Assembly (NCBI RefSeq): GCF_900100185.1
Contig: NZ_FNEN01000008.1
Coordinates: forward strand, 1-64,000
Length of the DNA: 64,000 nt
Source: Natribacillus halophilus
Lineage (GTDB): Bacteria > Bacillota > Bacilli > Bacillales > Marinococcaceae
Reading direction: 5' to 3'
Part shown: in pieces, positions 1 to 64,000 of the stretch
How the letters are laid out: the number at the start of each line of letters is the position of its first letter
Position numbering within the stretch: position 1 is the first letter of the stretch
Notes under the pieces: generated by a model
The model's input: only the letters and a program-made list of their open reading frames with translations
Told to the model about the DNA's origin: nothing
The model's database searches: none
Translations under genes and position numbers: made by a program

Positions 1-115
1 GATCCCTCTCGGACCTTCTTCGCTTCCGTCTGAGGGTTCAGATTGCTCTTCTGATCCCTCTCGGACCTTCTTCGCTTCCGTCTGAGGGTTCAGATCGCTC
101 TTCTGATTCAGGAGT
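1..115 (-). repeat. 52-bp tandem repeat array D (window edge)
   Basis: Two complete 52-bp units (1-52 and 53-104) differ at a single base, and a third begins at 105 before the pattern decays. The array may continue to the left of the window. Each unit starts GATCCCTCTCGGACC. Read on the minus strand it carries the core TCCGAGAGGGATC, which is shared with arrays near 6.9, 32.4 and 57.3 kb. It lies just downstream of the glycerate kinase gene. Confidence 0.9.
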
Positions 116-150
116 GGCACATTGCACACTTTTCCTTGCGCCAATCCTCA

Positions 151-1281
151 CTACTCATTATAAATTACAGCGATATTTCGCGTGACTTGCTGCAAATACG
201 TCCGGCCATTTTCCATCGCGTCTTGCACGCTGATCACACCCGGAACGAGACTAAAGACCGCGTCTATGCCATGCTCATACACCTCTTCATAGCCTTCCCC
301 GAGCTGGCCGGCCATCGCGATCACAAATGTACCGGTTTCCTTACCTGCCTTCGCCACGCCCACCGGCGTTTTTCCATATGCTGATTGGCCATCGATTTTA
401 CCTTCGCCGGTCACGATTACATCGGCATGACGGGCGGAATCCCGGAAGCCGGTCTCATCCAGCACGAGATCAATGCCGGGTTTGAGCTCAGCATTAAGAT
501 AAGCAAGAAGCGCGTAACCCAATCCGCCTGCTGCCCCGGCACCGGGTGTATCCTTTACATCATGGCCGGTGGTTTCTACGGTTAGTGTATGAAAATGAGC
601 GATAGCGTTATCAAGCCTATGTACCATATCCGCATTCGCTCCTTTTTGCGGGCCGTAGATCGCGCTCGCCCCCTGTTCACCTAATAATGGATTGGTGACA
701 TCACAGGCCACAACGATGTCTGTATTTTCCAGGCGAGCGTCCAGTCCCGAAAGATCAATGGAGCTCAGTTCTTCAAGCCCAACTCCGCCCTTTGCGACCG
801 CTTCACCTTGTTCATTCAAAAGACGCCCCCCAAGAGCTTCAATCATCCCCGCACCGCCATCATTCGTCGCGCTGCCGCCGATGCCGAGAATAATTTTGCG
901 TGCGCCTTGATCAAGAGCTGCCCGTATCATTTCGCCCGTTCCGTAGGTTGACGCCGCGCCAACGTTGCGATCGTGCTCGGCCACATGATCAAGACCCGAG
1001 GCCTGCGCCATCTCCATAATTGCTGTTTTCCCATCAGCCGAAAGCGCGTACGTTGCTTCTACCGGACGGCCATTCGGCCCCTCCACTTGCAAGGTATGAT
1101 AAACGCCGGCCAAATTTGCGGCGAGCGCCTCCATCGTTCCCTCTCCGCCATCTCCCATTGGGATTAAATGATATTCATGCTCGTCACCCGCTTGTTGAAA
1201 GCCTGTCTGAATCGCTTCCGCAGCTTCTCTCGCGCTCATGCTTTCTTTAAAAGAATCCGGTGCGATGATAATGTTTGCCAT
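151..1281 (-). CDS. glxK: Glycerate kinase, GlxK/GarK type
   Basis: The 376-residue product matches the type-I glycerate kinase family in length and sequence. It starts MANIIIAPDSFKESMSA, carries the glycine-rich IPMGDGGEGT motif near residue 45 and IILGIGGSATNDGGAG near residue 135, and contains VACDVTNPLLG and IVTGEGKIDGQS in the C-terminal half. Family enzymes phosphorylate D-glycerate with ATP in the cytoplasm, feeding glyoxylate or sugar-acid breakdown into glycolysis. The start is the ATG at 1281, preceded by AAGGGGGC. The gene stands alone, with no other glycerate-pathway gene beside it, and is followed by repeat array D. The family call is firm; the physiological substrate is inferred. 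Confidence 0.93.
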   Translation of the reverse strand: MANIIIAPDSFKESMSAREAAEAIQTGFQQAGDEHEYHLIPMGDGGEGTMEALAANLAGVYHTLQVEGPNGRPVEATYALSADGKTAIMEMAQASGLDHVAEHDRNVGAASTYGTGEMIRAALDQGARKIILGIGGSATNDGGAGMIEALGGRLLNEQGEAVAKGGVGLEELSSIDLSGLDARLENTDIVVACDVTNPLLGEQGASAIYGPQKGANADMVHRLDNAIAHFHTLTVETTGHDVKDTPGAGAAGGLGYALLAYLNAELKPGIDLVLDETGFRDSARHADVIVTGEGKIDGQSAYGKTPVGVAKAGKETGTFVIAMAGQLGEGYEEVYEHGIDAVFSLVPGVISVQDAMENGRTYLQQVTRNIAVIYNE

Positions 1282-1350
1282 GGGAATGCCCCCTTGTTCG
1301 TTTCTTTAAGCATACAATGATTTGATTATACGGGCAATATGGACGAAACG

Positions 1351-1539
1351 TCACCAAACCAAACTCCAAAAAACGAACCCAATAACAAGAGCGATCCCCA
1401 TAATCACCAGCGTGTGAGCTAATATTTTTCCATATGAAGCCCCTGATTTTATAATATAAGCATGGGCTGCGATGTTTAAAGCCATCAGCAGTATAAAGCA
1501 TAACAGCAATACAAATAATACGACCAGAATCGTATCCAT
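1351..1539 (-). CDS. Small hypothetical membrane protein
   Basis: This encodes 62 residues with two hydrophobic segments: roughly residues 3-25 (rich in L, V and F) and 38-60, ending FVFWSLVW. I do not recognise a family. The ATG at 1539 is the first methionine leading directly into the hydrophobic segment. A TTG at 1545 is better spaced from the AAAGG at about 1555 and may be the true start; the upstream ATG at 1593 lacks a good ribosome site. It is transcribed toward the glycerate kinase gene and may be co-transcribed with it. Nothing beyond membrane location can be inferred. Confidence 0.5.
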   Translation of the reverse strand: MDTILVVLFVLLLCFILLMALNIAAHAYIIKSGASYGKILAHTLVIMGIALVIGFVFWSLVW

Positions 1540-1678
1540 GCTCAATCTAAACAACCTTTCTATGGTAAGCCTTGTGAATAATCTTCCCGACAAAGCGTTT
1601 TAGATAACTTGACGTGAACGAAAAAAAACCTTATTCTAGTTTTAGATACCGTTATCTGCTAGCAGGAGGGACAAAAAA

Positions 1679-1771
1679 ATGGATGTACACTGGATGGCTA
1701 TATTAACAACGGTTCTCGTACTTATTGTCGTGGGATGGTCTGCGTATAATCTCATAGTGGAAAAAAATTAA
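1679..1771 (+). CDS. 30-residue single-span membrane peptide
   Basis: A short open reading frame starts at ATG 1679 behind a near-perfect ribosome site (AGCAGGAGGG at 1661-1670) and ends at TAA 1771. The product begins MDVHWMAILTTVLVLIVVG, forms one predicted transmembrane helix, and ends in a charged tail (VEKN). A rho-independent terminator follows within a few bases, so it looks like an independent monocistronic unit rather than a leader of the CopC-like gene downstream. Strong ribosome site, helix and terminator argue it is translated. No function can be assigned; small membrane peptides often modulate a larger membrane complex. Confidence 0.6.
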   Translation: MDVHWMAILTTVLVLIVVGWSAYNLIVEKN

Positions 1772-1774
1772 GAA

Positions 1775-1810
1775 AAAGCACGAAGAGTGATCACTCTCGT
1801 GTTTTTCTTT
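1775..1810 (+). terminator. Rho-independent terminator after the 30-residue ORF
   Basis: The imperfect inverted repeat CACGAAGAGTGA / TCACTCTCGTG (1779-1801) meets at GATC and is followed by TTTTTCTTTT. It overlaps the upstream in-frame ATG (1787) of the next reading frame, which argues that the CopC-like protein starts further downstream. Confidence 0.8.
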
Positions 1811-1828
1811 TGTGAAGGAGGAAAGATA

Positions 1829-2401
1829 TTGATCTTTATAAAATATCTCACTATTTTGATGACTACCGGTCTCCTATCACTATCATTTATGTCGACATCA
1901 TCTGCGCACTCTTATGTCGAAGATTCTGACCCTGCCGAAGATGCGACGGTCGAAGAAGAGGTGGACACCCTCACGCTCAACTTTGACGCGGGTATCGAAT
2001 CGGCAACGACGGCCACTGTTGTCGATGACGAAGGGGAAGAATATGAGATCGCCGAAGAAAGTGTGGAAAGTCCGGAATACAGTGCTACTCTCACTGAACC
2101 GCTGCCTTCTGGTGATTACATAATCGAATGGGAGGCCCTGGGGGATGATGGACATACAACCGAAGGCGAAGTTGCTTTTTCCGTTGCCGTTGATGAAGAC
2201 GCAACTGAAGATGAAGCCATCGAGCAAGAAACCAATGAAGAAGAGACAACAACGACCGAGGATGATTCCGCCCAAGAAGAAGAAACCGCGGCCGGTGAAA
2301 CGACTGAAGACGACGGTGCGGGTTGGATCATTACCGCCAGTCTTGCTCTCATCATTATCGGTGCGTTAATCTTCTTTATATCTCGCAGGAACAAAGCGTA
2401 A
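1829..2401 (+). CDS. CopC-domain copper-binding protein, membrane anchored
   Basis: From the TTG at 1829, behind AAGGAGG at 1814-1820, the product has 190 residues. Signal peptide residues 1-26 end at SSA, so the mature protein would begin with His27 (HSYVEDSDP), the classic N-terminal copper ligand of CopC. A second conserved His lies in DDGHTTEGEVAFSV. The CopC beta-sandwich covers about residues 27-125. An acidic Glu/Thr-rich linker follows (about 125-160), then a C-terminal membrane helix with an RRNK tail. An ATG at 1787 is in frame but sits in the preceding terminator. It is paired with a CopD-like gene four bases downstream, suggesting copper handling or import at the outer face of the membrane. 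The strongly acidic composition fits a salt-adapted cell surface. Confidence 0.87.
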   Translation: MIFIKYLTILMTTGLLSLSFMSTSSAHSYVEDSDPAEDATVEEEVDTLTLNFDAGIESATTATVVDDEGEEYEIAEESVESPEYSATLTEPLPSGDYIIEWEALGDDGHTTEGEVAFSVAVDEDATEDEAIEQETNEEETTTTEDDSAQEEETAAGETTEDDGAGWIITASLALIIIGALIFFISRRNKA

Positions 2402-2404
2402 AAA

Positions 2405-3508
2405 ATGGTCATCCTTGCCGATGCTGCCCTCTTTCTCGCGCTTTCCCTTTTTGCAGGCATTCATATTCTGGAGGCCATCCCAGCGGACAAACGGCCACGG
2501 TCACGTATTCCGTCTTTTCTCATTCCGGCGCTTACAATCGCGCTGATCGTATTCAGCTTCATCCCCCTCGGTATGATTGCCGAACAGACAGCGGTCGATT
2601 TTTCCGATCCTTTTCCCACGGTACTTGGCACTGTCCTGTTTGAGTTCACCATCGGGCAAGGTTTTATCGCTTTTGTCCTGTTCCTTGCGATCACATTGGT
2701 CGCCCGGTTCACCTTGAAGGAAAAAAGACGCTGGCTGCTCTTGCTCCCTGTCCTCGGCATGATTCTGGCAACAGGATGGAGTTCACATGCGGCGTCTTAT
2801 TCGAACCAAGGTTACCTCTTTGATGTGATTCATGTCGGGGCTGCTGTGTCCTGGACAGGGGTCTTGCTCGTGGTAGGTTTTTTTTCCGTCGGCGAAGACC
2901 GCTGGCTCCGTTTTCTGGATTGGTTTACCCCGTTCGCTTTTACGATGGTACTGCTGTTATTCGCAAGCGGACTGGGAATGCTGACGTTAATCACTCCGGA
3001 GTATACGAACAGCTGGCTGCTTTCCTACGGGCAATGGCAATTACTCAAGCATTTGCTTTTTATCCCGCTCGTTTTTTATGGATTTGCCCACGGCTTTATC
3101 ATGAAAAAAAGACTGGAAACTGGAAAGAAACGTACGCCGCGCTTTTCGCTACAAATGGAAAGTGCCGTGCTTGCGAGTGTCTTCATCGTCACGGCAGTTA
3201 TGGCCGAGCAAGAGCCGCCCCATGAAGTGGCAGCGACATTGGCATTCACCGAACCATCGGGGATCGCGACGCAAATGATCGCAGCAGACTTGCTGCCCGG
3301 TGACGTGGTTACCTGGAGCGCTAGTGTCCCAACCGTTTTACTGGCCGTCGCCGCCATCGCCATCCTTGTCTTTTTCGTCTATAGCGTTGGAAGCGGGCGG
3401 CCCTTCTGGTTAGCGCCGATCTATATTGCCTTGTTCATCGTGACCGCGTATGCAACCATCATGGTTGGCGCCGATGTTGAAACGGCAAGCCATGCCCTTT
3501 TTAAATAA
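2405..3508 (+). CDS. CopD-family copper resistance/import membrane protein
   Basis: This 367-residue polytopic protein has about eight or nine hydrophobic segments. The CopD-like core contains WSSHAASYSNQG and FDVIHVGAAVSWTGVLL, including the conserved His pair of the family. It begins three bases after the stop of the CopC-like gene, so the two form one transcription unit. In Bacillus the related YcnJ protein fuses both domains and is needed for copper uptake; here the domains are split. CopC is thought to deliver copper to CopD for passage across the membrane. Family and operon are clear; import versus resistance is inferred. Confidence 0.85.
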   Translation: MVILADAALFLALSLFAGIHILEAIPADKRPRSRIPSFLIPALTIALIVFSFIPLGMIAEQTAVDFSDPFPTVLGTVLFEFTIGQGFIAFVLFLAITLVARFTLKEKRRWLLLLPVLGMILATGWSSHAASYSNQGYLFDVIHVGAAVSWTGVLLVVGFFSVGEDRWLRFLDWFTPFAFTMVLLLFASGLGMLTLITPEYTNSWLLSYGQWQLLKHLLFIPLVFYGFAHGFIMKKRLETGKKRTPRFSLQMESAVLASVFIVTAVMAEQEPPHEVAATLAFTEPSGIATQMIAADLLPGDVVTWSASVPTVLLAVAAIAILVFFVYSVGSGRPFWLAPIYIALFIVTAYATIMVGADVETASHALFK

Positions 3509-3549
3509 GCCAACCCCTCCAGGCTAAGGAATGGGGTTGGCTTATTTCT
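3504..3549. terminator. Bidirectional terminator between copCD and gatB
   Basis: A perfect stem of about 14 bp (AATAAGCCAACCCC at 3504-3517 with GGGGTTGGCTTATT at 3533-3546) is flanked by T-rich sequence on the plus strand and A-rich sequence on the left. It lies between the convergent copCD and gatCAB units and probably ends both. Confidence 0.9.
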
Positions 3550-3551
3550 TT

Positions 3552-4985
3552 TCAGCGAGCATCGATACCTTCTTGAATCAGCTTGTTCACGACTTGCGGA
3601 TTGGCTTTTCCTTTTGTCGCCTTCATCGTCTGTCCGACGAGGAAACCGAAAGCTTTATCCTTGCCGTTTTTAAAGTCTTCGATCGATTGCTGGTTTTCAT
3701 CTAAAATACCCTCGACGATGGACTTCAGCTCATCTTCATCGGAAATTTGCACGAGCCCTTGATCCTTGACGATCTGCTCAGGGCTGCCGCCCTCTTCGAT
3801 TAACGTCTTGAACACGGTTTTGGCAATTTTACTCGAGATCGTTCCTTTTTCGATCAAGGCGATCAACTCAGCCAGTCCCGCCGGCGTCATGGCCACATCT
3901 TCGAGCTCTAAATGGTTGGCGTTCAAGTGGGCATTCACTTCCCCCATCATCCAGTTGGCGGCCTGCTTCGCGTCAGCCCCTTCGGCAACGGTCTCCTCGA
4001 AAAAGTCCGCGCTCGCTTTTGCCTGCGTTAGAACACCGGCATCATATTCAGGAATCTCCCATTCCGAAATATAACGGCTGCGCCTTTCATCAGGGAGTTC
4101 AGGGATCTCTCTTGCAATCCTTCCCTGCCATTCTTCGTCGATGAAAAGATGCACAAGATCCGGTTCCGGAAAATAGCGATAATCATCGGAGCCTTCCTTG
4201 ACACGCATGAGGACTGTTTCTTTGCGTTCGTCATTCCAGCGGCGCGTCTCTTGCAATAGTTCCTTGCCGGCCTGGAGTTCTTCAGCTTGCCTTTTTTCTT
4301 CAAAAGCGAGGCCTTTTTGTACGTTGGCAAACGAATTCAGGTTTTTCAGTTCCGTTTTGATGCCGAATTCTTCCTGACCCACCGGTCGTAAAGAAATGTT
4401 CGCATCACAACGCAGCGAGCCTTCTTCCATTTTACAATCGGACACTTCTGTATACTGCAGAATCGCTTTTAATTTTTCCAAATAAGCGTGTGCTTCTTCC
4501 GGCGTGCGGATATCAGGCTCGGAGACGATCTCGATGAGCGGCGTTCCCACGCGGTTAAAATCCACAAGCGAAGCATGGGCATCTTCATCATGCGTCAGTT
4601 TGCCCGCGTCTTCTTCCAAATGAATACGGGTAATCCCGATCGATTTCATCTCGCCGTCTACTTCAATATCAATCGAACCATGCTCGCCGACGGGTTGATC
4701 GAATTGCGAGATCTGGTACGCTTTCGGGTTGTCCGGATAAAAATAGTTTTTGCGGTCAAATTTCGTCTGTTCGGATATGGAACAATTTGTAGCCAAGCCT
4801 GCTTTAACCGCATAATCGACGGCGCGTTTATTAAGTACCGGCAAAACACCCGGATGTCCGAGGCAGATCGGACAGGTTTTGGTATTCGGCGGTTCTCCGA
4901 AAGACGTGGAACAAGCGCAAAAAATCTTCGTATCCGTTTTTAGTTCGGCGTGCACTTCCAGGCCGATAATCGTCTCGTATTCCAT
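3552..4985 (-). CDS. gatB: Aspartyl/glutamyl-tRNA amidotransferase subunit B
   Basis: The 477-residue product has the GatB signature at its start ([17 protein letters not shown]), zinc-type cysteines CPICLGHPG near residue 40, and the C-terminal YqeY/GatB tail ending [11 protein letters not shown]. GatB binds misacylated Glu-tRNA(Gln) or Asp-tRNA(Asn) and activates the acyl group for amidation with ammonia channelled from GatA. It is the last gene of a gatC-gatA-gatB unit and starts 14 bases after gatA. Length and motifs are full family size. Confidence 0.98.
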
Positions 4986-4999
4986 AGGTTGGACCCCCT

Positions 5000-6451
5000 T
5001 TATAACAGCGGTTTTTCCTTGTAATGGCCTGTTTCCTGTTCATATGCGTGGGCGACACGATAAAGAATTCGCTCTTCGAACGGTTTGCCGATCAATTGCA
5101 TCCCGACGGGCAAGCCGTTTGAAAAGCCGCATGGTACGGAAACGGAAGGGTTTCCGGACAGATTGACTGGGATTGTCAGGACATCATTCAGATACATCGT
5201 AAGCGGATCATCCTTTTGTTCCCCGATTTTAAACGCGGTCGTCGGTGCTGTCGGCCCAAGAATGACATCATAGCTGTGCAAAACGTGATTGAAATCTTCG
5301 CGAATCAACGTCCGCACCTTTTGCGCTTTTTTATAGTAGGCGTCGTAATAGCCGGAACTAAGGGCAAACGTACCCAGCATAATGCGGCGTTTGACTTCGT
5401 CACCAAAGCCTTCACTTCGCGACTTCTTATAGACGTCCATTAAATCACCGTCACCTTTGCGGACACCGTAACGAATGCCGTCAAATCGCGCCAGGTTCGC
5501 GGACGCTTCCGATGACGCCAGCAAATAATAGGCAGCCACCGCGTAGTTTGCATTTGGTAAAGACACTTCTTCACAGGAAGCGCCCAGGCTTTCCAACGTA
5601 CGGATCGCCGATTGGATTTGTTCTTTGACACCGGCTTCAACGCCTTCTTCCATAAATTCTTTCGGCACGGCGATTCTCATACCGTTAATATTGCCTTCCA
5701 GGGCGGAAAGATAATCCGGCACATCGACGTCAACGGATGTCGAATCATGAGGATCATGGCCGGCAATCTCCTGCAGGACATAGGCATTATCTTCCACCGT
5801 GCGGGTGAGCGGTCCGATTTGATCCAGCGAAGAAGCAAACGCCACGAGCCCGAAGCGTGACACCCTCCCATATGTAGGTTTCAAGCCAACAACGCCGCAA
5901 AAAGACGCGGGTTGACGTATGGAGCCGCCGGTGTCCGAGCCCAGGGCAAACGGCACTTCGCCCGCGGCGACCGCGGCCGCAGATCCCCCGCTTGAACCGC
6001 CGGGAACACGGTCGGTAGCCCAAGGATTTTTCGTACTGTAATAGCCGGAATTTTCGTTGGAGGATCCCATTGCGAACTCGTCCATGTTCAACTTCCCGAC
6101 GGTGACGATGTTTTGTTCATTCAGTCGTTCCATAACGGTGGCATCCTGTACAGGCTCAAAATTGTCGAGCAGTTGACTGGCGCATGTCGTTTTAAGTCCT
6201 GCCGTCAAAATATTGTCCTTAATGCCCGCCGGGATGCCGAATAACGGTTGCTCGCTCCCTTGATCCACCTGCTCATCAAGTGCTCGGGCTTTTTCCATGG
6301 CTCTTTCTTCATCGAGGGTGAGGAAAGCCTGCACGGAATCATCGACGTCCCGAATTTTTTGATAGGTATTTTCCGTAAGCTCAGATACCTTTACGTCTTT
6401 ATTTTTAATCTTCGTATGCAAAGACGCGATCGTTTCATCCATAAATGACAT
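5000..6451 (-). CDS. gatA: Aspartyl/glutamyl-tRNA amidotransferase subunit A
   Basis: Starting at ATG 6451 ([10 protein letters not shown]) behind GAGGAGTGA, the product has 483 residues. An upstream in-frame extension to 6517 overlaps gatC and lacks a ribosome site. The amidase-signature triad is visible: Lys78 in GIPAGIKDN, Ser153 in [11 protein letters not shown], and nucleophile Ser177 in [14 protein letters not shown], matching positions in characterised GatA proteins. GatA hydrolyses glutamine and passes ammonia to GatB. It sits between gatC (13-base gap) and gatB. Confidence 0.98.
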
Positions 6452-6464
6452 GACGTTCACTCCT

Positions 6465-6755
6465 CTAGTCCAGGACAGATGGCACTTCGATTTGTCCATC
6501 TTTTGACGCTGGCGCATTTTTTAGCACATCTTCTCGGTCCAGTGACGGGCGCGCATCATCTTCACGCAAGACATTACGTACACCCATCACGTGTGTCGTA
6601 GGCTCCACGTCTTCGGTGTTCAGTTCGTTGAGACGCTCCGCGTATGTGATAATCTCCCCCATATGTTTCGCGAACGTTTTCATTTCCTCTTCTGTGAACG
6701 TTAAACGGGCAAGGTCCGCCACGTGTTCAACTTGTTCTCTTGAAACCTCGGTCAA
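6465..6755 (-). CDS. gatC: Aspartyl/glutamyl-tRNA amidotransferase subunit C
   Basis: This 96-residue protein has the typical GatC sequence: [17 protein letters not shown] at the N terminus, [15 protein letters not shown] in the middle, and a C-terminal [20 protein letters not shown] segment. GatC has no catalytic site; it wraps around and stabilises GatA and GatB. It is the first gene of gatCAB. Repeat array A lies between it and the upstream camS gene, so gatCAB either reads through that array from camS or has its own promoter between about 6760 and 6900. Confidence 0.97.
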
Positions 6756-6900
6756 CTCTATTCACCTCTCATTCAACTCTTGGATAATCATATCAAAACA
6801 GATAGGCGCGGGCAAAAAAAACCTCCCGCGCCCCCTAGGTAAAATCAGCGCGTCGTCCTTCCGCCTTATGAGAGGGTGCAACATGCTAAGATTCGACCGT

Positions 6901-7185
6901 TTTCATACCCCAAAGGCTAAGCGGATCACTCCGTGAGGGATGATTCGGCCCGTTTCATACCCCAAAGGCTGAGCGGACCACTCCGCGAGGGATGATTCGG
7001 GCGGTTTCATACCCCAAAGGCTAAGCATATCACTCCGTGAGGGATGACTCGACCGGTTTCATACCCCAAAAGCTAAGCGGACCGCTCCGTGAGGGATGAT
7101 TCGACCGGTTCCATACCCCAAAAGCTAAGCGGATCACTCCGCGAGGGATGACTCGACCGGTTTTCATACCCCAAAAGCTGAGCCC
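6901..7185 (+). repeat. 52-bp tandem repeat array A
   Basis: Five full units begin at 6901, 6953, 7005, 7057 and 7109, exactly 52 bp apart, with a partial sixth from 7161. Each begins TTTCATACCCCAAA and contains CTCCG(T/C)GAGGGATGA, a pseudo-palindrome pairing the CCCC of the left half with GAGGG of the right half. Units differ from each other by a few substitutions. The array fills the gap between camS and gatC, and open frames crossing it merely translate the repeat. Confidence 0.95.
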
Positions 7186-7201
7186 CCGCCCCCGCGCTCC
7201 T

Positions 7202-8419
7202 TCATTCATAAATATGCACATTAGCCTCTTCACCGGCATCTCTTGTAATCAGCGCTTCCGGTTGATCATTGGAGGTAATCGTGATGGAAATATCAATGTC
7301 CGTTTGAAAATGTTCTTCCATCTCACTTGCCGCTTGCTGGGTCACTGCGATCGTCTCCATTTGACTCTGGAAACGAATGGGTACCTGAATCGTCAGGCTG
7401 CTCAGCTCGTTGTTTTGATAATACCCACGGGCGGTGACGCCGATATGGTTACTAAAATAACTGTTTAACGCATCGGCGAACTGGGTAAAGCGCTCGGTAT
7501 CTTCAGGGACGCTATCAGATGCTTGATCAGATGGAAAAAAATAATAGTCTTCGCTCAACGAATCCCAACCGCCAAGATCGCTTCCTGCCTCAGCCGTTGC
7601 CGTTGCGATGAATTCACCCGGCGTCGTCGAGTTACGCGGCGCCTCCCGAAACAGGGCCACGACGATCGGCACATCATTCAACATCCCTTCTTCCCGTTCC
7701 TCGGCACGCAGACGGGAGACAACTTCTTCGCCCATTTCCTCACCTGCTTCCAGGGCCTCTTCTTCAGAAATGGTCTCATCCATCCACGGCCCATAGCTAC
7801 CGTCATCGTTTTGCTCGCGGAAATAATAGATGCTGTTTAAAGAGAGCGCGACGGAGACGCCTGCTAATTGCAAATCGCCGTCATCATTTTCAACGTGATA
7901 ATTCTGCTCGATGATATGGGAGAGAATACATGGATTATTGCTATGTTGCTCTTCAAAACCATCCCCATCTCCCAGCTCGGGATTAAGGCCAAGCCCTGCG
8001 TTTTCCTCTTCCTCGTCATCATCGTCCGGTTCCTGGTAGCGCGCCAACCAGTTATCTAAATCATTATTATCGATAAATTGCCCTTCCTGAAAAAAATAAT
8101 CCTCCGGTTGAAACGTCTCTGAAGAGATTTCACTCAGGCCGACTTCCAGTCTTTCCAGATCGACACGATTATAAGCCGCTCCCGAATAACACCCCTCCCC
8201 TGATCGATATCCCCTGCCCTCCCCGGGGTCATACTGCCCATCCGGGAATATATTACGGTAAAAGTCCGACAAAGTGGGCACGGGCTCCCCTACATCAGTC
8301 TCTTCTTGTTGCTCATCTTCCTCGCTGTCTACGGTTTCCTCTGCCGTTTCCTGTTCAAATAGTTCCGCGCAGCCCGAAAGGATGATAACCGTACATAAGC
8401 ATACGATCATCCACCTCAT
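7202..8419 (-). CDS. camS: CamS-family sex pheromone-type lipoprotein (YerH)
   Basis: From ATG 8419, behind AAAGGGGGGAG, the product has 405 residues and begins MRWMIVCLCTVIILSGC. That is a short lipoprotein signal with the lipobox LSGC, so Cys17 should be lipidated. A GTG start at 8443 is possible but less well placed. A very acidic linker follows, then the CamS domain (YRNIFPDGQYDPGEGRGY near residue 60, followed by GAAYNRVDLERLEVGL). CamS homologues are surface lipoproteins whose signal peptides can yield staph-type cAM373 pheromone peptides; their core role in Bacillus is unknown. Position between ligA and gatC is conserved in Bacillaceae. Confidence 0.93.
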   Translation of the reverse strand: MRWMIVCLCTVIILSGCAELFEQETAEETVDSEEDEQQEETDVGEPVPTLSDFYRNIFPDGQYDPGEGRGYRSGEGCYSGAAYNRVDLERLEVGLSEISSETFQPEDYFFQEGQFIDNNDLDNWLARYQEPDDDDEEEENAGLGLNPELGDGDGFEEQHSNNPCILSHIIEQNYHVENDDGDLQLAGVSVALSLNSIYYFREQNDDGSYGPWMDETISEEEALEAGEEMGEEVVSRLRAEEREEGMLNDVPIVVALFREAPRNSTTPGEFIATATAEAGSDLGGWDSLSEDYYFFPSDQASDSVPEDTERFTQFADALNSYFSNHIGVTARGYYQNNELSSLTIQVPIRFQSQMETIAVTQQAASEMEEHFQTDIDISITITSNDQPEALITRDAGEEANVHIYE

Positions 8420-8446
8420 CCATCTCCCCCCTTTCCGGAACACTCG

Positions 8447-12641
<4,195 letters not shown>

Positions 12642-12654
12642 CGTACGCACATCC

Positions 12655-13368
12655 TTAGCGCAATTTCCCTTGCCTGGTCGTTTCCTTGACAACATTCACC
12701 GTTTTTAAAGCTTCTTCCTTATCTTCATAAATCGCGTTTCCCACGATGACCGTATCGGCCCATGTTGCTATTTCAGCGGCTTGTTCCGGCGTCTGGATAC
12801 CACCGCCGTAAAACAGTTGAGCCTCCTCAAGGATTTGACTCACTTTTTTCAAAACATCTACGTTTCCATATGTACCGCTATATTCAAGATAAAAGATAGG
12901 CATACGCAAAACACTTTCCGAAAAGCGGGAAAAGGCCACGATATCATCCAAATCCAGGGCAGCGTCCGCGTTTGTTCGTCGGGCGGCACTGGAATCACGG
13001 TTTAGGATGCAGTATCCTTCTCCGATGACCTCGGCCGTTTTCAGAAATTGACCGTGTGCTTTTAAAGCTTGTTGATGGAGGCCGCTAATATAGGCTGGAT
13101 TGTGCGCATTCAAGACAACCGGAATGAAATACGCATCAAACCCCGGGGAAAGTGACTCGAGTTCTGTCACTTCCAGCACACACGGCACGGAAAACCGCCG
13201 GACAGCCGCCAAGCATTCCGTGACATTGTCTATCGTCGCCCCCTCGGTTCCTCCAACGATAATTGCGTCTGTTCCCGACTCACAAATATCCGCGATCCAT
13301 CTTTCGGATAACGGCCTGGCCGGATCAATCTTAAACGCGTGCCGCCAGGATTTTATCTCTTCCAACAT
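12655..13368 (-). CDS. pcrB: Heptaprenylglyceryl phosphate synthase
   Basis: The 237-residue TIM-barrel protein has the PcrB signature: [20 protein letters not shown] at residues 13-32, [24 protein letters not shown], and a phosphate-binding end [13 protein letters not shown]. PcrB of Bacillaceae transfers a heptaprenyl group to glycerol-1-phosphate to make an archaeal-type ether lipid. It heads the pcrB-pcrA-ligA-camS operon, and upstream of 13368 lies only about 160 bp before the divergent yitT-like gene. Confidence 0.96.
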
Positions 13369-13528
13369 TGAAAAAGCCTCCGCTTCGTGAAAACAAGCTC
13401 TTCACCTTTTAATTATAGCAGAAATCGATGATATTCTTAAGCCGGAAAAGGCAAGCATCTTCGTTCCTGTCAATTTTTAAGATTAGCAATCACCGAAAGA
13501 GGTTATACCTATAAAAGGTGATGTTGTT

Positions 13529-14413
13529 ATGAAAAGCATATTGTTTTTAACGTTCGGAACGTTCTTGTTCGCTTTCTCGATTACACAATTTGCGATGCCA
13601 AATAACTTGGCGGAAGGAGGAATCGCGGGGCTTTCCCTTTTGCTTTTTTACGCGTTTGAATTCTCGCCGGCGCTAGTCACGTTTGTTTTTAATGCCGTTT
13701 TGCTCGCGATCGGCTATCGTATATTGCCGAGACATATGGTTTATAAATCCCTTTTTAATGTACCGTTATTTTCGTTTTTTGTATTTTTAATGGAAGATTT
13801 GGGACAGCCGATGGCCGATCCGCTGTTGGCGGCCATTTTCACAGGGGTGTTTACCGGAGCGGGCTTTGGCTTCATCTTTCAGGCCGGAAGCACAACCGGA
13901 GGCACTTCGACGGTCGCTCGTATGCTGAATCATAAATTGGGCTGGGAACTCACCGGGGCCAACTTTGTTTTGGACGCCATCATCGTTGGTGTGGGCATTT
14001 TTATCATTGGGCCTCTTTTCACCATGTATACGATTGTCGCGTTGTATATCGGGAAGAAAATCACCGATTACGTCCTGGAAGGCTTTCAGTCCAGAAAAGC
14101 CCTTAATGTCATTTCCGAAAAAGGAAACGAAATCGCGGACGCGGTCAATCGCCTCATGCAATCCAGCGCCACCCTCTATGAAGGGTATGGAACCTATTCG
14201 GATAAAAAGAACTACATGGTCTACATTGTCATTGAAAAACAACGATTGTTTCATTTAAAACAACTTATCTATGAGATCGATGAAAACGCCTTTATCGTCG
14301 TGTATACGGTCAAAGACGTGTCGGGCGGGACATTCTTAAAAAAGTATCATCCGTCGCAAGAATCATTTCCAACCGATGAAACCTTTGAAGAAGAGGATTT
14401 CGACAAGCGTTAA
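13529..14413 (+). CDS. YitT-family membrane protein (DUF161 + DUF2179)
   Basis: The 294-residue product has five to six hydrophobic segments in residues 1-185, including the typical FAMPNNLAEGGIAGLSLLL and GSTTGGTSTVARML motifs. A soluble DUF2179 domain follows (about 205-285: VSEKGNEIADAVNRLMQSSATLYEG and DENAFIVVYTVKDVSGGTF). Bacilli carry several paralogues (YitT, YpjC, YqfU, YxkD); their function is not established. The start is the ATG at 13529, with AAAGGTGATG just upstream. It is transcribed against its neighbours and interrupts the usual yerC-pcrB adjacency. Confidence 0.9.
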   Translation: MKSILFLTFGTFLFAFSITQFAMPNNLAEGGIAGLSLLLFYAFEFSPALVTFVFNAVLLAIGYRILPRHMVYKSLFNVPLFSFFVFLMEDLGQPMADPLLAAIFTGVFTGAGFGFIFQAGSTTGGTSTVARMLNHKLGWELTGANFVLDAIIVGVGIFIIGPLFTMYTIVALYIGKKITDYVLEGFQSRKALNVISEKGNEIADAVNRLMQSSATLYEGYGTYSDKKNYMVYIVIEKQRLFHLKQLIYEIDENAFIVVYTVKDVSGGTFLKKYHPSQESFPTDETFEEEDFDKR

Positions 14414-14479
14414 GGGTAATGAGGAAAAACCTTATTTCATGCCCCTGCGAACGGCGGTCAAACCATGTCTTCATAGACA

Positions 14480-14522
14480 AAATAAATAACCCGAGGGCCA
14501 CGAGATGGCCTTCACTCGGGTT
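14480..14522 (-). terminator. Terminator of yerC
   Basis: On the minus strand AACCCGAG (14522-14515) pairs with CTCGGGTT (14495-14488) around an inner GGCC/GGCC stem, followed by ATTTATTTTG. The stem begins inside the last codons of yerC, and the convergent yitT-like gene ends just beyond. Confidence 0.75.
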
Positions 14523-14820
14523 GACTTTTTTCTCCATGCACACGACTTAGGGCCATTTGGTAACTTTCATTCCCGTAATTCAAACAACGTTTCACCCGGC
14601 TAATCGTGGCTGTGCTCGCCCCCGTCTCTACTTCAATGGAATGATATGTTTTTCCGTCTTGCAGCATGCGCGCGACTTCAAGGCGTTGCGCCAGCGACTG
14701 AACTTCATTAATCGTGCAAAGGTCATCAAAAAATTGATAACATTCCTCAATATCTCGCAAAGAAAGGATCGCCTGGAACAACTGATCCATTTCCTGACCG
14801 CGTAACTTATCGATTTGCAT
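14512..14820 (-). CDS. yerC: YerC/YecD family TrpR-related repressor
   Basis: Starting at ATG 14820 (MQIDKLRGQEMDQLF) behind GAGAGG, the product has 102 residues. The central helix-turn-helix shows LAQRLEVARMLQDGKTYHSI followed by STATISRVKRCL, the TrpR-like arrangement of the YerC family. An upstream in-frame extension to 14946 runs through a 53-bp repeat and has no better ribosome site. Genomic position near yerA and pcrB matches B. subtilis. Regulatory targets are unknown; histidine or purine links have been proposed for the family but nothing here proves them. Confidence 0.9.
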   Translation of the reverse strand: MQIDKLRGQEMDQLFQAILSLRDIEECYQFFDDLCTINEVQSLAQRLEVARMLQDGKTYHSIEVETGASTATISRVKRCLNYGNESYQMALSRVHGEKSQPE

Positions 14821-14847
14821 AGCTACCTCTCTTTCATTTTTTAGCAG

Positions 14848-14900
14848 ATAAGTGAAACTAAGGCTTTCGCCAGGCTTGGCGATAAGCCAAGTTTTCTTTA
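14848..14900 (-). repeat. 53-bp inverted repeat, copy 1
   Basis: On the minus strand this reads from TAAAGAAAACTTGGCTTATC to CACTTAT and matches positions 19307-19359 of the plus strand at 52 of 53 bases. It contains two overlapping hairpins (CTTGGC-ttatc-GCCAAG and GGCTT...AAGCC). It fills the space between the yerA stop and the yerC ribosome site. Confidence 0.9.
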
Positions 14901-14902
14901 TT

Positions 14903-16648
14903 TTAACGCATGATCGTAGGAAAGAGAATGCTTTTTTTGTGTACATCGTAAATTCCCTTGGCCGTCGTTCTTACGTAAGGCAAGTGCGTCGATGAGAAGA
15001 AGAAGATGCTATAGAGAGGGTCCTCATGCGGATACCCGCTTTTCTTCAGGACATCGACGAAAGCTGCGTGTCTGTCTATAACTCCTTCCATCTCAAGGTC
15101 GGACATCATCCCGAAATATGGGAGTGGAAGCTCCAGACGCCGGTTCTCGTCTTCATTTTCAATGAAGATACCTCCACCGTTGGCCTTCAGTTTTGCAAAT
15201 GCTGCTTTCATCGCTGACTTTTTCTTCCCGATCAGAACGATATCGCCGGTGACCGAAAAGGTCGTCGCCAAACCGTCCAATTGAGTGGCAAAGCCTTTCA
15301 GTATCGTATTCATACGCCATTTTCCCTCTCGATCGATCATGGCAAAATAACATTGATCATGATCGTAGCTAAGGGCTTCTTTTGTACCGTCGATATCAAT
15401 ATGATAAGGCTTCAGCAATACATTGTTAACGAGGTGAATACCCATCGGCATGGAAAAATGCATATCTTCTTCCTGTAAATCCCAGTCTATGCCTTGCTGC
15501 GTCGATGCGTACGCTCCCCAATCAAAGGGTTCCGGCTCGTTTACGACCCGTCCCTCCTGCACGATCCACTCGCCTTTTGCCAACACTGAAATCGGGGTGG
15601 GGTCCTGTATATCCATGAGAAAATTGAGATGTGCCACTCGACCGGGAGCAATCATGCCGTGCATGTCCTCAATCCCGTAATGGCGCGCGACATTATAAGA
15701 CACCATTTCATAAGCGGACAGAGGATCAACGCCTTCTTCGAGCACAATCCGTAAAAGCTCATCCATGACGCCGGGTTCATAGAACGTGGGGCTGCTTCCA
15801 TCCGTCGTGAGCAGGAAGCGACTGTAATCTTCAATGCCTGCTTCCTCCAGCTCTTTGATCAGTCGCGGCAAATCCGGGCGCAGCGATGAATGACGCAACG
15901 TTGTCGTATATCCCGCGTCAAGCCGACGTAAAATCTCCTCACCCGTGATCGCTTCATGATCGCTCATGACCCCGAGTAACGCCAGCTGGGACAATGTTTT
16001 TTCCGAAGCCCCCGGCAAGTGCCCTTCCATCGGTTTATTTCCTTTTTTCATTTGTTCTATCCAGTGCAACATCGTATCGTCACCGGCAATCACCCGTGGC
16101 CAGCCGCTTAATTCTCCGCCCTGGAGCACGAGCGGATGATTAATCCAATCTTCGAGATTTTGCGGTGTAAACAGACGATTTTCCCTGTTCGTTTCCGTTT
16201 GCGCGTCTACCCGGCTGGACCAATAGAGAGACGAAGGGCCCTTGCCCATTTCGGTTATGAATGACAGCGCTTTCTTTTTCTCCAAGTGCATGAGCAATAT
16301 CAGGTTATCATTGATGATGGTGCTCGTTCCTCTGTTCAGCGCATAATCCGCGAACGCGCGGGGATGATATAACATGAACGGATGGGCATGGTGTTCGATA
16401 TAACCGGGCACGACAAATTGCCCGCGGGCATCGTAGAACTCCGTATCCGTCGTATTCCCCGGTAAATTGTCTCCGACATAGACGATCCGGTCCTGATAAA
16501 TCCAAATGTTTGCTTTCGTCCACTGCTTGCGTCCGCTATTCAGATAAGTGGCGTTTGTAATGACGAGCGTCGGCGCCCGTTCTCCGCGGACGACATCGAT
16601 TTGCCTTCGTTTTGCTTGTTTATCCCATAATGAGAATGAAGGATGAAT
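14903..16648 (-). CDS. yerA: YerA-like adenine deaminase family protein, probable ATT start
   Basis: This amidohydrolase of the Ade/YerA type has the metal motif IEHHAHP. The first ATG, GTG or TTG in frame is a GTG at 16411, inside the conserved VVPGYIEHHAHP segment, which would delete the N-terminal barrel part. Translation upstream stays open to a stop at 16654 and reads family-like sequence such as KANIWIYQDRIVYVGDNLPG. An ATT at 16648 sits nine bases after AGG of the strong site AGGTGAT and gives 581 residues, close to the about 580 of B. subtilis YerA. I therefore place the start there; a one-base indel restoring the ATG at about 16658 is the alternative. Adenine deaminase activity (adenine to hypoxanthine) fits the nearby purine operon but is inferred. 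Confidence 0.8.
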   Translation of the reverse strand: MHPSFSLWDKQAKRRQIDVVRGERAPTLVITNATYLNSGRKQWTKANIWIYQDRIVYVGDNLPGNTTDTEFYDARGQFVVPGYIEHHAHPFMLYHPRAFADYALNRGTSTIINDNLILLMHLEKKKALSFITEMGKGPSSLYWSSRVDAQTETNRENRLFTPQNLEDWINHPLVLQGGELSGWPRVIAGDDTMLHWIEQMKKGNKPMEGHLPGASEKTLSQLALLGVMSDHEAITGEEILRRLDAGYTTTLRHSSLRPDLPRLIKELEEAGIEDYSRFLLTTDGSSPTFYEPGVMDELLRIVLEEGVDPLSAYEMVSYNVARHYGIEDMHGMIAPGRVAHLNFLMDIQDPTPISVLAKGEWIVQEGRVVNEPEPFDWGAYASTQQGIDWDLQEEDMHFSMPMGIHLVNNVLLKPYHIDIDGTKEALSYDHDQCYFAMIDREGKWRMNTILKGFATQLDGLATTFSVTGDIVLIGKKKSAMKAAFAKLKANGGGIFIENEDENRRLELPLPYFGMMSDLEMEGVIDRHAAFVDVLKKSGYPHEDPLYSIFFFSSTHLPYVRTTAKGIYDVHKKSILFPTIMR

Positions 16649-16748
16649 GGTTCATCACCTACTGTTTTTAAATTCTGCATTCATTTTAACACAAGTTCAG
16701 CGTCTGCACCCCTTTAAACTACGACAAAAATATGAAAGGATAGTTTTT

Positions 16749-16952
16749 ATGAATATCAGTACGATGAACGCAATAATAAGGATTGCTTGCGGATCCACCA
16801 TTTTGGCTTGGGCAACATCTAAACTTGTGCGAAAACCCCTGTGCTTCACAGGTCTTGTGTGCGCCATGTGCGGCGGTATAAAAATAGGCACAGGCATCTT
16901 CCGCTATTGTCCGATCACCGCTCTTGTCTCCGATAAAAAATATAGGCGTTAG
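16749..16952 (+). CDS. DUF2892 (YgaP-type) membrane protein
   Basis: From ATG 16749, behind AAAGGATAG, the product has 67 residues. Two hydrophobic segments frame a short loop (IIRIACGSTILAWATSKL, then LCFTGLVCAMCGGIKIGTG), followed by FRYCPITAL, the end typical of DUF2892 proteins and of the membrane anchor of YgaP rhodanese. Family members are small integral membrane proteins of unknown role, some linked to sulfur metabolism. It is divergent from yerA, the two starts being about 100 bp apart. Confidence 0.8.
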   Translation: MNISTMNAIIRIACGSTILAWATSKLVRKPLCFTGLVCAMCGGIKIGTGIFRYCPITALVSDKKYRR

Positions 16953-16966
16953 CGCATAACACACTC

Positions 16967-17031
16967 AACCCCCGTTATCATACCTTATGGTATAGGCGTA
17001 GAATTGTACAATCGTCTAATGATCGGGGGTT
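16967..17031 (+). promoter_or_regulatory. Leader structure sequestering the permease ribosome site
   Basis: AACCCCCG (16967-16974) is complementary to CGGGGGTT (17024-17031), which contains the ribosome site of the permease starting at 17035. ATCAT (16977-16981) pairs with ATGAT (17019-17023), extending the stem to 13 bp with a two-base bulge. Inside lie two further palindromes, TACCTTATGGTA and ATTGTACAAT, giving a three-way-junction shape. Closing the stem would block translation. A riboswitch or protein-controlled leader is possible; I match it to no known class. Confidence 0.5.
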
Positions 17032-17034
17032 ATC

Positions 17035-18444
17035 ATGGCGTTTACACATGTATTTTTTCTCATCGTCATTGCCACAGTGTTTATATTCATCTTTTGGCGA
17101 AAAAATGTCGTTTTTCCGGTGATTCTCGGAACGTTTTTACTTGCTTTCTTCCACTATACAGACCTCGCGGTTCTGGATCGGCTGATTTCCTCGGCTCAAG
17201 CCGTGTTTCTCGCGTTCATGAATGCCGGCATTGAACTGTTCGACATTATGCTGATCATCACTTTAATGGTCGCGATGTTGCAGGCGCTGCGGGCGGTCGG
17301 TGCTGCTGAGCTAATGTTTTCACCGCTTAAAAAATTAATGATCAATCCGACGATGTCCTTTTTCGTCCTTGGGGTTACGATGTATCTCGCCTCGCTCTTC
17401 TTTTGGCCGACGCCCGCGATTGCACTCGTCGGTACCGTGCTGATTCCGATTGCCGTCAAAGCGGGATTGCCTGCCATTGGCGCGGCAGTTGCGGTGAATT
17501 TGTTCGGACACGGAATGGCGTTATCGGGGGATCTCGTCGTTCAGGGTGCCGGAAATATAACAGCAGGTGCCGCGGGGCTGGATATAAGTGAAATTTTGCC
17601 ATACACAGCGTTATTTTCTTTAGTGGTCGGTTTTGTGGCCATTCCCATCGCGTTTTTCACGATTAAAAGAGGCATGAAAAAAGGAAAATGGAAAGCAGAT
17701 GAGGCTGCGCTCGATATCAAAACGACCGACACGTATAAAGGACGCCCGAAAATATCCAAAACGATGGCAATATTCGTCCCGCTTGTATTGCTGACGATTG
17801 TCGGGCTTATGTTGTATCGGGCCGTTTTTCACCCGGAAGCGGCCATTCAGGGCCAGGATGCCACCGCCTTGCTCGGCGGAACCGCTGTCTTTTTGATGAT
17901 GATCGCGACGTTCGTCAAAGGCGGGGTCCAAGGGATGAGCAATATCGTGGAATATATAAAGGAAGGCTTCTACTTCGCACTCAAAATCTTCGCGCCGATT
18001 ATTCCGTTGGCCGGGTTCTTTTTCCTCGGACACCCGGACCATGCAGAAGCCGTGCTCGGAGAAGGCGCGCCCGGATTTCTCTTCGATATCGGTGAGTCGC
18101 TCTCGCAATATATTGACGGCAGTCCTGCCATGCTCGTCATAGGTATCGTGGTCATCGCCATACTGGCTGGTTTAGATGGGTCCGGTTTTTCCGGATTACC
18201 GCTTGTCGGCGGCCTTTCGGCAGCGCTCGGGCAGGCAACGGGGATAGACGTCGCGGTCCTCGCTTCACTCGGGCAAGTCGTGACGATTTTCGTCGGAGGG
18301 GGAACCCTCGCAGCCTGGGCATTCGGAGCTGCGGCAGATGCCGGAATCGCCGGGGTTAAACCTGCGGAACTCGTGAGACAAAACCTTGTACCTGTTCTGA
18401 TCGGGGTTGTTGTTGCTTCGATTGTGGCTGTTTGGATGCTATAG
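17035..18444 (+). CDS. Multispanning permease of unknown substrate
   Basis: The 469-residue protein has about 11-12 hydrophobic segments and two glycine-rich re-entrant-like stretches: ALSGDLVVQGAGNITAG near residue 165 and VTIFVGGGTLAAWAFGAAA near 415-435. This pseudo-twofold layout resembles ion-transporter superfamily carriers (NhaC, GntP and CitM types), but I cannot place it in one family. A soluble loop near residues 215-240 is rich in lysine. It starts three bases after the leader stem at 16967-17031. Its position next to yerA hints at a nucleobase or related substrate, which is weak evidence only. Confidence 0.75.
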   Translation: MAFTHVFFLIVIATVFIFIFWRKNVVFPVILGTFLLAFFHYTDLAVLDRLISSAQAVFLAFMNAGIELFDIMLIITLMVAMLQALRAVGAAELMFSPLKKLMINPTMSFFVLGVTMYLASLFFWPTPAIALVGTVLIPIAVKAGLPAIGAAVAVNLFGHGMALSGDLVVQGAGNITAGAAGLDISEILPYTALFSLVVGFVAIPIAFFTIKRGMKKGKWKADEAALDIKTTDTYKGRPKISKTMAIFVPLVLLTIVGLMLYRAVFHPEAAIQGQDATALLGGTAVFLMMIATFVKGGVQGMSNIVEYIKEGFYFALKIFAPIIPLAGFFFLGHPDHAEAVLGEGAPGFLFDIGESLSQYIDGSPAMLVIGIVVIAILAGLDGSGFSGLPLVGGLSAALGQATGIDVAVLASLGQVVTIFVGGGTLAAWAFGAAADAGIAGVKPAELVRQNLVPVLIGVVVASIVAVWML

Positions 18445-18581
18445 TTGCTAGAGGTGGGAAGTTGGAAATTAGAAGGAGAAAAAGCAGGCGGTTGGAGCTC
18501 TTTTTTCGGTTGAGCACCGCCGTTCACGTTCCAACGGATGCGGTTGCCTGCCTTTGTGGATCATAACGGTGCGTGGTGGTA

Positions 18582-18661
18582 TTGATTTATCTTAACAACA
18601 AGAGATATGATAAGGTATCCAATTCAAAAAGAGGGTGAACTGTAGGACGATGAAGTACTAA
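18582..18661 (+). promoter_or_regulatory. Promoter and three-codon leader ORF of the ABC-F gene
   Basis: TTGATT (18582-18587) and TATGAT (18606-18611), 18 bp apart, form a plausible sigma-A promoter. Downstream, GAGGGTGA precedes an ATG at 18650 that opens a tiny frame reading Met-Lys-Tyr-stop (18650-18661). Very short leader ORFs upstream of a terminator are the hallmark of ribosome-stalling attenuation of ABC-F antibiotic resistance genes. Confidence 0.6.
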
Positions 18662-18842
18662 TCCTATTTTTACGGAACAGACGAACATATGTATCAATAG
18701 ACTTTCAATAGGAAGGTTTATTTTGCATGTTCTTCGTCATCGTTCGGAATAGGATTGGTTATCCATATTGTGTAGCCTGCGGGTATGTAACTATATGCCT
18801 CCTATTCTGAACGTCTGTCTATGAATAGGGGGCTATTTTTTT
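18662..18842 (+). promoter_or_regulatory. Transcription attenuator of the ABC-F gene
   Basis: A terminator stem GCCTCCTATTC (18797-18807) with GAATAGGGGGC (18823-18833) is followed by TATTTTTTTT. Upstream segments can form competing pairs: AATCCTATTTTTACGG near 18660 with CGGAATAGGATT near 18754, and ACAGACG near 18684 with CGTCTGT in the terminator loop. Ribosome stalling on the leader ORF would be expected to switch between these forms. The control region is intact although the gene it controls is truncated. Confidence 0.7.
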
Positions 18843-18878
18843 TAGTCTCCATCTTTAAAAGAAATGGAGATGATCTAA

Positions 18879-19349
18879 TTGGTATTGATCCAATTACAAA
18901 ACATCCGCTTTAATGTCAGAGATCGAACGTTATTCCATATTAATGATTTAAACATTCATCAAGGAGACCGTATCGGCTTAATCGGCCGCAATGGTTCAGG
19001 AAAAACATCCTTGCTACAGATGGTTAACGGAGACATTCCACCTGCTTCCGGAACGATAACGAAGAATGCATCCGTCGCACTGCTTCCGCAAATTAAGCCG
19101 CGTATGGAACAGAAAAGCGGTGGAGAAATCTCTCAGGCTGTCATTAATCAAACGCTTGCGCGTGAATCCGAGCTGATGCTAGCTGATGAGCCTACGACAC
19201 ACCTCGATTTGGCTCATATGGAAAAGATTTATCAAAGTTGTATTCAAAAAAAAGACCTTGCCATTCATCCCCTTATTGAAATAAGGGGCGTTCTGGCAAT
19301 TGGCAGTAAAGAAAACTTGGCTTATCGCCAAGCCTGGCGAAAGCCTTAG
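18879..19349 (+). pseudogene. Truncated ABC-F ribosome-protection ATPase (Vga/Lsa/VmlR-like)
   Basis: The frame opens at TTG 18879 behind GGAGATGATC, an excellent ribosome site. The first nucleotide-binding domain is partly present: Walker A GRNGSGKT (about residues 38-45), signature KSGGEISQ, Walker B LMLADEPTTHLD. Sequence ends at residue 156, whereas ABC-F proteins have about 500-550 residues with two such domains and a linker that reaches the ribosome. The segment between Walker A and signature is also short. The last dozen codons and the stop come from the 53-bp repeat at 19307-19359, so the gene was cut at or near that repeat. A resistance role (lincosamide, streptogramin A or pleuromutilin type) would have been lost. 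Confidence 0.85.
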
Positions 19350-19359
19350 TTGCACTTAT
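19307..19359 (+). repeat. 53-bp inverted repeat, copy 2
   Basis: This copy is in inverted orientation to 14848-14900, with one mismatch in 53 bases. It supplies the last codons and the stop of the truncated ABC-F frame. The two copies bracket yerA, the DUF2892 gene, the permease and the ABC-F remnant (about 4.5 kb). Confidence 0.9.
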
Positions 19360-19394
19360 GCATGATAAGAAAGTTTTTTACTTTCTTATCTGCC

Positions 19395-19424
19395 GAAAAA
19401 AGACTTCGGACAATAACCGAAGCC
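19395..19424 (-). terminator. Terminator of the purine operon
   Basis: On the minus strand CTTCGG (19422-19417) pairs with CCGAAG (19409-19404), followed by TCTTTTTTC. It lies 30 bp beyond the purD stop. A second A/T-rich hairpin (GATAAGAAAG/CTTTCTTATC) lies further downstream. Confidence 0.8.
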
Positions 19425-19453
19425 TTTCCTTATGGATTATCGGGAGCGCCATT

Positions 19454-20719
19454 CTACTCCTTGCTCCCAAGCCCACGGGCGCCAATGTCTGTGCGATAAT
19501 GATAACCATCAAGCTTCAAGGTTCTCATCTGCTTATACACACGCTTCTGGGCTTTCGCGACCGTTTCGCCAAACGAGGTCAGTAAAAATACCCGGCCGCC
19601 GCTGCTCCGCAACGTTTGCGCATCACCGTCAACACCGGCGTAAAACATCATGCTGTCTTCCGGATCGAACGCAATGTTGCCAGGCACTTCCAACCCTTTC
19701 TGATAAGCTCCGGGATAACCTTCCGCCGCGCCTACCACTCCGACGAGCGCTTCCCGTTTCCAGGAGAGTTCGGGCGTACGGCCGTCGAGCACTTCCAGCA
19801 GCACTTCGGCGAGATCATCTTCCATTCGCGGTAGAATCACCTGGGCTTCCGGGTCGCCGAAACGAGCGTTAAATTCAATCACTTTCGGTCCGGCGTCGGT
19901 AAGTACTAATCCTGCATACAATACGCCGGTAAAAGGGGCTCCTTCGGTGACCAACGCTGAAGCGGCCGGTTGCAGGATCGCATCAAACGCTGTTTCCATC
20001 ACATCCTCCCCGACATGGGGCACGGGCGAATAGGCCCCCATCCCGCCGGTGTTCGGACCTTGATCACCATCATATACCCGTTTATGATCCTGCGATTCTG
20101 CCAGGGGTACGACCGTGTCTCCATTGACGAGCCCCATCAGGGAAATTTCTTCGCCTTCCAGGTACTCCTCGAGGACCACTTTCGCACCCGTCCCAAACGC
20201 GTCATTCTGCAAAACATTTGCCAGGGCATCTTCGGCTTCCGACCACGTCTTCGCGACTGTTACCCCTTTTCCCGCTGCCAAACCATCGGCTTTAACGACG
20301 ATCGGAACACCTTTTTCGGATATATAGGCTTTTGCCCTGTCAAAATCGGTGAACACGGCATAGTCTGCCGTAGGGATGCCGTACCTTTTCATCATATCTT
20401 TTGCGAAGGATTTGCTTCCTTCGATGCGTGCGGCATTCTTTTTTGGTGCAAATACTTTTAACCCTTCCTGTGCAAATACATCGGCCACACCTGCAAGCAA
20501 CGACGCTTCCGGTCCAATGACCGTAAGGTCGACATCGTGTTTTTTTGCTGCGGCCGCTAACGCTTCGCCATCTTCCGCATCAACAGACAGGCGCTCGGCC
20601 ACATGATCCATTCCCGGATTTCCCGGAGCTACATAAACGCGGTCCACGATCGGACTGATGCTTAGCTTCCAGGCGAGGACATGCTCCCGTCCGCCGCTGC
20701 CAACGACCAATACATTCAT
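19454..20719 (-). CDS. purD: Phosphoribosylamine-glycine ligase
   Basis: The 421-residue ATP-grasp enzyme begins MNVLVVGSGGREHVLAWKL and carries KADGLAAGKGVTVA (about residue 147), LEEYLEGEEISLMGLVNGD, GPNTGGMGAYSPVP and the metal-site EFNARFGDPEAQVILPRM. It ligates glycine to 5-phosphoribosylamine in step two of IMP synthesis. It is the last of the twelve pur genes and ends before a terminator, with 15 bases between it and purH. Confidence 0.98.
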   Translation of the reverse strand: MNVLVVGSGGREHVLAWKLSISPIVDRVYVAPGNPGMDHVAERLSVDAEDGEALAAAAKKHDVDLTVIGPEASLLAGVADVFAQEGLKVFAPKKNAARIEGSKSFAKDMMKRYGIPTADYAVFTDFDRAKAYISEKGVPIVVKADGLAAGKGVTVAKTWSEAEDALANVLQNDAFGTGAKVVLEEYLEGEEISLMGLVNGDTVVPLAESQDHKRVYDGDQGPNTGGMGAYSPVPHVGEDVMETAFDAILQPAASALVTEGAPFTGVLYAGLVLTDAGPKVIEFNARFGDPEAQVILPRMEDDLAEVLLEVLDGRTPELSWKREALVGVVGAAEGYPGAYQKGLEVPGNIAFDPEDSMMFYAGVDGDAQTLRSSGGRVFLLTSFGETVAKAQKRVYKQMRTLKLDGYHYRTDIGARGLGSKE

Positions 20720-20734
20720 GTTTTTTGCCTCCCC

Positions 20735-22261
20735 TTACGCGTGCCTGAAGTGGCGCATGCCCGTGAAAACCATCGCGATGCCGGCTTCATCCGCGGCGTC
20801 GATTGATTTCTGATCCCGCTTTGAACCGCCGGGTTGAATGATCGCAGTCACCCCGGCTTTTACCGCCGTTTCTACGGTATCGCCCATGGGAAAAAAGGCA
20901 TCGGACGCCAGCACGCTGCCTTCAGCATCCGTTCCGGCTTGTTCAATGGCAATTTCCGCGGCGCCCACGCGATTCATTTGACCGGCGCCAACGCCAACCG
21001 TCCGCTCACCTTTCGCCAACACGATCGCGTTCGATTTCACATGTTTAACGACAGGCCAGGCGAATGCAAGGCTTTTCCATTCAGCAGCCGTCGGTCCCCG
21101 TTTCGTCGCAACGGTTACCTCTGCATCCGCGAGTCCTTTGCGGTCCTCATCCTGGACGAGCATGCCGCCGCTGACCGAGCTAACGACGCGGGAGGTATCC
21201 CGATGTTCGTTCATATCAACTTTCAAAAGCCGAACATTTTTCTTTTGTTGCAGGATCGCAAGTGCATCATGGCTGTATGCCGGTGCGATAAGCACTTCCA
21301 GGAAAATGTTCGACAATGCTTCGGCTGTCTCGGCATCAACGGTGGCATTCAGTGCGACAATCCCGCCGAAAATGGAGACCGAATCGGCCGCATAAGCTTC
21401 GGCAAAAGCAGCCGTCAACGTATCACCAACACCAACCCCGCACGGATTCGTATGTTTCACCGCCACGGCCGCTTTCGTGTCACTGAACTCTGACACTAAC
21501 GCTAACGCGGCATCGGCATCATTGATATTGTTATACGAAAGGGCCTTGCCATGCAGTTGCTCGGCAGCAGCAAGCGTTGGTGCTCCATGCACTGGCGTTT
21601 CATAAAAAGCAGCGCTTTGATGAGGATTTTCCCCGTAACGAAGCGCCTGTTTTTTCTCATACGTAAGCGTGAGCGTCTCCGGATACACTTCCTCCGTTAA
21701 ATAATCAGCGACTAAAACGTCATAAGCTGCGGTATGGCGGAAAACTTTCGCCGCTAACTGCCTGCGCTTCTCCAGCTCGACACCTTCATCCTGGATCCCT
21801 TGCAATACCTCGTCGTAATCGGCAGGATCCGTTACAACCGTTACATAGGCATGGTTTTTCGCGGCCGCCCGCAGCATAGCGGGTCCGCCGATATCTATAT
21901 TTTCAATCGCCTCCGCCTCGGTCACGTCTTTCTTTTGCATCGTTTCCTTAAACGGATAAAGGTTTACGACGACAAGATCGATCGGCTGAATCGCTTGCTT
22001 TTCCAACGCTTTCCGATGGTCTGCCTGGTCCGGTTTGGCAAGCAATCCGCCGTGAATGGCCGGGTGCAGTGTTTTCACACGTCCCTCCAATATTTCCGGA
22101 AAGTTCGTCACCTCGGATATACCGACCACTTGAACGCCGGATGCTTCCAACGTGCGCTTGGTGCCTCCCGTCGAGATGATTTCATAGCCGTTTTTTTCAA
22201 GTTCCTTGGCAAAATCAACGATCCCCGTTTTATCACTGACGCTTAGCAATGCCCGTTTCAT
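20735..22261 (-). CDS. purH: Bifunctional AICAR transformylase/IMP cyclohydrolase
   Basis: The 508-residue protein begins [21 protein letters not shown], the cyclohydrolase domain (about 1-190). The transformylase domain follows, with [28 protein letters not shown] and [29 protein letters not shown] (the conserved Lys-His and glycine-rich motifs). It performs the last two steps to IMP using 10-formyl-tetrahydrofolate. Its ATG overlaps the purN stop. Confidence 0.98.
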
Positions 22262-22845
22262 TTATGATGAACCCCTTCCGAACGATCTTTTAAAAGTTGC
22301 TGTAACGTTTGCGGATACAAACGATGCTCGACGCTTTGTACTTTTTTCGCTAATGAATCCTTCATATCTCCTTCGGCAATTGGCACGGTCTCTTGACGAA
22401 TCACCGCACCCGTGTCCATGCCATCGTCAACGTAATGGATGGTCACGCCTGTCTCATTGACCTCGGCTTCCAGAGCTTGTCCGATCGCATCAAGGCCGGG
22501 AAACGCCGGCAATAGAGAAGGGTGGATATTGACGATTCGCTGATCATAAGCGGTAACGAGCGTCGGCCCGAGTAGGCGCATGTAGCCCGCCAACGCCACC
22601 CAGTCGACATGATATTGTTTAAGCAGCTGCAGAAGTTCCTCTTCATAATGCTGCTTACTGGCAAAATCCCGAGGTTTGAATGTGTGCGTGTCGATACCGT
22701 AGTCCCTCGCCTTTTCAAGAACGGGCGCTTCCGGTTGATCACTGAAAACAAGAGCAGGTTCAGCTTCAAGCGTACCTGATCGCACAGCCTGCAGTATCGC
22801 CTCGACATTGCTGCCCGTCCCGGAGGCAAACATGGCCAGTCTCAT
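22258..22845 (-). CDS. purN: Phosphoribosylglycinamide formyltransferase 1
   Basis: The 195-residue GART domain contains [13 protein letters not shown] at residues 7-19, [18 protein letters not shown], and the catalytic [18 protein letters not shown] followed by [18 protein letters not shown], giving the Asn-His-Asp triad. It formylates GAR with 10-formyl-THF. Four-base overlaps with purM (upstream) and purH (downstream) indicate translational coupling. Confidence 0.97.
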
Positions 22846-23864
22846 ACCGGCACCCCTTTTATCGACAGCTTACCGCTTTGGTCAACCGTTCCAATCGAGC
22901 GCGCGCTGCTGAGAACATCGAGTGCCTCTTGCTCCCGCTCCGGTCTCACCGCGATCACGAAACCCGCCCCCATATTAAACGTTCCGTACATATCCGCGTC
23001 GCTTAAATCGCCTTGCTGTTGCAAAAACGAAAAAATCGCGGATGTCTCCCAAAGTGCCGGATCAATATGAGCGCCCAGTCCGTCGGGTAACATCCGCGGC
23101 ACATTTTCAAGCAATCCACCACCGGTAATGTGCGCCATCCCGGTGACATCTGTGGCCGCGAGCAATTCCCGAACCGCCGGGACGTAAATGGTTGTCGGCG
23201 TTAACAGCTCTTCCACGAGCGGTTTTTCCAGCGGCGCATACGTCTCTTGCAACACCAATTGCCGCTCCTCGATAATTTTACGCACGAGGGAAAATCCGTT
23301 GCTATGCACACCGGAAGAAGGCAGCGCGATTAATTTATCCTCTGCCTGCACATGTTCACCCGTGATGATGTCTTCTTTTTCCACGGCCCCGACCGCGAAA
23401 CCGGCGACGTCATATTCATTGTCGTCATACATCCCCGGCATCTCCGCTGTTTCTCCGCCGATCAGCGCGCATCCTGCCTGCTGGCATCCGTCACTAATCC
23501 CTTTTACGACCGCTTCCATACGAGCCGGATCAGCTTTGCCGGAGGCAATGTAATCGAGAAAATAAAGCGGCTCCGCGCCCTGGACGATAATATCGTTGAC
23601 GCACATGGCGACGGCATCTTCGCCGATCGTATCATGGCGATCGGCGGCAAACGCGAGCAACAATTTCGTCCCGACGCCATCGGTGCCGGAGACAAGTACC
23701 GGCTGCTTATAATCGAGGGACGAAAGGTCAAACATGCCGCCAAAGCCACCAACAGCGCCGAGTACGCCGGGGCGTTTCGTCTTTTCCACATGTTTTTTCA
23801 TCCGCGCGACCGTCTCATAGCCCGCTTCCACGTCTACGCCCGCTTCTTTATATGCATCACGCAA
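22842..23864 (-). CDS. purM: Phosphoribosylformylglycinamidine cyclo-ligase
   Basis: This 340-residue AIR synthetase has [19 protein letters not shown] at its start, [15 protein letters not shown] near residue 58, [14 protein letters not shown] near 135, and [17 protein letters not shown] near 243. It closes the imidazole ring of AIR using ATP. It lies between purF (12-base gap) and purN (overlap). Confidence 0.98.
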
Positions 23865-23876
23865 TTCCAGACCCTC

Positions 23877-25295
23877 CTATCCTTTCCCGGCACCGATGAG
23901 TGCTTTATTTTCAGTGGGAATCGCCGTCGGATATCGATCGGTAAAGCATCCCAGGCACTGGCCGCAATTCGGCTGTGAAGCGTCTCTCCCTATCCCAACT
24001 TGTAAGCCTTCAACGGATAAAAAGCTTAAAGAATCCGCCTCCATCATGTCGCGCATCTCTTCGATGGAATGATTGGCGGCGACTAACTCATCCGTCGTGG
24101 ACGTATTAATGCCGTAAAAACACGGGCGGATAATGGGCGGTGACCCAATGCGAACGTGGACCTCGGTGGCCCCCGCTTCTTTTAAAAGACGTACGATACG
24201 TTTACTCGTCGTTCCACGCACGATGGAATCATCAACCATAACAACGCGTTTGCCCTCGACGACGCCACGTACCGCGGATAGCTTCATCTTCACCCCTTGT
24301 TCCCGCAATTCCTGCGAGGGCTGAATAAACGTGCGTCCCACGTAGCGATTTTTGATCAAGCCAAGCTCATAGGGAATTTGCGTCTGCTCCGCGTAACCGA
24401 TCGCTGAGGATATCGATGAATCCGGCACACCGGTGACAACGTCGGCGTCCACATCAGCTTCGAGCGCGAGTTGCTTGCCCAGCTGCTTTCTTGCTGTATG
24501 CACGTTAATCCGGTCGAGATTGGAATCGGGTCTGGCAAGATAGACATATTCCATGCTGCAAAGCGCGCGCTCTTCCGCTTCCATAAAGCGTTCCGAGTGC
24601 ATGCCACTATCGTTAAAAATAATCATTTCACCGGGCTCAACTTCACGCACGTATTCGGCGCCGATGATGTCAAAGGCGCACGTTTCCGAAGCGACGACGT
24701 AAGCATCGCCCAGCCTACCGAGAGATAACGGACGTAATCCGTGCGGGTCAAGGGCAACGATGATTTCGTTTTCCGTCATCACTGTAAACGCATAGGCACC
24801 AATCATCTGTGGCAACGCCCCGTGCAGCTGCTTTCGCAAATGCTTAGAGCCCTGGCGCTTGAGAAGATGCGCCAAAACTTCCGTATCCGTCGTCGTTTGG
24901 AAAATACTGCCGCTCCGTTCAAGGTCGCTTTTCAAAATCTGATAGTTGACGAGGTTGCCATTATGAGCCATCGCCATACCGCCGTCTTCCGATTTGAAAT
25001 GGAGGGGCTGAACGTTGTCGTAACCCCCGCCGCCCGCGGTGGCGTAGCGCACATGTCCAAGGGCGTGATGACCGTACAGGTCGTCAAGGTCACCCGCTTG
25101 AAAAGCTTCGGTGAGAAGGCCCGTTCCTTTATGCCCGTGGAATTTTTCTCCATCACTCGTCACAATGCCTGCCCCGTCCTGGCCGCGATGCTGCAGACTG
25201 TGTAACCCGTAATACGTCAGTTGCGCCGCTTCAGGGTGTCCCCAAATCGCGAAAACCCCGCACTCTTCATTTATGCCTTTGACTTCAGGAAACAT
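23877..25295 (-). CDS. purF: Amidophosphoribosyltransferase
   Basis: From ATG 25295, behind GGAAGGGAGCG, the product has 472 residues. The first eleven form a propeptide ([11 protein letters not shown]) before the catalytic Cys12 of the glutaminase domain, as in the B. subtilis enzyme. [15 protein letters not shown] follows. The phosphoribosyl site is [18 protein letters not shown] near residue 340, and CFYGINTS plus CGQCLGC near the C terminus match the iron-sulfur cluster ligands of the Bacillus type. It catalyses the committed step from PRPP and is subject to nucleotide feedback. A TTG at 25313 is an unlikely earlier start. Confidence 0.98.
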
Positions 25296-27496
25296 GGAAT
25301 CGCTCCCTTCCAAACGTGATGTAATTCATCCGTCGGCTGTTCGATCAACTTTTGCCCTTCCGTTGTTTTCATACGCAGCACCTTCTCATCTGTCACCGTA
25401 CCATAACATCTGGCCGCGGGAATCGCCTGTTCAAACGCTTCAGCATCTTCCACTGCCACGCTGATGACATAGCGGGATTGCGTTTCGGCAAAAAGTTCCG
25501 CGACGTCATCTTTCATCGACACGTCCGCGCCTAACTCTGTCCCCATCACACACTCAGCAAGTGCAACCGCCAAGCCGCCTTCAGCAATGTCATGGGCAGA
25601 CTGAACGAGCCCTGCGCGAATCGCGGCGAGCACTTGCTGTTGCCGCGCTTGTTCCAATTCAAGATCCATAGTCGGGACTTGACCGCTGATCTTGCCGTCT
25701 TCGACGAGTTGCAGTTCGCTGCCACCCCAGGCAGGCTCCGCTTCGCCGATGATATAAATGACATCGCCTGCCTGCTTAAAAGGTTGTGTCGTCACGTGAT
25801 CGAGCTGTTCCACGAGTCCAACCATCCCAACGACCGGTGTCGGATAAATCGCTTCTCCATTCGTCTCATTATAAAGGGAAACATTTCCGCTCACGACCGG
25901 CGTGTCAAACGTTCGGCACGCCTCGCTCATGCCCGCAGTCGATTGCTCCATCTGCCAGTAAATGCTCGGCTCTTCCGGACTTCCGTAGTTCAGGCAATCC
26001 GTGAGGGCGAGAGGTTGCGCACCCGAGCAAATGATGTTGCGGGCCGCTTCCGCAATAGCGATTTTCCCGCCTTCTTTCGGATCCAGGGCAATATAGCGGC
26101 TGTTACCGTCCATGGATGTGGCGAGCGCTTTTTCTGTGCCGCGAATGCGCAAAACGGCTGCGTCTGACCCCGGCATAACCACCGTGTTCGTCTGCACCAT
26201 ATGATCGTACTGGTCATACACCCACTCTTTGTTCGCGATCGTCGGCTGCGAGAGTAACTGGAGCAACGTTTCATTATAATCGCTGCTCTGCGGTTGCCAA
26301 ACGGGGCGTTGTTGATGTTCGCGAAAGTCAGCCGGTTCCTCCGACGGGACGTCATAGACCGGAGCTTCATCGGTAAGCGCGGTGACGGGAACGTCAGCAA
26401 CCACATCACCATGAAACGTCAGGGTCAACCGCATGTCTTCCTTGACCGTACCGATAGCGGCCGTTTCCAGATCCCACTTTTCACAGATCACCTCGATTTC
26501 TGTTTCTTTTCCCTTTTCCACAACGAGGAGCATCCGCTCCTGCGATTCCGAAAGCATCATTTCGTATGGCGTCATGCCAGTCTCACGCTGGGGAACGAGA
26601 TCGAGATTCATAGCGATGCCCGTGCCGGCTTTGCTGGCCATTTCCGCCGCTGAAGATGTCAGCCCGGCAGCCCCCATATCCTGAATGCCGACGAGGGCAT
26701 CCGATTTCGCCACTTCCAGACACGCTTCCAGCACGCGCTTTTCTGTAAACGGATCGCCCACTTGCACCGACGGGCGTTTGTCCGCCGAGTCTTCATTTAA
26801 CTCTTCGGAGGCAAAAGTAGCCCCATGTATGCCATCGCGACCAGTGGCCGCCCCTACATACATGACCGTATTCCCGACACCGGCAGCGATCCCTTTTTGC
26901 AAGTCGTTCTGATCGATAAGACCGATACACATGGCGTTCACGAGGGGGTTGCCATCATAGGTGTCATCAAACTGGATTTCCCCGCCGACCGTCGGCACGC
27001 CGACACAATTGCCATATCCGGAAATCCCGGCCACGACTTCTTCGAACAAATAGCGCATCCGCGGCGTCGTCAACGGCCCAAAACGCAACGAATTCAGCAA
27101 CGCGATCGGTCGCGCACCCATGGAAAAAACATCCCGCAGTATACCGCCCACCCCAGTGGCGGCTCCTTGATAAGGCTCCACCGCCGAAGGGTGGTTATGG
27201 CTTTCCACTTTAAAGACGACCGCTTGCCCGTCGCCAATATCCACGACACCGGCGCCTTCTCCCGGCCCCTGCAGTACATGGGGAGCTGTTGATGGGAATT
27301 GTTTAAGCAACGGTTTCGAATGTTTGTAACTGCAATGTTCCGACCACAGTACGGAAAATAAACCGATCTCCGTGTAGTTCGGTTTTCTTCCCATGAGCTG
27401 GACGATACGCTCGTATTCGTGGTCTTTCACCCCGATATCAGCATACAAACGCTCGGCGTGAATCTCTTCGGCGGTCGGTTCAAGTTGTAACGACAT
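25271..27496 (-). CDS. purL: FGAM synthase, large subunit
   Basis: The ATG at 27496 ([12 protein letters not shown]), behind GGAGGGAC, gives 741 residues, the small Gram-positive type of PurL that needs PurQ and PurS. Motifs include [15 protein letters not shown] near residue 50, [31 protein letters not shown], and the second-half ATP site with [11 protein letters not shown] and [14 protein letters not shown]. It converts FGAR to FGAM with ammonia from PurQ. It overlaps purQ upstream and the purF start downstream. Confidence 0.98.
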
Positions 27497-28166
27497 GTGT
27501 GTCCCTCCAATGGCGATATACGCTCGTGAACAAGCGACGCCCATCTTCGCTGCCAAGCAGCGTTTCCATCGCGCGTTCCGGATGGGGCATCATCCCGAGC
27601 ACATTACCCGCTTCGTTCGTGATCCCCGCGATCTGTCCTGTCGATCCATTGACATCCGCTTCGTACGTGAAAACGATCCGGTTGTTTTTTTTCAAGGTTT
27701 CATAGGTTTGCCCGTCACACTCATAATTGCCTTCGCCGTGGGCGATCGGGATCCGCAACGTTTCCCCTTTTTCATATTCGCCGCTAAATCGTGTATCGGC
27801 GTTTTCTACCTTCACGTCGACTGTCCGGCAGATGTATTTAAGATCCTTGTTTCTTTTCATCGCTCCCGGCAACAAGCCCGCTTCCAGTAAAATTTGAAAC
27901 CCGTTGCAGATGCCGAGCACCGTTTTCCCCTGCTCGGCTTCGGCAATGACGCTTTGCATGACCGGAGCAAAGCGCGCGATCGCCCCCGAGCGCAAGTAAT
28001 CGCCATAGGAAAAGCCACCCGGAAGGAAAATAGCATCATACTCTGCCACCGATTCCGCGGTATAAGGCACAAGGTCTACGGTTTCCGCATCCGTGAAATC
28101 ACTGAGCGCATAGGACATATCCGTATCACAGTTTGATCCCGGGAACACGATGACCGCCGCTTTCAT
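27480..28166 (-). CDS. purQ: FGAM synthase, glutaminase subunit
   Basis: This 228-residue class I glutamine amidotransferase carries [13 protein letters not shown] at the start, [16 protein letters not shown], nucleophile Cys in [21 protein letters not shown], and the His-Glu pair in MPHPERAME. It supplies ammonia to PurL in the PurLQS complex. Overlaps with purS (four bases) and purL indicate coupled translation. Confidence 0.98.
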
Positions 28167-28414
28167 ACTTTCGCCTCCCGTTCAACATGGTACGTATAAT
28201 TCTCGATCACCGGATTGGCGAGCAACTGCTCACACATATTCTCGACGCGTGAATCCAAGTTGTTTCCATCAGCGACTTCCAGCCTCAACCATTTTCCGAC
28301 GTTCACCTTTTCGACTTCTTCATATCCGAGTGCGGTCAATGAGTTCTGTACGGCGTGCCCCTGGGGATCAAGCACGCCTTCTTTTAATGTGATATACACG
28401 TGAACGTTAACCAT
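28163..28414 (-). CDS. purS: FGAM synthase, PurS subunit
   Basis: The 83-residue protein shows the PurS pattern: [20 protein letters not shown] at residues 4-23 and a C-terminal [12 protein letters not shown]. PurS bridges PurQ and PurL in the Bacillus-type complex. It overlaps the purC stop by eight bases and purQ by four. Confidence 0.96.
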
Positions 28415-29117
28415 GAATGACGCCTCCTATGCGGGAGAGAATGTTTTCATACCCGGATTGCAACGACCCGAGCCCATATCGATACAAATCTTTATCCATC
28501 TTCTCTTTCGTCTGAGCGTCCCAAAAGCGGCAAGTGTCCGGGGACACTTCATCGGCGAGAATCAGCGTACCATCGTCCTGCATACCAAACTCCAATTTAA
28601 AGTCAACGAGCAAAATGTTCGCCTTTTGGCACAGTTCCAGCAAAATGTCATTGACATGTAAAGCGCGCATGCGCATTTCTTCCAATTCCGCCGCTTTTGC
28701 CACCTGCAAAGCGGCAATATGATCATCGTTGACGAGAGGATCACCGAGCTCATCGTCTTTGTAATAGTACTCCACAATCGGATCTTGTAGCGCTTGACCT
28801 TCTTCCCAGCCAAGGCGGCGAGCCAGACTCCCTGCCGTTATGTTGCGAACGACGACTTCCAGGGGGATGATTTGTGTCGGGCGCACGAGCTGCTCCGTGT
28901 CGCTGATTTTTTTGATAAAATGGGTCTGAACACCTTCGGCTTCAAGCACCTGGAAAAAGAGTGTGGAAATCGCGTTGTTTAATTGACCTTTCCCTTCCAG
29001 AACATCATGCTTTTCCCCGTCAAACGCCGTCGCATCGTTTTTATACACGAGCCGTAGCTCATCGTCTTTTTCAGTCGTAAATAGCTGCTTCGCTTTTCCT
29101 TCATATAAAAGTGTCAT
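28407..29117 (-). CDS. purC: SAICAR synthetase
   Basis: The 236-residue enzyme begins MTLLYEGKAKQLFTTEKDDE and carries FDGEKHDVLEGKGQLNNAIS, PLEVVVRNITAGSLARR and VDFKLEFGMQDDGTLILADEVSPDTCRFWD (the last two are PurC signatures). It couples aspartate to CAIR with ATP. Ribosome site GAAAGGATG precedes ATG 29117. It is followed with overlap by purS. Confidence 0.98.
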   Translation of the reverse strand: MTLLYEGKAKQLFTTEKDDELRLVYKNDATAFDGEKHDVLEGKGQLNNAISTLFFQVLEAEGVQTHFIKKISDTEQLVRPTQIIPLEVVVRNITAGSLARRLGWEEGQALQDPIVEYYYKDDELGDPLVNDDHIAALQVAKAAELEEMRMRALHVNDILLELCQKANILLVDFKLEFGMQDDGTLILADEVSPDTCRFWDAQTKEKMDKDLYRYGLGSLQSGYENILSRIGGVIHG

Positions 29118-29132
29118 ACTGCTGACATCCTT

Positions 29133-30425
29133 TCATAAACCGACTCTGGAAAATAAAACATCGACGTTTTGCAAATGGTGCCGTTCATCGAAACAACGAT
29201 CGAGCGTTTCTTTATCAAGCACTTGCATAATGGCATCTTCCGCCTCCACGAGCGCTCGAAACGAAACTTTTTTCTCCCACGCTTCCATCGCTTTCGGCTG
29301 CACGAGGTCATAGGCTTCTTCTCTTGTCATGCCTTCATTAATAAGAGCTGTAAGGACTTGCTGCGAATAGACGAGACCAAAGGTTTTTTCCATGTTTGCA
29401 CGCATATTTTCAGGGTAAACGTTGAGCTGATCGATAATAGACGTAAAGCGATTCAGCATGTAATTGAGTAAAATCGTACTGTCCGGGAAAATGATGCGTT
29501 CGGCCGAAGAATGGGAGATGTCCCGTTCGTGCCAGAGCGGAACGTTTTCAAAGGCCGTTTGCACGTGTCCGCGGATGACGCGGGAGAGGCCGGTCATATT
29601 TTCCGAACCAACCGGATTGCGCTTGTGTGGCATCGCGGAGGAACCCTTCTGGCCTTTGGCGAAGGCTTCTTCGACTTCCCGGCTTTCCGTTTTTTGTAGG
29701 TTGCGAATCTCGACGGCCATTTTTTCAATGGATGTGGCGATGAGCGCGAGCGTGGATACGTAGTTGGCGTGGCGGTCGCGCTGCAGTGTTTGTGTTGAAA
29801 TCGGCGCCGGTTGAAGCCCCAGGCGCTCGCAAACGGACGTCTCGATCTCGGGAGGAATGTTCGCGAACGTACCGACGGCTCCAGACATTTTGCCGACACG
29901 GACGTCTTCGGCTGCCGCCTCAAATCGTTCGATATGTCGCTTGATTTCCGCGTACCAAAGAGCAAGTTTGAGTCCGAATGTCGTGGGCTCGGCATGGACG
30001 CCGTGGGTCCGGCCCATCATCAGGGTATAACGGTGCTCGTTTGCTTTCCGGGCGAGGACATCTTTAAAACGGTGCAAGTCGTCACGAATGATGTCATTGG
30101 CCTGTTTTAACAAGTAAGACTGGGCCGTATCGACCACATCTGTGGATGTCAATCCGTAATGTACCCATTTTCGCTCTTCGCCGAGCGTCTCCGAAACCGC
30201 GCGGGTGAAAGCGACGACATCATGGCGCGTTTCCGCTTCAATGTCATGGATGCGCTCAACATTACAGCTCGCGTTTGCCCTGATTTTCGCGACATCTTCT
30301 TTCGGTATATCGCCAAGCTCCGCCCAGGCTTCACAAGCGGCGATTTCCACTTCCAGCCACGCCTGATAGCGGTTCTCTTCCGTCCAAATTCGGCCCATTT
30401 CCTCTCGTGTATAACGATCAATCAT
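29133..30425 (-). CDS. purB: Adenylosuccinate lyase
   Basis: This 430-residue fumarase/aspartase-superfamily enzyme starts [20 protein letters not shown], has the catalytic-His region [16 protein letters not shown] near residue 140, and the flexible loop signature [17 protein letters not shown] near residue 260. It acts twice, releasing fumarate from SAICAR and from adenylosuccinate. It lies between purK and purC with gaps of 20 and 15 bases. Confidence 0.98.
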
Positions 30426-30445
30426 CGCTTCATATCCTCCGCTTC

Positions 30446-31558
30446 TTATCGAATAGCTAATCTTTCTACATTGGTGATGGCATCATCCATCGTTTTGCCG
30501 GTGATATTCACGTGCCCCATTTTTCGACCTGTTCTTGCCTCTTGTTTTCCATATAAATGCAGAAAAGCGTTTGTGTAAAAAGGAATCGTTTTAACGGCTT
30601 TTTCCACATGTTCACCGAGCACGTTCTCCATGACAACCGGCGTTGTTAACTCCGGAGTCACGAGCGGCCAGCCGCACACCGCGCGAACATGTAAATGAAA
30701 TTGGGATACGTTACAGGCATCTATTGAGTAGTGCCCGGAATTATGAGGGCGCGGCGCGAGTTCATTGACGTATAGGGTTCCATCTTCGTGATAAAACATT
30801 TCCATCGCTAAGGTGCCTACGAGTGAAATAGAGTGTGCGAACCTCTCGGCCATTGCGATCGCAGCTTGCTTCGCGTTCCCTCGTATACTCGCCGGAACGG
30901 TCGTCCGCTTTAAAATATTATCCTCATGCTCATTTTCCGCAACCGGAAAGACGGAGATCTCACCGCCTGCCGTCCTCGTGACAATGACAGAAATTTCCTT
31001 GTCAAAAGGGATCCATTTTTCCAGAACTAGATCACCTGCGTCCTTGAATGACTCATAAGCGGCGGAGGCTCCTTCAGGTGAATGAATCACCACCTGCCCT
31101 TTTCCGTCGTAGCCTCCGCGACACGTTTTGAGCACTGCCGGTGTACCCAGTTGGGCGATACCTTCCTGCAACGTTTCGGCAGAGGTGACCTCTACATAAG
31201 GGGCTACTTCCAGATCGGCCTGGATAAGCGCTTCTTTTTCCCGCAACCGGTGCTGGCAGATGCGCAGAAGGTCTGCACCTTGCGGTAGCTTATTTTCTTC
31301 AGCCAAAATCGCAGCCGTCGTTGCATCCACATTTTCAAACTCAAAAGTGACGACATCACTGACGTCAGCCAGTTTGCGCACCCCTTCTTCATCATCGTAA
31401 GGGGCGACGATCTCTTCATCCGCCACTTGCGCCGTGGGAGAGTCCGCTTTCGGCTCAAGGACGGCGATACGATACCCCATCGCTTTAGCTTCCAGCGCCA
31501 TCATGCGGCCGAGCTGGCCGCCGCCGAGAATGCCTATCGTTTGACCGGGAGTAATCAT
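30446..31558 (-). CDS. purK: N5-carboxyaminoimidazole ribonucleotide synthase
   Basis: The 370-residue ATP-grasp protein begins [25 protein letters not shown] and continues with [26 protein letters not shown] (ATP-binding lysine), and [20 protein letters not shown]. It carboxylates AIR using ATP and bicarbonate. Its ATG overlaps the purE stop by four bases. Confidence 0.98.
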
Positions 31559-32046
31559 CGCTCGTTTCCTTCCTCCTGTGCCAGCACTTCACGGGCTTTG
31601 TTTTCCCGCCGTGTCTGTAATTTTTCAGCCAGTGTCTGATCGAAAGACGATAATATTTGTGCGGCTAATAGTCCCGCGTTCTCCGCACCTGCCTCGCCGA
31701 TCGCGACGGTCGCCACCGGCACCCCTTTCGGCATTTGCACTATGGAAAGAAGGGAATCCCAACCGCTTAATGCTTTCGACTGCACGGGCACCCCAATCAC
31801 CGGAAGCGTCGTCTTCGCCGCCACCATTCCGGGGAGGTGGGCGGCACCGCCCGCCCCCGCGATGATCACTTTCAGGCCGCGTTCACGAGCTTCTTCCGCA
31901 TACTGAAACATTAAATCCGGGGTGCGATGCGCCGAGACGATTTTTTTCTCGAAAGGCACGTCAAATTCTTTTAAAATCCGACAAGCATGCGTCATCGTCG
32001 CCTCATCGGATGTGCTCCCCATAATGACGCCAACCTCAACAGCCAT
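31555..32046 (-). CDS. purE: N5-CAIR mutase
   Basis: The 163-residue class I PurE carries [13 protein letters not shown] at residues 6-18, [14 protein letters not shown] with the catalytic His, and [19 protein letters not shown]. It moves the carboxyl group of N5-CAIR to C4. As the first gene of the pur operon it follows the guanine-riboswitch leader, with GGGAGGTTGATCT upstream of ATG 32046. Confidence 0.98.
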
Positions 32047-32063
32047 AGATCAACCTCCCAAAC

Positions 32064-32113
32064 TCATAAAAATAGCCCACTGTCCAGGAGGAAGCCTGAA
32101 GACACAGCAGGGC
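32064..32113 (-). terminator. Riboswitch-controlled terminator before purE
   Basis: On the minus strand GCCC-tg-CTGT...CAGG (from 32113) pairs with CCTG-g-ACAG-t-GGGC (ending 32074), followed by TATTTTTATG. This is the expression platform of the guanine riboswitch: guanine binding upstream should favour it and stop transcription before purE. Confidence 0.88.
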
Positions 32114-32135
32114 CAATCTGCGCATATCCTACGCT

Positions 32136-32206
32136 TCCTCATAGACCGGTCGTTTACGGCAACCAGGTAGAAACGTTCGAGCCATATTCCCGAAATTATA
32201 TGAGGG
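32136..32206 (-). promoter_or_regulatory. Guanine riboswitch (purine class)
   Basis: Read on the minus strand the region shows the purine aptamer: P1 CTCATA...TATGAG, the core ATAAT, P2 TTCGGG/CTCGAA with loop AATATGG, GTTTCTACC in J2/3, P3 CTGGTTG/CGACCGG with loop CCGTAAA. The base before UAUG in J3/1 is C, the position that specifies guanine rather than adenine. It lies between the pur promoter and the terminator. Confidence 0.95.
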
Positions 32207-32239
32207 TTTCATTTGTTATCGTTTATCTTTTCTACAATA

Positions 32240-32316
32240 ATCGTAGTATGTGTAAAAAAAAATGTCAATGTAAAAACGAATGATTGATAGGATGTTTTGT
32301 CATATCGTTCGGAAAT
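32240..32316 (-). promoter_or_regulatory. pur operon promoter with two PurR boxes
   Basis: On the minus strand TTGACA (32268-32263) and TACGAT (32245-32240) are 17 bp apart. Upstream, TTTCCGAACGATAT (32315-32302) matches a PurBox, and an inverted ATTCG box follows near 32283-32277. Box spacing (25 nt between cores) and the distance to the -35 site closely resemble those I recall for the B. subtilis pur operator. PurR should repress here when PRPP is low. Confidence 0.85.
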
Positions 32317-32433
32317 TGTTTATCATTACGTTACTTCGAACAGCTTCCCCTCATGAGTAGTGTCGATATTGGTACTCACTTCGACCGTATACACACTAAT
32401 ATTATGACTTACAAACCTACGCTACAGCGATGT

Positions 32434-32645
32434 AATCCCTCTAAAGCCGAGTGAAACGACCTGAGAGGGATTAGTAGCGCGAGGTGATCCCTCTAAAGCC
32501 AATGGAACCAACTCGAGCGGGATCAGAAACACGGTCTGATCCCTCTAAACCCAATGGAACCAACTCGAGAGGGATCAGAAGCACGCTGTGATCCCCCTAA
32601 AGCCAACGAAGCCAACTCGAGAGGAATCAGAAACGGAGGTGATCT
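32434..32645 (+). repeat. 52-bp tandem repeat array C
   Basis: Four units start at 32434, 32486, 32538 and 32590, each 52 bp apart, with a decayed fifth at about 32641. A typical unit begins GATCCCTCTAAAGCCAATGG and ends its core with ACTCGAGAGGGATCAGAA, so each unit has a 9-bp inverted repeat GATCCCTCT/AGAGGGATC. It lies between the pur promoter region and the 3' end of recQ. The rest of 32317-32433 holds nothing else I can recognise. Confidence 0.95.
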
Positions 32646-32700
32646 GAAGGAATTTCCATGTCCGGACATATTTCGACTTTTAAGAGCGCCCCCGCCCCAT

Positions 32701-34836
32701 CTAATCCGTTCTTGATAAATGTTTTTGTTTCTGAAAATAGGCCTGGATCATAAAGTAGTCGACGTCTTCGGGTAGCTGCTCTTTAATCGGTCTAAGCCTT
32801 TCCGTACCAACTTCTTCAACCGCTTCGGCAATGAGCGGTTCATACTCTGAAGCGATGAATTTGTCCCAGTCAATGTTGAACCCTTCATCTCCGCAACGAA
32901 TGAGGTGCCCTTCAATCGTTCTCTGCGACATGCCGCGTTCTTTTGTAATTTCTTCGATTGAATAACCGTCGGCAAATAGCTGAAAAGTAACACGGTGGCT
33001 AACACCTGTGCTTTTTCTCGAAGAAGCAAGTATGTGATCCGGTTGTTGTCTATTCGGCTTGATATCATTTTCCTCGCAATAGGCAGCGATTTCCTTAATG
33101 AAATCCGAGCCGAACGAGTCCAGCTTGCGTTCCCCAACGCCTTTGATATTTAACATGGTCTGTGAGGTTACCGGCAACTGTGCACACATATCCCGCAACG
33201 TGGCATCGGAAAAAACGACATAAGGGGGAACCTGATCGGCATCCGCGATTGCTTTGCGAAGATTCCGCAAGCGCGTAAACAATTGATCTTCGACTACAAA
33301 TTGTTCTGCCTGAACGTGTTCTTTTTTCCGGACGTCTTGTTTGCCCTGAAGCACCTGGATGGCTGTGTGGCTTAACGTCAGAACCTGATATTGCCCGTTG
33401 GTCGGTGTTAAGTATTGTTCAGCTGCCAAAAAATCAATCAAGTCCATCACTTGTTTTTGCGACTTTTCTTTCATGATGCCGTGGGTTGATAAACTGTCGA
33501 AGCCGAAGGACTGGATTTTTTGATCGGCCGAGCCCGTCAACACCTTGGCGATCATCGTTTTACCAAATCGTTCACGCATCCGTTTGACACAGGAAAACAC
33601 CATTTGCGCTTCACGTGTAATCGTGATGGAGGCGCGATCATCGGTACAGTTGCCACAGGTCTCGCATTTTATAGCATCCGTCTCTCCGAAATAGTTTAAA
33701 AGATACTGTTCAAGGCACGATTCTGCATGGCAATAGCCGATCATCTGTTGCAGCTTTTCATATTCATATTGCTTTCGTTCCGGCGCCATATCCGATTCTT
33801 CTATAAAGAATTTCGGGAGGCGGATGTCCTGGGGCGCAAAAAGAAGTATGCATTCGCTTTGCTCGCCGTCACGTCCGGCGCGCCCGGCTTCCTGATAATA
33901 GGACTCGATATTTTTCGGCATATTATAATGAATGACATAGCGAACGTTGGATTTGTCGATCCCCATCCCGAAAGCATTCGTAGCAACCATCACGGTGATA
34001 TCATCGTAAAGGAACTGCTCCTGATTGTGCGTGCGTTCGTCTTCGGGCATCCCGGCATGGTATTTACCAATGTTATAGCCTTTTGACTTGAACGTTGTAT
34101 ACAAGCGTTCGACTTCCTTGCGCGTACCGGCGTAAACGATGCCCGGTTGTGAAGCGTTTCTATTTATGTAAGATTCAAGAAAGGCGTCACGGTCTTGTCC
34201 CTTGATGACGCGAAAAACAAGATTTTCACGGCGGAAGCCGGCTGTGACCACGTCGTTGTTATCGATGTTCAACAACGCGCAAATGTCACTCGTCACCGTT
34301 GGCGTAGCTGTCGCGGTTAACGCCACAATCAGCGGCTTGATTTCCAGTTGCTTGATCATTTCTGCAATCAGGAGGTAACTTGGCCTAAAGTCATGGCCCC
34401 ATTGCGAAATACAATGAGCCTCGTCAATGGCGACGAGCGAAACCTCGATTTGCCCGAGCCAGTTCATAAAGGCAGGGGATTCCAGGCGCTCCGGTGCGAT
34501 ATAAATGAGTTTATATTCCCCTCGCGCGGCGCCTTGCATACGTTGTCGTATGACTTCAGCAGGCAGGGAGCTGTTGATATATGTTGCGGGAACGCCCTCT
34601 TCTTCAAGGGCATCGACTTGGTCTTTCATTAAGGATATCAATGGAGAAATCACCATGGTAACACCCGGTAATAATAAGGCGGGAATTTGATAGCAGAGCG
34701 ATTTTCCGCCCCCCGTCGGCATGATGCCAACCGTATCCTGTTTTTGCAGGAGAAGCTCAAGGACTTCAGCCTGTCCTTTTCGAAAGGAATCATAACCGAA
34801 AGTGTTTTTCAAAATGGTCCGGGCTTGCTCGATCAT
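32701..34836 (-). CDS. recQ: ATP-dependent DNA helicase RecQ
   Basis: The 711-residue protein has the RecQ architecture: FRKGQAEVLE motif 0, Walker A MPTGGGKSLCYQ, VAIDEAHCISQWGHDFRPSY (motif II), YYQEAGRAGRDGEQS (motif VI). The RQC zinc-binding domain has YCHAESCLEQYLLNYFGE and CETCGNC, followed by an HRDC domain (about residues 515-590). A C-terminal helix-turn-helix extension (TFQLFADGYSIEEITKERGM) is of the kind seen in longer Bacillus RecQ proteins. It unwinds DNA 3' to 5' in recombination and fork repair. AAGGAGAATCC precedes ATG 34836. Confidence 0.97.
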   Translation of the reverse strand: MIEQARTILKNTFGYDSFRKGQAEVLELLLQKQDTVGIMPTGGGKSLCYQIPALLLPGVTMVISPLISLMKDQVDALEEEGVPATYINSSLPAEVIRQRMQGAARGEYKLIYIAPERLESPAFMNWLGQIEVSLVAIDEAHCISQWGHDFRPSYLLIAEMIKQLEIKPLIVALTATATPTVTSDICALLNIDNNDVVTAGFRRENLVFRVIKGQDRDAFLESYINRNASQPGIVYAGTRKEVERLYTTFKSKGYNIGKYHAGMPEDERTHNQEQFLYDDITVMVATNAFGMGIDKSNVRYVIHYNMPKNIESYYQEAGRAGRDGEQSECILLFAPQDIRLPKFFIEESDMAPERKQYEYEKLQQMIGYCHAESCLEQYLLNYFGETDAIKCETCGNCTDDRASITITREAQMVFSCVKRMRERFGKTMIAKVLTGSADQKIQSFGFDSLSTHGIMKEKSQKQVMDLIDFLAAEQYLTPTNGQYQVLTLSHTAIQVLQGKQDVRKKEHVQAEQFVVEDQLFTRLRNLRKAIADADQVPPYVVFSDATLRDMCAQLPVTSQTMLNIKGVGERKLDSFGSDFIKEIAAYCEENDIKPNRQQPDHILASSRKSTGVSHRVTFQLFADGYSIEEITKERGMSQRTIEGHLIRCGDEGFNIDWDKFIASEYEPLIAEAVEEVGTERLRPIKEQLPEDVDYFMIQAYFQKQKHLSRTD

Positions 34837-35057
34837 TTGGATTCTCCTTACCGGGGTTGTTCAAAAATGAAGGATTGAGGAGGGATTTTGCATTGAGTGT
34901 ATTATAGCATAAATGGGTAAATTACCACATTAAATCGGTTCCACTTTTGCAAATTAATACCGGATGAAATCTGGCTTATCACCCTGCATATTTGCACATT
35001 ATTCCCGTTTTGCACGCTATTTCGGTTCGCCTTTTCACATTATTCCAGCGGAATAAA

Positions 35058-35093
35058 GGAAAGCAAACACCCCTTCGCTTCACAAGGGGTGTT
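35058..35093 (-). terminator. Hairpin downstream of the 89-residue ORF
   Basis: AACACCCCTT (35066-35075) pairs perfectly with AAGGGGTGTT (35084-35093). On the minus strand it is followed by TGCTTTCCTTTATT, a modest U-tract, so it likely ends the two-gene transcript of the candidate element. Confidence 0.6.
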
Positions 35094-35135
35094 CGTTCGT
35101 GTATGATGCTTCCTAAAGAGACACTACAGCCGGGT

Positions 35136-35405
35136 TCAAAAGGGAAGGTTTTCATCCGGAATATCCGGAAAAAACAGGGTGCTTTCGTCTAAACGAATGC
35201 GATAAACTTCCGAACAACTAAGGTTAAACCGAACACCTCCGAGGAAGACATGCCATACCGAATCTTTCCAAAGGTTAACTTCATAAAAATGGCCATGAAT
35301 CCGGAGGTCAAACGGCATGCTGAATTGCATCACGTGTGTGTCTTGGTCGACCCGAACGACCCATTGTTCGTCAAAGGGAGACCAAATCATGTATCCGTAT
35401 TCCAT
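35136..35405 (-). CDS. Hypothetical protein, possibly DUF5348-like
   Basis: The 89-residue soluble protein is rich in aromatic residues and predicted beta strands (MIWSPFDEQWVVRVDQDTHV; then LWKDSVWHVFLGGVRF). Its layout resembles small DUF5348-type proteins, but I cannot confirm this. AGGAGGGCGCCTG precedes ATG 35405, a strong ribosome site. It lies downstream of the DUF6431-like gene inside the candidate mobile element and is probably co-transcribed with it. No catalytic motif is visible. Confidence 0.6.
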   Translation of the reverse strand: MEYGYMIWSPFDEQWVVRVDQDTHVMQFSMPFDLRIHGHFYEVNLWKDSVWHVFLGGVRFNLSCSEVYRIRLDESTLFFPDIPDENLPF

Positions 35406-35520
35406 CAGGCGCCCTCCTGTTCAACCACCGATCGCTCCCCCGGGTGTATACGCAAACGTTATGTGGGGTGGCCAAAAATATCATTCGGCTAGATAGCCCT
35501 GCCGAAAGATTGTGATTATG

Positions 35521-36048
35521 TTATACTGGGGGTGCCATAAAATAGCTTGATAAATGACCCTTTGACCTTCTTAGGAAGGTGGATTCTCCAAAATCTCGGA
35601 TCATTGTCAGGTATTTTGTGGCATTTTTATTTTCGCACGGAAAGGAAACGGAAACCCCGTGATCCGTGAAGAAGCTGTGCAACCACTTGAGATGCTTAAG
35701 AAACCGTCGCTTATAAAAGGCCACGAGCTGGCGAAATCCTGACCCTTTTTCCTTTTGGAGAACGGTTGCTATTCGATCGACGACCGTATGTAACGTGTGC
35801 TGGTAATAGGGGATCAAGAAGTCCGGTAAAATAGAGAACGTCTTCTTACAAGACGGACAGCGCAGCCGACAAATCGGGATGTACTCGGCTCCCTCCTCAG
35901 TAATCCCGTAGCGCCAATAAAACCCGTGCCGATGAAGGGTATTAATGGAAGAGCAAGCAGGACAGGAATGAAAGGTGGGGAAATCATTGGCCGGACCTTT
36001 TTCGGCATACGTTTTCAAGTCCGCTCCAAAATCGTGAAACAAAATCAT
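35521..36048 (-). CDS. DUF6431-like zinc-ribbon protein
   Basis: The 175-residue protein has two CxxC knuckles, Cys29-x2-Cys32 (SCPACSS) and Cys64-x2-Cys67 (RCPSCKK), with HRHGFY between them. This resembles the zinc ribbon of many transposases. The sequence CKKTFSILPDFLIPYYQHTL and a basic helical region follow (about 80-130). I recall this pattern as DUF6431, a family seen beside transposition genes in Bacillaceae. No DDE or tyrosine-recombinase catalytic motif is present, so it may be a DNA-binding accessory or a shortened transposase. GGAAGGA lies seven bases before ATG 36048. Confidence 0.7.
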   Translation of the reverse strand: MILFHDFGADLKTYAEKGPANDFPTFHSCPACSSINTLHRHGFYWRYGITEEGAEYIPICRLRCPSCKKTFSILPDFLIPYYQHTLHTVVDRIATVLQKEKGSGFRQLVAFYKRRFLKHLKWLHSFFTDHGVSVSFPCENKNATKYLTMIRDFGESTFLRRSKGHLSSYFMAPPV

Positions 36049-36253
36049 AAAAAAATCCTTCCGAAATAATCTGCTTAAACTTTAGCACATTATTCCAGAA
36101 GAATTCACTTCCCGATCTGAAATAATTTGAAAATATAGTGGGGTTTTGTACGGGAATAATGTGATCGGTTACAACACTACAATATGGACCTTTCAAAACA
36201 CTGGGTCAGTTAAAGTTCGAAAGTTTATATAGGGGAATGTACCAACCATATAT

Positions 36254-36532
36254 TTAATCAGGTATGATTGCATTAGTAACCATTTCCCATTCATAAATCT
36301 CAAAGTCTCTAGCTTTTTCATTTATTAAAGGATCTTCTGTAACCATATTTCGCACTTCTTCTTCTGAATTAGCCATATAAATCACCATTCCTCCGCTTCC
36401 ATCCAAAAACTTGCCATTTGCAAAAACTTTTTTTTCCTTTCGTTTTTGAGACAAAAAATCCAAGTGTTGTTGTCTATACTCCTCACTCTTTTGAGGATCT
36501 AACATTTTTAAAAAAACTACATATGATTTCAT
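36254..36532 (-). CDS. YciI-like protein
   Basis: This 92-residue protein fits the YciI ferredoxin-like fold: MKSYVVFLKMLDPQKSEEYRQQHLDFL, then GKFLDGSGGMVIYMANSEEEV and DPLINEKARDFEIYEW. Conserved His23 and the Asp near residue 44 occupy the usual active-site-like positions. Relatives include muconolactone isomerase-like and dechlorinating enzymes, so a role in the adjacent catabolic pathway is possible. GGGAGG precedes ATG 36532. It is the last gene of the AT-rich cluster running from 43 to 36 kb. Confidence 0.8.
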   Translation of the reverse strand: MKSYVVFLKMLDPQKSEEYRQQHLDFLSQKRKEKKVFANGKFLDGSGGMVIYMANSEEEVRNMVTEDPLINEKARDFEIYEWEMVTNAIIPD

Positions 36533-36611
36533 GAGCTAAACCTCCCTAGTTGTTTGCAGCCTAAACAGTTGTCTCTATAATGATCATTTTAGCCAAAAAA
36601 ATTTCAGGGGT

Positions 36612-37589
36612 TTATGGTTGTAATACAATCTTCACATGGTCCTTATCCTCACTAAAATCTTTCATGGCTTGATCTACCTGGTCCAAAGAATAGGAGGCAG
36701 TAATTAGTGATTTTATATCAAAAACACCTTGAATAACTGGACGCATCAAGTAGGGAACCCATCGTTTCAAATACTCTGGTCCATGGTGCATAACAGCACT
36801 AAATCGAATATCAATAGCATGGTGATGTAGCCGATGTAGATTAACTTTTATAGGCGACATAATATCAGGAATTGAATTCATAATCCCTTCGTCTCGTGTA
36901 AGATCAATGCATATATCGAAATATTCTTCAGTGTAGGGGTTCCAATATCCACAGGAATGATAAGTAACGTCAGCACCATGTCCACTTGTTATTTCGAATA
37001 CTTCTTTACGAACATCATTTACAGTAGAATTAATAGCGATATCTGCTCCGAGTTGTTCAGCTAATTGCAAATGTGCATCTGAATAATCAATAGCAATAAC
37101 TTTATCTGCGCCTCTTTTTTTGAGTCCTTGAACTGCAATTAACCCTTGGTAATTCAACCCTGCCACCAAAACCGTATCACCTAGTTGAACACCACTTTGA
37201 AATACACCATAGACTCCTACACATGTAGGCTCTCCCAAACTAGCAATTTCCATGTCCAATCCATAAGGAATCTTAAATAGATTCTGCTCTTTACCTTTGA
37301 AATATTCGGCGAAGGTGTTGAGAGGACCAAATCCCATTACCTTATCTCCAACGACAAATTCTTTTACTTTCGTACCCACCTCAACAACTTCACCGCCTCC
37401 TTCATGGCCAATATATGCAAAACTAGGAAGGTCATCAGGCATAAACATCCCTGACCATGCTCTCAGATCAGCATCACAAATAGAGGCTTGGGTGGTCTTA
37501 ACTAATACCTCGTCATCTTCTATCACAAGATTTCTGTTGATAGTTTTAAGCTGATGTTTTCCAGCTAAATAAATACTTTTATTTTGCAT
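36612..37589 (-). CDS. Medium-chain (zinc-type) alcohol dehydrogenase family protein
   Basis: From ATG 37589, behind GAAAGGGGATGG, the product has 325 residues. The GroES-like domain shows QASICDADLRAWSGM and YIGHEGGGEVVEVG, the catalytic-zinc region with Cys and His-Glu. The four-cysteine structural zinc loop of typical members is absent. The cofactor site reads VLVAGLNYQGLIAVQGLKK instead of GxGxxG, an unusual variant. Threonine, sorbitol or sugar-acid dehydrogenases are relatives. It overlaps the preceding dehydrogenase gene by eleven bases, so both act in one pathway, substrate unknown. Confidence 0.85.
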   Translation of the reverse strand: MQNKSIYLAGKHQLKTINRNLVIEDDEVLVKTTQASICDADLRAWSGMFMPDDLPSFAYIGHEGGGEVVEVGTKVKEFVVGDKVMGFGPLNTFAEYFKGKEQNLFKIPYGLDMEIASLGEPTCVGVYGVFQSGVQLGDTVLVAGLNYQGLIAVQGLKKRGADKVIAIDYSDAHLQLAEQLGADIAINSTVNDVRKEVFEITSGHGADVTYHSCGYWNPYTEEYFDICIDLTRDEGIMNSIPDIMSPIKVNLHRLHHHAIDIRFSAVMHHGPEYLKRWVPYLMRPVIQGVFDIKSLITASYSLDQVDQAMKDFSEDKDHVKIVLQP

Positions 37590-38508
37590 AGTTCCATCCC
37601 CTTTCAGGATTCTTTGAATCATCCTTAGTTACCAGTAGGTCTCCCAATTCTTCATATATTTTGACTAATGTTGAAGAATCTTCTTGATCAAGATTCTTTG
37701 CATCAGCTAGTTTGTATATTTCTTTACAGGCACTTCCCAAAAAGAGTGGCACTTGCAATTGGTTTCCTGTGTGAATACAAATATCAAGATCTTTCTTTTG
37801 AATATCCAATGAGCTCCGTGGTAAAAAATCTCGTTCCAATATACCTGGAACCTTATCTTCAAACATCCAAGAATTCCCTGCGCTATCTTTCACAACATCG
37901 TAAATCAACTCAGGATCAAGACCACCTTTCACACCTAATGCTAGGGCTTCAGCCATAGCGACAAGATGAATGGAAACAAGGTGTTGATTTACTGCCTTGA
38001 TAGCCTGACCCAATCCGATCTCATCTCCGACTTTGCGAACGTTGCTTCCCACAACATGTAACACTGGTAGACAAAAATCATATAGTTCTTTTTTTCCAGC
38101 TACCATTAATGTCAGGCTTCCTGATTCAGCTCCCTTGACTCCCCCACTAACAGGGGAATCAAGTACCTCTATACCTTTTTTAGAGCAAATACCCTCTATC
38201 TCACGAACTTCATCAGGAGCAATTGTACTTGTAACAATAATTGCACCATCTTCCATCCCTTGCATGATACCATCATTACCAGTTAAACAACTTTCACATT
38301 GCGAAAAGTTTTGCACCATCAAAAAAACAATATGTGCACTTGCTCCAACTTCTCTTGGACTATTAGTTTTTCTTGCCCCATAACGCTCTAGTTCATCCAT
38401 GGGGTGCGGATTAATATCAAACACACTTAACTCATACCCAGCTTCCACTAGGTTTTTTGCCATATTAAATCCGATAGATCCTAGACCCACAACGCCAACT
38501 TTTTGCAT
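37579..38508 (-). CDS. 3-hydroxyisobutyrate dehydrogenase-family oxidoreductase
   Basis: The 309-residue protein has the beta-hydroxyacid dehydrogenase layout. The NAD-binding motif GVVGLGSIGFNMAKNL is at residues 4-19, the substrate site DSPVSGGVKGAESGSLTLMV near 115-135, and the catalytic Lys is in GLGQAIKAVNQHLVSIH near residue 170. Family members oxidise 3-hydroxyisobutyrate, tartronate semialdehyde, L-threonate and similar hydroxyacids. TRAP transporter neighbours suggest a carboxylic acid substrate. TAGAGGTGACTAAG precedes ATG 38508. Confidence 0.92.
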   Translation of the reverse strand: MQKVGVVGLGSIGFNMAKNLVEAGYELSVFDINPHPMDELERYGARKTNSPREVGASAHIVFLMVQNFSQCESCLTGNDGIMQGMEDGAIIVTSTIAPDEVREIEGICSKKGIEVLDSPVSGGVKGAESGSLTLMVAGKKELYDFCLPVLHVVGSNVRKVGDEIGLGQAIKAVNQHLVSIHLVAMAEALALGVKGGLDPELIYDVVKDSAGNSWMFEDKVPGILERDFLPRSSLDIQKKDLDICIHTGNQLQVPLFLGSACKEIYKLADAKNLDQEDSSTLVKIYEELGDLLVTKDDSKNPERGWNYAK

Positions 38509-38570
38509 ATCTTAGTCACCTCTATATATTATGGAGAAATTAACTTCTGAACCCTTGGTAATCGAATATT

Positions 38571-39056
38571 TTATATGGTACTTTTTGGTACAGTTTGAAT
38601 GAATCCTGTTTCACTATCATTTTCACGGCTCAAAATCATATCTTCACCCTCAACAATAATGACCTCCAACGTGTTTAAAACAGTACAATATCCACGCTCA
38701 ATATGCCCCCCAAATACTTTCTGATTTTTATCGACCATTACAGCGTGTAAATGGATAAATATATCGCCGTCTTGATCACAAATTAACCCCTGTCCACTTA
38801 ACAATTCTACAGGACCTTCCACATCCATTTTCCCCGTAAAGCTAGCTCCTGTTTTTGATGTAGGATCTGGTTCAATGCACATAAATTGTGCGTTCTGAAA
38901 ACTACCAATCATACTTGCAATTCCTCCTGCTTTGATTCCGTGTTTCTGACAAGCATCAATTAATCCCTGTACGGCGTCACTACCTGGTAGCACTCGTACA
39001 GCAATCATTCGCTTAGATGTTCCTTCCGTTGACCAAATGCGATTATTCTTTTCCAT
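38571..39056 (-). CDS. PPC/DUF296-domain protein
   Basis: The 161-residue single-domain protein matches PPC (DUF296): RMIAVRVLPGSDAVQGLIDACQ, GIASMIGSFQNAQFM, and DIFIHLHAVMVDKNQKVFGGHIERGYC with the conserved histidines. In plants the domain occurs in AT-hook DNA-binding proteins; in bacteria stand-alone versions form trimers of unclear function and often sit in catabolic clusters. AGAGGAGG precedes ATG 39056. It lies between the SDR and hydroxyacid dehydrogenase genes. Confidence 0.88.
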   Translation of the reverse strand: MEKNNRIWSTEGTSKRMIAVRVLPGSDAVQGLIDACQKHGIKAGGIASMIGSFQNAQFMCIEPDPTSKTGASFTGKMDVEGPVELLSGQGLICDQDGDIFIHLHAVMVDKNQKVFGGHIERGYCTVLNTLEVIIVEGEDMILSRENDSETGFIQTVPKSTI

Positions 39057-39081
39057 TATATTATTCCTCCTCTAAAATTAA

Positions 39082-39843
39082 TTACTTTTGTACTAGACCG
39101 ACTGTTGTAATTCCGCCGTCCACAGCAATTGTTTCTCCCGTAATAAAATTTGATTTAGCTGATGCTAAAAAGAGGACGGTATTGGCAATATCCTCGGGTT
39201 CCCCAATTCTTTGTATAGGAATTGTATTTGCTACCTGCGCTTCATGTTCATCAACCCAAGATGAGCTTAGTCGAGTCCGACATGGTCCCGGAGCAACTAC
39301 ATTTGCTGTAATACCATATTCACCTGATTCTTTGGCTGTCGCTTTCGTAAATCCAACAATTCCTGCCTTACTTGCTGCGTAATGTGAAGTCCCGACAAAT
39401 CCTCCCCCAGACATCGCTGCTATCGAAGAAACATTTACAACCCTTCCAAAATGTTGTTTTTTCATAACTGGCAGTACATGCTTCGTACACAAGTACGGAC
39501 CTCTCAAGTTAACATTTAGCATCAAATTCCAGTCATCAATTGAAATCTTCTCAAGCGGCTCCCTTTGAGTAATTCCCGCACAATTAACTAGAATATCCAC
39601 CCCCCCATATTTATCCAATGATTTCTCAACCATTATCTTTACACTCTCCTCGTCCAATACGTTAACATGGACATAAAACGCTTCTTTGGCTTTTTTCTTC
39701 AATTCTTTTTCAAGTTTCAAACCTTGTTCACGATCTACATCCGCAACAATGATAGTCGAACCTGCGTTAGCTAACTGAATTGCAATTTCCTTCCCTAGAC
39801 CCGAGGCTGCACCAGTGACAACTGCTATTTTCCTTTCCACCAT
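39082..39843 (-). CDS. SDR-family oxidoreductase (FabG-like)
   Basis: This classical 253-residue short-chain dehydrogenase has TGAASGLGKEIA (cofactor), VNCAG, and the catalytic set Ser in NVSSIAAMSGGG, Tyr-x3-Lys in SHYAASKAG, with the PG motif after it and a C-terminal IAVDGGITTVG. It oxidises or reduces a hydroxyl/keto group with NAD(P). GAGGAGG precedes ATG 39843. It follows the TRAP genes in the same direction, so the first step for the imported substrate could be its oxidation here. Confidence 0.92.
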   Translation of the reverse strand: MVERKIAVVTGAASGLGKEIAIQLANAGSTIIVADVDREQGLKLEKELKKKAKEAFYVHVNVLDEESVKIMVEKSLDKYGGVDILVNCAGITQREPLEKISIDDWNLMLNVNLRGPYLCTKHVLPVMKKQHFGRVVNVSSIAAMSGGGFVGTSHYAASKAGIVGFTKATAKESGEYGITANVVAPGPCRTRLSSSWVDEHEAQVANTIPIQRIGEPEDIANTVLFLASAKSNFITGETIAVDGGITTVGLVQK

Positions 39844-39957
39844 TTGTAGTTACCTCCTCTTCGAATGTAATTTTTCATTGTTTATGATAATTCCGCTTCC
39901 AAAACCTCCCTCAATATAATAAGATTTTCTCCAACATACTCGTTGTTCCTCAAAATT

Positions 39958-40443
39958 TCATGGGTTTCTGATGGAAGCTGCCTCTTTTTCTCTTTTTAAA
40001 TCACCAAAGCGAATAAATACTACAGTAATTATTAACAAGCCACATAAGGGTATCGATAAATACCAATAAGAGCGTGGCCACTGTAAAATAGGTGAGGATT
40101 GGAATTGACCTTGTTGAAATAACTCCCATCCCCCAATAATGAATACTAGGCATACAATTATTGCGCTCACTGAAATCACCAATTGTCGCACAAATTTTAT
40201 CCAGACTCTCATTCGGTCTTCATTAAATAGATTGAGTGAAATGTGTTCTTTATCAAAAAACGCAACAGCTGCACCTAAAAAAATCATCCATACAGTTGAA
40301 AATTGAATCACTTCATCAGTCCAAGAAATACTGATCCCAAAGAATCTTGTAATAATACTCAACAACAGTAATACTCCTATAAGAATCAAGAGGATGAGAC
40401 ATATCACCCTAGATCCCTGAATAACCCCTTTTAAAATTTTCAT
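39958..40443 (-). CDS. TRAP transporter small permease (DctQ)
   Basis: The 161-residue protein has four hydrophobic helices and the DctQ landmark SWTDEVIQFSTVWMIFLGAAVAF (conserved WxxE-like region). It pairs with the large permease 40474-41763. TRAP systems import carboxylates or related acids in symport with sodium. TTTGGAGG precedes ATG 40443. Confidence 0.9.
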   Translation of the reverse strand: MKILKGVIQGSRVICLILLILIGVLLLLSIITRFFGISISWTDEVIQFSTVWMIFLGAAVAFFDKEHISLNLFNEDRMRVWIKFVRQLVISVSAIIVCLVFIIGGWELFQQGQFQSSPILQWPRSYWYLSIPLCGLLIITVVFIRFGDLKREKEAASIRNP

Positions 40444-40473
40444 AATGTAACCTCCAAAATATAAAAAGAATAG

Positions 40474-41763
40474 TTACCTAAATAGCTCGGGAAGAAACAT
40501 CACAATTTCAGGCTGCCACAATAATGCAATAAAGACCAATAAAAGAGCAGCATAGAAAGGGATACACTGTTTCGCTAAGGACATAATAGGAATACGAGTT
40601 ATATCTGATATTGGAAAAAGAACCATTCCTACTGGTGGAGTAATTAAACCAATTGACAATACAACCGTCACTATAATGCCAAAGAAAAGAGGATCAATTC
40701 CTGCCTGCTGAACTATAGGCATAACAATCGGAACCGTTAGTACTAATATAGCAATTGATTCCATAAATGTTCCCAAAATTAAATACATAAGGCACAGTAT
40801 CAACAGTATTCCGATAGCTGAATCGGTAACATTGAGAAGGAGATCTGTAAATGCGTTCGTCACACCAAAATAAGTAAGAACCCAACCAAAGAGATCAGCA
40901 GCCCCTACAATAAACATCACTTTAACTGTAAACAGAAATGTTTCATTCATCGCTTCAAGGAATTTCTTTAGATTTAATGTACGGTAAACTACGAATCCAA
41001 TGAATAACGAATAGGCAGCTGCCACAATCGCTGTTTCAGTTGCTGTAAATACCCCGGATAAAATCCCTCCTATTAGAATCACTGGGGTCAAGAGGCCCGG
41101 GAGAGATTTCATACCTGTACGAAAGAATTGCTGGAGATTGGGAAGGGTAGATGTTCTGTAATTACGAACCCTAGCGGTAATATATACAACGATAAACATA
41201 CTTATCCCAATTAAAAGACCTGGGACAATCCCACCGATAAACAGTTGAGTGATAGATATTCCTGTCATAGAACCGTAGATAATCAAGGGAATACTTGGAG
41301 GAATAATTGGGGCTACAATCGAACTGGAAGCTGTAACTGCAGCTGCAAAACCTCGATCATAACCTACTCTTTCCATCACTCTAGTTTGAATCAACCCAAG
41401 CCCTGAAGCATCTGCTACAGCAGATCCAGACATACCCCCAAAGACGACACTGGTCAAAACACACGCATTTCCCATCCCACCTCTAAATCGCCCAATAATA
41501 TATTCAACGAATTTAAACAAGATGTCTGTTATACCACTCTTATTCATAACAATTCCTGTCATTATGAAAAAAGGAATAGCTAATAACTGAAAGGAGACAA
41601 GGCCACTGTATATTCGCTGCGGAATCGTGCTTATAATTTCTAACCCCGAAGTGCCAATTACCAAACCCAACGTCCCACTTAAAATCATTGAAAACGCTAC
41701 AGGTACACCTATAATTAATAGAATAAACAATAAAACAATAACAAAAATACCTATTTCAAGCAT
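40474..41763 (-). CDS. TRAP transporter large permease (DctM)
   Basis: Starting at ATG 41763 behind AGAGGGAGAG, the product has 429 residues and about 11-12 helices. DctM motifs include GVPVAFSMILSGTLGL at the N terminus, FGGMSGSAVADASGLG near residue 90, ASSSIVAPIIPPSIPLIIYG near 140, and ITPPVGMVLFPISDI near the C terminus. It is the sodium-coupled channel of the TRAP system. A TTG at 41784 is a less likely start. A gene-sized gap to dctP (41785-41904) holds no ORF. Confidence 0.95.
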   Translation of the reverse strand: MLEIGIFVIVLLFILLIIGVPVAFSMILSGTLGLVIGTSGLEIISTIPQRIYSGLVSFQLLAIPFFIMTGIVMNKSGITDILFKFVEYIIGRFRGGMGNACVLTSVVFGGMSGSAVADASGLGLIQTRVMERVGYDRGFAAAVTASSSIVAPIIPPSIPLIIYGSMTGISITQLFIGGIVPGLLIGISMFIVVYITARVRNYRTSTLPNLQQFFRTGMKSLPGLLTPVILIGGILSGVFTATETAIVAAAYSLFIGFVVYRTLNLKKFLEAMNETFLFTVKVMFIVGAADLFGWVLTYFGVTNAFTDLLLNVTDSAIGILLILCLMYLILGTFMESIAILVLTVPIVMPIVQQAGIDPLFFGIIVTVVLSIGLITPPVGMVLFPISDITRIPIMSLAKQCIPFYAALLLVFIALLWQPEIVMFLPELFR

Positions 41764-41904
41764 TCTCTCCCTCTTTTCACCCAAAGTATCTCACCAATTC
41801 TATGCATAAATTTTAAGCTACTATCCGATGATTTTGGAACTATCTCATCGGATAGCAAACATAGACATTGGAGATATACCTAAAATTAAAGGCTGATATT
41901 CTTT

Positions 41905-42933
41905 TTAATTAGCACTTTCTTCAACTACTTCCAACCAATTTTCGACGAAATCTTCTCCGGCAAATTCAGCAATCTCATTCCAGGCCGGTTCCATTTCTTG
42001 TTCAAAATCTCCAGCGTCCACATAGTTTATTTCTACTCCTTCTGCTTCCATATTTTCAGCAGCTTCATCCATCGTTTGACCAACTTCTTCTCGATTAAAA
42101 TCTCTAGCTTCTTCACTTGCTTGTTTTAATATTTCCCTCTCTTCATCATTCATTCCTTCCCATAAATCCAAATTAACAATATGGGGAAAACTTGAATACA
42201 TATACCCTTCTCCCATTACAGTGATATAATCTTGCACCTCATGAAAAGCATTAGTATATATATAATGGAGAGGATTTTCTTGTCCATCTATAACACCTTG
42301 TGAAAGTGACATATACAATTCTCCAAATGAAACTTGCTCGGGAACAGCACCTAATGAAGTCATAGCTGCTTCCATGGTCACTTCAGGAGGCACTCTAATT
42401 TGCACTCCTTCCATATCTTCAGGGGTTTCAATTGGATTATGGTTGTTACTAATGACCCTGAATCCTAATTCCCATTGTGATAAAATCTCGAAGTTCTCCT
42501 CTCTAGCTAATTCATACAACATATCGCCTCCCTCACCATCTAGAGTGTTGTAAGCGTGTTCAGTATCTTCAAACAAAAAAGGCAATTGAACTGCTGCAAA
42601 TTCTGGAACCCACTGTGTCATTTGCCCACTAGCTGCAATCGACATGTCTATACTGCCCATTCGAACCTGTTCCGCAACTTCTTCTGGTTCCCCTAATTGA
42701 TTGTCAGGGAAAACATCGATAGTAATTTGACCATCCGATAATTCTTCTACTCGTTCTGCATAGAATTCCGCTGCACTATGTGTGGGGTCATCCATAGATG
42801 CCACATGGGAAAGACGTAATGTTTTTTCATCTATCCCCTCATCTCCATTTGATTCAGATGCTGTTTCCTGCCCGCACCCAATTAATAAACTCATAAACAA
42901 CATCATAGTTAAGCAGTTTAGTTTTATTTTCAT
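41905..42933 (-). CDS. TRAP transporter substrate-binding lipoprotein (DctP)
   Basis: The 342-residue protein begins with a lipoprotein signal ending LLIGCGQ (Cys20 lipidated). The DctP fold shows LRLSHVASMDDPTHSAAEFY, GSIDMSIAASGQMTQWVPEF, the conserved Arg in EGVQIRVPPEVTMEAA that binds the substrate carboxylate, and LYMSLSQGVIDGQENPLHYI. Mature sequence is acidic, as in salt-tolerant bacteria. GAGGAGG precedes ATG 42933. It is the first gene of the catabolic cluster, behind the operator at 43302-43318. Confidence 0.95.
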   Translation of the reverse strand: MKIKLNCLTMMLFMSLLIGCGQETASESNGDEGIDEKTLRLSHVASMDDPTHSAAEFYAERVEELSDGQITIDVFPDNQLGEPEEVAEQVRMGSIDMSIAASGQMTQWVPEFAAVQLPFLFEDTEHAYNTLDGEGGDMLYELAREENFEILSQWELGFRVISNNHNPIETPEDMEGVQIRVPPEVTMEAAMTSLGAVPEQVSFGELYMSLSQGVIDGQENPLHYIYTNAFHEVQDYITVMGEGYMYSSFPHIVNLDLWEGMNDEEREILKQASEEARDFNREEVGQTMDEAAENMEAEGVEINYVDAGDFEQEMEPAWNEIAEFAGEDFVENWLEVVEESAN

Positions 42934-43866
42934 TCTTCTAATCCTCCTCGAATTATTTTACTGCCAACCTTTGTCAAGGCGTATGGGACACAGTATTCTC
43001 GGAAATACCTTCAGTGCTCTATGGTCATTAGCTGCATATAAATGTGCCAACAGTAATTGTTGATAAGAGAGCCAAGTCTTCTGCTGTATAGAGGCTTTTT
43101 TAAAAGTCAAAATCTAATATTCCCCAAGTTTGTCATTTTAGAAAGGGTTTTCATTTTCGTGTTCATCTAAAGCCTCATTTCTTACCTGCTAAACCACCCC
43201 CATCCTCCAAAAGTGTTGTAAATTTAAATTGCAAAGTAAACAATTACATTTTACAACTCTCCAAAGAAATGATTCATCTTGAGTTTAACGTTAAACGTAT
43301 TTGTATGCAATGTATACAATGTATGTGAAAGTATATATCGTAATCAATTTATGGTCAAGGTATTTTTCAAAATAATTTTTTATAATGCTCAGCGTAAGGG
43401 AAAACCTAAAAAACAGACGCTTCGTGACAGTGACACCCTTTGAAAGATGATAAGGATGTTTCAAGCGTCATGTTTGTTCCCTTAATGAGAATTTTTATAG
43501 CAATTTCTAATCTTCAAGATCTAAATTTTTTGACTTATACCTGATTCCATGGCAAGTGAAACTGGATGAACCATTTTGATTAAATTACAAATTTGATGAC
43601 GATAAAACCGAAAGAGCGGAAGGGCTAAACGGTTATTGCCCTAAAAAACAACACAAATAATCATCGAACAATCAAGGGGAATAAACGGTCACATATGTTG
43701 GTATTTTAGTATACAAAATAAACCGGCCATTTTGCCATTTATAAAAAATTCTTCCGATCTTTCTTTTTACATGTTAGCAGATGCTCAGCCTGGGCAAACG
43801 TATTGTAAAGTCTGCGAAACAACGGCAGCCAATGATCGTCACGGATTTTTTCAAAAGTCAAGGAGC
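42934..43866. other. 930-bp AT-rich stretch without a recognised gene
   Basis: This holds the promoter region of the TRAP cluster, the operator at 43302-43318, a 14-bp perfect palindrome GTTTAACGTTAAAC (43283-43296), and GACGCTT/AAGCGTC (about 43417 and 43470) enclosing 40-50 bp. The part 43560-43860 contains short open pieces with CxxC codons (for example CKVCETTAANDRHGF) that may be degraded gene remains. I could not assign them. Confidence 0.5.
43302..43318. promoter_or_regulatory. Probable GntR operator at the TRAP cluster promoter
   Basis: TGTATGCAATGTATACA is an imperfect palindrome that differs only in the two central bases from the site upstream of the GntR gene (44539-44555). The perfect palindrome GTTTAACGTTAAAC lies 5 bp upstream. 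Position about 370 bp before dctP implies a long leader or an undetected promoter. Confidence 0.7.
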
Positions 43867-44517
43867 CTATTGCTTAGAATGCAACGCATTATTTTTAATA
43901 TAAGCTGCCCCGTTACGAATATGATTTACCATTAATTGTTCTGCTAATTCTCCATCTCTTGCTTCAAGAGCGTCTAATATTGAAGCATGTTCTTGGTGAG
44001 TAATCTCAGGTGAGCGAAGTAATCCTATTTTAAATTGAACACTAAAAACATGAGTAGTATTAAAACTTTTTTCGAGAATTGGGTTGTTAGCAATTTCCAC
44101 TAACTTCGAGTGAAAAATCATATCTGCTTCAAAATACTTATCTTCTCCATTTTCTCCCCATCTCAAATACGCATCATCAAATAATGCTCTCAAATAAGCA
44201 ATAGTCGGAGAATCCATCTTATCTGCACATATTCGACAAGCTAAACCCTCTAAAACTGCACGAACCTCCCATACAGAATGAATAAAATCACTGTTAATTT
44301 CTCTTACAAATATACCTTGTCCTGTTATCTCTAATAAAAAATCTCTTTCAAGGTTTATAATAGCTTGGCGTAAAGGTGTTCTACTTACCCCTATTTGTTC
44401 AGCGAGCTGGTCTTGAACAATTTTTTCCCCACTTTTAATATCACCATTTAAAATTAACTCTCTTATCTTATTATACGCTATCTGTTCTAAATGACTGTTT
44501 CCCATTAATCTGGCCAA
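43867..44517 (-). CDS. GntR-family regulator, FadR/FCD type
   Basis: The 216-residue protein has an N-terminal winged helix (IAYNKIRELILNGDIKSGEKI followed by LAEQIGVSRTPLRQAIINL) and an FCD effector domain (about 80-210) with the metal-ligand pattern Asp/His (DMIFHSKLVEIANNPIL and later HQEHASILDALEARD). FCD regulators usually bind organic acids. TTG 44517 follows GGTGAT at good spacing; ATG 44505 is an alternative. It precedes the TRAP cluster in the same direction, separated by 930 bp, and probably controls it and itself. Confidence 0.92.
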   Translation of the reverse strand: MARLMGNSHLEQIAYNKIRELILNGDIKSGEKIVQDQLAEQIGVSRTPLRQAIINLERDFLLEITGQGIFVREINSDFIHSVWEVRAVLEGLACRICADKMDSPTIAYLRALFDDAYLRWGENGEDKYFEADMIFHSKLVEIANNPILEKSFNTTHVFSVQFKIGLLRSPEITHQEHASILDALEARDGELAEQLMVNHIRNGAAYIKNNALHSKQ

Positions 44518-44538
44518 TTATATCACCATCCAAAATAA

Positions 44539-44555
44539 TGTATGCGCTGTATACA
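44539..44555. promoter_or_regulatory. Probable autoregulatory GntR operator
   Basis: TGTATGCGCTGTATACA lies 22 bp upstream of the GntR start and matches 43302-43318 at 15 of 17 positions. This supports a single regulator acting on both promoters. Confidence 0.75.
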
Positions 44556-44637
44556 TAAATATTAATCGCTTATATAAGGATAACATAATTAGTGTAACAT
44601 ATTTAAATTTCACACAAGACTTCGTCCCGTCGCTTCT

Positions 44638-45198
44638 TCACCATTCATTAACTAACTCTATGGCTTGTTGCGTAGATTTGATTAAAGATGAGTCACCTTT
44701 AGTTTTTCTCAACTCTAACGCTTTCTTAAAGCACCCTAATGCTTCGGCCGAACGCCCAAGTTCCAATAAGCATTTGCCTTTGTGCTGGAGGGCGAAATCT
44801 TCATACTTATCTAGCCCAAATTCATGGCATTTAGCCAAGGCCTCGTTAAATTTGGCCAATGCCTCGGAATGTTTATGATCATATTTCAGTGCTTCTCCGA
44901 GACGAATGTTGGCGGCGATTTCCTTGGACTCATCCCCGGCAAGATCCAGACCTAACTCCAAATAATAAACCGCCGTTTGTGGCTGCCCATATATTCTATG
45001 AAGGTTACCGATCGTTCCATAAAGAAAAAACAATTCATCCGTATCGACAATGTCCCGTTCCAATAATTGCTCGATCTCAACAATGAACTGCTTCAACTGA
45101 ACAGGATCCGCTGTTTTCTCGCGAAGATAATCATTCCGATCAAAATAAATGATGTCTTGAAGAGACGAAAGCTGTTCTTTAATCGCTGCCAAATTCAT
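44638..45198 (-). CDS. Tetratricopeptide-repeat protein
   Basis: This 186-residue helical protein has three or four TPR-like units from residue 55 on (LYGTIGNLHRIYGQPQTAVYYLELGLDLA, IRLGEALKYDHKHSEALAKFNEAL, FALQHKGKCLLELGRSAEALGCFKKALEL). TPR arrays bind peptides or proteins; the partner is unknown. The ATG follows the stop of the phosphatase gene directly (TAG TAA ATG) with no strong ribosome site, so translation is probably coupled. Confidence 0.88.
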   Translation of the reverse strand: MNLAAIKEQLSSLQDIIYFDRNDYLREKTADPVQLKQFIVEIEQLLERDIVDTDELFFLYGTIGNLHRIYGQPQTAVYYLELGLDLAGDESKEIAANIRLGEALKYDHKHSEALAKFNEALAKCHEFGLDKYEDFALQHKGKCLLELGRSAEALGCFKKALELRKTKGDSSLIKSTQQAIELVNEW

Positions 45199-45201
45199 TT
45201 A

Positions 45202-45777
45202 CTACACCAAATGCTTTGTACAATTGTACAATGTACAATCCCAGTTGTTTTCCCACTTTCTGAGATTCGTAACCGACGTATTTTCGAGGTGGGCCTGCGG
45301 GAATTTATCCGGCAACAATCGCTGGATCGTGCGGCTGATTAACCCGCCGTGGCTGACGATCAATACGCGTTTGCTCTCATTTGCGGTCGCGGCTTCTTCC
45401 AAAAATTCATAGCCTCGCTGTGACAGTTCTTCCGCCGTTTCGATGCCCAAATCCAGCTGCCGCCAATGACTCCCCCATTTTTGCACCCTTTCTTCTTCAT
45501 TGGTGCCTTCAATCTCACCACAGTCCATTTCCCGTATGCGGGCGTCATGACTAACCGGCAATTTTAATTTAGCGGCGATAATTTCCGCTGTTTCTGCGGC
45601 ACGAGATAAATCACTGGCGACGATCACATCCCATTTTTCTTCCAGGAACAGTCGATTGGCCACAGCATCAGCTTGTTGTTTTCCCGTCATATTGAGGGGA
45701 ATATCCGTGATCCCCTGTGCTCTGCCGTTTTCATTCCAATCCGTGATACCGTGCCTGATGAGTCCAAATGTCGTCAA
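45202..45777 (-). CDS. Histidine phosphatase-family protein
   Basis: The start is most likely TTG 45777, nine bases after AAAGGAG; the TTG at 45786 abuts the ribosome site. The 191-residue product begins MTTFGLIRHGITDWNENGRAQG, the RHG catalytic motif of the phosphoglycerate-mutase-like superfamily. The second His appears in VLIVSHGGLISRTIQ near residue 145 and Glu in MDCGEIEG. Relatives in Bacillus include YhfR and PhoE. Substrate unknown. It is co-transcribed with the TPR gene. Confidence 0.92.
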   Translation of the reverse strand: MTTFGLIRHGITDWNENGRAQGITDIPLNMTGKQQADAVANRLFLEEKWDVIVASDLSRAAETAEIIAAKLKLPVSHDARIREMDCGEIEGTNEEERVQKWGSHWRQLDLGIETAEELSQRGYEFLEEAATANESKRVLIVSHGGLISRTIQRLLPDKFPQAHLENTSVTNLRKWENNWDCTLYNCTKHLV

Positions 45778-45913
45778 TGCAGTCAACTCCTTTAATCATA
45801 AAATTCCATATGTGGTTTTTCCTGTTTATAATAATCCAGCCGTTCTTGCAAAGAACTCGTGTGAAATTCACTCCTCCTCAAATCGGTGATTATTACCCTC
45901 ATTATAGCATATA

Positions 45914-45944
45914 AAACACCGTATCAAGTGATACGGCGTTCTTT
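45914..45944. terminator. Terminator between ABC permease and phosphatase region
   Basis: CACCGTATC (45917-45925) and GATACGGCG (45930-45938) form a 9-bp stem, followed on the plus strand by TTCTTTTTT and on the minus strand by TTTTATATG. It lies just beyond the 3' end of the ABC permease gene. Confidence 0.8.
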
Positions 45945-45951
45945 TTTATAT

Positions 45952-47544
45952 CTAACCTTCTATATCACGGCGTCGATATCCGACAAATCCGATAATCATG
46001 AGAATAATCGCGACGATGACCAGCATGCTTACCGGCATCCATGCCATGTCGTCCACCGGAAGTTCAGGGATATATCCATAAGGGGACAATTGCCCGACCC
46101 ATTCCGGGAAATCGAATAAACCACCGAAATAAAGGGCAATAAAAGAGTACAGAACATAAAGCCAAATGATACTGCCGAGCTTTGGAAGCACGCCGATGAA
46201 CAGAACAGCAAGACCGATAATTACGAGCACGGCCGGATAATAGATCAAAGCTGCACCGTAGATCATGCCAAAATCAAGACCTTCTTCCATGACGGCATCG
46301 CCCGCTGCCCAAAGACCGATACCCGTTAAAGATAGCATGACAAACCCATTCGCGATCGCGATAAGCAGATAACTACCCATCAGTCTTGCCCGAGACACAG
46401 CCCTTCCAAGCAAATGTTCAACGCGGTTCTTTTTCTCTTCGCCATAAAGTTTCAACATGGCCATACCAGGTGGAACTGTCGCGAGCAACCCCATGGCAAT
46501 CATAAGCGTCGGAATAAATTGCTCGGTCAGTGTATATCCTTCTTCAGCCACGAGCATTTGCTCCATCATTTCATTGCCTTCAAAAAAAGCTTCCAGATCA
46601 CCTAACACAGAGCCATAAGAAAGACCCATCACGAACAAGCCAACTGCCCAGGCAATCATGCCGGTGCGCTGCAGTTTTAAAGCGAGTCCCATCGGACTTT
46701 GCAAAAATGCCGATGCATTTTTTCTTCCCGGTCTTGCCGGAAAAAAGCCCGCTTCCAAATCGCGAATTGCGTTTAGATAATTGGCCAATACACCCAAAAC
46801 GACCGCCACACCGAGCATCAGGACCAGAGGCTCCCAATGATTGTTCGCATACACCTCTGTCCGTGTCACCCAATTTAATGGCGAGAACCATGATATCGTT
46901 TCATTGCCAACATCACCCACCGCACGAACAAGGTAAGCGACGAGCAATACGGCAATGGAAAAACCGATCGTCGCACGTGAATTCTCAAAGAGTTGAGCGA
47001 AAAGCGCCGTCACACCTGCGAAGAAAATACCGGTAGCACCTAAAGTCGTACCATACAATAAAGACCCTTCGAGACCCATGCTATCGATCCCTAAAGCATA
47101 TAAGCCAAAACCCGTTATGAGGGCCAAAACAACGTGTGTGGCACACAAAACGAGTAACGTCGCATTTAAGTTGGATAGACGCCCAACCGGGAGAGCGCGA
47201 ATCATTTCAAGCCGCCCATCTTCTTCATCTGCACGCGTATGGCGAGTCACAAGCAATATGCTCATCAGTCCGACGACCACGGCTGTTAATAGCAACATTT
47301 GATGGGCCGACATCACACCGATCGTGTAATTGTCCAAATCCGCCGGCCCTACCATCGCTGTCATTGCAGGGTTGGCCATTGTTTCAGCCATTCCGTCCCT
47401 TTCTTGCTGGGAAGCATACAAGTCAACAAAGGCTACAGGCACAGCCAAAGTGAAGAAGGTGATCCCGATTAACCATAACGGCATACGGAGGCGATCCCGC
47501 CTCAACATAAATCTAAAAAGGGAACCGGTTTTTTTTAAAGCCAT
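45952..47544 (-). CDS. ABC exporter permease (tetronasin-resistance TnrB type)
   Basis: The 530-residue protein has about 12 hydrophobic segments arranged as two six-helix halves, the double-size ABC-2 permease seen in antibiotic exporters. It begins FRFMLRRDRLRMPLWLIGI, and RHTRADEEDGRLEMIRALPVGR after helix three is typical of this family. Its start overlaps the stop of the ATPase gene (TGATG), and with the upstream TetR gene it forms a three-gene unit. Drug export is inferred; the substrate is not known. Confidence 0.9.
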   Translation of the reverse strand: MALKKTGSLFRFMLRRDRLRMPLWLIGITFFTLAVPVAFVDLYASQQERDGMAETMANPAMTAMVGPADLDNYTIGVMSAHQMLLLTAVVVGLMSILLVTRHTRADEEDGRLEMIRALPVGRLSNLNATLLVLCATHVVLALITGFGLYALGIDSMGLEGSLLYGTTLGATGIFFAGVTALFAQLFENSRATIGFSIAVLLVAYLVRAVGDVGNETISWFSPLNWVTRTEVYANNHWEPLVLMLGVAVVLGVLANYLNAIRDLEAGFFPARPGRKNASAFLQSPMGLALKLQRTGMIAWAVGLFVMGLSYGSVLGDLEAFFEGNEMMEQMLVAEEGYTLTEQFIPTLMIAMGLLATVPPGMAMLKLYGEEKKNRVEHLLGRAVSRARLMGSYLLIAIANGFVMLSLTGIGLWAAGDAVMEEGLDFGMIYGAALIYYPAVLVIIGLAVLFIGVLPKLGSIIWLYVLYSFIALYFGGLFDFPEWVGQLSPYGYIPELPVDDMAWMPVSMLVIVAIILMIIGFVGYRRRDIEG

Positions 47545-48452
47545 CAGGATGCACCTCCCACCTCGGATTCATCTTTTTGTTCATAATGGCGCATAAATAA
47601 ATCTTCCAACGTTGGCGGAGAACTTTCCAATTTCACGATGCCAAATTGACTGACATGCTTGATAACGTTATCCAACGCTTCGGCGTCAACCTGAAAGGAG
47701 ACGGCTTGATCTTTTTCTTCTATGGCGTGAACGCCTTTTAATTCATTCAAATCGGTCAGTGGTTGTTTCGTTTCCACAAGCATATGGACGCGTGTCAAAT
47801 GCCGTAATTCACCTAACGTGCCCGATTCGATCATTTTTCCTTGCCGAATAATCCCGACACGGTCACATAACTTTTCCACTTCCGATAAGATATGGCTGGA
47901 CAGCAACACGCTTTTTCCTTTATTTTTCATCTCCAGGACATACTGCTGAAAGACTTGCTCCATGAGCGGATCCAATCCGGAGGTCGGCTCATCCAAAATA
48001 TAAAGATCGGCATCGGAGGCAAAAGCAGCCACTAACGCGACTTTCTGACGATTCCCCTTGGAATACGTCCGGCATTTTTTAGTGGGATCGAGGTTAAATT
48101 TTTCGATCAATTCTTCCCGCCTGCTTTGATTGTTACTTCCTCGCAGTTTCACGAAAAGATCAATCACCTCCCCGCCCGTCAAGTTCGGCCAAAGGTTCAC
48201 ATCGCCCGGCACATATGCGATATGCTTGTGAATATCAACCGCATCCGACCATGCGTCTTGCCCAAAGATCGTCGCACTCCCCTGTGTTGCTTTTAAAATC
48301 CCGAGAAGCACGCGAATCGTCGTCGATTTCCCGGCACCGTTCGGCCCGATGAAGCCATAGATTTCACCTTCGTTTACTTCGATGTTGACTCCGTCCAAGG
48401 CGGTAAATTTTCCAAATTGTTTCGTTAAGTTATTCACGGTGAGTACACTCAT
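47544..48452 (-). CDS. ABC exporter ATP-binding protein
   Basis: The 302-residue ATPase has Walker A GPNGAGKST (about 36-44), signature YSKGNRQKV (variant of LSGGQ), Walker B LYILDEPTSGLD, and switch His in LLSSHILSEVEKLCDRVG. A C-terminal DUF4162-like segment follows residue 215. It powers the permease encoded immediately downstream. Its ATG overlaps the TetR gene stop by four bases. Confidence 0.95.
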   Translation of the reverse strand: MSVLTVNNLTKQFGKFTALDGVNIEVNEGEIYGFIGPNGAGKSTTIRVLLGILKATQGSATIFGQDAWSDAVDIHKHIAYVPGDVNLWPNLTGGEVIDLFVKLRGSNNQSRREELIEKFNLDPTKKCRTYSKGNRQKVALVAAFASDADLYILDEPTSGLDPLMEQVFQQYVLEMKNKGKSVLLSSHILSEVEKLCDRVGIIRQGKMIESGTLGELRHLTRVHMLVETKQPLTDLNELKGVHAIEEKDQAVSFQVDAEALDNVIKHVSQFGIVKLESSPPTLEDLFMRHYEQKDESEVGGAS

Positions 48453-49084
48453 GTTCGGTCCTCCTTGTAAAAAGTTGTCTTTAATACGTCCAGATATTCA
48501 TAGAATTCGTCCCAGTAGGGTTGTAAATCGATGTGTGCAATCTTCTCGCCTTGAAATTGTTGCATCAACTCATTTTGATACCCTTCAATGGCCCATCTAA
48601 TAAGTCGAAAAGCCTTTTCTACATCAACATCGTCACGAACTAAGCTTTTATCAATTTTTTTATACAACAATGCATAGCCGGTTTTTTGAAAATCGGACAG
48701 GCGAGTTTCTAAATCATCCGGCAATTCCACGTCATCATTCAGAACGACCGTTCCTATAAAATTTTTGACATCAGGGTTATTATCGTGAAACTCTGCTTTG
48801 ATCCGTGCGATTTGCTTCAACCGTTCGATGAAATCCGATTCATCGATGTCAATGCGCTGCAGATATTCGGTGTTGGTAATGTTAAGAGCATAATCGACCA
48901 AATATTCATAAAGGTCTTTTTTGTTGTTGAAATAATGAAAGAGCATGCCCTTGCCAATACCGGCGTCTTTAATGATTTTATTGGTGGAAGCTTGCTCATA
49001 CCCATTTTCGGCGAATTCCTTAATTGCCGCATTTAATATCCGTTTTTGTTTCGTTTCATCGATATTTTTAAATGTTTGATTCAT
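48449..49084 (-). CDS. TetR-family regulator
   Basis: From ATG 49084 (MNQTFKNIDETKQKRIL), nine bases after AAGGGGTGA, the product has 211 residues; ATG 49090 is too close to the ribosome site. The helix-turn-helix reads AAIKEFAENGYEQASTNKI, IKDAGIGKGMLFHYFNNKKDLY. The rest is a helical ligand domain. It heads the ABC exporter operon, and two GACCATnnTGGTC palindromes lie just upstream, so it likely represses the operon until a toxic compound binds. Confidence 0.94.
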   Translation of the reverse strand: MNQTFKNIDETKQKRILNAAIKEFAENGYEQASTNKIIKDAGIGKGMLFHYFNNKKDLYEYLVDYALNITNTEYLQRIDIDESDFIERLKQIARIKAEFHDNNPDVKNFIGTVVLNDDVELPDDLETRLSDFQKTGYALLYKKIDKSLVRDDVDVEKAFRLIRWAIEGYQNELMQQFQGEKIAHIDLQPYWDEFYEYLDVLKTTFYKEDRT

Positions 49085-49102
49085 ATGCATTCACCCCTTT
49101 TA

Positions 49103-49148
49103 GACCATATTGGTCGATTCCAAATTAACACAATCGACCATCATGGTC
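49103..49148. promoter_or_regulatory. Twin palindromic operators for the TetR regulator
   Basis: GACCATATTGGTC (49103-49115) and GACCATCATGGTC (49136-49148) are nearly identical 13-bp palindromes whose centres are 33 bp apart, about three helical turns. They sit between the TetR start and the divergent 3' end of purU. Confidence 0.85.
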
Positions 49149-49193
49149 AATACATATGTAAAAAAAGAACCTGCCATCGCTAGGCAAGCCCCT

Positions 49194-50081
49194 TCAAAAG
49201 ACAATCGTTTTATTTTCATGGACAATGATTCTGTCATCAATATGCCATTTGACCGCGCGGACAAGGACGCTTCTTTCGATAATCTTGCCGTTCTTTTTCA
49301 AATCTTCCACCTGGTCGCGATGGTTCACGCGTTTAACATCTTGCTCGATAATCGGACCTTCATCCAGATCATTGGTGACATAGTGGGAGGTAGCGCCGAT
49401 AATTTTCACCCCTCGTTCAAATGCGCGGTCATACGGCTTCGCACCTACGAATGCGGGCAAAAAGGAATGATGGATATTGATGATTTTCTCGGAATAAGCT
49501 TCTACAAACGCAGGCGTTAATATCTGCATATAGCGCGCGAGAATGATGACATCAATGTCATATTCTTCCAAAAGCTCGAGTTGCTGTTGTTCAGCTTCTT
49601 GTCGAGTGTTTTTGTTTGCCGGAACATGGACGAAAGGGATACCAAACGATTCCACAAAATCTTTTGCGTCCGGGTGATTGCTGATGACGAGGGGAATGTC
49701 AGCCATGAGGTCCCCGCTTTCCCATTCCAAAAGAAGTTCGCGGAGGCAATGAAGTTCCTTTGACACGAAAATAGCCGCCCGTTTTAATTCTTTAACAAAG
49801 AATAGCTGCCACTCCATGGAAAATGTTTGCGCGATGGTATCGAACTCTTCCCGCAACACGCTTTTTTTCGATTCAAGATCCGGACATTCGAATTCAATCC
49901 GCATGAAGAAATCGCCACCTTCGGGATTGGTCGAATATTGACTGGATTCGATGATATTTGCTTCATGATTAGATAAAAATTGGGAAACAGCGGCAACAAT
50001 GCCAGGCTGGTCAGGACAAGTAATAAGCAGTCGGCCGCGATTTTTTTGTTCGTTTTGAAAAACTTGGCGATGATTCTTCAT
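49194..50081 (-). CDS. purU: Formyltetrahydrofolate deformylase
   Basis: The product has 295 residues from ATG 50081 (MKNHRQVFQNEQ). An N-terminal ACT domain (RLLITCPDQPGIVAAVSQFL) precedes a GART-like catalytic domain with IISNHPD-type VISNHPDAKDF, ILARYMQILTP, INIHHSFLPAFVGAKPYDRA, and SHYVTNDLDEGPIIEQD. It releases formate from 10-formyl-THF. The best ribosome site, AAGGAG, lies 15 bases before this ATG but only six before an in-frame ATT at 50090, so the true start is open. The 50097-50282 gap holds a CAAACCTGC hairpin and no gene. Confidence 0.95.
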   Translation of the reverse strand: MKNHRQVFQNEQKNRGRLLITCPDQPGIVAAVSQFLSNHEANIIESSQYSTNPEGGDFFMRIEFECPDLESKKSVLREEFDTIAQTFSMEWQLFFVKELKRAAIFVSKELHCLRELLLEWESGDLMADIPLVISNHPDAKDFVESFGIPFVHVPANKNTRQEAEQQQLELLEEYDIDVIILARYMQILTPAFVEAYSEKIINIHHSFLPAFVGAKPYDRAFERGVKIIGATSHYVTNDLDEGPIIEQDVKRVNHRDQVEDLKKNGKIIERSVLVRAVKWHIDDRIIVHENKTIVF

Positions 50082-50282
50082 TGATTCAATGAGCAACTCC
50101 TTGGTATGTAGATATTTTTGAGGTATGTGGGGAAAAAAATCCTTGTGATTATTATAACATGTGTATGCTGGGACGATCAGGGTGCTTGTTTTATCCTCTT
50201 CTTCCCGATCAGCGGTTGATTACTTCTGTTTTTTAAAGCAGGTTTGATCCCGCGTCGGAACAAACCTGCTTACGTGGGGTTA

Positions 50283-51311
50283 TTATATCTGATTTTTGAC
50301 TTCATTCAATTCATCTTCACTAAGGCCAGTTACTTTCATAATGGATTCGATCGGAATCCCTTCTTTTAACATCGCCATGGCAACTTCTCTCGTTCTTTCC
50401 CTTTGACCTTCTACTTTACCTTCTGCTTTACCTTCTGCTTTACCTTCTGCTTTGCCCTCAGCTCTTCCTTCCCTTCTTCCCAGTTCTTTCCCTTCCTGTC
50501 TCAATTCATCAAGCAACGGTTTAAGCGTCGGGGGATCTGGGTGCTTTGTTTTATCCATGTCGTTCGCCTCCTTTCCGATCATTGGTTTCACTTCTTCTTG
50601 TAGCTTCTTCGACATGTCTTCAGGAATTTGCAATAAATAGTCAATAAAATATAACAATGAGTGAACGTATTCGCGTGCGTTTTTCTCTGGGTCTTGGAGC
50701 AACAATTCGAACAATCGGCGCTTAAATTGGTATCGCTTGTCAGCATCGTATCTACTTTTTTGCATGTAGATACCAGCTAAAACCACATAGGCAAATGGAT
50801 TGTTCGACTGTAATAACTTCTCCTCATCCTGATCAAGGAGTTTATAAGCATTGTATGCATAGGTTAGATGCGTTCCGTGAAAATGGTACTCATAAGTCGT
50901 CGGCTTGAACGAATAAATGGGATCAGCAAGAAGGGCGATTGCATAAATTTTTTCATCATACTTATCAAATATACGATAGAAATATTGAAACATGCGTTTG
51001 GAAAAATCATTGTCCTCGTCCCCTTGAACTTCAACGTGGACGAGCACCCATTGATCTTTGCCGTCTTTTAATGGAACTTTCATCAACTTATCAGTGTAAT
51101 TTGTGCCTTTTTTCCACTTCGGGAAAATACGATGGAATTCTTGCTCCAAGGAATCGGGGGTTTGGCTCCAATCCATCTCTTCATACAGATCGGGTGCAAA
51201 AAATAACATGAACGGTTCAAACAGATCGGTGATTACTTTTTTCCAAAGAGCGTCCTTGTCTAAATAGCGGGAGGGTTCTTCCTGAACAAGGAGGGGCGAT
51301 GCCTTTGCCAT
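50283..51311 (-). CDS. Rpn/PD-(D/E)XK nuclease-family protein
   Basis: From ATG 51311 (MAKASPLLVQEEPSRYLD), behind AAAGGATGTGG, the product has 342 residues. The N-terminal nuclease-like domain contains FHRIFPKWKKGTNYTDKLMKV and WVLVHVEVQGDEDNDFSKRMF, matching the Asp and Glu-x-Gln pattern of recombination-promoting Rpn proteins. A C-terminal stretch of EGKAEGK repeats, encoded by a 12-bp tandem DNA repeat, joins a final helical domain (AMAMLKEGIPIESIMKVTGLS). Such repeats vary in copy number. Rpn proteins cleave DNA and are abundant in mobile contexts; a role in phage defence has been proposed for relatives. Confidence 0.88.
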   Translation of the reverse strand: MAKASPLLVQEEPSRYLDKDALWKKVITDLFEPFMLFFAPDLYEEMDWSQTPDSLEQEFHRIFPKWKKGTNYTDKLMKVPLKDGKDQWVLVHVEVQGDEDNDFSKRMFQYFYRIFDKYDEKIYAIALLADPIYSFKPTTYEYHFHGTHLTYAYNAYKLLDQDEEKLLQSNNPFAYVVLAGIYMQKSRYDADKRYQFKRRLFELLLQDPEKNAREYVHSLLYFIDYLLQIPEDMSKKLQEEVKPMIGKEANDMDKTKHPDPPTLKPLLDELRQEGKELGRREGRAEGKAEGKAEGKAEGKVEGQRERTREVAMAMLKEGIPIESIMKVTGLSEDELNEVKNQI

Positions 51312-51535
51312 GATTTTACCACATCCTTTATCTAATGATAAACGTTCATGGTGATGAAAACTCTTATATATAGAATAGCACATCCCATAAATAAAAACAA
51401 GTGTTCGCGATGAAATTTTTACAATTTCTAAAAAATCTGTCACAATAAATACTTAGGAAGAGACGGGATTACATGTTGGAGCTCCAGTTTCACTTCGTAA
51501 GAAAATAATCGATCTAACAGTTTGGAGTTTAAGCC

Positions 51536-52789
51536 ATGAAAAACCTAAGAACCTGGAAAGATCCAGCGATATTATTGGCATCGATCGGCATTTCCAGCAT
51601 CGGGGATTTTATTTATCTTGTTGCCATTAATATTATTGTTTATCAGCTGACTGGCTCAGCTGCAGCGGTAGCGGGCCTATGGATCATCGCTCCGTTAACG
51701 AATATTGTCACCAAGTTTTGGACGGGGAGTTTCATTGATTATCGAAGTAAAAGACGAGTGATGGGAGCCACATACATACTGCGGGCAGCGTTCATCTGTT
51801 TTATCCCGATAGCGCCTAACATGGCGGTCATCTACGGGATTCTCGTTATTTTAAGTATTGGTAAAGCCTTTTTTAATCCAGCATCAATGACTTACGTTGC
51901 CATTCTTGTGCCGAGGGAAAAAAGAAAACGATTCAACGCTATGCGCTCATTCGTGGATTCCGGGGCCTTTATTATCGGGCCGGCTATCGGGGGATCGCTG
52001 ATCTTAATAACGTCAGTTGAAGCCACATTATGGATGAATGCCCTATTCTTCGTCCTTGCCGCCATATTGTTATTATTCCTTCCCGACAAAGAAAACATTG
52101 ATAAAGAAACGATTCCGACATTAACCGCCTCACAGGTCATACGTGATTTTACGGTCGTTCAAAAGTTCATGATGCAAAATAAATATGTGTCTTTTGTCTA
52201 TCTCGGCTTCATTATGATTATGATATTTACTTTTGCGATGGACGCCCAGGAAGTTGTTTTTACCCAACAAGTGATCGGACTTTCAGAATTTGAATACAGC
52301 CTGTTGATTAGTATTACGGGTATCGGATCTGTTACAGGTGCCATTCTTTTATCTATTTTTTCCAATAAACTGTCGTTGCGTTATATGATTGTCATCGGTC
52401 TGATTATGATGACGATGGGATATGTCATTTACGCCTTTTCCTGGTCGTTTACATCCATTGCTGTTGGGTTTATCATCCTCGGTTTCTTTAATGCCCCCTT
52501 GAACGCGGGGATCACGACTTTTTATCAAAACAATGTCCCTGTAGACGTGATGGGAAGAGTGACGAGTATTTTTCAGCTTACCCAAAGCGCTGTTCAAGTG
52601 GTATTTATTCTGGCGATTGGTGTGACAGCAGACCTGATTTCTCTACGTATAACGATTGTTGCATTGGCCCTTTTCATGTTGCTATCGACGGTTATTTTTG
52701 CTATTTCAGTGTTAAGGGAAAATAAAAAGTTATTTTATCATGAAGATGATCCCGGCGGGCAAAAGAAAGAAGTAGCTACCCATTGGTAA
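51536..52789 (+). CDS. Major facilitator superfamily exporter
   Basis: This 417-residue protein has 12 hydrophobic helices and MFS landmarks: FWTGSFIDYRSKRRVMGATY in the loop between helices 2 and 3 and a similar NKLSLRYMIVIGLIMM in the second half. The closest types are the Mef/YfmI-like exporters with TTFYQNNVPVDVMGRVTSIF. Substrate unknown. TTTGGAG precedes ATG 51536. It stands alone and ends in a terminator. Confidence 0.9.
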   Translation: MKNLRTWKDPAILLASIGISSIGDFIYLVAINIIVYQLTGSAAAVAGLWIIAPLTNIVTKFWTGSFIDYRSKRRVMGATYILRAAFICFIPIAPNMAVIYGILVILSIGKAFFNPASMTYVAILVPREKRKRFNAMRSFVDSGAFIIGPAIGGSLILITSVEATLWMNALFFVLAAILLLFLPDKENIDKETIPTLTASQVIRDFTVVQKFMMQNKYVSFVYLGFIMIMIFTFAMDAQEVVFTQQVIGLSEFEYSLLISITGIGSVTGAILLSIFSNKLSLRYMIVIGLIMMTMGYVIYAFSWSFTSIAVGFIILGFFNAPLNAGITTFYQNNVPVDVMGRVTSIFQLTQSAVQVVFILAIGVTADLISLRITIVALALFMLLSTVIFAISVLRENKKLFYHEDDPGGQKKEVATHW

Positions 52790-52800
52790 CTACTTCTTGC
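52768..52800. terminator. Hairpin at the end of the MFS gene
   Basis: AAGAAGTAG...TACC (52768-52780) pairs with GGTA...CTACTTCTT (52785-52799), overlapping the last codons of the MFS gene. The stem is long but the following T-tract is weak. The amidase gene converges from the other side. Confidence 0.6.
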
Positions 52801-52865
52801 CAAAAGCGCGAACGATTATTCCGGGAACACTAGCATTTTATCAGCCAGAAAGATTCTTATGTTTA

Positions 52866-53495
52866 TTAATGATACTCATAAAGCCCTTGATAAATCGCGT
52901 TGGCCGCTTCGTTTCGGAAGGCATCGGTCAGCATCGTATCGGCTTCTGCTTGATTGGTGACGAATCCTAATTCAGCCAAGGCTGCGGGCATGTCCGAGTT
53001 ACGAAGTACGCTGAAATTGGCGGTTTTCACGCCACGGTCGTTGCTGCCAAATTCCTCGACCATGCTACTTTGCAGGTCGGCAGCCAACGATCCTCCTTCC
53101 AAATCAGATGGATGATGAAAGGTTTCCGTGCCACTTACGGAAGCATCGGAAGCTGCATTGGCATGAATGCTGACGAAGGAATCAGCTCCGCCATCATTGG
53201 CCATATTTGCCCGATCGATCAGTTCCACAAAATAATCTCCATCCCGCGTCATAATCACTTCCGCCCCTGCGTCTTCCAAAAGTTGTTGTGTACGATACGC
53301 CACATCGTATACGAGTTCTTTTTCGTATAAGCCATGACCGGTAGCGCCGTTATCATGGCCACCGTGTCCGGCATCAATCGCGATCGTTTCACCCGAGACA
53401 TTTGCATTTGCCTGCTGAAACGATATTCCGATAAAGCTTCCCACACTAAAAGCGAAAACTACGGCTCCTTTCAAAACAAAATTTTTCCTTCTCAT
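52866..53495 (-). CDS. N-acetylmuramoyl-L-alanine amidase (Amidase_3)
   Basis: The 209-residue protein has a Sec signal peptide (about residues 1-31, ending ANA). Zinc ligands are visible: His in IAIDAGHGGHDNGA, Glu in YEKELVYDVAYRTQQLL, His in FVSIHANAASDASV, with catalytic Glu in ALAELGFVTNQAEAD. It is the CwlC/AmiC-type catalytic domain without a visible wall-binding module. It cleaves the amide bond between muramic acid and the stem peptide in cell-wall turnover. It stands alone. Confidence 0.95.
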   Translation of the reverse strand: MRRKNFVLKGAVVFAFSVGSFIGISFQQANANVSGETIAIDAGHGGHDNGATGHGLYEKELVYDVAYRTQQLLEDAGAEVIMTRDGDYFVELIDRANMANDGGADSFVSIHANAASDASVSGTETFHHPSDLEGGSLAADLQSSMVEEFGSNDRGVKTANFSVLRNSDMPAALAELGFVTNQAEADTMLTDAFRNEAANAIYQGLYEYH

Positions 53496-53660
53496 AATAG
53501 ATTCTCCTTTTTATGTAATATATTTTCTTATTTTATAAAAAAGAGACTCTATCACCAAGGGGGTGAAGGAAAAATAGTACTTTTGTGTACTAAATTGAAC
53601 CATTAGTCATCATGGGTCAGATAAGATTGATCCTGAACAACCTCAAATTGACCAAAATCA

Positions 53661-55478
53661 TCATTGATCACCCACAAATCTACCGTTTTCAAAAAAGCGC
53701 TCGATCTTGGCTTCCACTTCTTCGTCTTCGATGAGTGGCGGAGCGTGATGCGGTTTGATGCGTGCATCGATAATCAGCGTGTCACAGCCCCAATGTTTAT
53801 TTTCAATGAAGCTATTGATGCCATGCATGTCATGGGATGGGTTGCTGCGTGTAAACGTTGCCCAGAGAAAATTATCTTTGGTCTTACTGACGAAGTCACT
53901 GTCATCACAAACGACAACGAGAGGACATGCAGACATATCACTGTTATTAGAGATTACTTCGGCCATCGCGTTAATCTCGTCTGTTGCCGTCTTCTCATCC
54001 TGATAGGCGTTCAATTCAACCGCGACTACGCCGGGCATGACGAGTTGAGGATTACGCGCCTCTTCCAATCCAGCAGGAATATCCTGACAAAGATCGCGTT
54101 TTTTCTCCCCATAAGCCGCCATAACAACCTTGCTGCCGCTATTCAAGCCTGTCCCCGAATAATCGAGGGTGTCAATCGTCGTGTTCGTCTGAAAATGCAG
54201 ATCGCGGTGAAGATCAATCCGTTCCAGAATGTACTGCATAAACTCGAGTTCGTCATGAGTGGTGAGGGATTCGTCATCAGCGGTGATCCATAGATATTTG
54301 GCCAAGCTTAATTGCCCGAAGCCGAGAATGCGGTTAGCGATCGTCAGCAGTTCCATCGGTTTTTTTACTTTTTCAAAGGGGGTATAGCGTTCGCTGCCAA
54401 TCGCAAACAGAAGAGGGTGTACCCCTGCCGCGTCAATGGCATGGACTTCTTTCACTCCCGGAAGTTCCTGGGTGACGGCATTCCCGGTCAATTCATGGAT
54501 AATCTCGCCGAAGCTCGTGTCCTCCTGAGGTGGACGGCCGACCACGGTAAACGGGTAGATCGCATCCGGTTTTCCATACACTTTATGCACATGTAGGACC
54601 GGAAAATCATGTGTTAGGCTATAGTAACCGAGATGATCACCAAACGGGCCTTCCGCCTTTGTATCCTCGGGATAGATCTCCCCGGTGATAACAAAATCCG
54701 CGTCATGGCTGATCACATAGCCGTCTTCATAACTATGGCGAAAACGCCTTCCGGAAAGAAGACCGGCAAACAACATCTCGCTTAACCCTTCCGGGAGTGG
54801 CATGACCGCTGCCAACGTGTGCGCCGGGGGGCCGCCGATAAAAATACTGACTTTTAATGGTTCTCCCTTTTGCACCGCTTTGGTTTGATGCACACCAATG
54901 CCGCGATGAATCTGGTAATGCAGACCGATCTCTTTATCCTGCACATAATCATTGCCGTTTAACTGGGCGCGATACATGCCGAGATTGGCGTTCATGAGCC
55001 CGGGATTGTCGGGATCTTCCGTCAACACTTGCGGCAATGTGATAAATGCCCCGCCGTCTTCAGGCCATGATTGGATCATCGGCAAGTCGGATATGTTTAT
55101 TTCTTCCAGTTTGGATGCATTGACGCTCGTCAAGCGCATCGGCAATGCTTTCATCGCCGAAAAACCGGTGCTGGCATTTTTCAGGGGATTTTTAAGCGCG
55201 CTCATCGGATCATCGCGCATGGCAATCACGTCATGCACGCCGTCCCACGTTTTGCGAAACATGTATTTGCTTCGCTCCGGCGTTCCGAATAAATTGGAGA
55301 CCGCACGATACTTTGTTCCTTTGACATTTTCAAATAAAACGGCCGGACCGCCCTCATGATAGACGCGGCGGTGGATGGCTGCCATTTCCAAGTAAGGGTC
55401 GACCTCTTCGCGAATCCGGACGAGTTCTCCTTGTTGCTCCAAATCGAGCACACATTCTTCCAGGCTTTTATAAATCAT
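53661..55478 (-). CDS. UbiD-family decarboxylase
   Basis: The 605-residue protein has the UbiD fold: N-terminal LEQQGELVRIREEVDPYLEMAAIHRRV, then NLFGTPERSKYMFRK, GIGVHQTKAVQKGEPLKVSIFIGGPPAHTLAAVMPLP, and the prFMN/metal region AEGPFGDHLGYYSLTHDFPV. UbiD enzymes use prenylated FMN to decarboxylate or carboxylate aromatic or unsaturated acids. The length exceeds YclC-type phenolic acid decarboxylases (about 470) and resembles menaquinone-related long forms. No ubiX gene is nearby, so the cofactor must come from elsewhere. Substrate unknown. Confidence 0.92.
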   Translation of the reverse strand: MIYKSLEECVLDLEQQGELVRIREEVDPYLEMAAIHRRVYHEGGPAVLFENVKGTKYRAVSNLFGTPERSKYMFRKTWDGVHDVIAMRDDPMSALKNPLKNASTGFSAMKALPMRLTSVNASKLEEINISDLPMIQSWPEDGGAFITLPQVLTEDPDNPGLMNANLGMYRAQLNGNDYVQDKEIGLHYQIHRGIGVHQTKAVQKGEPLKVSIFIGGPPAHTLAAVMPLPEGLSEMLFAGLLSGRRFRHSYEDGYVISHDADFVITGEIYPEDTKAEGPFGDHLGYYSLTHDFPVLHVHKVYGKPDAIYPFTVVGRPPQEDTSFGEIIHELTGNAVTQELPGVKEVHAIDAAGVHPLLFAIGSERYTPFEKVKKPMELLTIANRILGFGQLSLAKYLWITADDESLTTHDELEFMQYILERIDLHRDLHFQTNTTIDTLDYSGTGLNSGSKVVMAAYGEKKRDLCQDIPAGLEEARNPQLVMPGVVAVELNAYQDEKTATDEINAMAEVISNNSDMSACPLVVVCDDSDFVSKTKDNFLWATFTRSNPSHDMHGINSFIENKHWGCDTLIIDARIKPHHAPPLIEDEEVEAKIERFFENGRFVGDQ

Positions 55479-55521
55479 ATCTTACCCTTTCACTTGAATT
55501 TTCTTCTCAATCCAATAAAAG

Positions 55522-56022
55522 CTAAATATTCATTTTATCCTTGATGTGAAAAATGTCTTTGTCGTGTTCCACCACTTTTTTGGTTAAATATCGTTCATGT
55601 TTTTGCTGGTTCTTATCAATATTCCCCGCGTATTCCAGCGTATTTTCTGTCATTTGCGTGTTGTAATCGAGGTTTTTGTCTATTTTATCGAATTTCTTTC
55701 CCATTTTTCCTTGTTCATCTTTAATTTCCTTTATTTCTTCCCACATTGCATTAACGCTTCGATCTGTGTTGGATTGTTGGTCTTGTAATCCCTTCAATTC
55801 ACTCGACATTACACTGACGCTTCGATCTGTGTTAGATTGTTGGTCTTTTAATTCCTTCAATTCACCCGACATTACACTGACGCTTCGATCTGTGTTAGAT
55901 TGTTGGTCTTTTAATTCCTTCAATTCACTCGACATTACACTGACGCTTCGGTCTGTGTTGGATTGTTGGTCTTTTAATTCCTTCAATTCACCCAGAATTT
56001 GCTTGAATACATCATCGCTCAT
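55522..56022 (-). CDS. Coiled-coil protein with 21-residue tandem repeats
   Basis: From ATG 56022 (MSDDVFKQILGELKELKDQQ), behind GGAAGGA, the product has 166 residues. Four repeats of 21 residues (LKELKDQQSNTDRSVSVMS) run from about residue 10 to 95; three heptads per repeat predict a parallel coiled coil. The DNA repeat is 63 bp and nearly identical between copies, suggesting recent expansion. A charged helical tail follows (KMGKKFDKIDKNLDYN, then YLTKKVVEHDKDIFHIKDKM). No signal peptide or membrane segment. Function unknown; the tail resembles small phage or wall-associated coiled-coil proteins only in a general way. Confidence 0.75.
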   Translation of the reverse strand: MSDDVFKQILGELKELKDQQSNTDRSVSVMSSELKELKDQQSNTDRSVSVMSGELKELKDQQSNTDRSVSVMSSELKGLQDQQSNTDRSVNAMWEEIKEIKDEQGKMGKKFDKIDKNLDYNTQMTENTLEYAGNIDKNQQKHERYLTKKVVEHDKDIFHIKDKMNI

Positions 56023-56058
56023 GGCGTTCATTCCTTCCAATTATTTATCGTTCATTCT

Positions 56059-56274
56059 TCATTCGGTTTCCGTTGGATTGATTTTTCTAAAGCCTTCCCA
56101 CTCAAACACATCACTCTCTTTGTATTTTATCATGAAAGTCTCTTTCCGCCTATTGTCATACATGGTCAGAATCCCATTTAAACTAGAGATCTCTGGTTCG
56201 CTCCTACAAATCCCAAGAAAACCATCTACCGTGTCCATCTGTTTTTCCGATCGTGAGATTACTTTCTCTTCCAT
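56059..56274 (-). CDS. Hypothetical 71-residue protein
   Basis: The product is hydrophilic, begins MEEKVISRSEKQMDTVDG, and has a predicted beta segment LNGILTMYDNRRKETFMIKY. No family is recognised. It lies just upstream of the coiled-coil gene, 36 bp away in the same direction, and could be co-transcribed. No good ribosome site precedes ATG 56274, which lowers confidence; the ATG following QK at about 56238 is another candidate start. Confidence 0.45.
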   Translation of the reverse strand: MEEKVISRSEKQMDTVDGFLGICRSEPEISSLNGILTMYDNRRKETFMIKYKESDVFEWEGFRKINPTETE

Positions 56275-56439
56275 TTATAAAATAGTCCAAATGGAGATCG
56301 CCACCGTGAATATTATTGTAAAGATGGAACACATCTCTTTATTTGTCAATTTTCTTTATTTTTGTTAAGCTTTTTCTTAATGTTTAAAGCGTTTGGATAG
56401 CGTATGTTCATCCAATGAAGATTCCCTCCCCTATAAACC

Positions 56440-56482
56440 AATTAATAAGGGCGGCCCCCTCATCTCGGATCAGCCGCCCTTC
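56440..56482 (-). terminator. Terminator of the universal stress protein gene
   Basis: On the minus strand AAGGGCGG (56481-56474) pairs with CCGCCCTT (56454-56447), followed by ATTAATT. It lies directly beyond the usp stop codon. Confidence 0.8.
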
Positions 56483-56486
56483 TCGT

Positions 56487-56948
56487 TTAAGTTTTGGTAA
56501 CCGGTTCCCCGCTGTCGTTCACAATGATGACATCACAAGTGGCTCGTTTAGCAATGCCTTTTGAGATGCTTCCGGTAATTGCACGTTCCACTCTTCTTCC
56601 AACCGTTTCACCGGCTATAATAAGGTCAATATTATAATTCGGGACAATATGGCTAGCAATCCTTACCTTTGGCGTCCCAACATCAAGGATCGTTTCGACT
56701 TCAGCAATTCCTTTTTCTTCCGCCTTCTGTTTAAACGCTTGCAATTGTTCAGAAGCTTGCTGTTTAACCCTTTCCACAATATTTTTATCAAATCTCGACA
56801 TGGAAGCATATGGTTTGGGATCAACAACGCTTGTAATATAGAGTTTTGCGCCTTCTTTCAATGCAAACGCGCAAGCTTGATCAAACGTATCTTCTGATGA
56901 AGATTCTTCCCCATACACACAGACGAGAATATTCTTATAATCAGCCAA
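56487..56948 (-). CDS. Universal stress protein (UspA family)
   Basis: The start is TTG 56948 (MADYKNILVCVYGEE), preceded by AGGGGGA; the longer frame to 57008 adds an implausible hydrophobic lead. The 153-residue Usp fold ends with the nucleotide-binding pattern LIIAGETVGRRVERAITGSISKGIAKRATCDVIIVN, matching the G-x2-G-x9-GS motif loosely, so ATP binding is plausible. Usp proteins aid survival under stress by mechanisms not fully known. A terminator follows. Confidence 0.9.
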   Translation of the reverse strand: MADYKNILVCVYGEESSSEDTFDQACAFALKEGAKLYITSVVDPKPYASMSRFDKNIVERVKQQASEQLQAFKQKAEEKGIAEVETILDVGTPKVRIASHIVPNYNIDLIIAGETVGRRVERAITGSISKGIAKRATCDVIIVNDSGEPVTKT

Positions 56949-57034
56949 CGACAGTCCCCCTTTAACCATCAGTACAATGATAAGTTTTAGAAAAAATACC
57001 ACCTGCAAAACCGATTGTCAAGGAGAAAGTGTGC

Positions 57035-57208
57035 TTATTCAAAGCTATCGTTTGCATGTTTTTTTGGTTTTTTCTCCATCGTTGTAAGCCCGGCCCCAAT
57101 CAGTGTTAACACTCCACCGAAAACCGATACGACAGTTGGTACTTCCCCAGCCATAGCCATGACAGAAAAATCGATAACGCCGGCGTCACCGATGGCTATC
57201 CTGATCAC
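57035..57208 (-). pseudogene. C-terminal remnant of an EamA/DMT-family transporter
   Basis: The minus strand reads AMAGEVPTVVSVFGGVLTLI and GAGLTTMEKKPKKHA before a TAA at 57035-57037, the last membrane helix and tail of EamA (drug/metabolite) transporters. Upstream residues (DAGVIDFSVM) are degenerate and no start or remaining nine helices are present. The break lies next to repeat array B, with a T/A hairpin (GATTTTTA/TAAAAATC near 57252-57275) between. Confidence 0.7.
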
Positions 57209-57309
57209 TCGACGATAGTAGCCCGCCCCAAGGTGAAGTCAAAAGTAAAACGATTTTTAAGGGAAATAAAAATCGCCTTTCTAAGACGAGCCCGGGGGAG
57301 ATCACATCG

Positions 57310-57572
57310 CCCTCTCGGATTGGTTTGATCCCCGTCGTTCGAGGGATGACAACGTGCTTATTGTCCCTCTCGGAGTGAGATGCCCTGCTTTTGGGGTATA
57401 ACAACGCGCTTCTTCTCCCTCTCGGAGACAGATGCCCTGCTTTTGGGGTATAACAACACGCTTCTTGTCCCTCTCGGACACAGATACTCTGCTTTTGGGG
57501 TATGGCAACGTGCTTATTGTCCCTCTCGGAGTGAGATACACTGCCTTTGGGGTATAACAACGCGATTCAAGT
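57310..57572 (-). repeat. 52-bp tandem repeat array B
   Basis: Units begin at 57310, 57365, 57417, 57469 and 57521; after the first (55 bp) the period is exactly 52. A unit starts CCCTCTCGGAGTGAGATGCC and contains GCTTTTGGGGTAT. Its reverse complement (ATACCCCAAAAGC...CACTCCGAGAGGGA) aligns without gaps to array A. It fills the space between the EamA remnant and the antitoxin gene. Confidence 0.95.
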
Positions 57573-57720
57573 GTCATAAAGATCGGAGCGATCTCCGTTC
57601 CCTCGGATATCCGCGAATATATTTGGACTTTGACGGATCCGTGTGGCCCGCCCTGCAAGCCCTTGAATATATATCTATATGTCGATATAATATGTATACC
57701 TTATAACTGGAGTGATCAAC

Positions 57721-58095
57721 ATGCCGGAAATCAGACCGAGTTCGGACATTCGAAATAAATACAACGAGATTTCTGACTTTTGCCACGAGAATTCAGAGCC
57801 TGTTTACATCACTAGAAACAGAAAAGGTGATTTAGCAGTCATGAGTATCGCTACCTACGAAAAGCTCGTCGGAAAATTTGAACTGTATCAACTTTTGGAT
57901 GAAGGGATCAAAGCAAAGGAAGAAAACAAAGTCAGACCATTCCATGAAGCTATAGAAGATATTGGTCGGAGTGAGTGTGTATCATTTCATCATAACAAAA
58001 CCCGCCGAAGAAGACTTACGACAGATGACGGAGAAATTGGCACCATTTATTGTGAAAAACTCTCCTTACACTCAGATAAGGAGAGTTTTCATTGA
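57721..58095 (+). CDS. Phd/YefM-type antitoxin with altered C terminus
   Basis: From ATG 57721, behind GGAGTGATC, the product has 124 residues. The first 85 match Phd/YefM antitoxins: IRPSSDIRNKYNEISDFCHENSEPV, YITRNRKGDLAVMSIATYEKL, then a helical tail RPFHEAIEDIGR. Normally such proteins end near here, overlapping the toxin start. In this copy the frame continues into toxin sequence (SFHHNKTRRRRL), suggesting a small indel near 57968. The N-terminal domain binds DNA for autoregulation; toxin neutralisation by the tail may be impaired. Confidence 0.8.
   Translation: MPEIRPSSDIRNKYNEISDFCHENSEPVYITRNRKGDLAVMSIATYEKLVGKFELYQLLDEGIKAKEENKVRPFHEAIEDIGRSECVSFHHNKTRRRRLTTDDGEIGTIYCEKLSLHSDKESFH
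57977..58093 (+). pseudogene. Truncated RelE/ParE-type toxin
   Basis: A frame starting GTG 57977, five bases after GGAG, reads VYHFIITKPAEEDLRQM, the N terminus of RelE/ParE toxins. After about 25 residues similarity stops and the frame enters the terminator hairpin and the antisense of the next gene. A functional toxin needs about 90 residues with basic catalytic residues in the second half, which are missing, so this is a remnant. Confidence 0.65.
58056..58092. terminator. Bidirectional terminator
   Basis: AAAACTCTCCTTA (58056-58068) pairs perfectly with TAAGGAGAGTTTT (58077-58089), giving a 13-bp stem with A/T tracts on both sides. It serves the plus-strand antitoxin unit and the minus-strand hut transporter gene. 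Confidence 0.9.
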
Positions 58096-58105
58096 CATAT
58101 TAAGC

Positions 58106-59413
58106 TCAAAGCATCATCGCCGCTGCCAACCCAAAGATAAACAACGGAATATTAAAGTGCAGGAACGTCGGAACGCAAGTATCCCAAATATGATTGTGAT
58201 TCCCGTCTGCGTTTAACCCGGCTGTCGATCCGAGAGTACTGTCGGAAGCCGGTGAACCGGCATCACCGATGGCTCCTGCTGTACCGATCAAAGCTACCGT
58301 GGCTAATGGAGAGAAGCCCATGGACATACTTAAAGGGACAAACAAGGTTGCCAGAATCGGTATGGTACCAAATGATGTCCCTATTCCTGTTGTTACAATC
58401 GTGCCTACCAGCAACATCGTTACTGCACCTACGAACATGTTGTCCCCGAGGATCTCTGTTGTAGATTCAACCAACCGATCCACCGCCCCCGTCTCTTCCA
58501 AAACCGTTGCGTATCCCGATGCAATTAACATGATAAAGGCAATCATACCCATCATCTTTACCCCGTCGTTCATAAATTCTTCGCCTGATCTGAACGGTAC
58601 TACCCGGAATAAAAACATCAAGGCAACCCCTGTCAGGGCACCGAGTATCAGGGAATCGCTTACAATTTGTACAACGAGCGCAGCAACGATTGCGATAATC
58701 GTAAACATATGAAATTTTGTAAAAGAACGTTCTTCATCCGTCTCTGCTGCAATTTCCTGATGATCCGTATCTGCTGATACAGGTTCTTTGTCTTTCCGGT
58801 AACTCACAAAAATTGCGAATAATAAGCCGACGACCATTCCAAGCCCCGGAATTAACATCGCTACAGGGATATCTCCGTAACTAACAGGCATCCCATTGTC
58901 GTTCATTGCGTCCACAATAACCCCATGAAAAATTAACCCGAAACCTGCCGGAATCATGACGTAAGGTGCCTTCAGTCCAAAGGTGAGCGATACAGCCACG
59001 CCTCTTCGATTAACTTTCATCCTATCGAATAATTGTAATAGAGGCGGAATTAATATCGGAATAAAGGCTATATGAACGGGGACCAGATTTTGTGAGAGAG
59101 AGGCAACAGCAGCGATTGTTAAAAGTAAAAAGGCTTTTTTTCCTTTTAAAACTCTGATCAATTTTTTGATGGCTAAACCAGTAATACCTGAGTACCCGAT
59201 CATGACTGCGAACGCCCCAAGCAGGATATAACTCAGGGACGTTTCCGCCATGCCGCCCATACCTGACACGAGTAATTCAGTCGTATCAATCAGAGATATG
59301 CCGGATACTAACCCGGCGACAAGAGCAGCCGCGAGCAAGGAAAGGATCACATTGACACGTAGTAAACTTAATACGACGAGGACGAGAACAGAAATAATGA
59401 CAGCATTTAACAT
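58106..59413 (-). CDS. YuiF/NhaC-like transporter, probable histidine permease
   Basis: The 435-residue protein has about 11 helices with LQNLVPVHIAFIPILIPPLL and TTGIGTSFGTIPILATLFVP plus GTAGAIGDAGSPASDSTLG, the pattern of the YuiF branch of Na+/H+-antiporter-like carriers. Many of these are thought to move amino acids. It follows hutH by 21 bases in the same direction, replacing the HutM permease of B. subtilis, so histidine or urocanate uptake coupled to sodium is the best guess. GAAGGAGG precedes ATG 59413. Confidence 0.85.
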   Translation of the reverse strand: MLNAVIISVLVLVVLSLLRVNVILSLLAAALVAGLVSGISLIDTTELLVSGMGGMAETSLSYILLGAFAVMIGYSGITGLAIKKLIRVLKGKKAFLLLTIAAVASLSQNLVPVHIAFIPILIPPLLQLFDRMKVNRRGVAVSLTFGLKAPYVMIPAGFGLIFHGVIVDAMNDNGMPVSYGDIPVAMLIPGLGMVVGLLFAIFVSYRKDKEPVSADTDHQEIAAETDEERSFTKFHMFTIIAIVAALVVQIVSDSLILGALTGVALMFLFRVVPFRSGEEFMNDGVKMMGMIAFIMLIASGYATVLEETGAVDRLVESTTEILGDNMFVGAVTMLLVGTIVTTGIGTSFGTIPILATLFVPLSMSMGFSPLATVALIGTAGAIGDAGSPASDSTLGSTAGLNADGNHNHIWDTCVPTFLHFNIPLFIFGLAAAMML

Positions 59414-59434
59414 TGCATTTCCTCCTTCATGACT

Positions 59435-60943
59435 TTATTGCGACGTTACCGCATTCCAGTGCTTCGCCGTTTCTTTTAACCACTCATCCATCTTTTGAAT
59501 ATCTTTTGAAAAAATCCGGTCCATCGTAATCGGCGGGATAAATGCGCGAACGTGTTTTAAAAATGTATGGGTGCTCGACGCCATGCGATCAATACCACGA
59601 TACTCGGCAGCTTCCAATGCACAAATGGCTTCTATGGCTAACACTTTACGTGTGTTTGCGATGGTCTGATAAGCATGGCGGGAAGCGATCGTCCCCATGC
59701 TTACATGGTCTTCCTGATTGGCCGAAGAAGGGATGGAATCGACGCTCGCCGGGTGCGCCAGTGTTTTGTTCTCGGATACTAATGATGCGGCCGTATATTG
59801 CATAATCATCGCGCCGGATTCCAGTCCCGGTGAAGGGCTTAAAAACGGTGGCAAATCATTGAGCTGCGGATTCACTAACCTTTCCACCCTTCTCTCCGAA
59901 ATATTGGCGATTTCCGCGATCGCCACTTTCAGGAAATCCATGGCAAGAGCGATGGGCTGCCCGTGAAAATTGCCTCCGGATATAACTTTTTCTCCCTGAT
60001 CAAAGATAAGTGGATTGTCCGTGGCAGCATTCATTTCAATCTCCAATTTGTCTTTCACATAGCCCAATGTTTGCCATGTGGCGCCATGCACTTGCGGAAT
60101 GCAGCGAATGGAATACGCATCCTGGACTCTTAACTCTCCTTGTTTCGTCGTCAATCTGCTATCTTTCAAATACTGCCTGATTCGCGCGGCGACGTCAATC
60201 TGTTCCTGATAACCGCGCGCAAGATGAATATCAGCGTCAAAAGCGTCTATAATCCCACGCAGGCCCTCCATTGTCACTGCACTGACGAGATCCGCATAAT
60301 ATGCGATGTTCTCCGCTTCAAGATAAGTCACTACCCCCATGGCGGTCATCGCTTGTGTGCCGTTGATGAGCGCTAATCCTTCTTTCGCGGTTAAGGAAAT
60401 GGGCTCAATCCTTTCTTCCTCTAAAGCATTTGCCGCGGGAACCCTTTCTTTTTTATAAAATACCTCTCCTTCCCCCATTAACGTTAACGCCAGGTGGGCG
60501 AGTGGCGCGAGATCACCACTGGCACCCAACGATCCTTGCTGCGGGATGACTGGATGAATATGAGCGTTGATAAGGTCGACCAGCTTTTCAATAAGCAGCG
60601 GCCGAACACCAGAATAGCCCTTTAACAATGCATTCGTCCTGAGAATGAGCATGGCTCTTGATGCAACTTCCGGAAAAGGTTCACCCACCCCGCAAGCATG
60701 GGAATGAATTAAATTGCGCTGCAACTCGGCGACATCTTCTTTCTCGATCAAAACATCACTGAACTTGCCGAAGCCAGTATTAATCCCGTATACAATTTTA
60801 CCCTCAGCCACGATTTTTTCAACCGCTTTTCGACTTTCTTCCACTTTTTCAAGACTGTGGGCAGAAACAGTGAGTCTTTCTTTTTCATATAAAAGCTTCT
60901 TCATTCCCTCGAGATTCAGGGACGCCCCGTCCAGGATTAACAT
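59435..60943 (-). CDS. hutH: Histidine ammonia-lyase
   Basis: The 502-residue enzyme contains the Ala-Ser-Gly triad in [14 protein letters not shown] near residue 143, which cyclises to the MIO electrophile, and [13 protein letters not shown] near residue 53. KNQEDHVS-type [13 protein letters not shown] lies near residue 410. It converts histidine to urocanate and ammonia. It is the first structural gene after hutP, behind a HutP-type terminator; GAAGGTGATT precedes ATG 60943. Confidence 0.98.
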
Positions 60944-60975
60944 TAAATCACCTTCTCTTTTTTTTATACATAAAA

Positions 60976-61045
60976 AGGGGGCTATATCAGAAACACGTCA
61001 AGTGTTCCTTAATATAGCCCCCTATCTGCTCATAACTATGGGCTC
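60976..61045 (-). promoter_or_regulatory. HutP-responsive terminator (antitermination site)
   Basis: On the minus strand, NAG triplets GAG (61045-61043), TAG (61038-61036), GAG (61031-61029) and TAG (61024-61022) are each separated by exactly four bases, the spacing HutP recognises. The last runs into a strong stem AGGGGGCTATAT (61023-61012) with ATATAGCCCCCT (60987-60976), followed by TTTTATG. HutP with histidine and Mg2+ should open this terminator and allow hutH expression. Confidence 0.88.
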
Positions 61046-61047
61046 AT

Positions 61048-61491
61048 TTATATATGGTTGATACCTAAACCGATCGTTTCGTGCTCAGCACCTTTGACCG
61101 GCGCACCAATCGTTCCATAAAGGGAAACCGCGATCCATTCGCCTTCTTCACTGTTTTCATACGGCGAACCTCTGACGACAGAAAAACTCAAACCTACAGT
61201 CCGTAGCACCGAACCTAATTGTACTTCGCCTCTCGTGACACCGTGTAGAGCCTCGATAATGGCATGATACAACGCGTGACCTTCCCTGTAGAGATCTTTA
61301 TTAATGATCTGATTATTTTTCGCAGCTGTTTCAACGGCCGCTACAACTTTGTGCGCCTCCATGGAACCGACTTTCCCTGTGCAATAATGCCAGTCGGCGT
61401 TAGCAAGACGTTCGTGTTGCTGCTCATCTTCTTCATTCAGAAGCAAAAGAAGAGCACTGCGGCCGATGCGAAAGTTCTCGTTTAATGCCAT
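61048..61491 (-). CDS. hutP: Hut operon antiterminator HutP
   Basis: The 147-residue protein matches Hut[19 protein letters not shown] near residue 8, [27 protein letters not shown] in the centre, and a C-terminal [26 protein letters not shown]. HutP forms a hexamer that binds L-histidine and Mg2+ and then NAG-triplet RNA. Its binding site lies directly after its own gene. A promoter at 61559-61587 serves it. Confidence 0.97.
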
Positions 61492-61558
61492 ATTAACAAC
61501 TCTTTCAAGTCATGAATGACATACACTACTAACTAAAGACTAATGTCACTCACCTTTA

Positions 61559-61587
61559 ATTTTATTCGTCTTCATTTCGGAAGTCAA
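61559..61587 (-). promoter_or_regulatory. Promoter of hutP-hutH-transporter
   Basis: On the minus strand TTGACT (61587-61582) and TAAAAT (61564-61559) are 17 bp apart, a good sigma-A promoter. It lies just beyond the hutG 3' end, so hutPH has its own start separate from hutUIG. Confidence 0.75.
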
Positions 61588-61593
61588 TTCATT

Positions 61594-62580
61594 TTAACGC
61601 CTACAATACCCTGTCAAAAACGAAAGCATCGTATGCACCGCAGCTTTCACACTTTTTGTACCAACGTCTTTGCGCGGATCAAGACAGACAATATCCATCG
61701 CTTTGACTTTCGGGTGTTCGCCTGCGATTTGCACCGCCTCGAACAGTTCTTCCGAATACATTCCGCCGGGGGTTGCTGCCGGGGCGGCCGGTCCATGCAC
61801 GATATCGAGGACATCCATATCCGTGGTGAGATAAATCGTGTCTACTTTGTCCTCCAGTTGAGCCAATGCTTCTTCGATCACGCTGGAGATACCTCGTTTT
61901 CTCGCTTGCTTCATCGTCGTATAGTGTATCCCTGCTTCATCCGCATACGTCTTCAGCTCTTTGGCATTAAAGAAACCGTGCAAGCCGATATTGTGAACAT
62001 ATTCGCCCTGAACCGTTTCACTCTCAATCAACTGCCGGATCGGCGTGCCGTTGGCCGGGCCAAGCGTATTCGGATCCCTTAAATCAAAATGGGTATCAAG
62101 CTGAAGGATCCCGATCGTTTCATTAGGATGGGCTTGTTTCCATCCCTCCACCAATTTCGCTGTAATAGAATGATCTCCACCAAGCGATAGGGGCAAGGTA
62201 TGCGGATGATGAGTCCTCATTGCCACCATCGCTTCCTGAATTTGCTTATGCGTATACTCAATATCCGTCACATGTTGCTTCACATTTCCGAGATCAATCA
62301 CCTTAAGCTGGGCCAAATCGATATCTTCATCTAAATTGTAGGTCCCAAATGATTTCCAGGCTTCACGCATCGCTTCCGGATTCTCGCTTGCGGCCGATGT
62401 GCTGATGGACGACTTGGAAAGGGGTACACCGAGGATGGTGACATCGTAGTCTCGCCAATCCGGGACTGACTCCCCAACGTTTTCAATCCATTCATGCACT
62501 TTCAGGTCTTCTTTTTGGTCTGTTTGGCGACTCCAGATTCGATTTGGCTTATCGAGCATGGGGTATGGATAACGCATCAT
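61594..62580 (-). CDS. hutG: Formimidoylglutamase
   Basis: The 328-residue arginase-superfamily protein has the manganese motifs LPLSLGGDHSITAKL near residue 140, LQLDTHFDLRD near 170, and TTDMDVLDIVHGPA near 265. It hydrolyses N-formimino-glutamate to glutamate and formamide, the last step of the Bacillus histidine pathway. Its ATG overlaps the hutI stop. Another ATG follows at 62577. Confidence 0.96.
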   Translation of the reverse strand: MMRYPYPMLDKPNRIWSRQTDQKEDLKVHEWIENVGESVPDWRDYDVTILGVPLSKSSISTSAASENPEAMREAWKSFGTYNLDEDIDLAQLKVIDLGNVKQHVTDIEYTHKQIQEAMVAMRTHHPHTLPLSLGGDHSITAKLVEGWKQAHPNETIGILQLDTHFDLRDPNTLGPANGTPIRQLIESETVQGEYVHNIGLHGFFNAKELKTYADEAGIHYTTMKQARKRGISSVIEEALAQLEDKVDTIYLTTDMDVLDIVHGPAAPAATPGGMYSEELFEAVQIAGEHPKVKAMDIVCLDPRKDVGTKSVKAAVHTMLSFLTGYCRR

Positions 62581-63851
62581 TGTAATTGTCCACCTGCCAC
62601 AAGCACCTGTCCATCTTTTACGACGGTGTCGACGTGGTTCATTCCATATTTGTACGATAAGGTCAGATGATTCGGGACATCAAAAATAGTCACGTCCCCT
62701 TTTTTACCCGGCTCCAAACTGCCGATCTCATCGGCACGACCAATGGCATGGGCGGCATTAATCGTCGTCGCAGTCATCACTTCTTCGGGTGTCATTCCCA
62801 TCTTCAGGCAGCCGAGGTTCATGATAAACGGCAGTGAAATCGTCGGTGATGATCCCGGATTCTGATCCGTAGAAAGAGCGACGGCCAACCCGGCATCAAT
62901 CATGTGCCTTCCCCGGGCAAATTCAGCCATAAGGAAAAAGGCGGTTCCCGGCAATAGCACACCGACAACGTCGGCAGCGGCCATTTCCCGGATACCCTTG
63001 TCAGAAGCCTTTAGCAAATGATCGGCAGAAATGGCGCCTACTTCTGCAGCGAGCTCCGAGCCTTCGTACGGTTCAATTTCATCCGCGTGGATCTTAGGTG
63101 TTAAGCCGTATTTTTTGCCTGCTTCCAGAATTCTCTTTGATTGGTCCGGTGTAAAAACCCCTCGTTCACAAAATACATCATTAAACTCCGCCAAGTTTTT
63201 TTCGGCAACGACCGGAATCATTTCGTCAATGACACGATTAACAAAAGGTCCCGGGTTATCTTTCTCGTCCATCGGAATGGCATGAGCTCCCATGAACGTC
63301 GAGACAATATCCACCGGGTGGTCCGCTTGCAACTCATGAGCGACTTCCAGTTGTTTCAGTTCGTGCTCAAGTGTTAGGCCGTAGCCGCTTTTCGCTTCCA
63401 CGGTCGTTACCCCGTGGATCAAAAATTGTTGCAGTCGTTCCCACGATTCTTCATATAACTGCTCGTGGCCGGCTTGTTGGGTGGCGCGGGTTGTCGCGTG
63501 AATCCCCCCGCCGGCACTCATGATATCCATGTAACTTTGGCCTTGTAGTCGCATCGCGTATTCATTTTCTCTCGTCCCTGCGTGCACAAGATGAGTATGA
63601 GGATCAACGAGACCAGGAGTGACGACTTTGCCGCTGGCATCCAAATGTTCAGCTGCTTGGATGCGATCTTTATACTTGTCGCGCATATCATCATCACGTC
63701 CGACTTCGACAACTTTCCCGTCCTCGATAAGAAGGCTTCCATTTTCAATGAGATTGAGATGAGACATGGCTTCTTTTTTTGCCGGTTGCTCCGTATGATC
63801 AGCCATGGTAATCAATTGCGCCGCGTTGGAAATAAATAGTGCTTTTCCCAT
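62577..63851 (-). CDS. hutI: Imidazolonepropionase
   Basis: The 424-residue amidohydrolase shows TPGLVDPHTHLVHAGTREN near residue 75 (metal His pair), KSGYGLTLEHELK near 150, HADEIEPYEG near 260 and ALSTDQNPGSSPTISLPF near 335 (catalytic Asp). It opens the ring of imidazolone-propionate to formimino-glutamate. Its ATG follows the hutU stop immediately (TAA ATG), so translation is coupled. Confidence 0.97.
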   Translation of the reverse strand: MGKALFISNAAQLITMADHTEQPAKKEAMSHLNLIENGSLLIEDGKVVEVGRDDDMRDKYKDRIQAAEHLDASGKVVTPGLVDPHTHLVHAGTRENEYAMRLQGQSYMDIMSAGGGIHATTRATQQAGHEQLYEESWERLQQFLIHGVTTVEAKSGYGLTLEHELKQLEVAHELQADHPVDIVSTFMGAHAIPMDEKDNPGPFVNRVIDEMIPVVAEKNLAEFNDVFCERGVFTPDQSKRILEAGKKYGLTPKIHADEIEPYEGSELAAEVGAISADHLLKASDKGIREMAAADVVGVLLPGTAFFLMAEFARGRHMIDAGLAVALSTDQNPGSSPTISLPFIMNLGCLKMGMTPEEVMTATTINAAHAIGRADEIGSLEPGKKGDVTIFDVPNHLTLSYKYGMNHVDTVVKDGQVLVAGGQLQ

Positions 63852-64000
63852 TTATGATTCGCTCCTTTTCAACATTGGCATTTGCATATCGTGGTGCTTC
63901 GCTGTCTCTTCCGCGCGTTCATAGCCGGCATCGACGTGACGGGCAATCCCCATACCGGGATCAGTTGTCAAAACTCGTTCGAGACGTTTTTCCGCTTCTT
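63852..64000 (-). CDS. hutU: Urocanate hydratase, C-terminal part (gene runs off window)
   Basis: The final 48 codons are present. They read [21 protein letters not shown], then [18 protein letters not shown] before TAA, matching the C terminus of urocanate hydratase. The rest lies beyond position 64000. It precedes hutI and hutG, so transcription order is hutU-hutI-hutG, from a promoter outside the window. Confidence 0.93.

Follow-up and report, generated by a model that had tools for sequence, protein, structure and literature searches.

A probable internally deleted copy of a DUF6431-DDE-AAA-DUF5348 transposon, most likely a non-mobile fossil, in Natribacillus halophilus

We analyzed a 64,000-nucleotide stretch of the Natribacillus halophilus genome, referred to here as the window, and found that the locus at 34916 to 36173 (minus strand, 1258 bp) is very probably an internally deleted copy of a transposon with the gene order DUF6431-DDE-AAA-DUF5348, most likely one that survives as a non-mobile fossil. 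This reading is built on the gene content and termini of the relatives, the target duplications that flank most of them, an end motif common to them and the window locus, homology to a relative's spacer that stops abruptly inside the locus, and the lack of any detectable DDE or AAA gene in the genome. The window copy is itself ordinary, a gutted transposon. Its value is that it points to a well-defined transposon family of the Bacillales, whose genes follow a fixed order, whose ends carry several sites and TGT/ACA tips, and whose target duplications are mostly 7 bp long.

A DUF6431 protein scan of genomes returned five loci, all from Heyndrickxia sporothermodurans. Four of these chromosomal copies were complete (3.2 kb) and nearly identical, and one was shortened to 2.5 kb; outside the 3.2-kb unit, the loci had no sequence in common. 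The Heyndrickxia element L023 codes for a DUF6431 protein of 146 aa (the 3′ part of its gene matches in another frame only), a transposase of 420 aa with rve and Mu C-terminal (PF09299) domains, an AAA_22 ATPase of 266 aa, and a DUF5348 protein of 86 aa. The same four-gene order was found on plasmids of Metabacillus and Sporosarcina, and the family extends to other Bacillales. It includes a Geobacillus-like version, represented on three Geobacillus plasmids, in which the first three genes are present and no DUF5348 match was detected. The plasmid records that we examined are annotated gene by gene. Across the order, 37 of the 397 genomes sampled, including that of N. halophilus, contained a DUF6431 match at an E value of ≤0.001. 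We compiled 41 loci from the best places of this order-wide search together with plasmid hits H1 to H5, G026, G023, G044, and Heyndrickxia. Plasmid hit H6 and the weaker or additional places of that search are not part of this set, and one locus (L022, identical to L062) was counted twice. A DDE gene lay beside DUF6431 in 35 of the 41 loci (28/30 plus 7/11). The other six were cut by a contig end (L074), were fragments (L080, L090, and L091), or consisted of left parts only (L085 and L087). Phage records yielded no match. Among viral contigs, no relative was found with a single-sequence query, one distant DUF6431-DDE locus (L122) was detected with an alignment, and no AAA relative was found.

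We then compared the termini of the complete elements. All 23 complete relatives with both flanks available, including the Geobacillus-like L083, L084, L086, and L088, have TGT...ACA tips. Excluded from this set were L064, L075, and L079, whose contigs end at the element, the interrupted or truncated L026, L066, L076, L077, and L082, the contig-edge loci L073, L074, and L089, and L062, which equals L022. Perfect target duplications flank 17 of the 23 elements (15 of 7 bp and 2 of 6 bp), and they are distributed as 15/16 among the DUF5348-bearing copies versus 2/7 among the Geobacillus-like ones. The elements with no 6- to 7-bp duplication (6/23) are L058, L078, L083, L084, L086, and L088, the last having one of 5 bp. 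A target duplication is also absent from L066, a copy that is interrupted by another element and continues in L142. The distance from the DUF6431 ATG to the terminus is 123 to 127 nt in the relatives, 151 to 152 nt in the Geobacillus plasmid copies, and 125 nt in the window.

The end motif is shared by these elements and the window locus. The preliminary description had reported copies of CACATTATTCC, with an outer pair at 34994/36165 and weaker relatives farther left. Exact copies are located at 34995 (+), 35036 (+), 36086 (+), and 36153 (−). These four are the only ones in the whole 3.30-Mb genome, all inside 34995 to 36163, and a reversed control pattern occurs twice. When 3 mismatches were allowed, the count showed no window-wide excess (182 observed versus 198 expected), and therefore only near-exact copies are informative. 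We also built a weight matrix of 13 positions from nine elements outside the window, which together contributed 17 terminal sites. At a cutoff of ≥9 bits, which we picked ourselves, the model placed 8 sites inside 34916 to 36173, where 0.16 were expected, and 8 sites in the other 62.7 kb of the window. The four top-ranked sites of the window were the four exact CACATTATTCC copies. CACATTATTCC is therefore the end repeat of the parent transposon family. By analogy with Mu/Tn7-type transposons, this repeat would be bound by the transposase. Related elements carry ends of this type together with full transposase genes, an association that the preliminary description had proposed to look for.

The element ends were set by the distance to the DUF6431 ATG and, on the other side, by alignment with intact elements and with a relic in the related genome G016. 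The DUF6431-side end (36049 to 36173, minus strand) has its terminus, TGTAACCGATCACATTATTCCCG, at 36173, and this starts 125 nt ahead of the ATG, exactly as in Heyndrickxia. It contains model sites from 36151, 36117, 36086, and 36061 (18.6, 13.0, 19.6, and 12.7 bits, respectively). The DUF5348-side end (34916 to 35048, minus strand) contains sites at 35036 (19.6 bits), 35013 (weak, 8.3 bits), 34995 (18.6 bits), and 34926 (14.4 bits). Compared by eye, their order and spacing match those of intact elements out to 34916, and the alignment of the G016 relic ends no more than one base away from this position. A left terminus at 34985 (TGCATATTTG-CACATTATTCC) was also considered and was dropped, since the site spacing and the G016 relic favor 34916. 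The previously reported motif copies are real, but the outer pair does not mark the left terminus; the weaker relatives farther left are part of the true left end, which reaches 34916. At that terminus the window reads GGTAAATTAC-CACATTAAATC where intact elements have TGTAA.... TGT is kept at 36173 and replaced by GGT at 34916. No target duplication was found for either candidate left end (the flanks are ATAAATG versus ACACTAC for 34916 to 36173). This absence is weak evidence of decay, because 6 of the 23 complete relatives and L066 also lack one of 6 to 7 bp. Nor do the 29 genomes of the family supply an empty allele for comparison: no further member of the genus is included, and the neighboring recQ shows only 53 to 56% identity across the 18 additional genomes in which most of it is matched (about 582 to 592 of 711 residues). 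ACACT lies outside the DUF6431-side tip in both the G026 element (L006:1924-1928) and the window (36174 to 36178), while the other flanks differ; this common flank may reflect chance or a shared target preference.

Two genes are retained between the ends. The first (35521 to 36048, minus strand) is an intact open reading frame (ORF) for a DUF6431 zinc-ribbon protein of 175 aa, which matches PF20020 in Pfam (E value of 3.8e-12). This protein is 51 to 58% identical to the DUF6431 proteins of 11 relatives and 34 to 37% identical to those of 3 others (Geobacillus), and cysteines C29, C32, C64, and C67 are invariant in 15/15 aligned proteins. The second (35136 to 35405, minus strand) codes for a DUF5348-type protein of 89 aa, corresponding to the fourth gene of the parent element. 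A two-sequence BLASTP aligned this protein with the Heyndrickxia DUF5348 at 28% identity (E value of 2e-10). By itself the window protein reached no Pfam family, and 5 of the 12 aligned members of its group match PF17295. A terminator-like hairpin follows the last gene (35064 to 35095, minus strand; −20.1 kcal/mol, z score of −3.85), in agreement with the earlier description of a zinc-ribbon gene, an 89-residue gene, and a terminator. AlphaFold was run on shallow alignments (3 rows for DUF6431 and 2 rows for DUF5348). The DUF5348 model had a pLDDT of 45, and the weak DUF6431 model (mean pLDDT of 62.6) retrieved no PDB entry at an E value of ≤0.001 with Foldseek. Since these models are too weak, we make no fold claim for either protein.

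To define what is missing, we compared the locus with the related genome G026, where the element runs from DUF6431 through a spacer to the DDE gene. The G026 copy is itself damaged: a stretch of about 1.7 kb of IS-looking DNA has been inserted into its DUF6431 gene, and its DDE match ends near residue 260 and contains stop codons. Element positions 1 to 412 are 80% identical to G026 and positions 418 to 728 are 82% identical, the match ending within the spacer at window position 35446. The segment from 35446 to 35520 (minus strand) is a remnant of the DUF6431-DDE spacer of the relatives, where the motif model also places an end-like site inside the element, at 35502 (13.4 bits), and the deletion junction is likely to lie between 35445 and 35446. 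The element measures 1258 bp and its relatives 3094 to 3248 bp; relative to a length of about 3245 bp, about 2 kb is gone. The 41 bases past the junction (35405 to 35445, minus strand) contain one frame, ...ERSVVEQEGA*, that ends at TGATG, where its stop codon overlaps the start codon of the next gene, the last one. Compared by eye with the ATPase end of L064, ...VRLAIEDGGL*, which also stops at TGATG, 3/10 residues are identical; this possible AAA ATPase tail of about 10 to 13 codons is weak evidence alone. The relic in G016 is more informative on this point. It includes a decayed homologue of the last gene of the window copy (two pieces, with 61% and 53% identity), and at L153:3771-4340 a decayed ATPase C-terminus (E value of 5.6e-4 in a four-locus search) lies just upstream of this DUF5348 homologue, followed by an end of the same lineage. 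Since the last gene of the window lineage also followed an ATPase, the window would have lost both the DDE and the AAA gene. The missing part would comprise the DDE transposase and nearly all of the AAA ATPase gene. The genes neighboring the G016 relic, named by eye, are acyl-CoA dehydrogenase-like and peptide-transporter-like.

We also searched the N. halophilus genome for the missing partners. A DDE query gave no match there at an E value of ≤1, and the same search matched 4/4 expected genomes (G026 with an E value of 7e-106, and G130, G145, and G191 below 1e-200). An AAA query, which has no positive control and misses the decayed G016 remnant, gave no match in this genome either. Decayed partners, or partners located in gaps of the 47-contig assembly, could escape these searches. 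Only 115 bp separate the two ORFs, and the genome gave no DDE or AAA match; the window copy is therefore a derivative and not an intact member of the family. The preliminary description had considered the locus as a possible non-autonomous mobile-element unit, which agrees with the multi-copy ends and with the absence of DDE and AAA genes between the first and the last gene. Besides the window copy, the genome showed just one further trace, a 57-bp relic of the DUF6431-side end at C4:932-988 (L152), which is 93% identical; multiple copies with target duplications were not found. This relic also adjoins a catabolic cluster, with GntR-like, DHDPS-like, two enolase-superfamily-like, and cupin-like genes (assigned by eye).

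The window copy is probably immobile, because its partner was not found and one terminus is mutated. It had been suggested instead that the unit could be mobilized in trans. In such a scenario, the locus would be a still mobile, MITE-like passenger that full elements of other strains or of incoming plasmids could move, which fits the largely preserved end arrays and the occurrence of full elements on Bacillales plasmids. The suggestion is nevertheless unsupported and we consider it improbable: the genome has a single copy besides the 57-bp relic and no DDE or AAA gene was found in it, the TGT/ACA tip is lost on the DUF5348 side, there is no target duplication, and none of the 41 related loci has the compact form, that is, DUF6431 and DUF5348 with no DDE gene between them.

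Against the fossil reading, neither ORF is disrupted and both have credible ribosome-binding sites; they were possibly kept for a function. The two proteins could have been retained for a host or anti-transposon role, such as repression or immunity through binding to the end sites. Consistent with this idea, the terminator-like hairpin is preserved and dN/dS for DUF6431 against G026 is below 1 (0.25/1.09 = 0.23 in one piece and 0.18/0.40 = 0.45 in the other), values that could reflect selection acting either earlier or later than the deletion. However, the G016 and G026 relics are decayed, and DNA matches to the element occur in only 3 of the 29 genomes of the family (its own, G026, and G016), so there is no sign of lasting selection. 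We give a retained function little credence. A bolder version, in which DUF6431 is the target selector of the family in place of TniQ/TnsD and the window pair, with both end arrays, has been domesticated to bind the ends and to block or steer full elements that arrive, appears equally doubtful. No TniQ match to DUF6431 was obtained by Pfam, NCBIfam, or PDB sequence searches.

The preliminary description had also raised the prospect of a self-contained system of a new type. In this reading, which fits the presence of only two genes between the ends, DUF6431 would act as its own recombinase. This is contradicted by the relatives, where a DDE gene accompanies DUF6431 in all loci other than the six fragmentary, truncated, or contig-cut ones, and by the spacer of the window, which breaks where the transposase gene would come next. 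Moreover, DUF6431 passed none of the curated cutoffs for catalytic families (Pfam and NCBIfam), and its best match among PDB chains was no better than an E value of 0.12. We regard this proposal as extremely improbable; the locus is most likely instead an internal-deletion derivative of a 3.1- to 3.25-kb element.

According to our model, the DDE transposase of the intact element would bind the tips of the element (TGT/ACA) together with the CAC-TTAT-TCC repeats present at either end. The element would insert with a mostly 7-bp stagger, helped by the MuB/ExeA-like ATPase for target capture. DUF6431, with its zinc ribbon and C-terminal part, and DUF5348 would play accessory roles, perhaps in targeting or assembly. 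In N. halophilus, a deletion of about 2 kb probably joined the DUF6431-DDE spacer to the sequence immediately preceding the last gene, taking away the transposase and the ATPase and leaving the first gene, the last gene, and both end arrays.

With the parent family, the window copy has in common the end motif, the terminus distance, and homologous first and last genes, and its spacer is as in G026. It differs in having no DDE gene, no AAA gene, and no target duplication, and in its mutated terminus. Among known systems, IS481 is close with respect to the transposase, since that of the parent element L023 scores 223.3 bits against NF033577, just below the cutoff of 224. TGT/ACA tips are also present in IS481, as described in PMC11406308. 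Unlike IS481, the parent family adds an AAA ATPase, DUF6431, often DUF5348, subterminal site arrays, and mostly 7-bp duplications, and the window element has no transposase gene at all. The preliminary description had also pointed to a Tn7/IS21-like relation, and the related elements are indeed DDE/AAA elements (Mu/Tn7/IS21-like) with like ends. Their resemblance to Mu/Tn7-like systems (TnsB-TnsC and TniA-TniB) lies in a DDE protein with a Mu C-terminal domain, a MuB-like AAA protein, and several sites per end. The parent transposase matches TnsB in the PDB with an E value of 7e-6, and the ATPase matches PHROG 296, "DNA transposition protein" (E value of 6.6e-21), and the target DNA activator B in the PDB (E value of 0.016). 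According to PMC11406308, the duplications of Tn7-like elements are 5 bp, in contrast to the mostly 7 bp of the parent family. Domain-profile searches detected no TnsA or TniQ among the four parent proteins. The parent family may also be comparable to Tn552. The transposase-plus-ATPase logic also resembles that of IS21 (istA/istB). However, the parent ATPase reached only an E value of 0.13 against the IstB model and the transposase 63.5 bits against an IS21 cutoff of 160, and no IstA/IstB pair is present in the window element.

In the literature searched, whose coverage was incomplete, we found no description of the four-gene family as a unit, and an earlier description or an ISfinder name may exist. 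No report on DUF5348 was found there, and DUF6431 has reportedly been linked to a study of sialic acid use in Ruminococcus gnavus. Placing these two domains of unknown function among the accessory genes of a DDE-plus-AAA transposon of the Mu/IS481-like type gives them a context in which their roles can be tested directly.

Some additional features of the locus and its relatives were noted. An AT-rich catabolic island (36254 to 44517) abuts the relic in the window and carries genes for a YciI-like protein, a zinc alcohol dehydrogenase, a hydroxyisobutyrate-type dehydrogenase, a PCC-domain protein, an SDR, a TRAP transporter (DctQ/M/P), and a GntR-FCD regulator. Before the DDE start of the parent elements lies a palindromic box (L023:5623-5638 and equivalents), GGATGACCGGTCGTCC, exact in 7 of 12 elements and variant in 5; this possible regulatory site is lost from the window copy. 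In all three loci of genome G098 (L066, L076, and L077), the DDE gene of the parent element is broken at codon 223/224. The insert in L066 (L066:3877-7369) is a 3.49-kb unit with inverted ends and three tyrosine-recombinase-like genes (323, 410, and 383 aa, assigned by eye), which we take to resemble a site-specific, Tn554-type element that targets the transposase gene.
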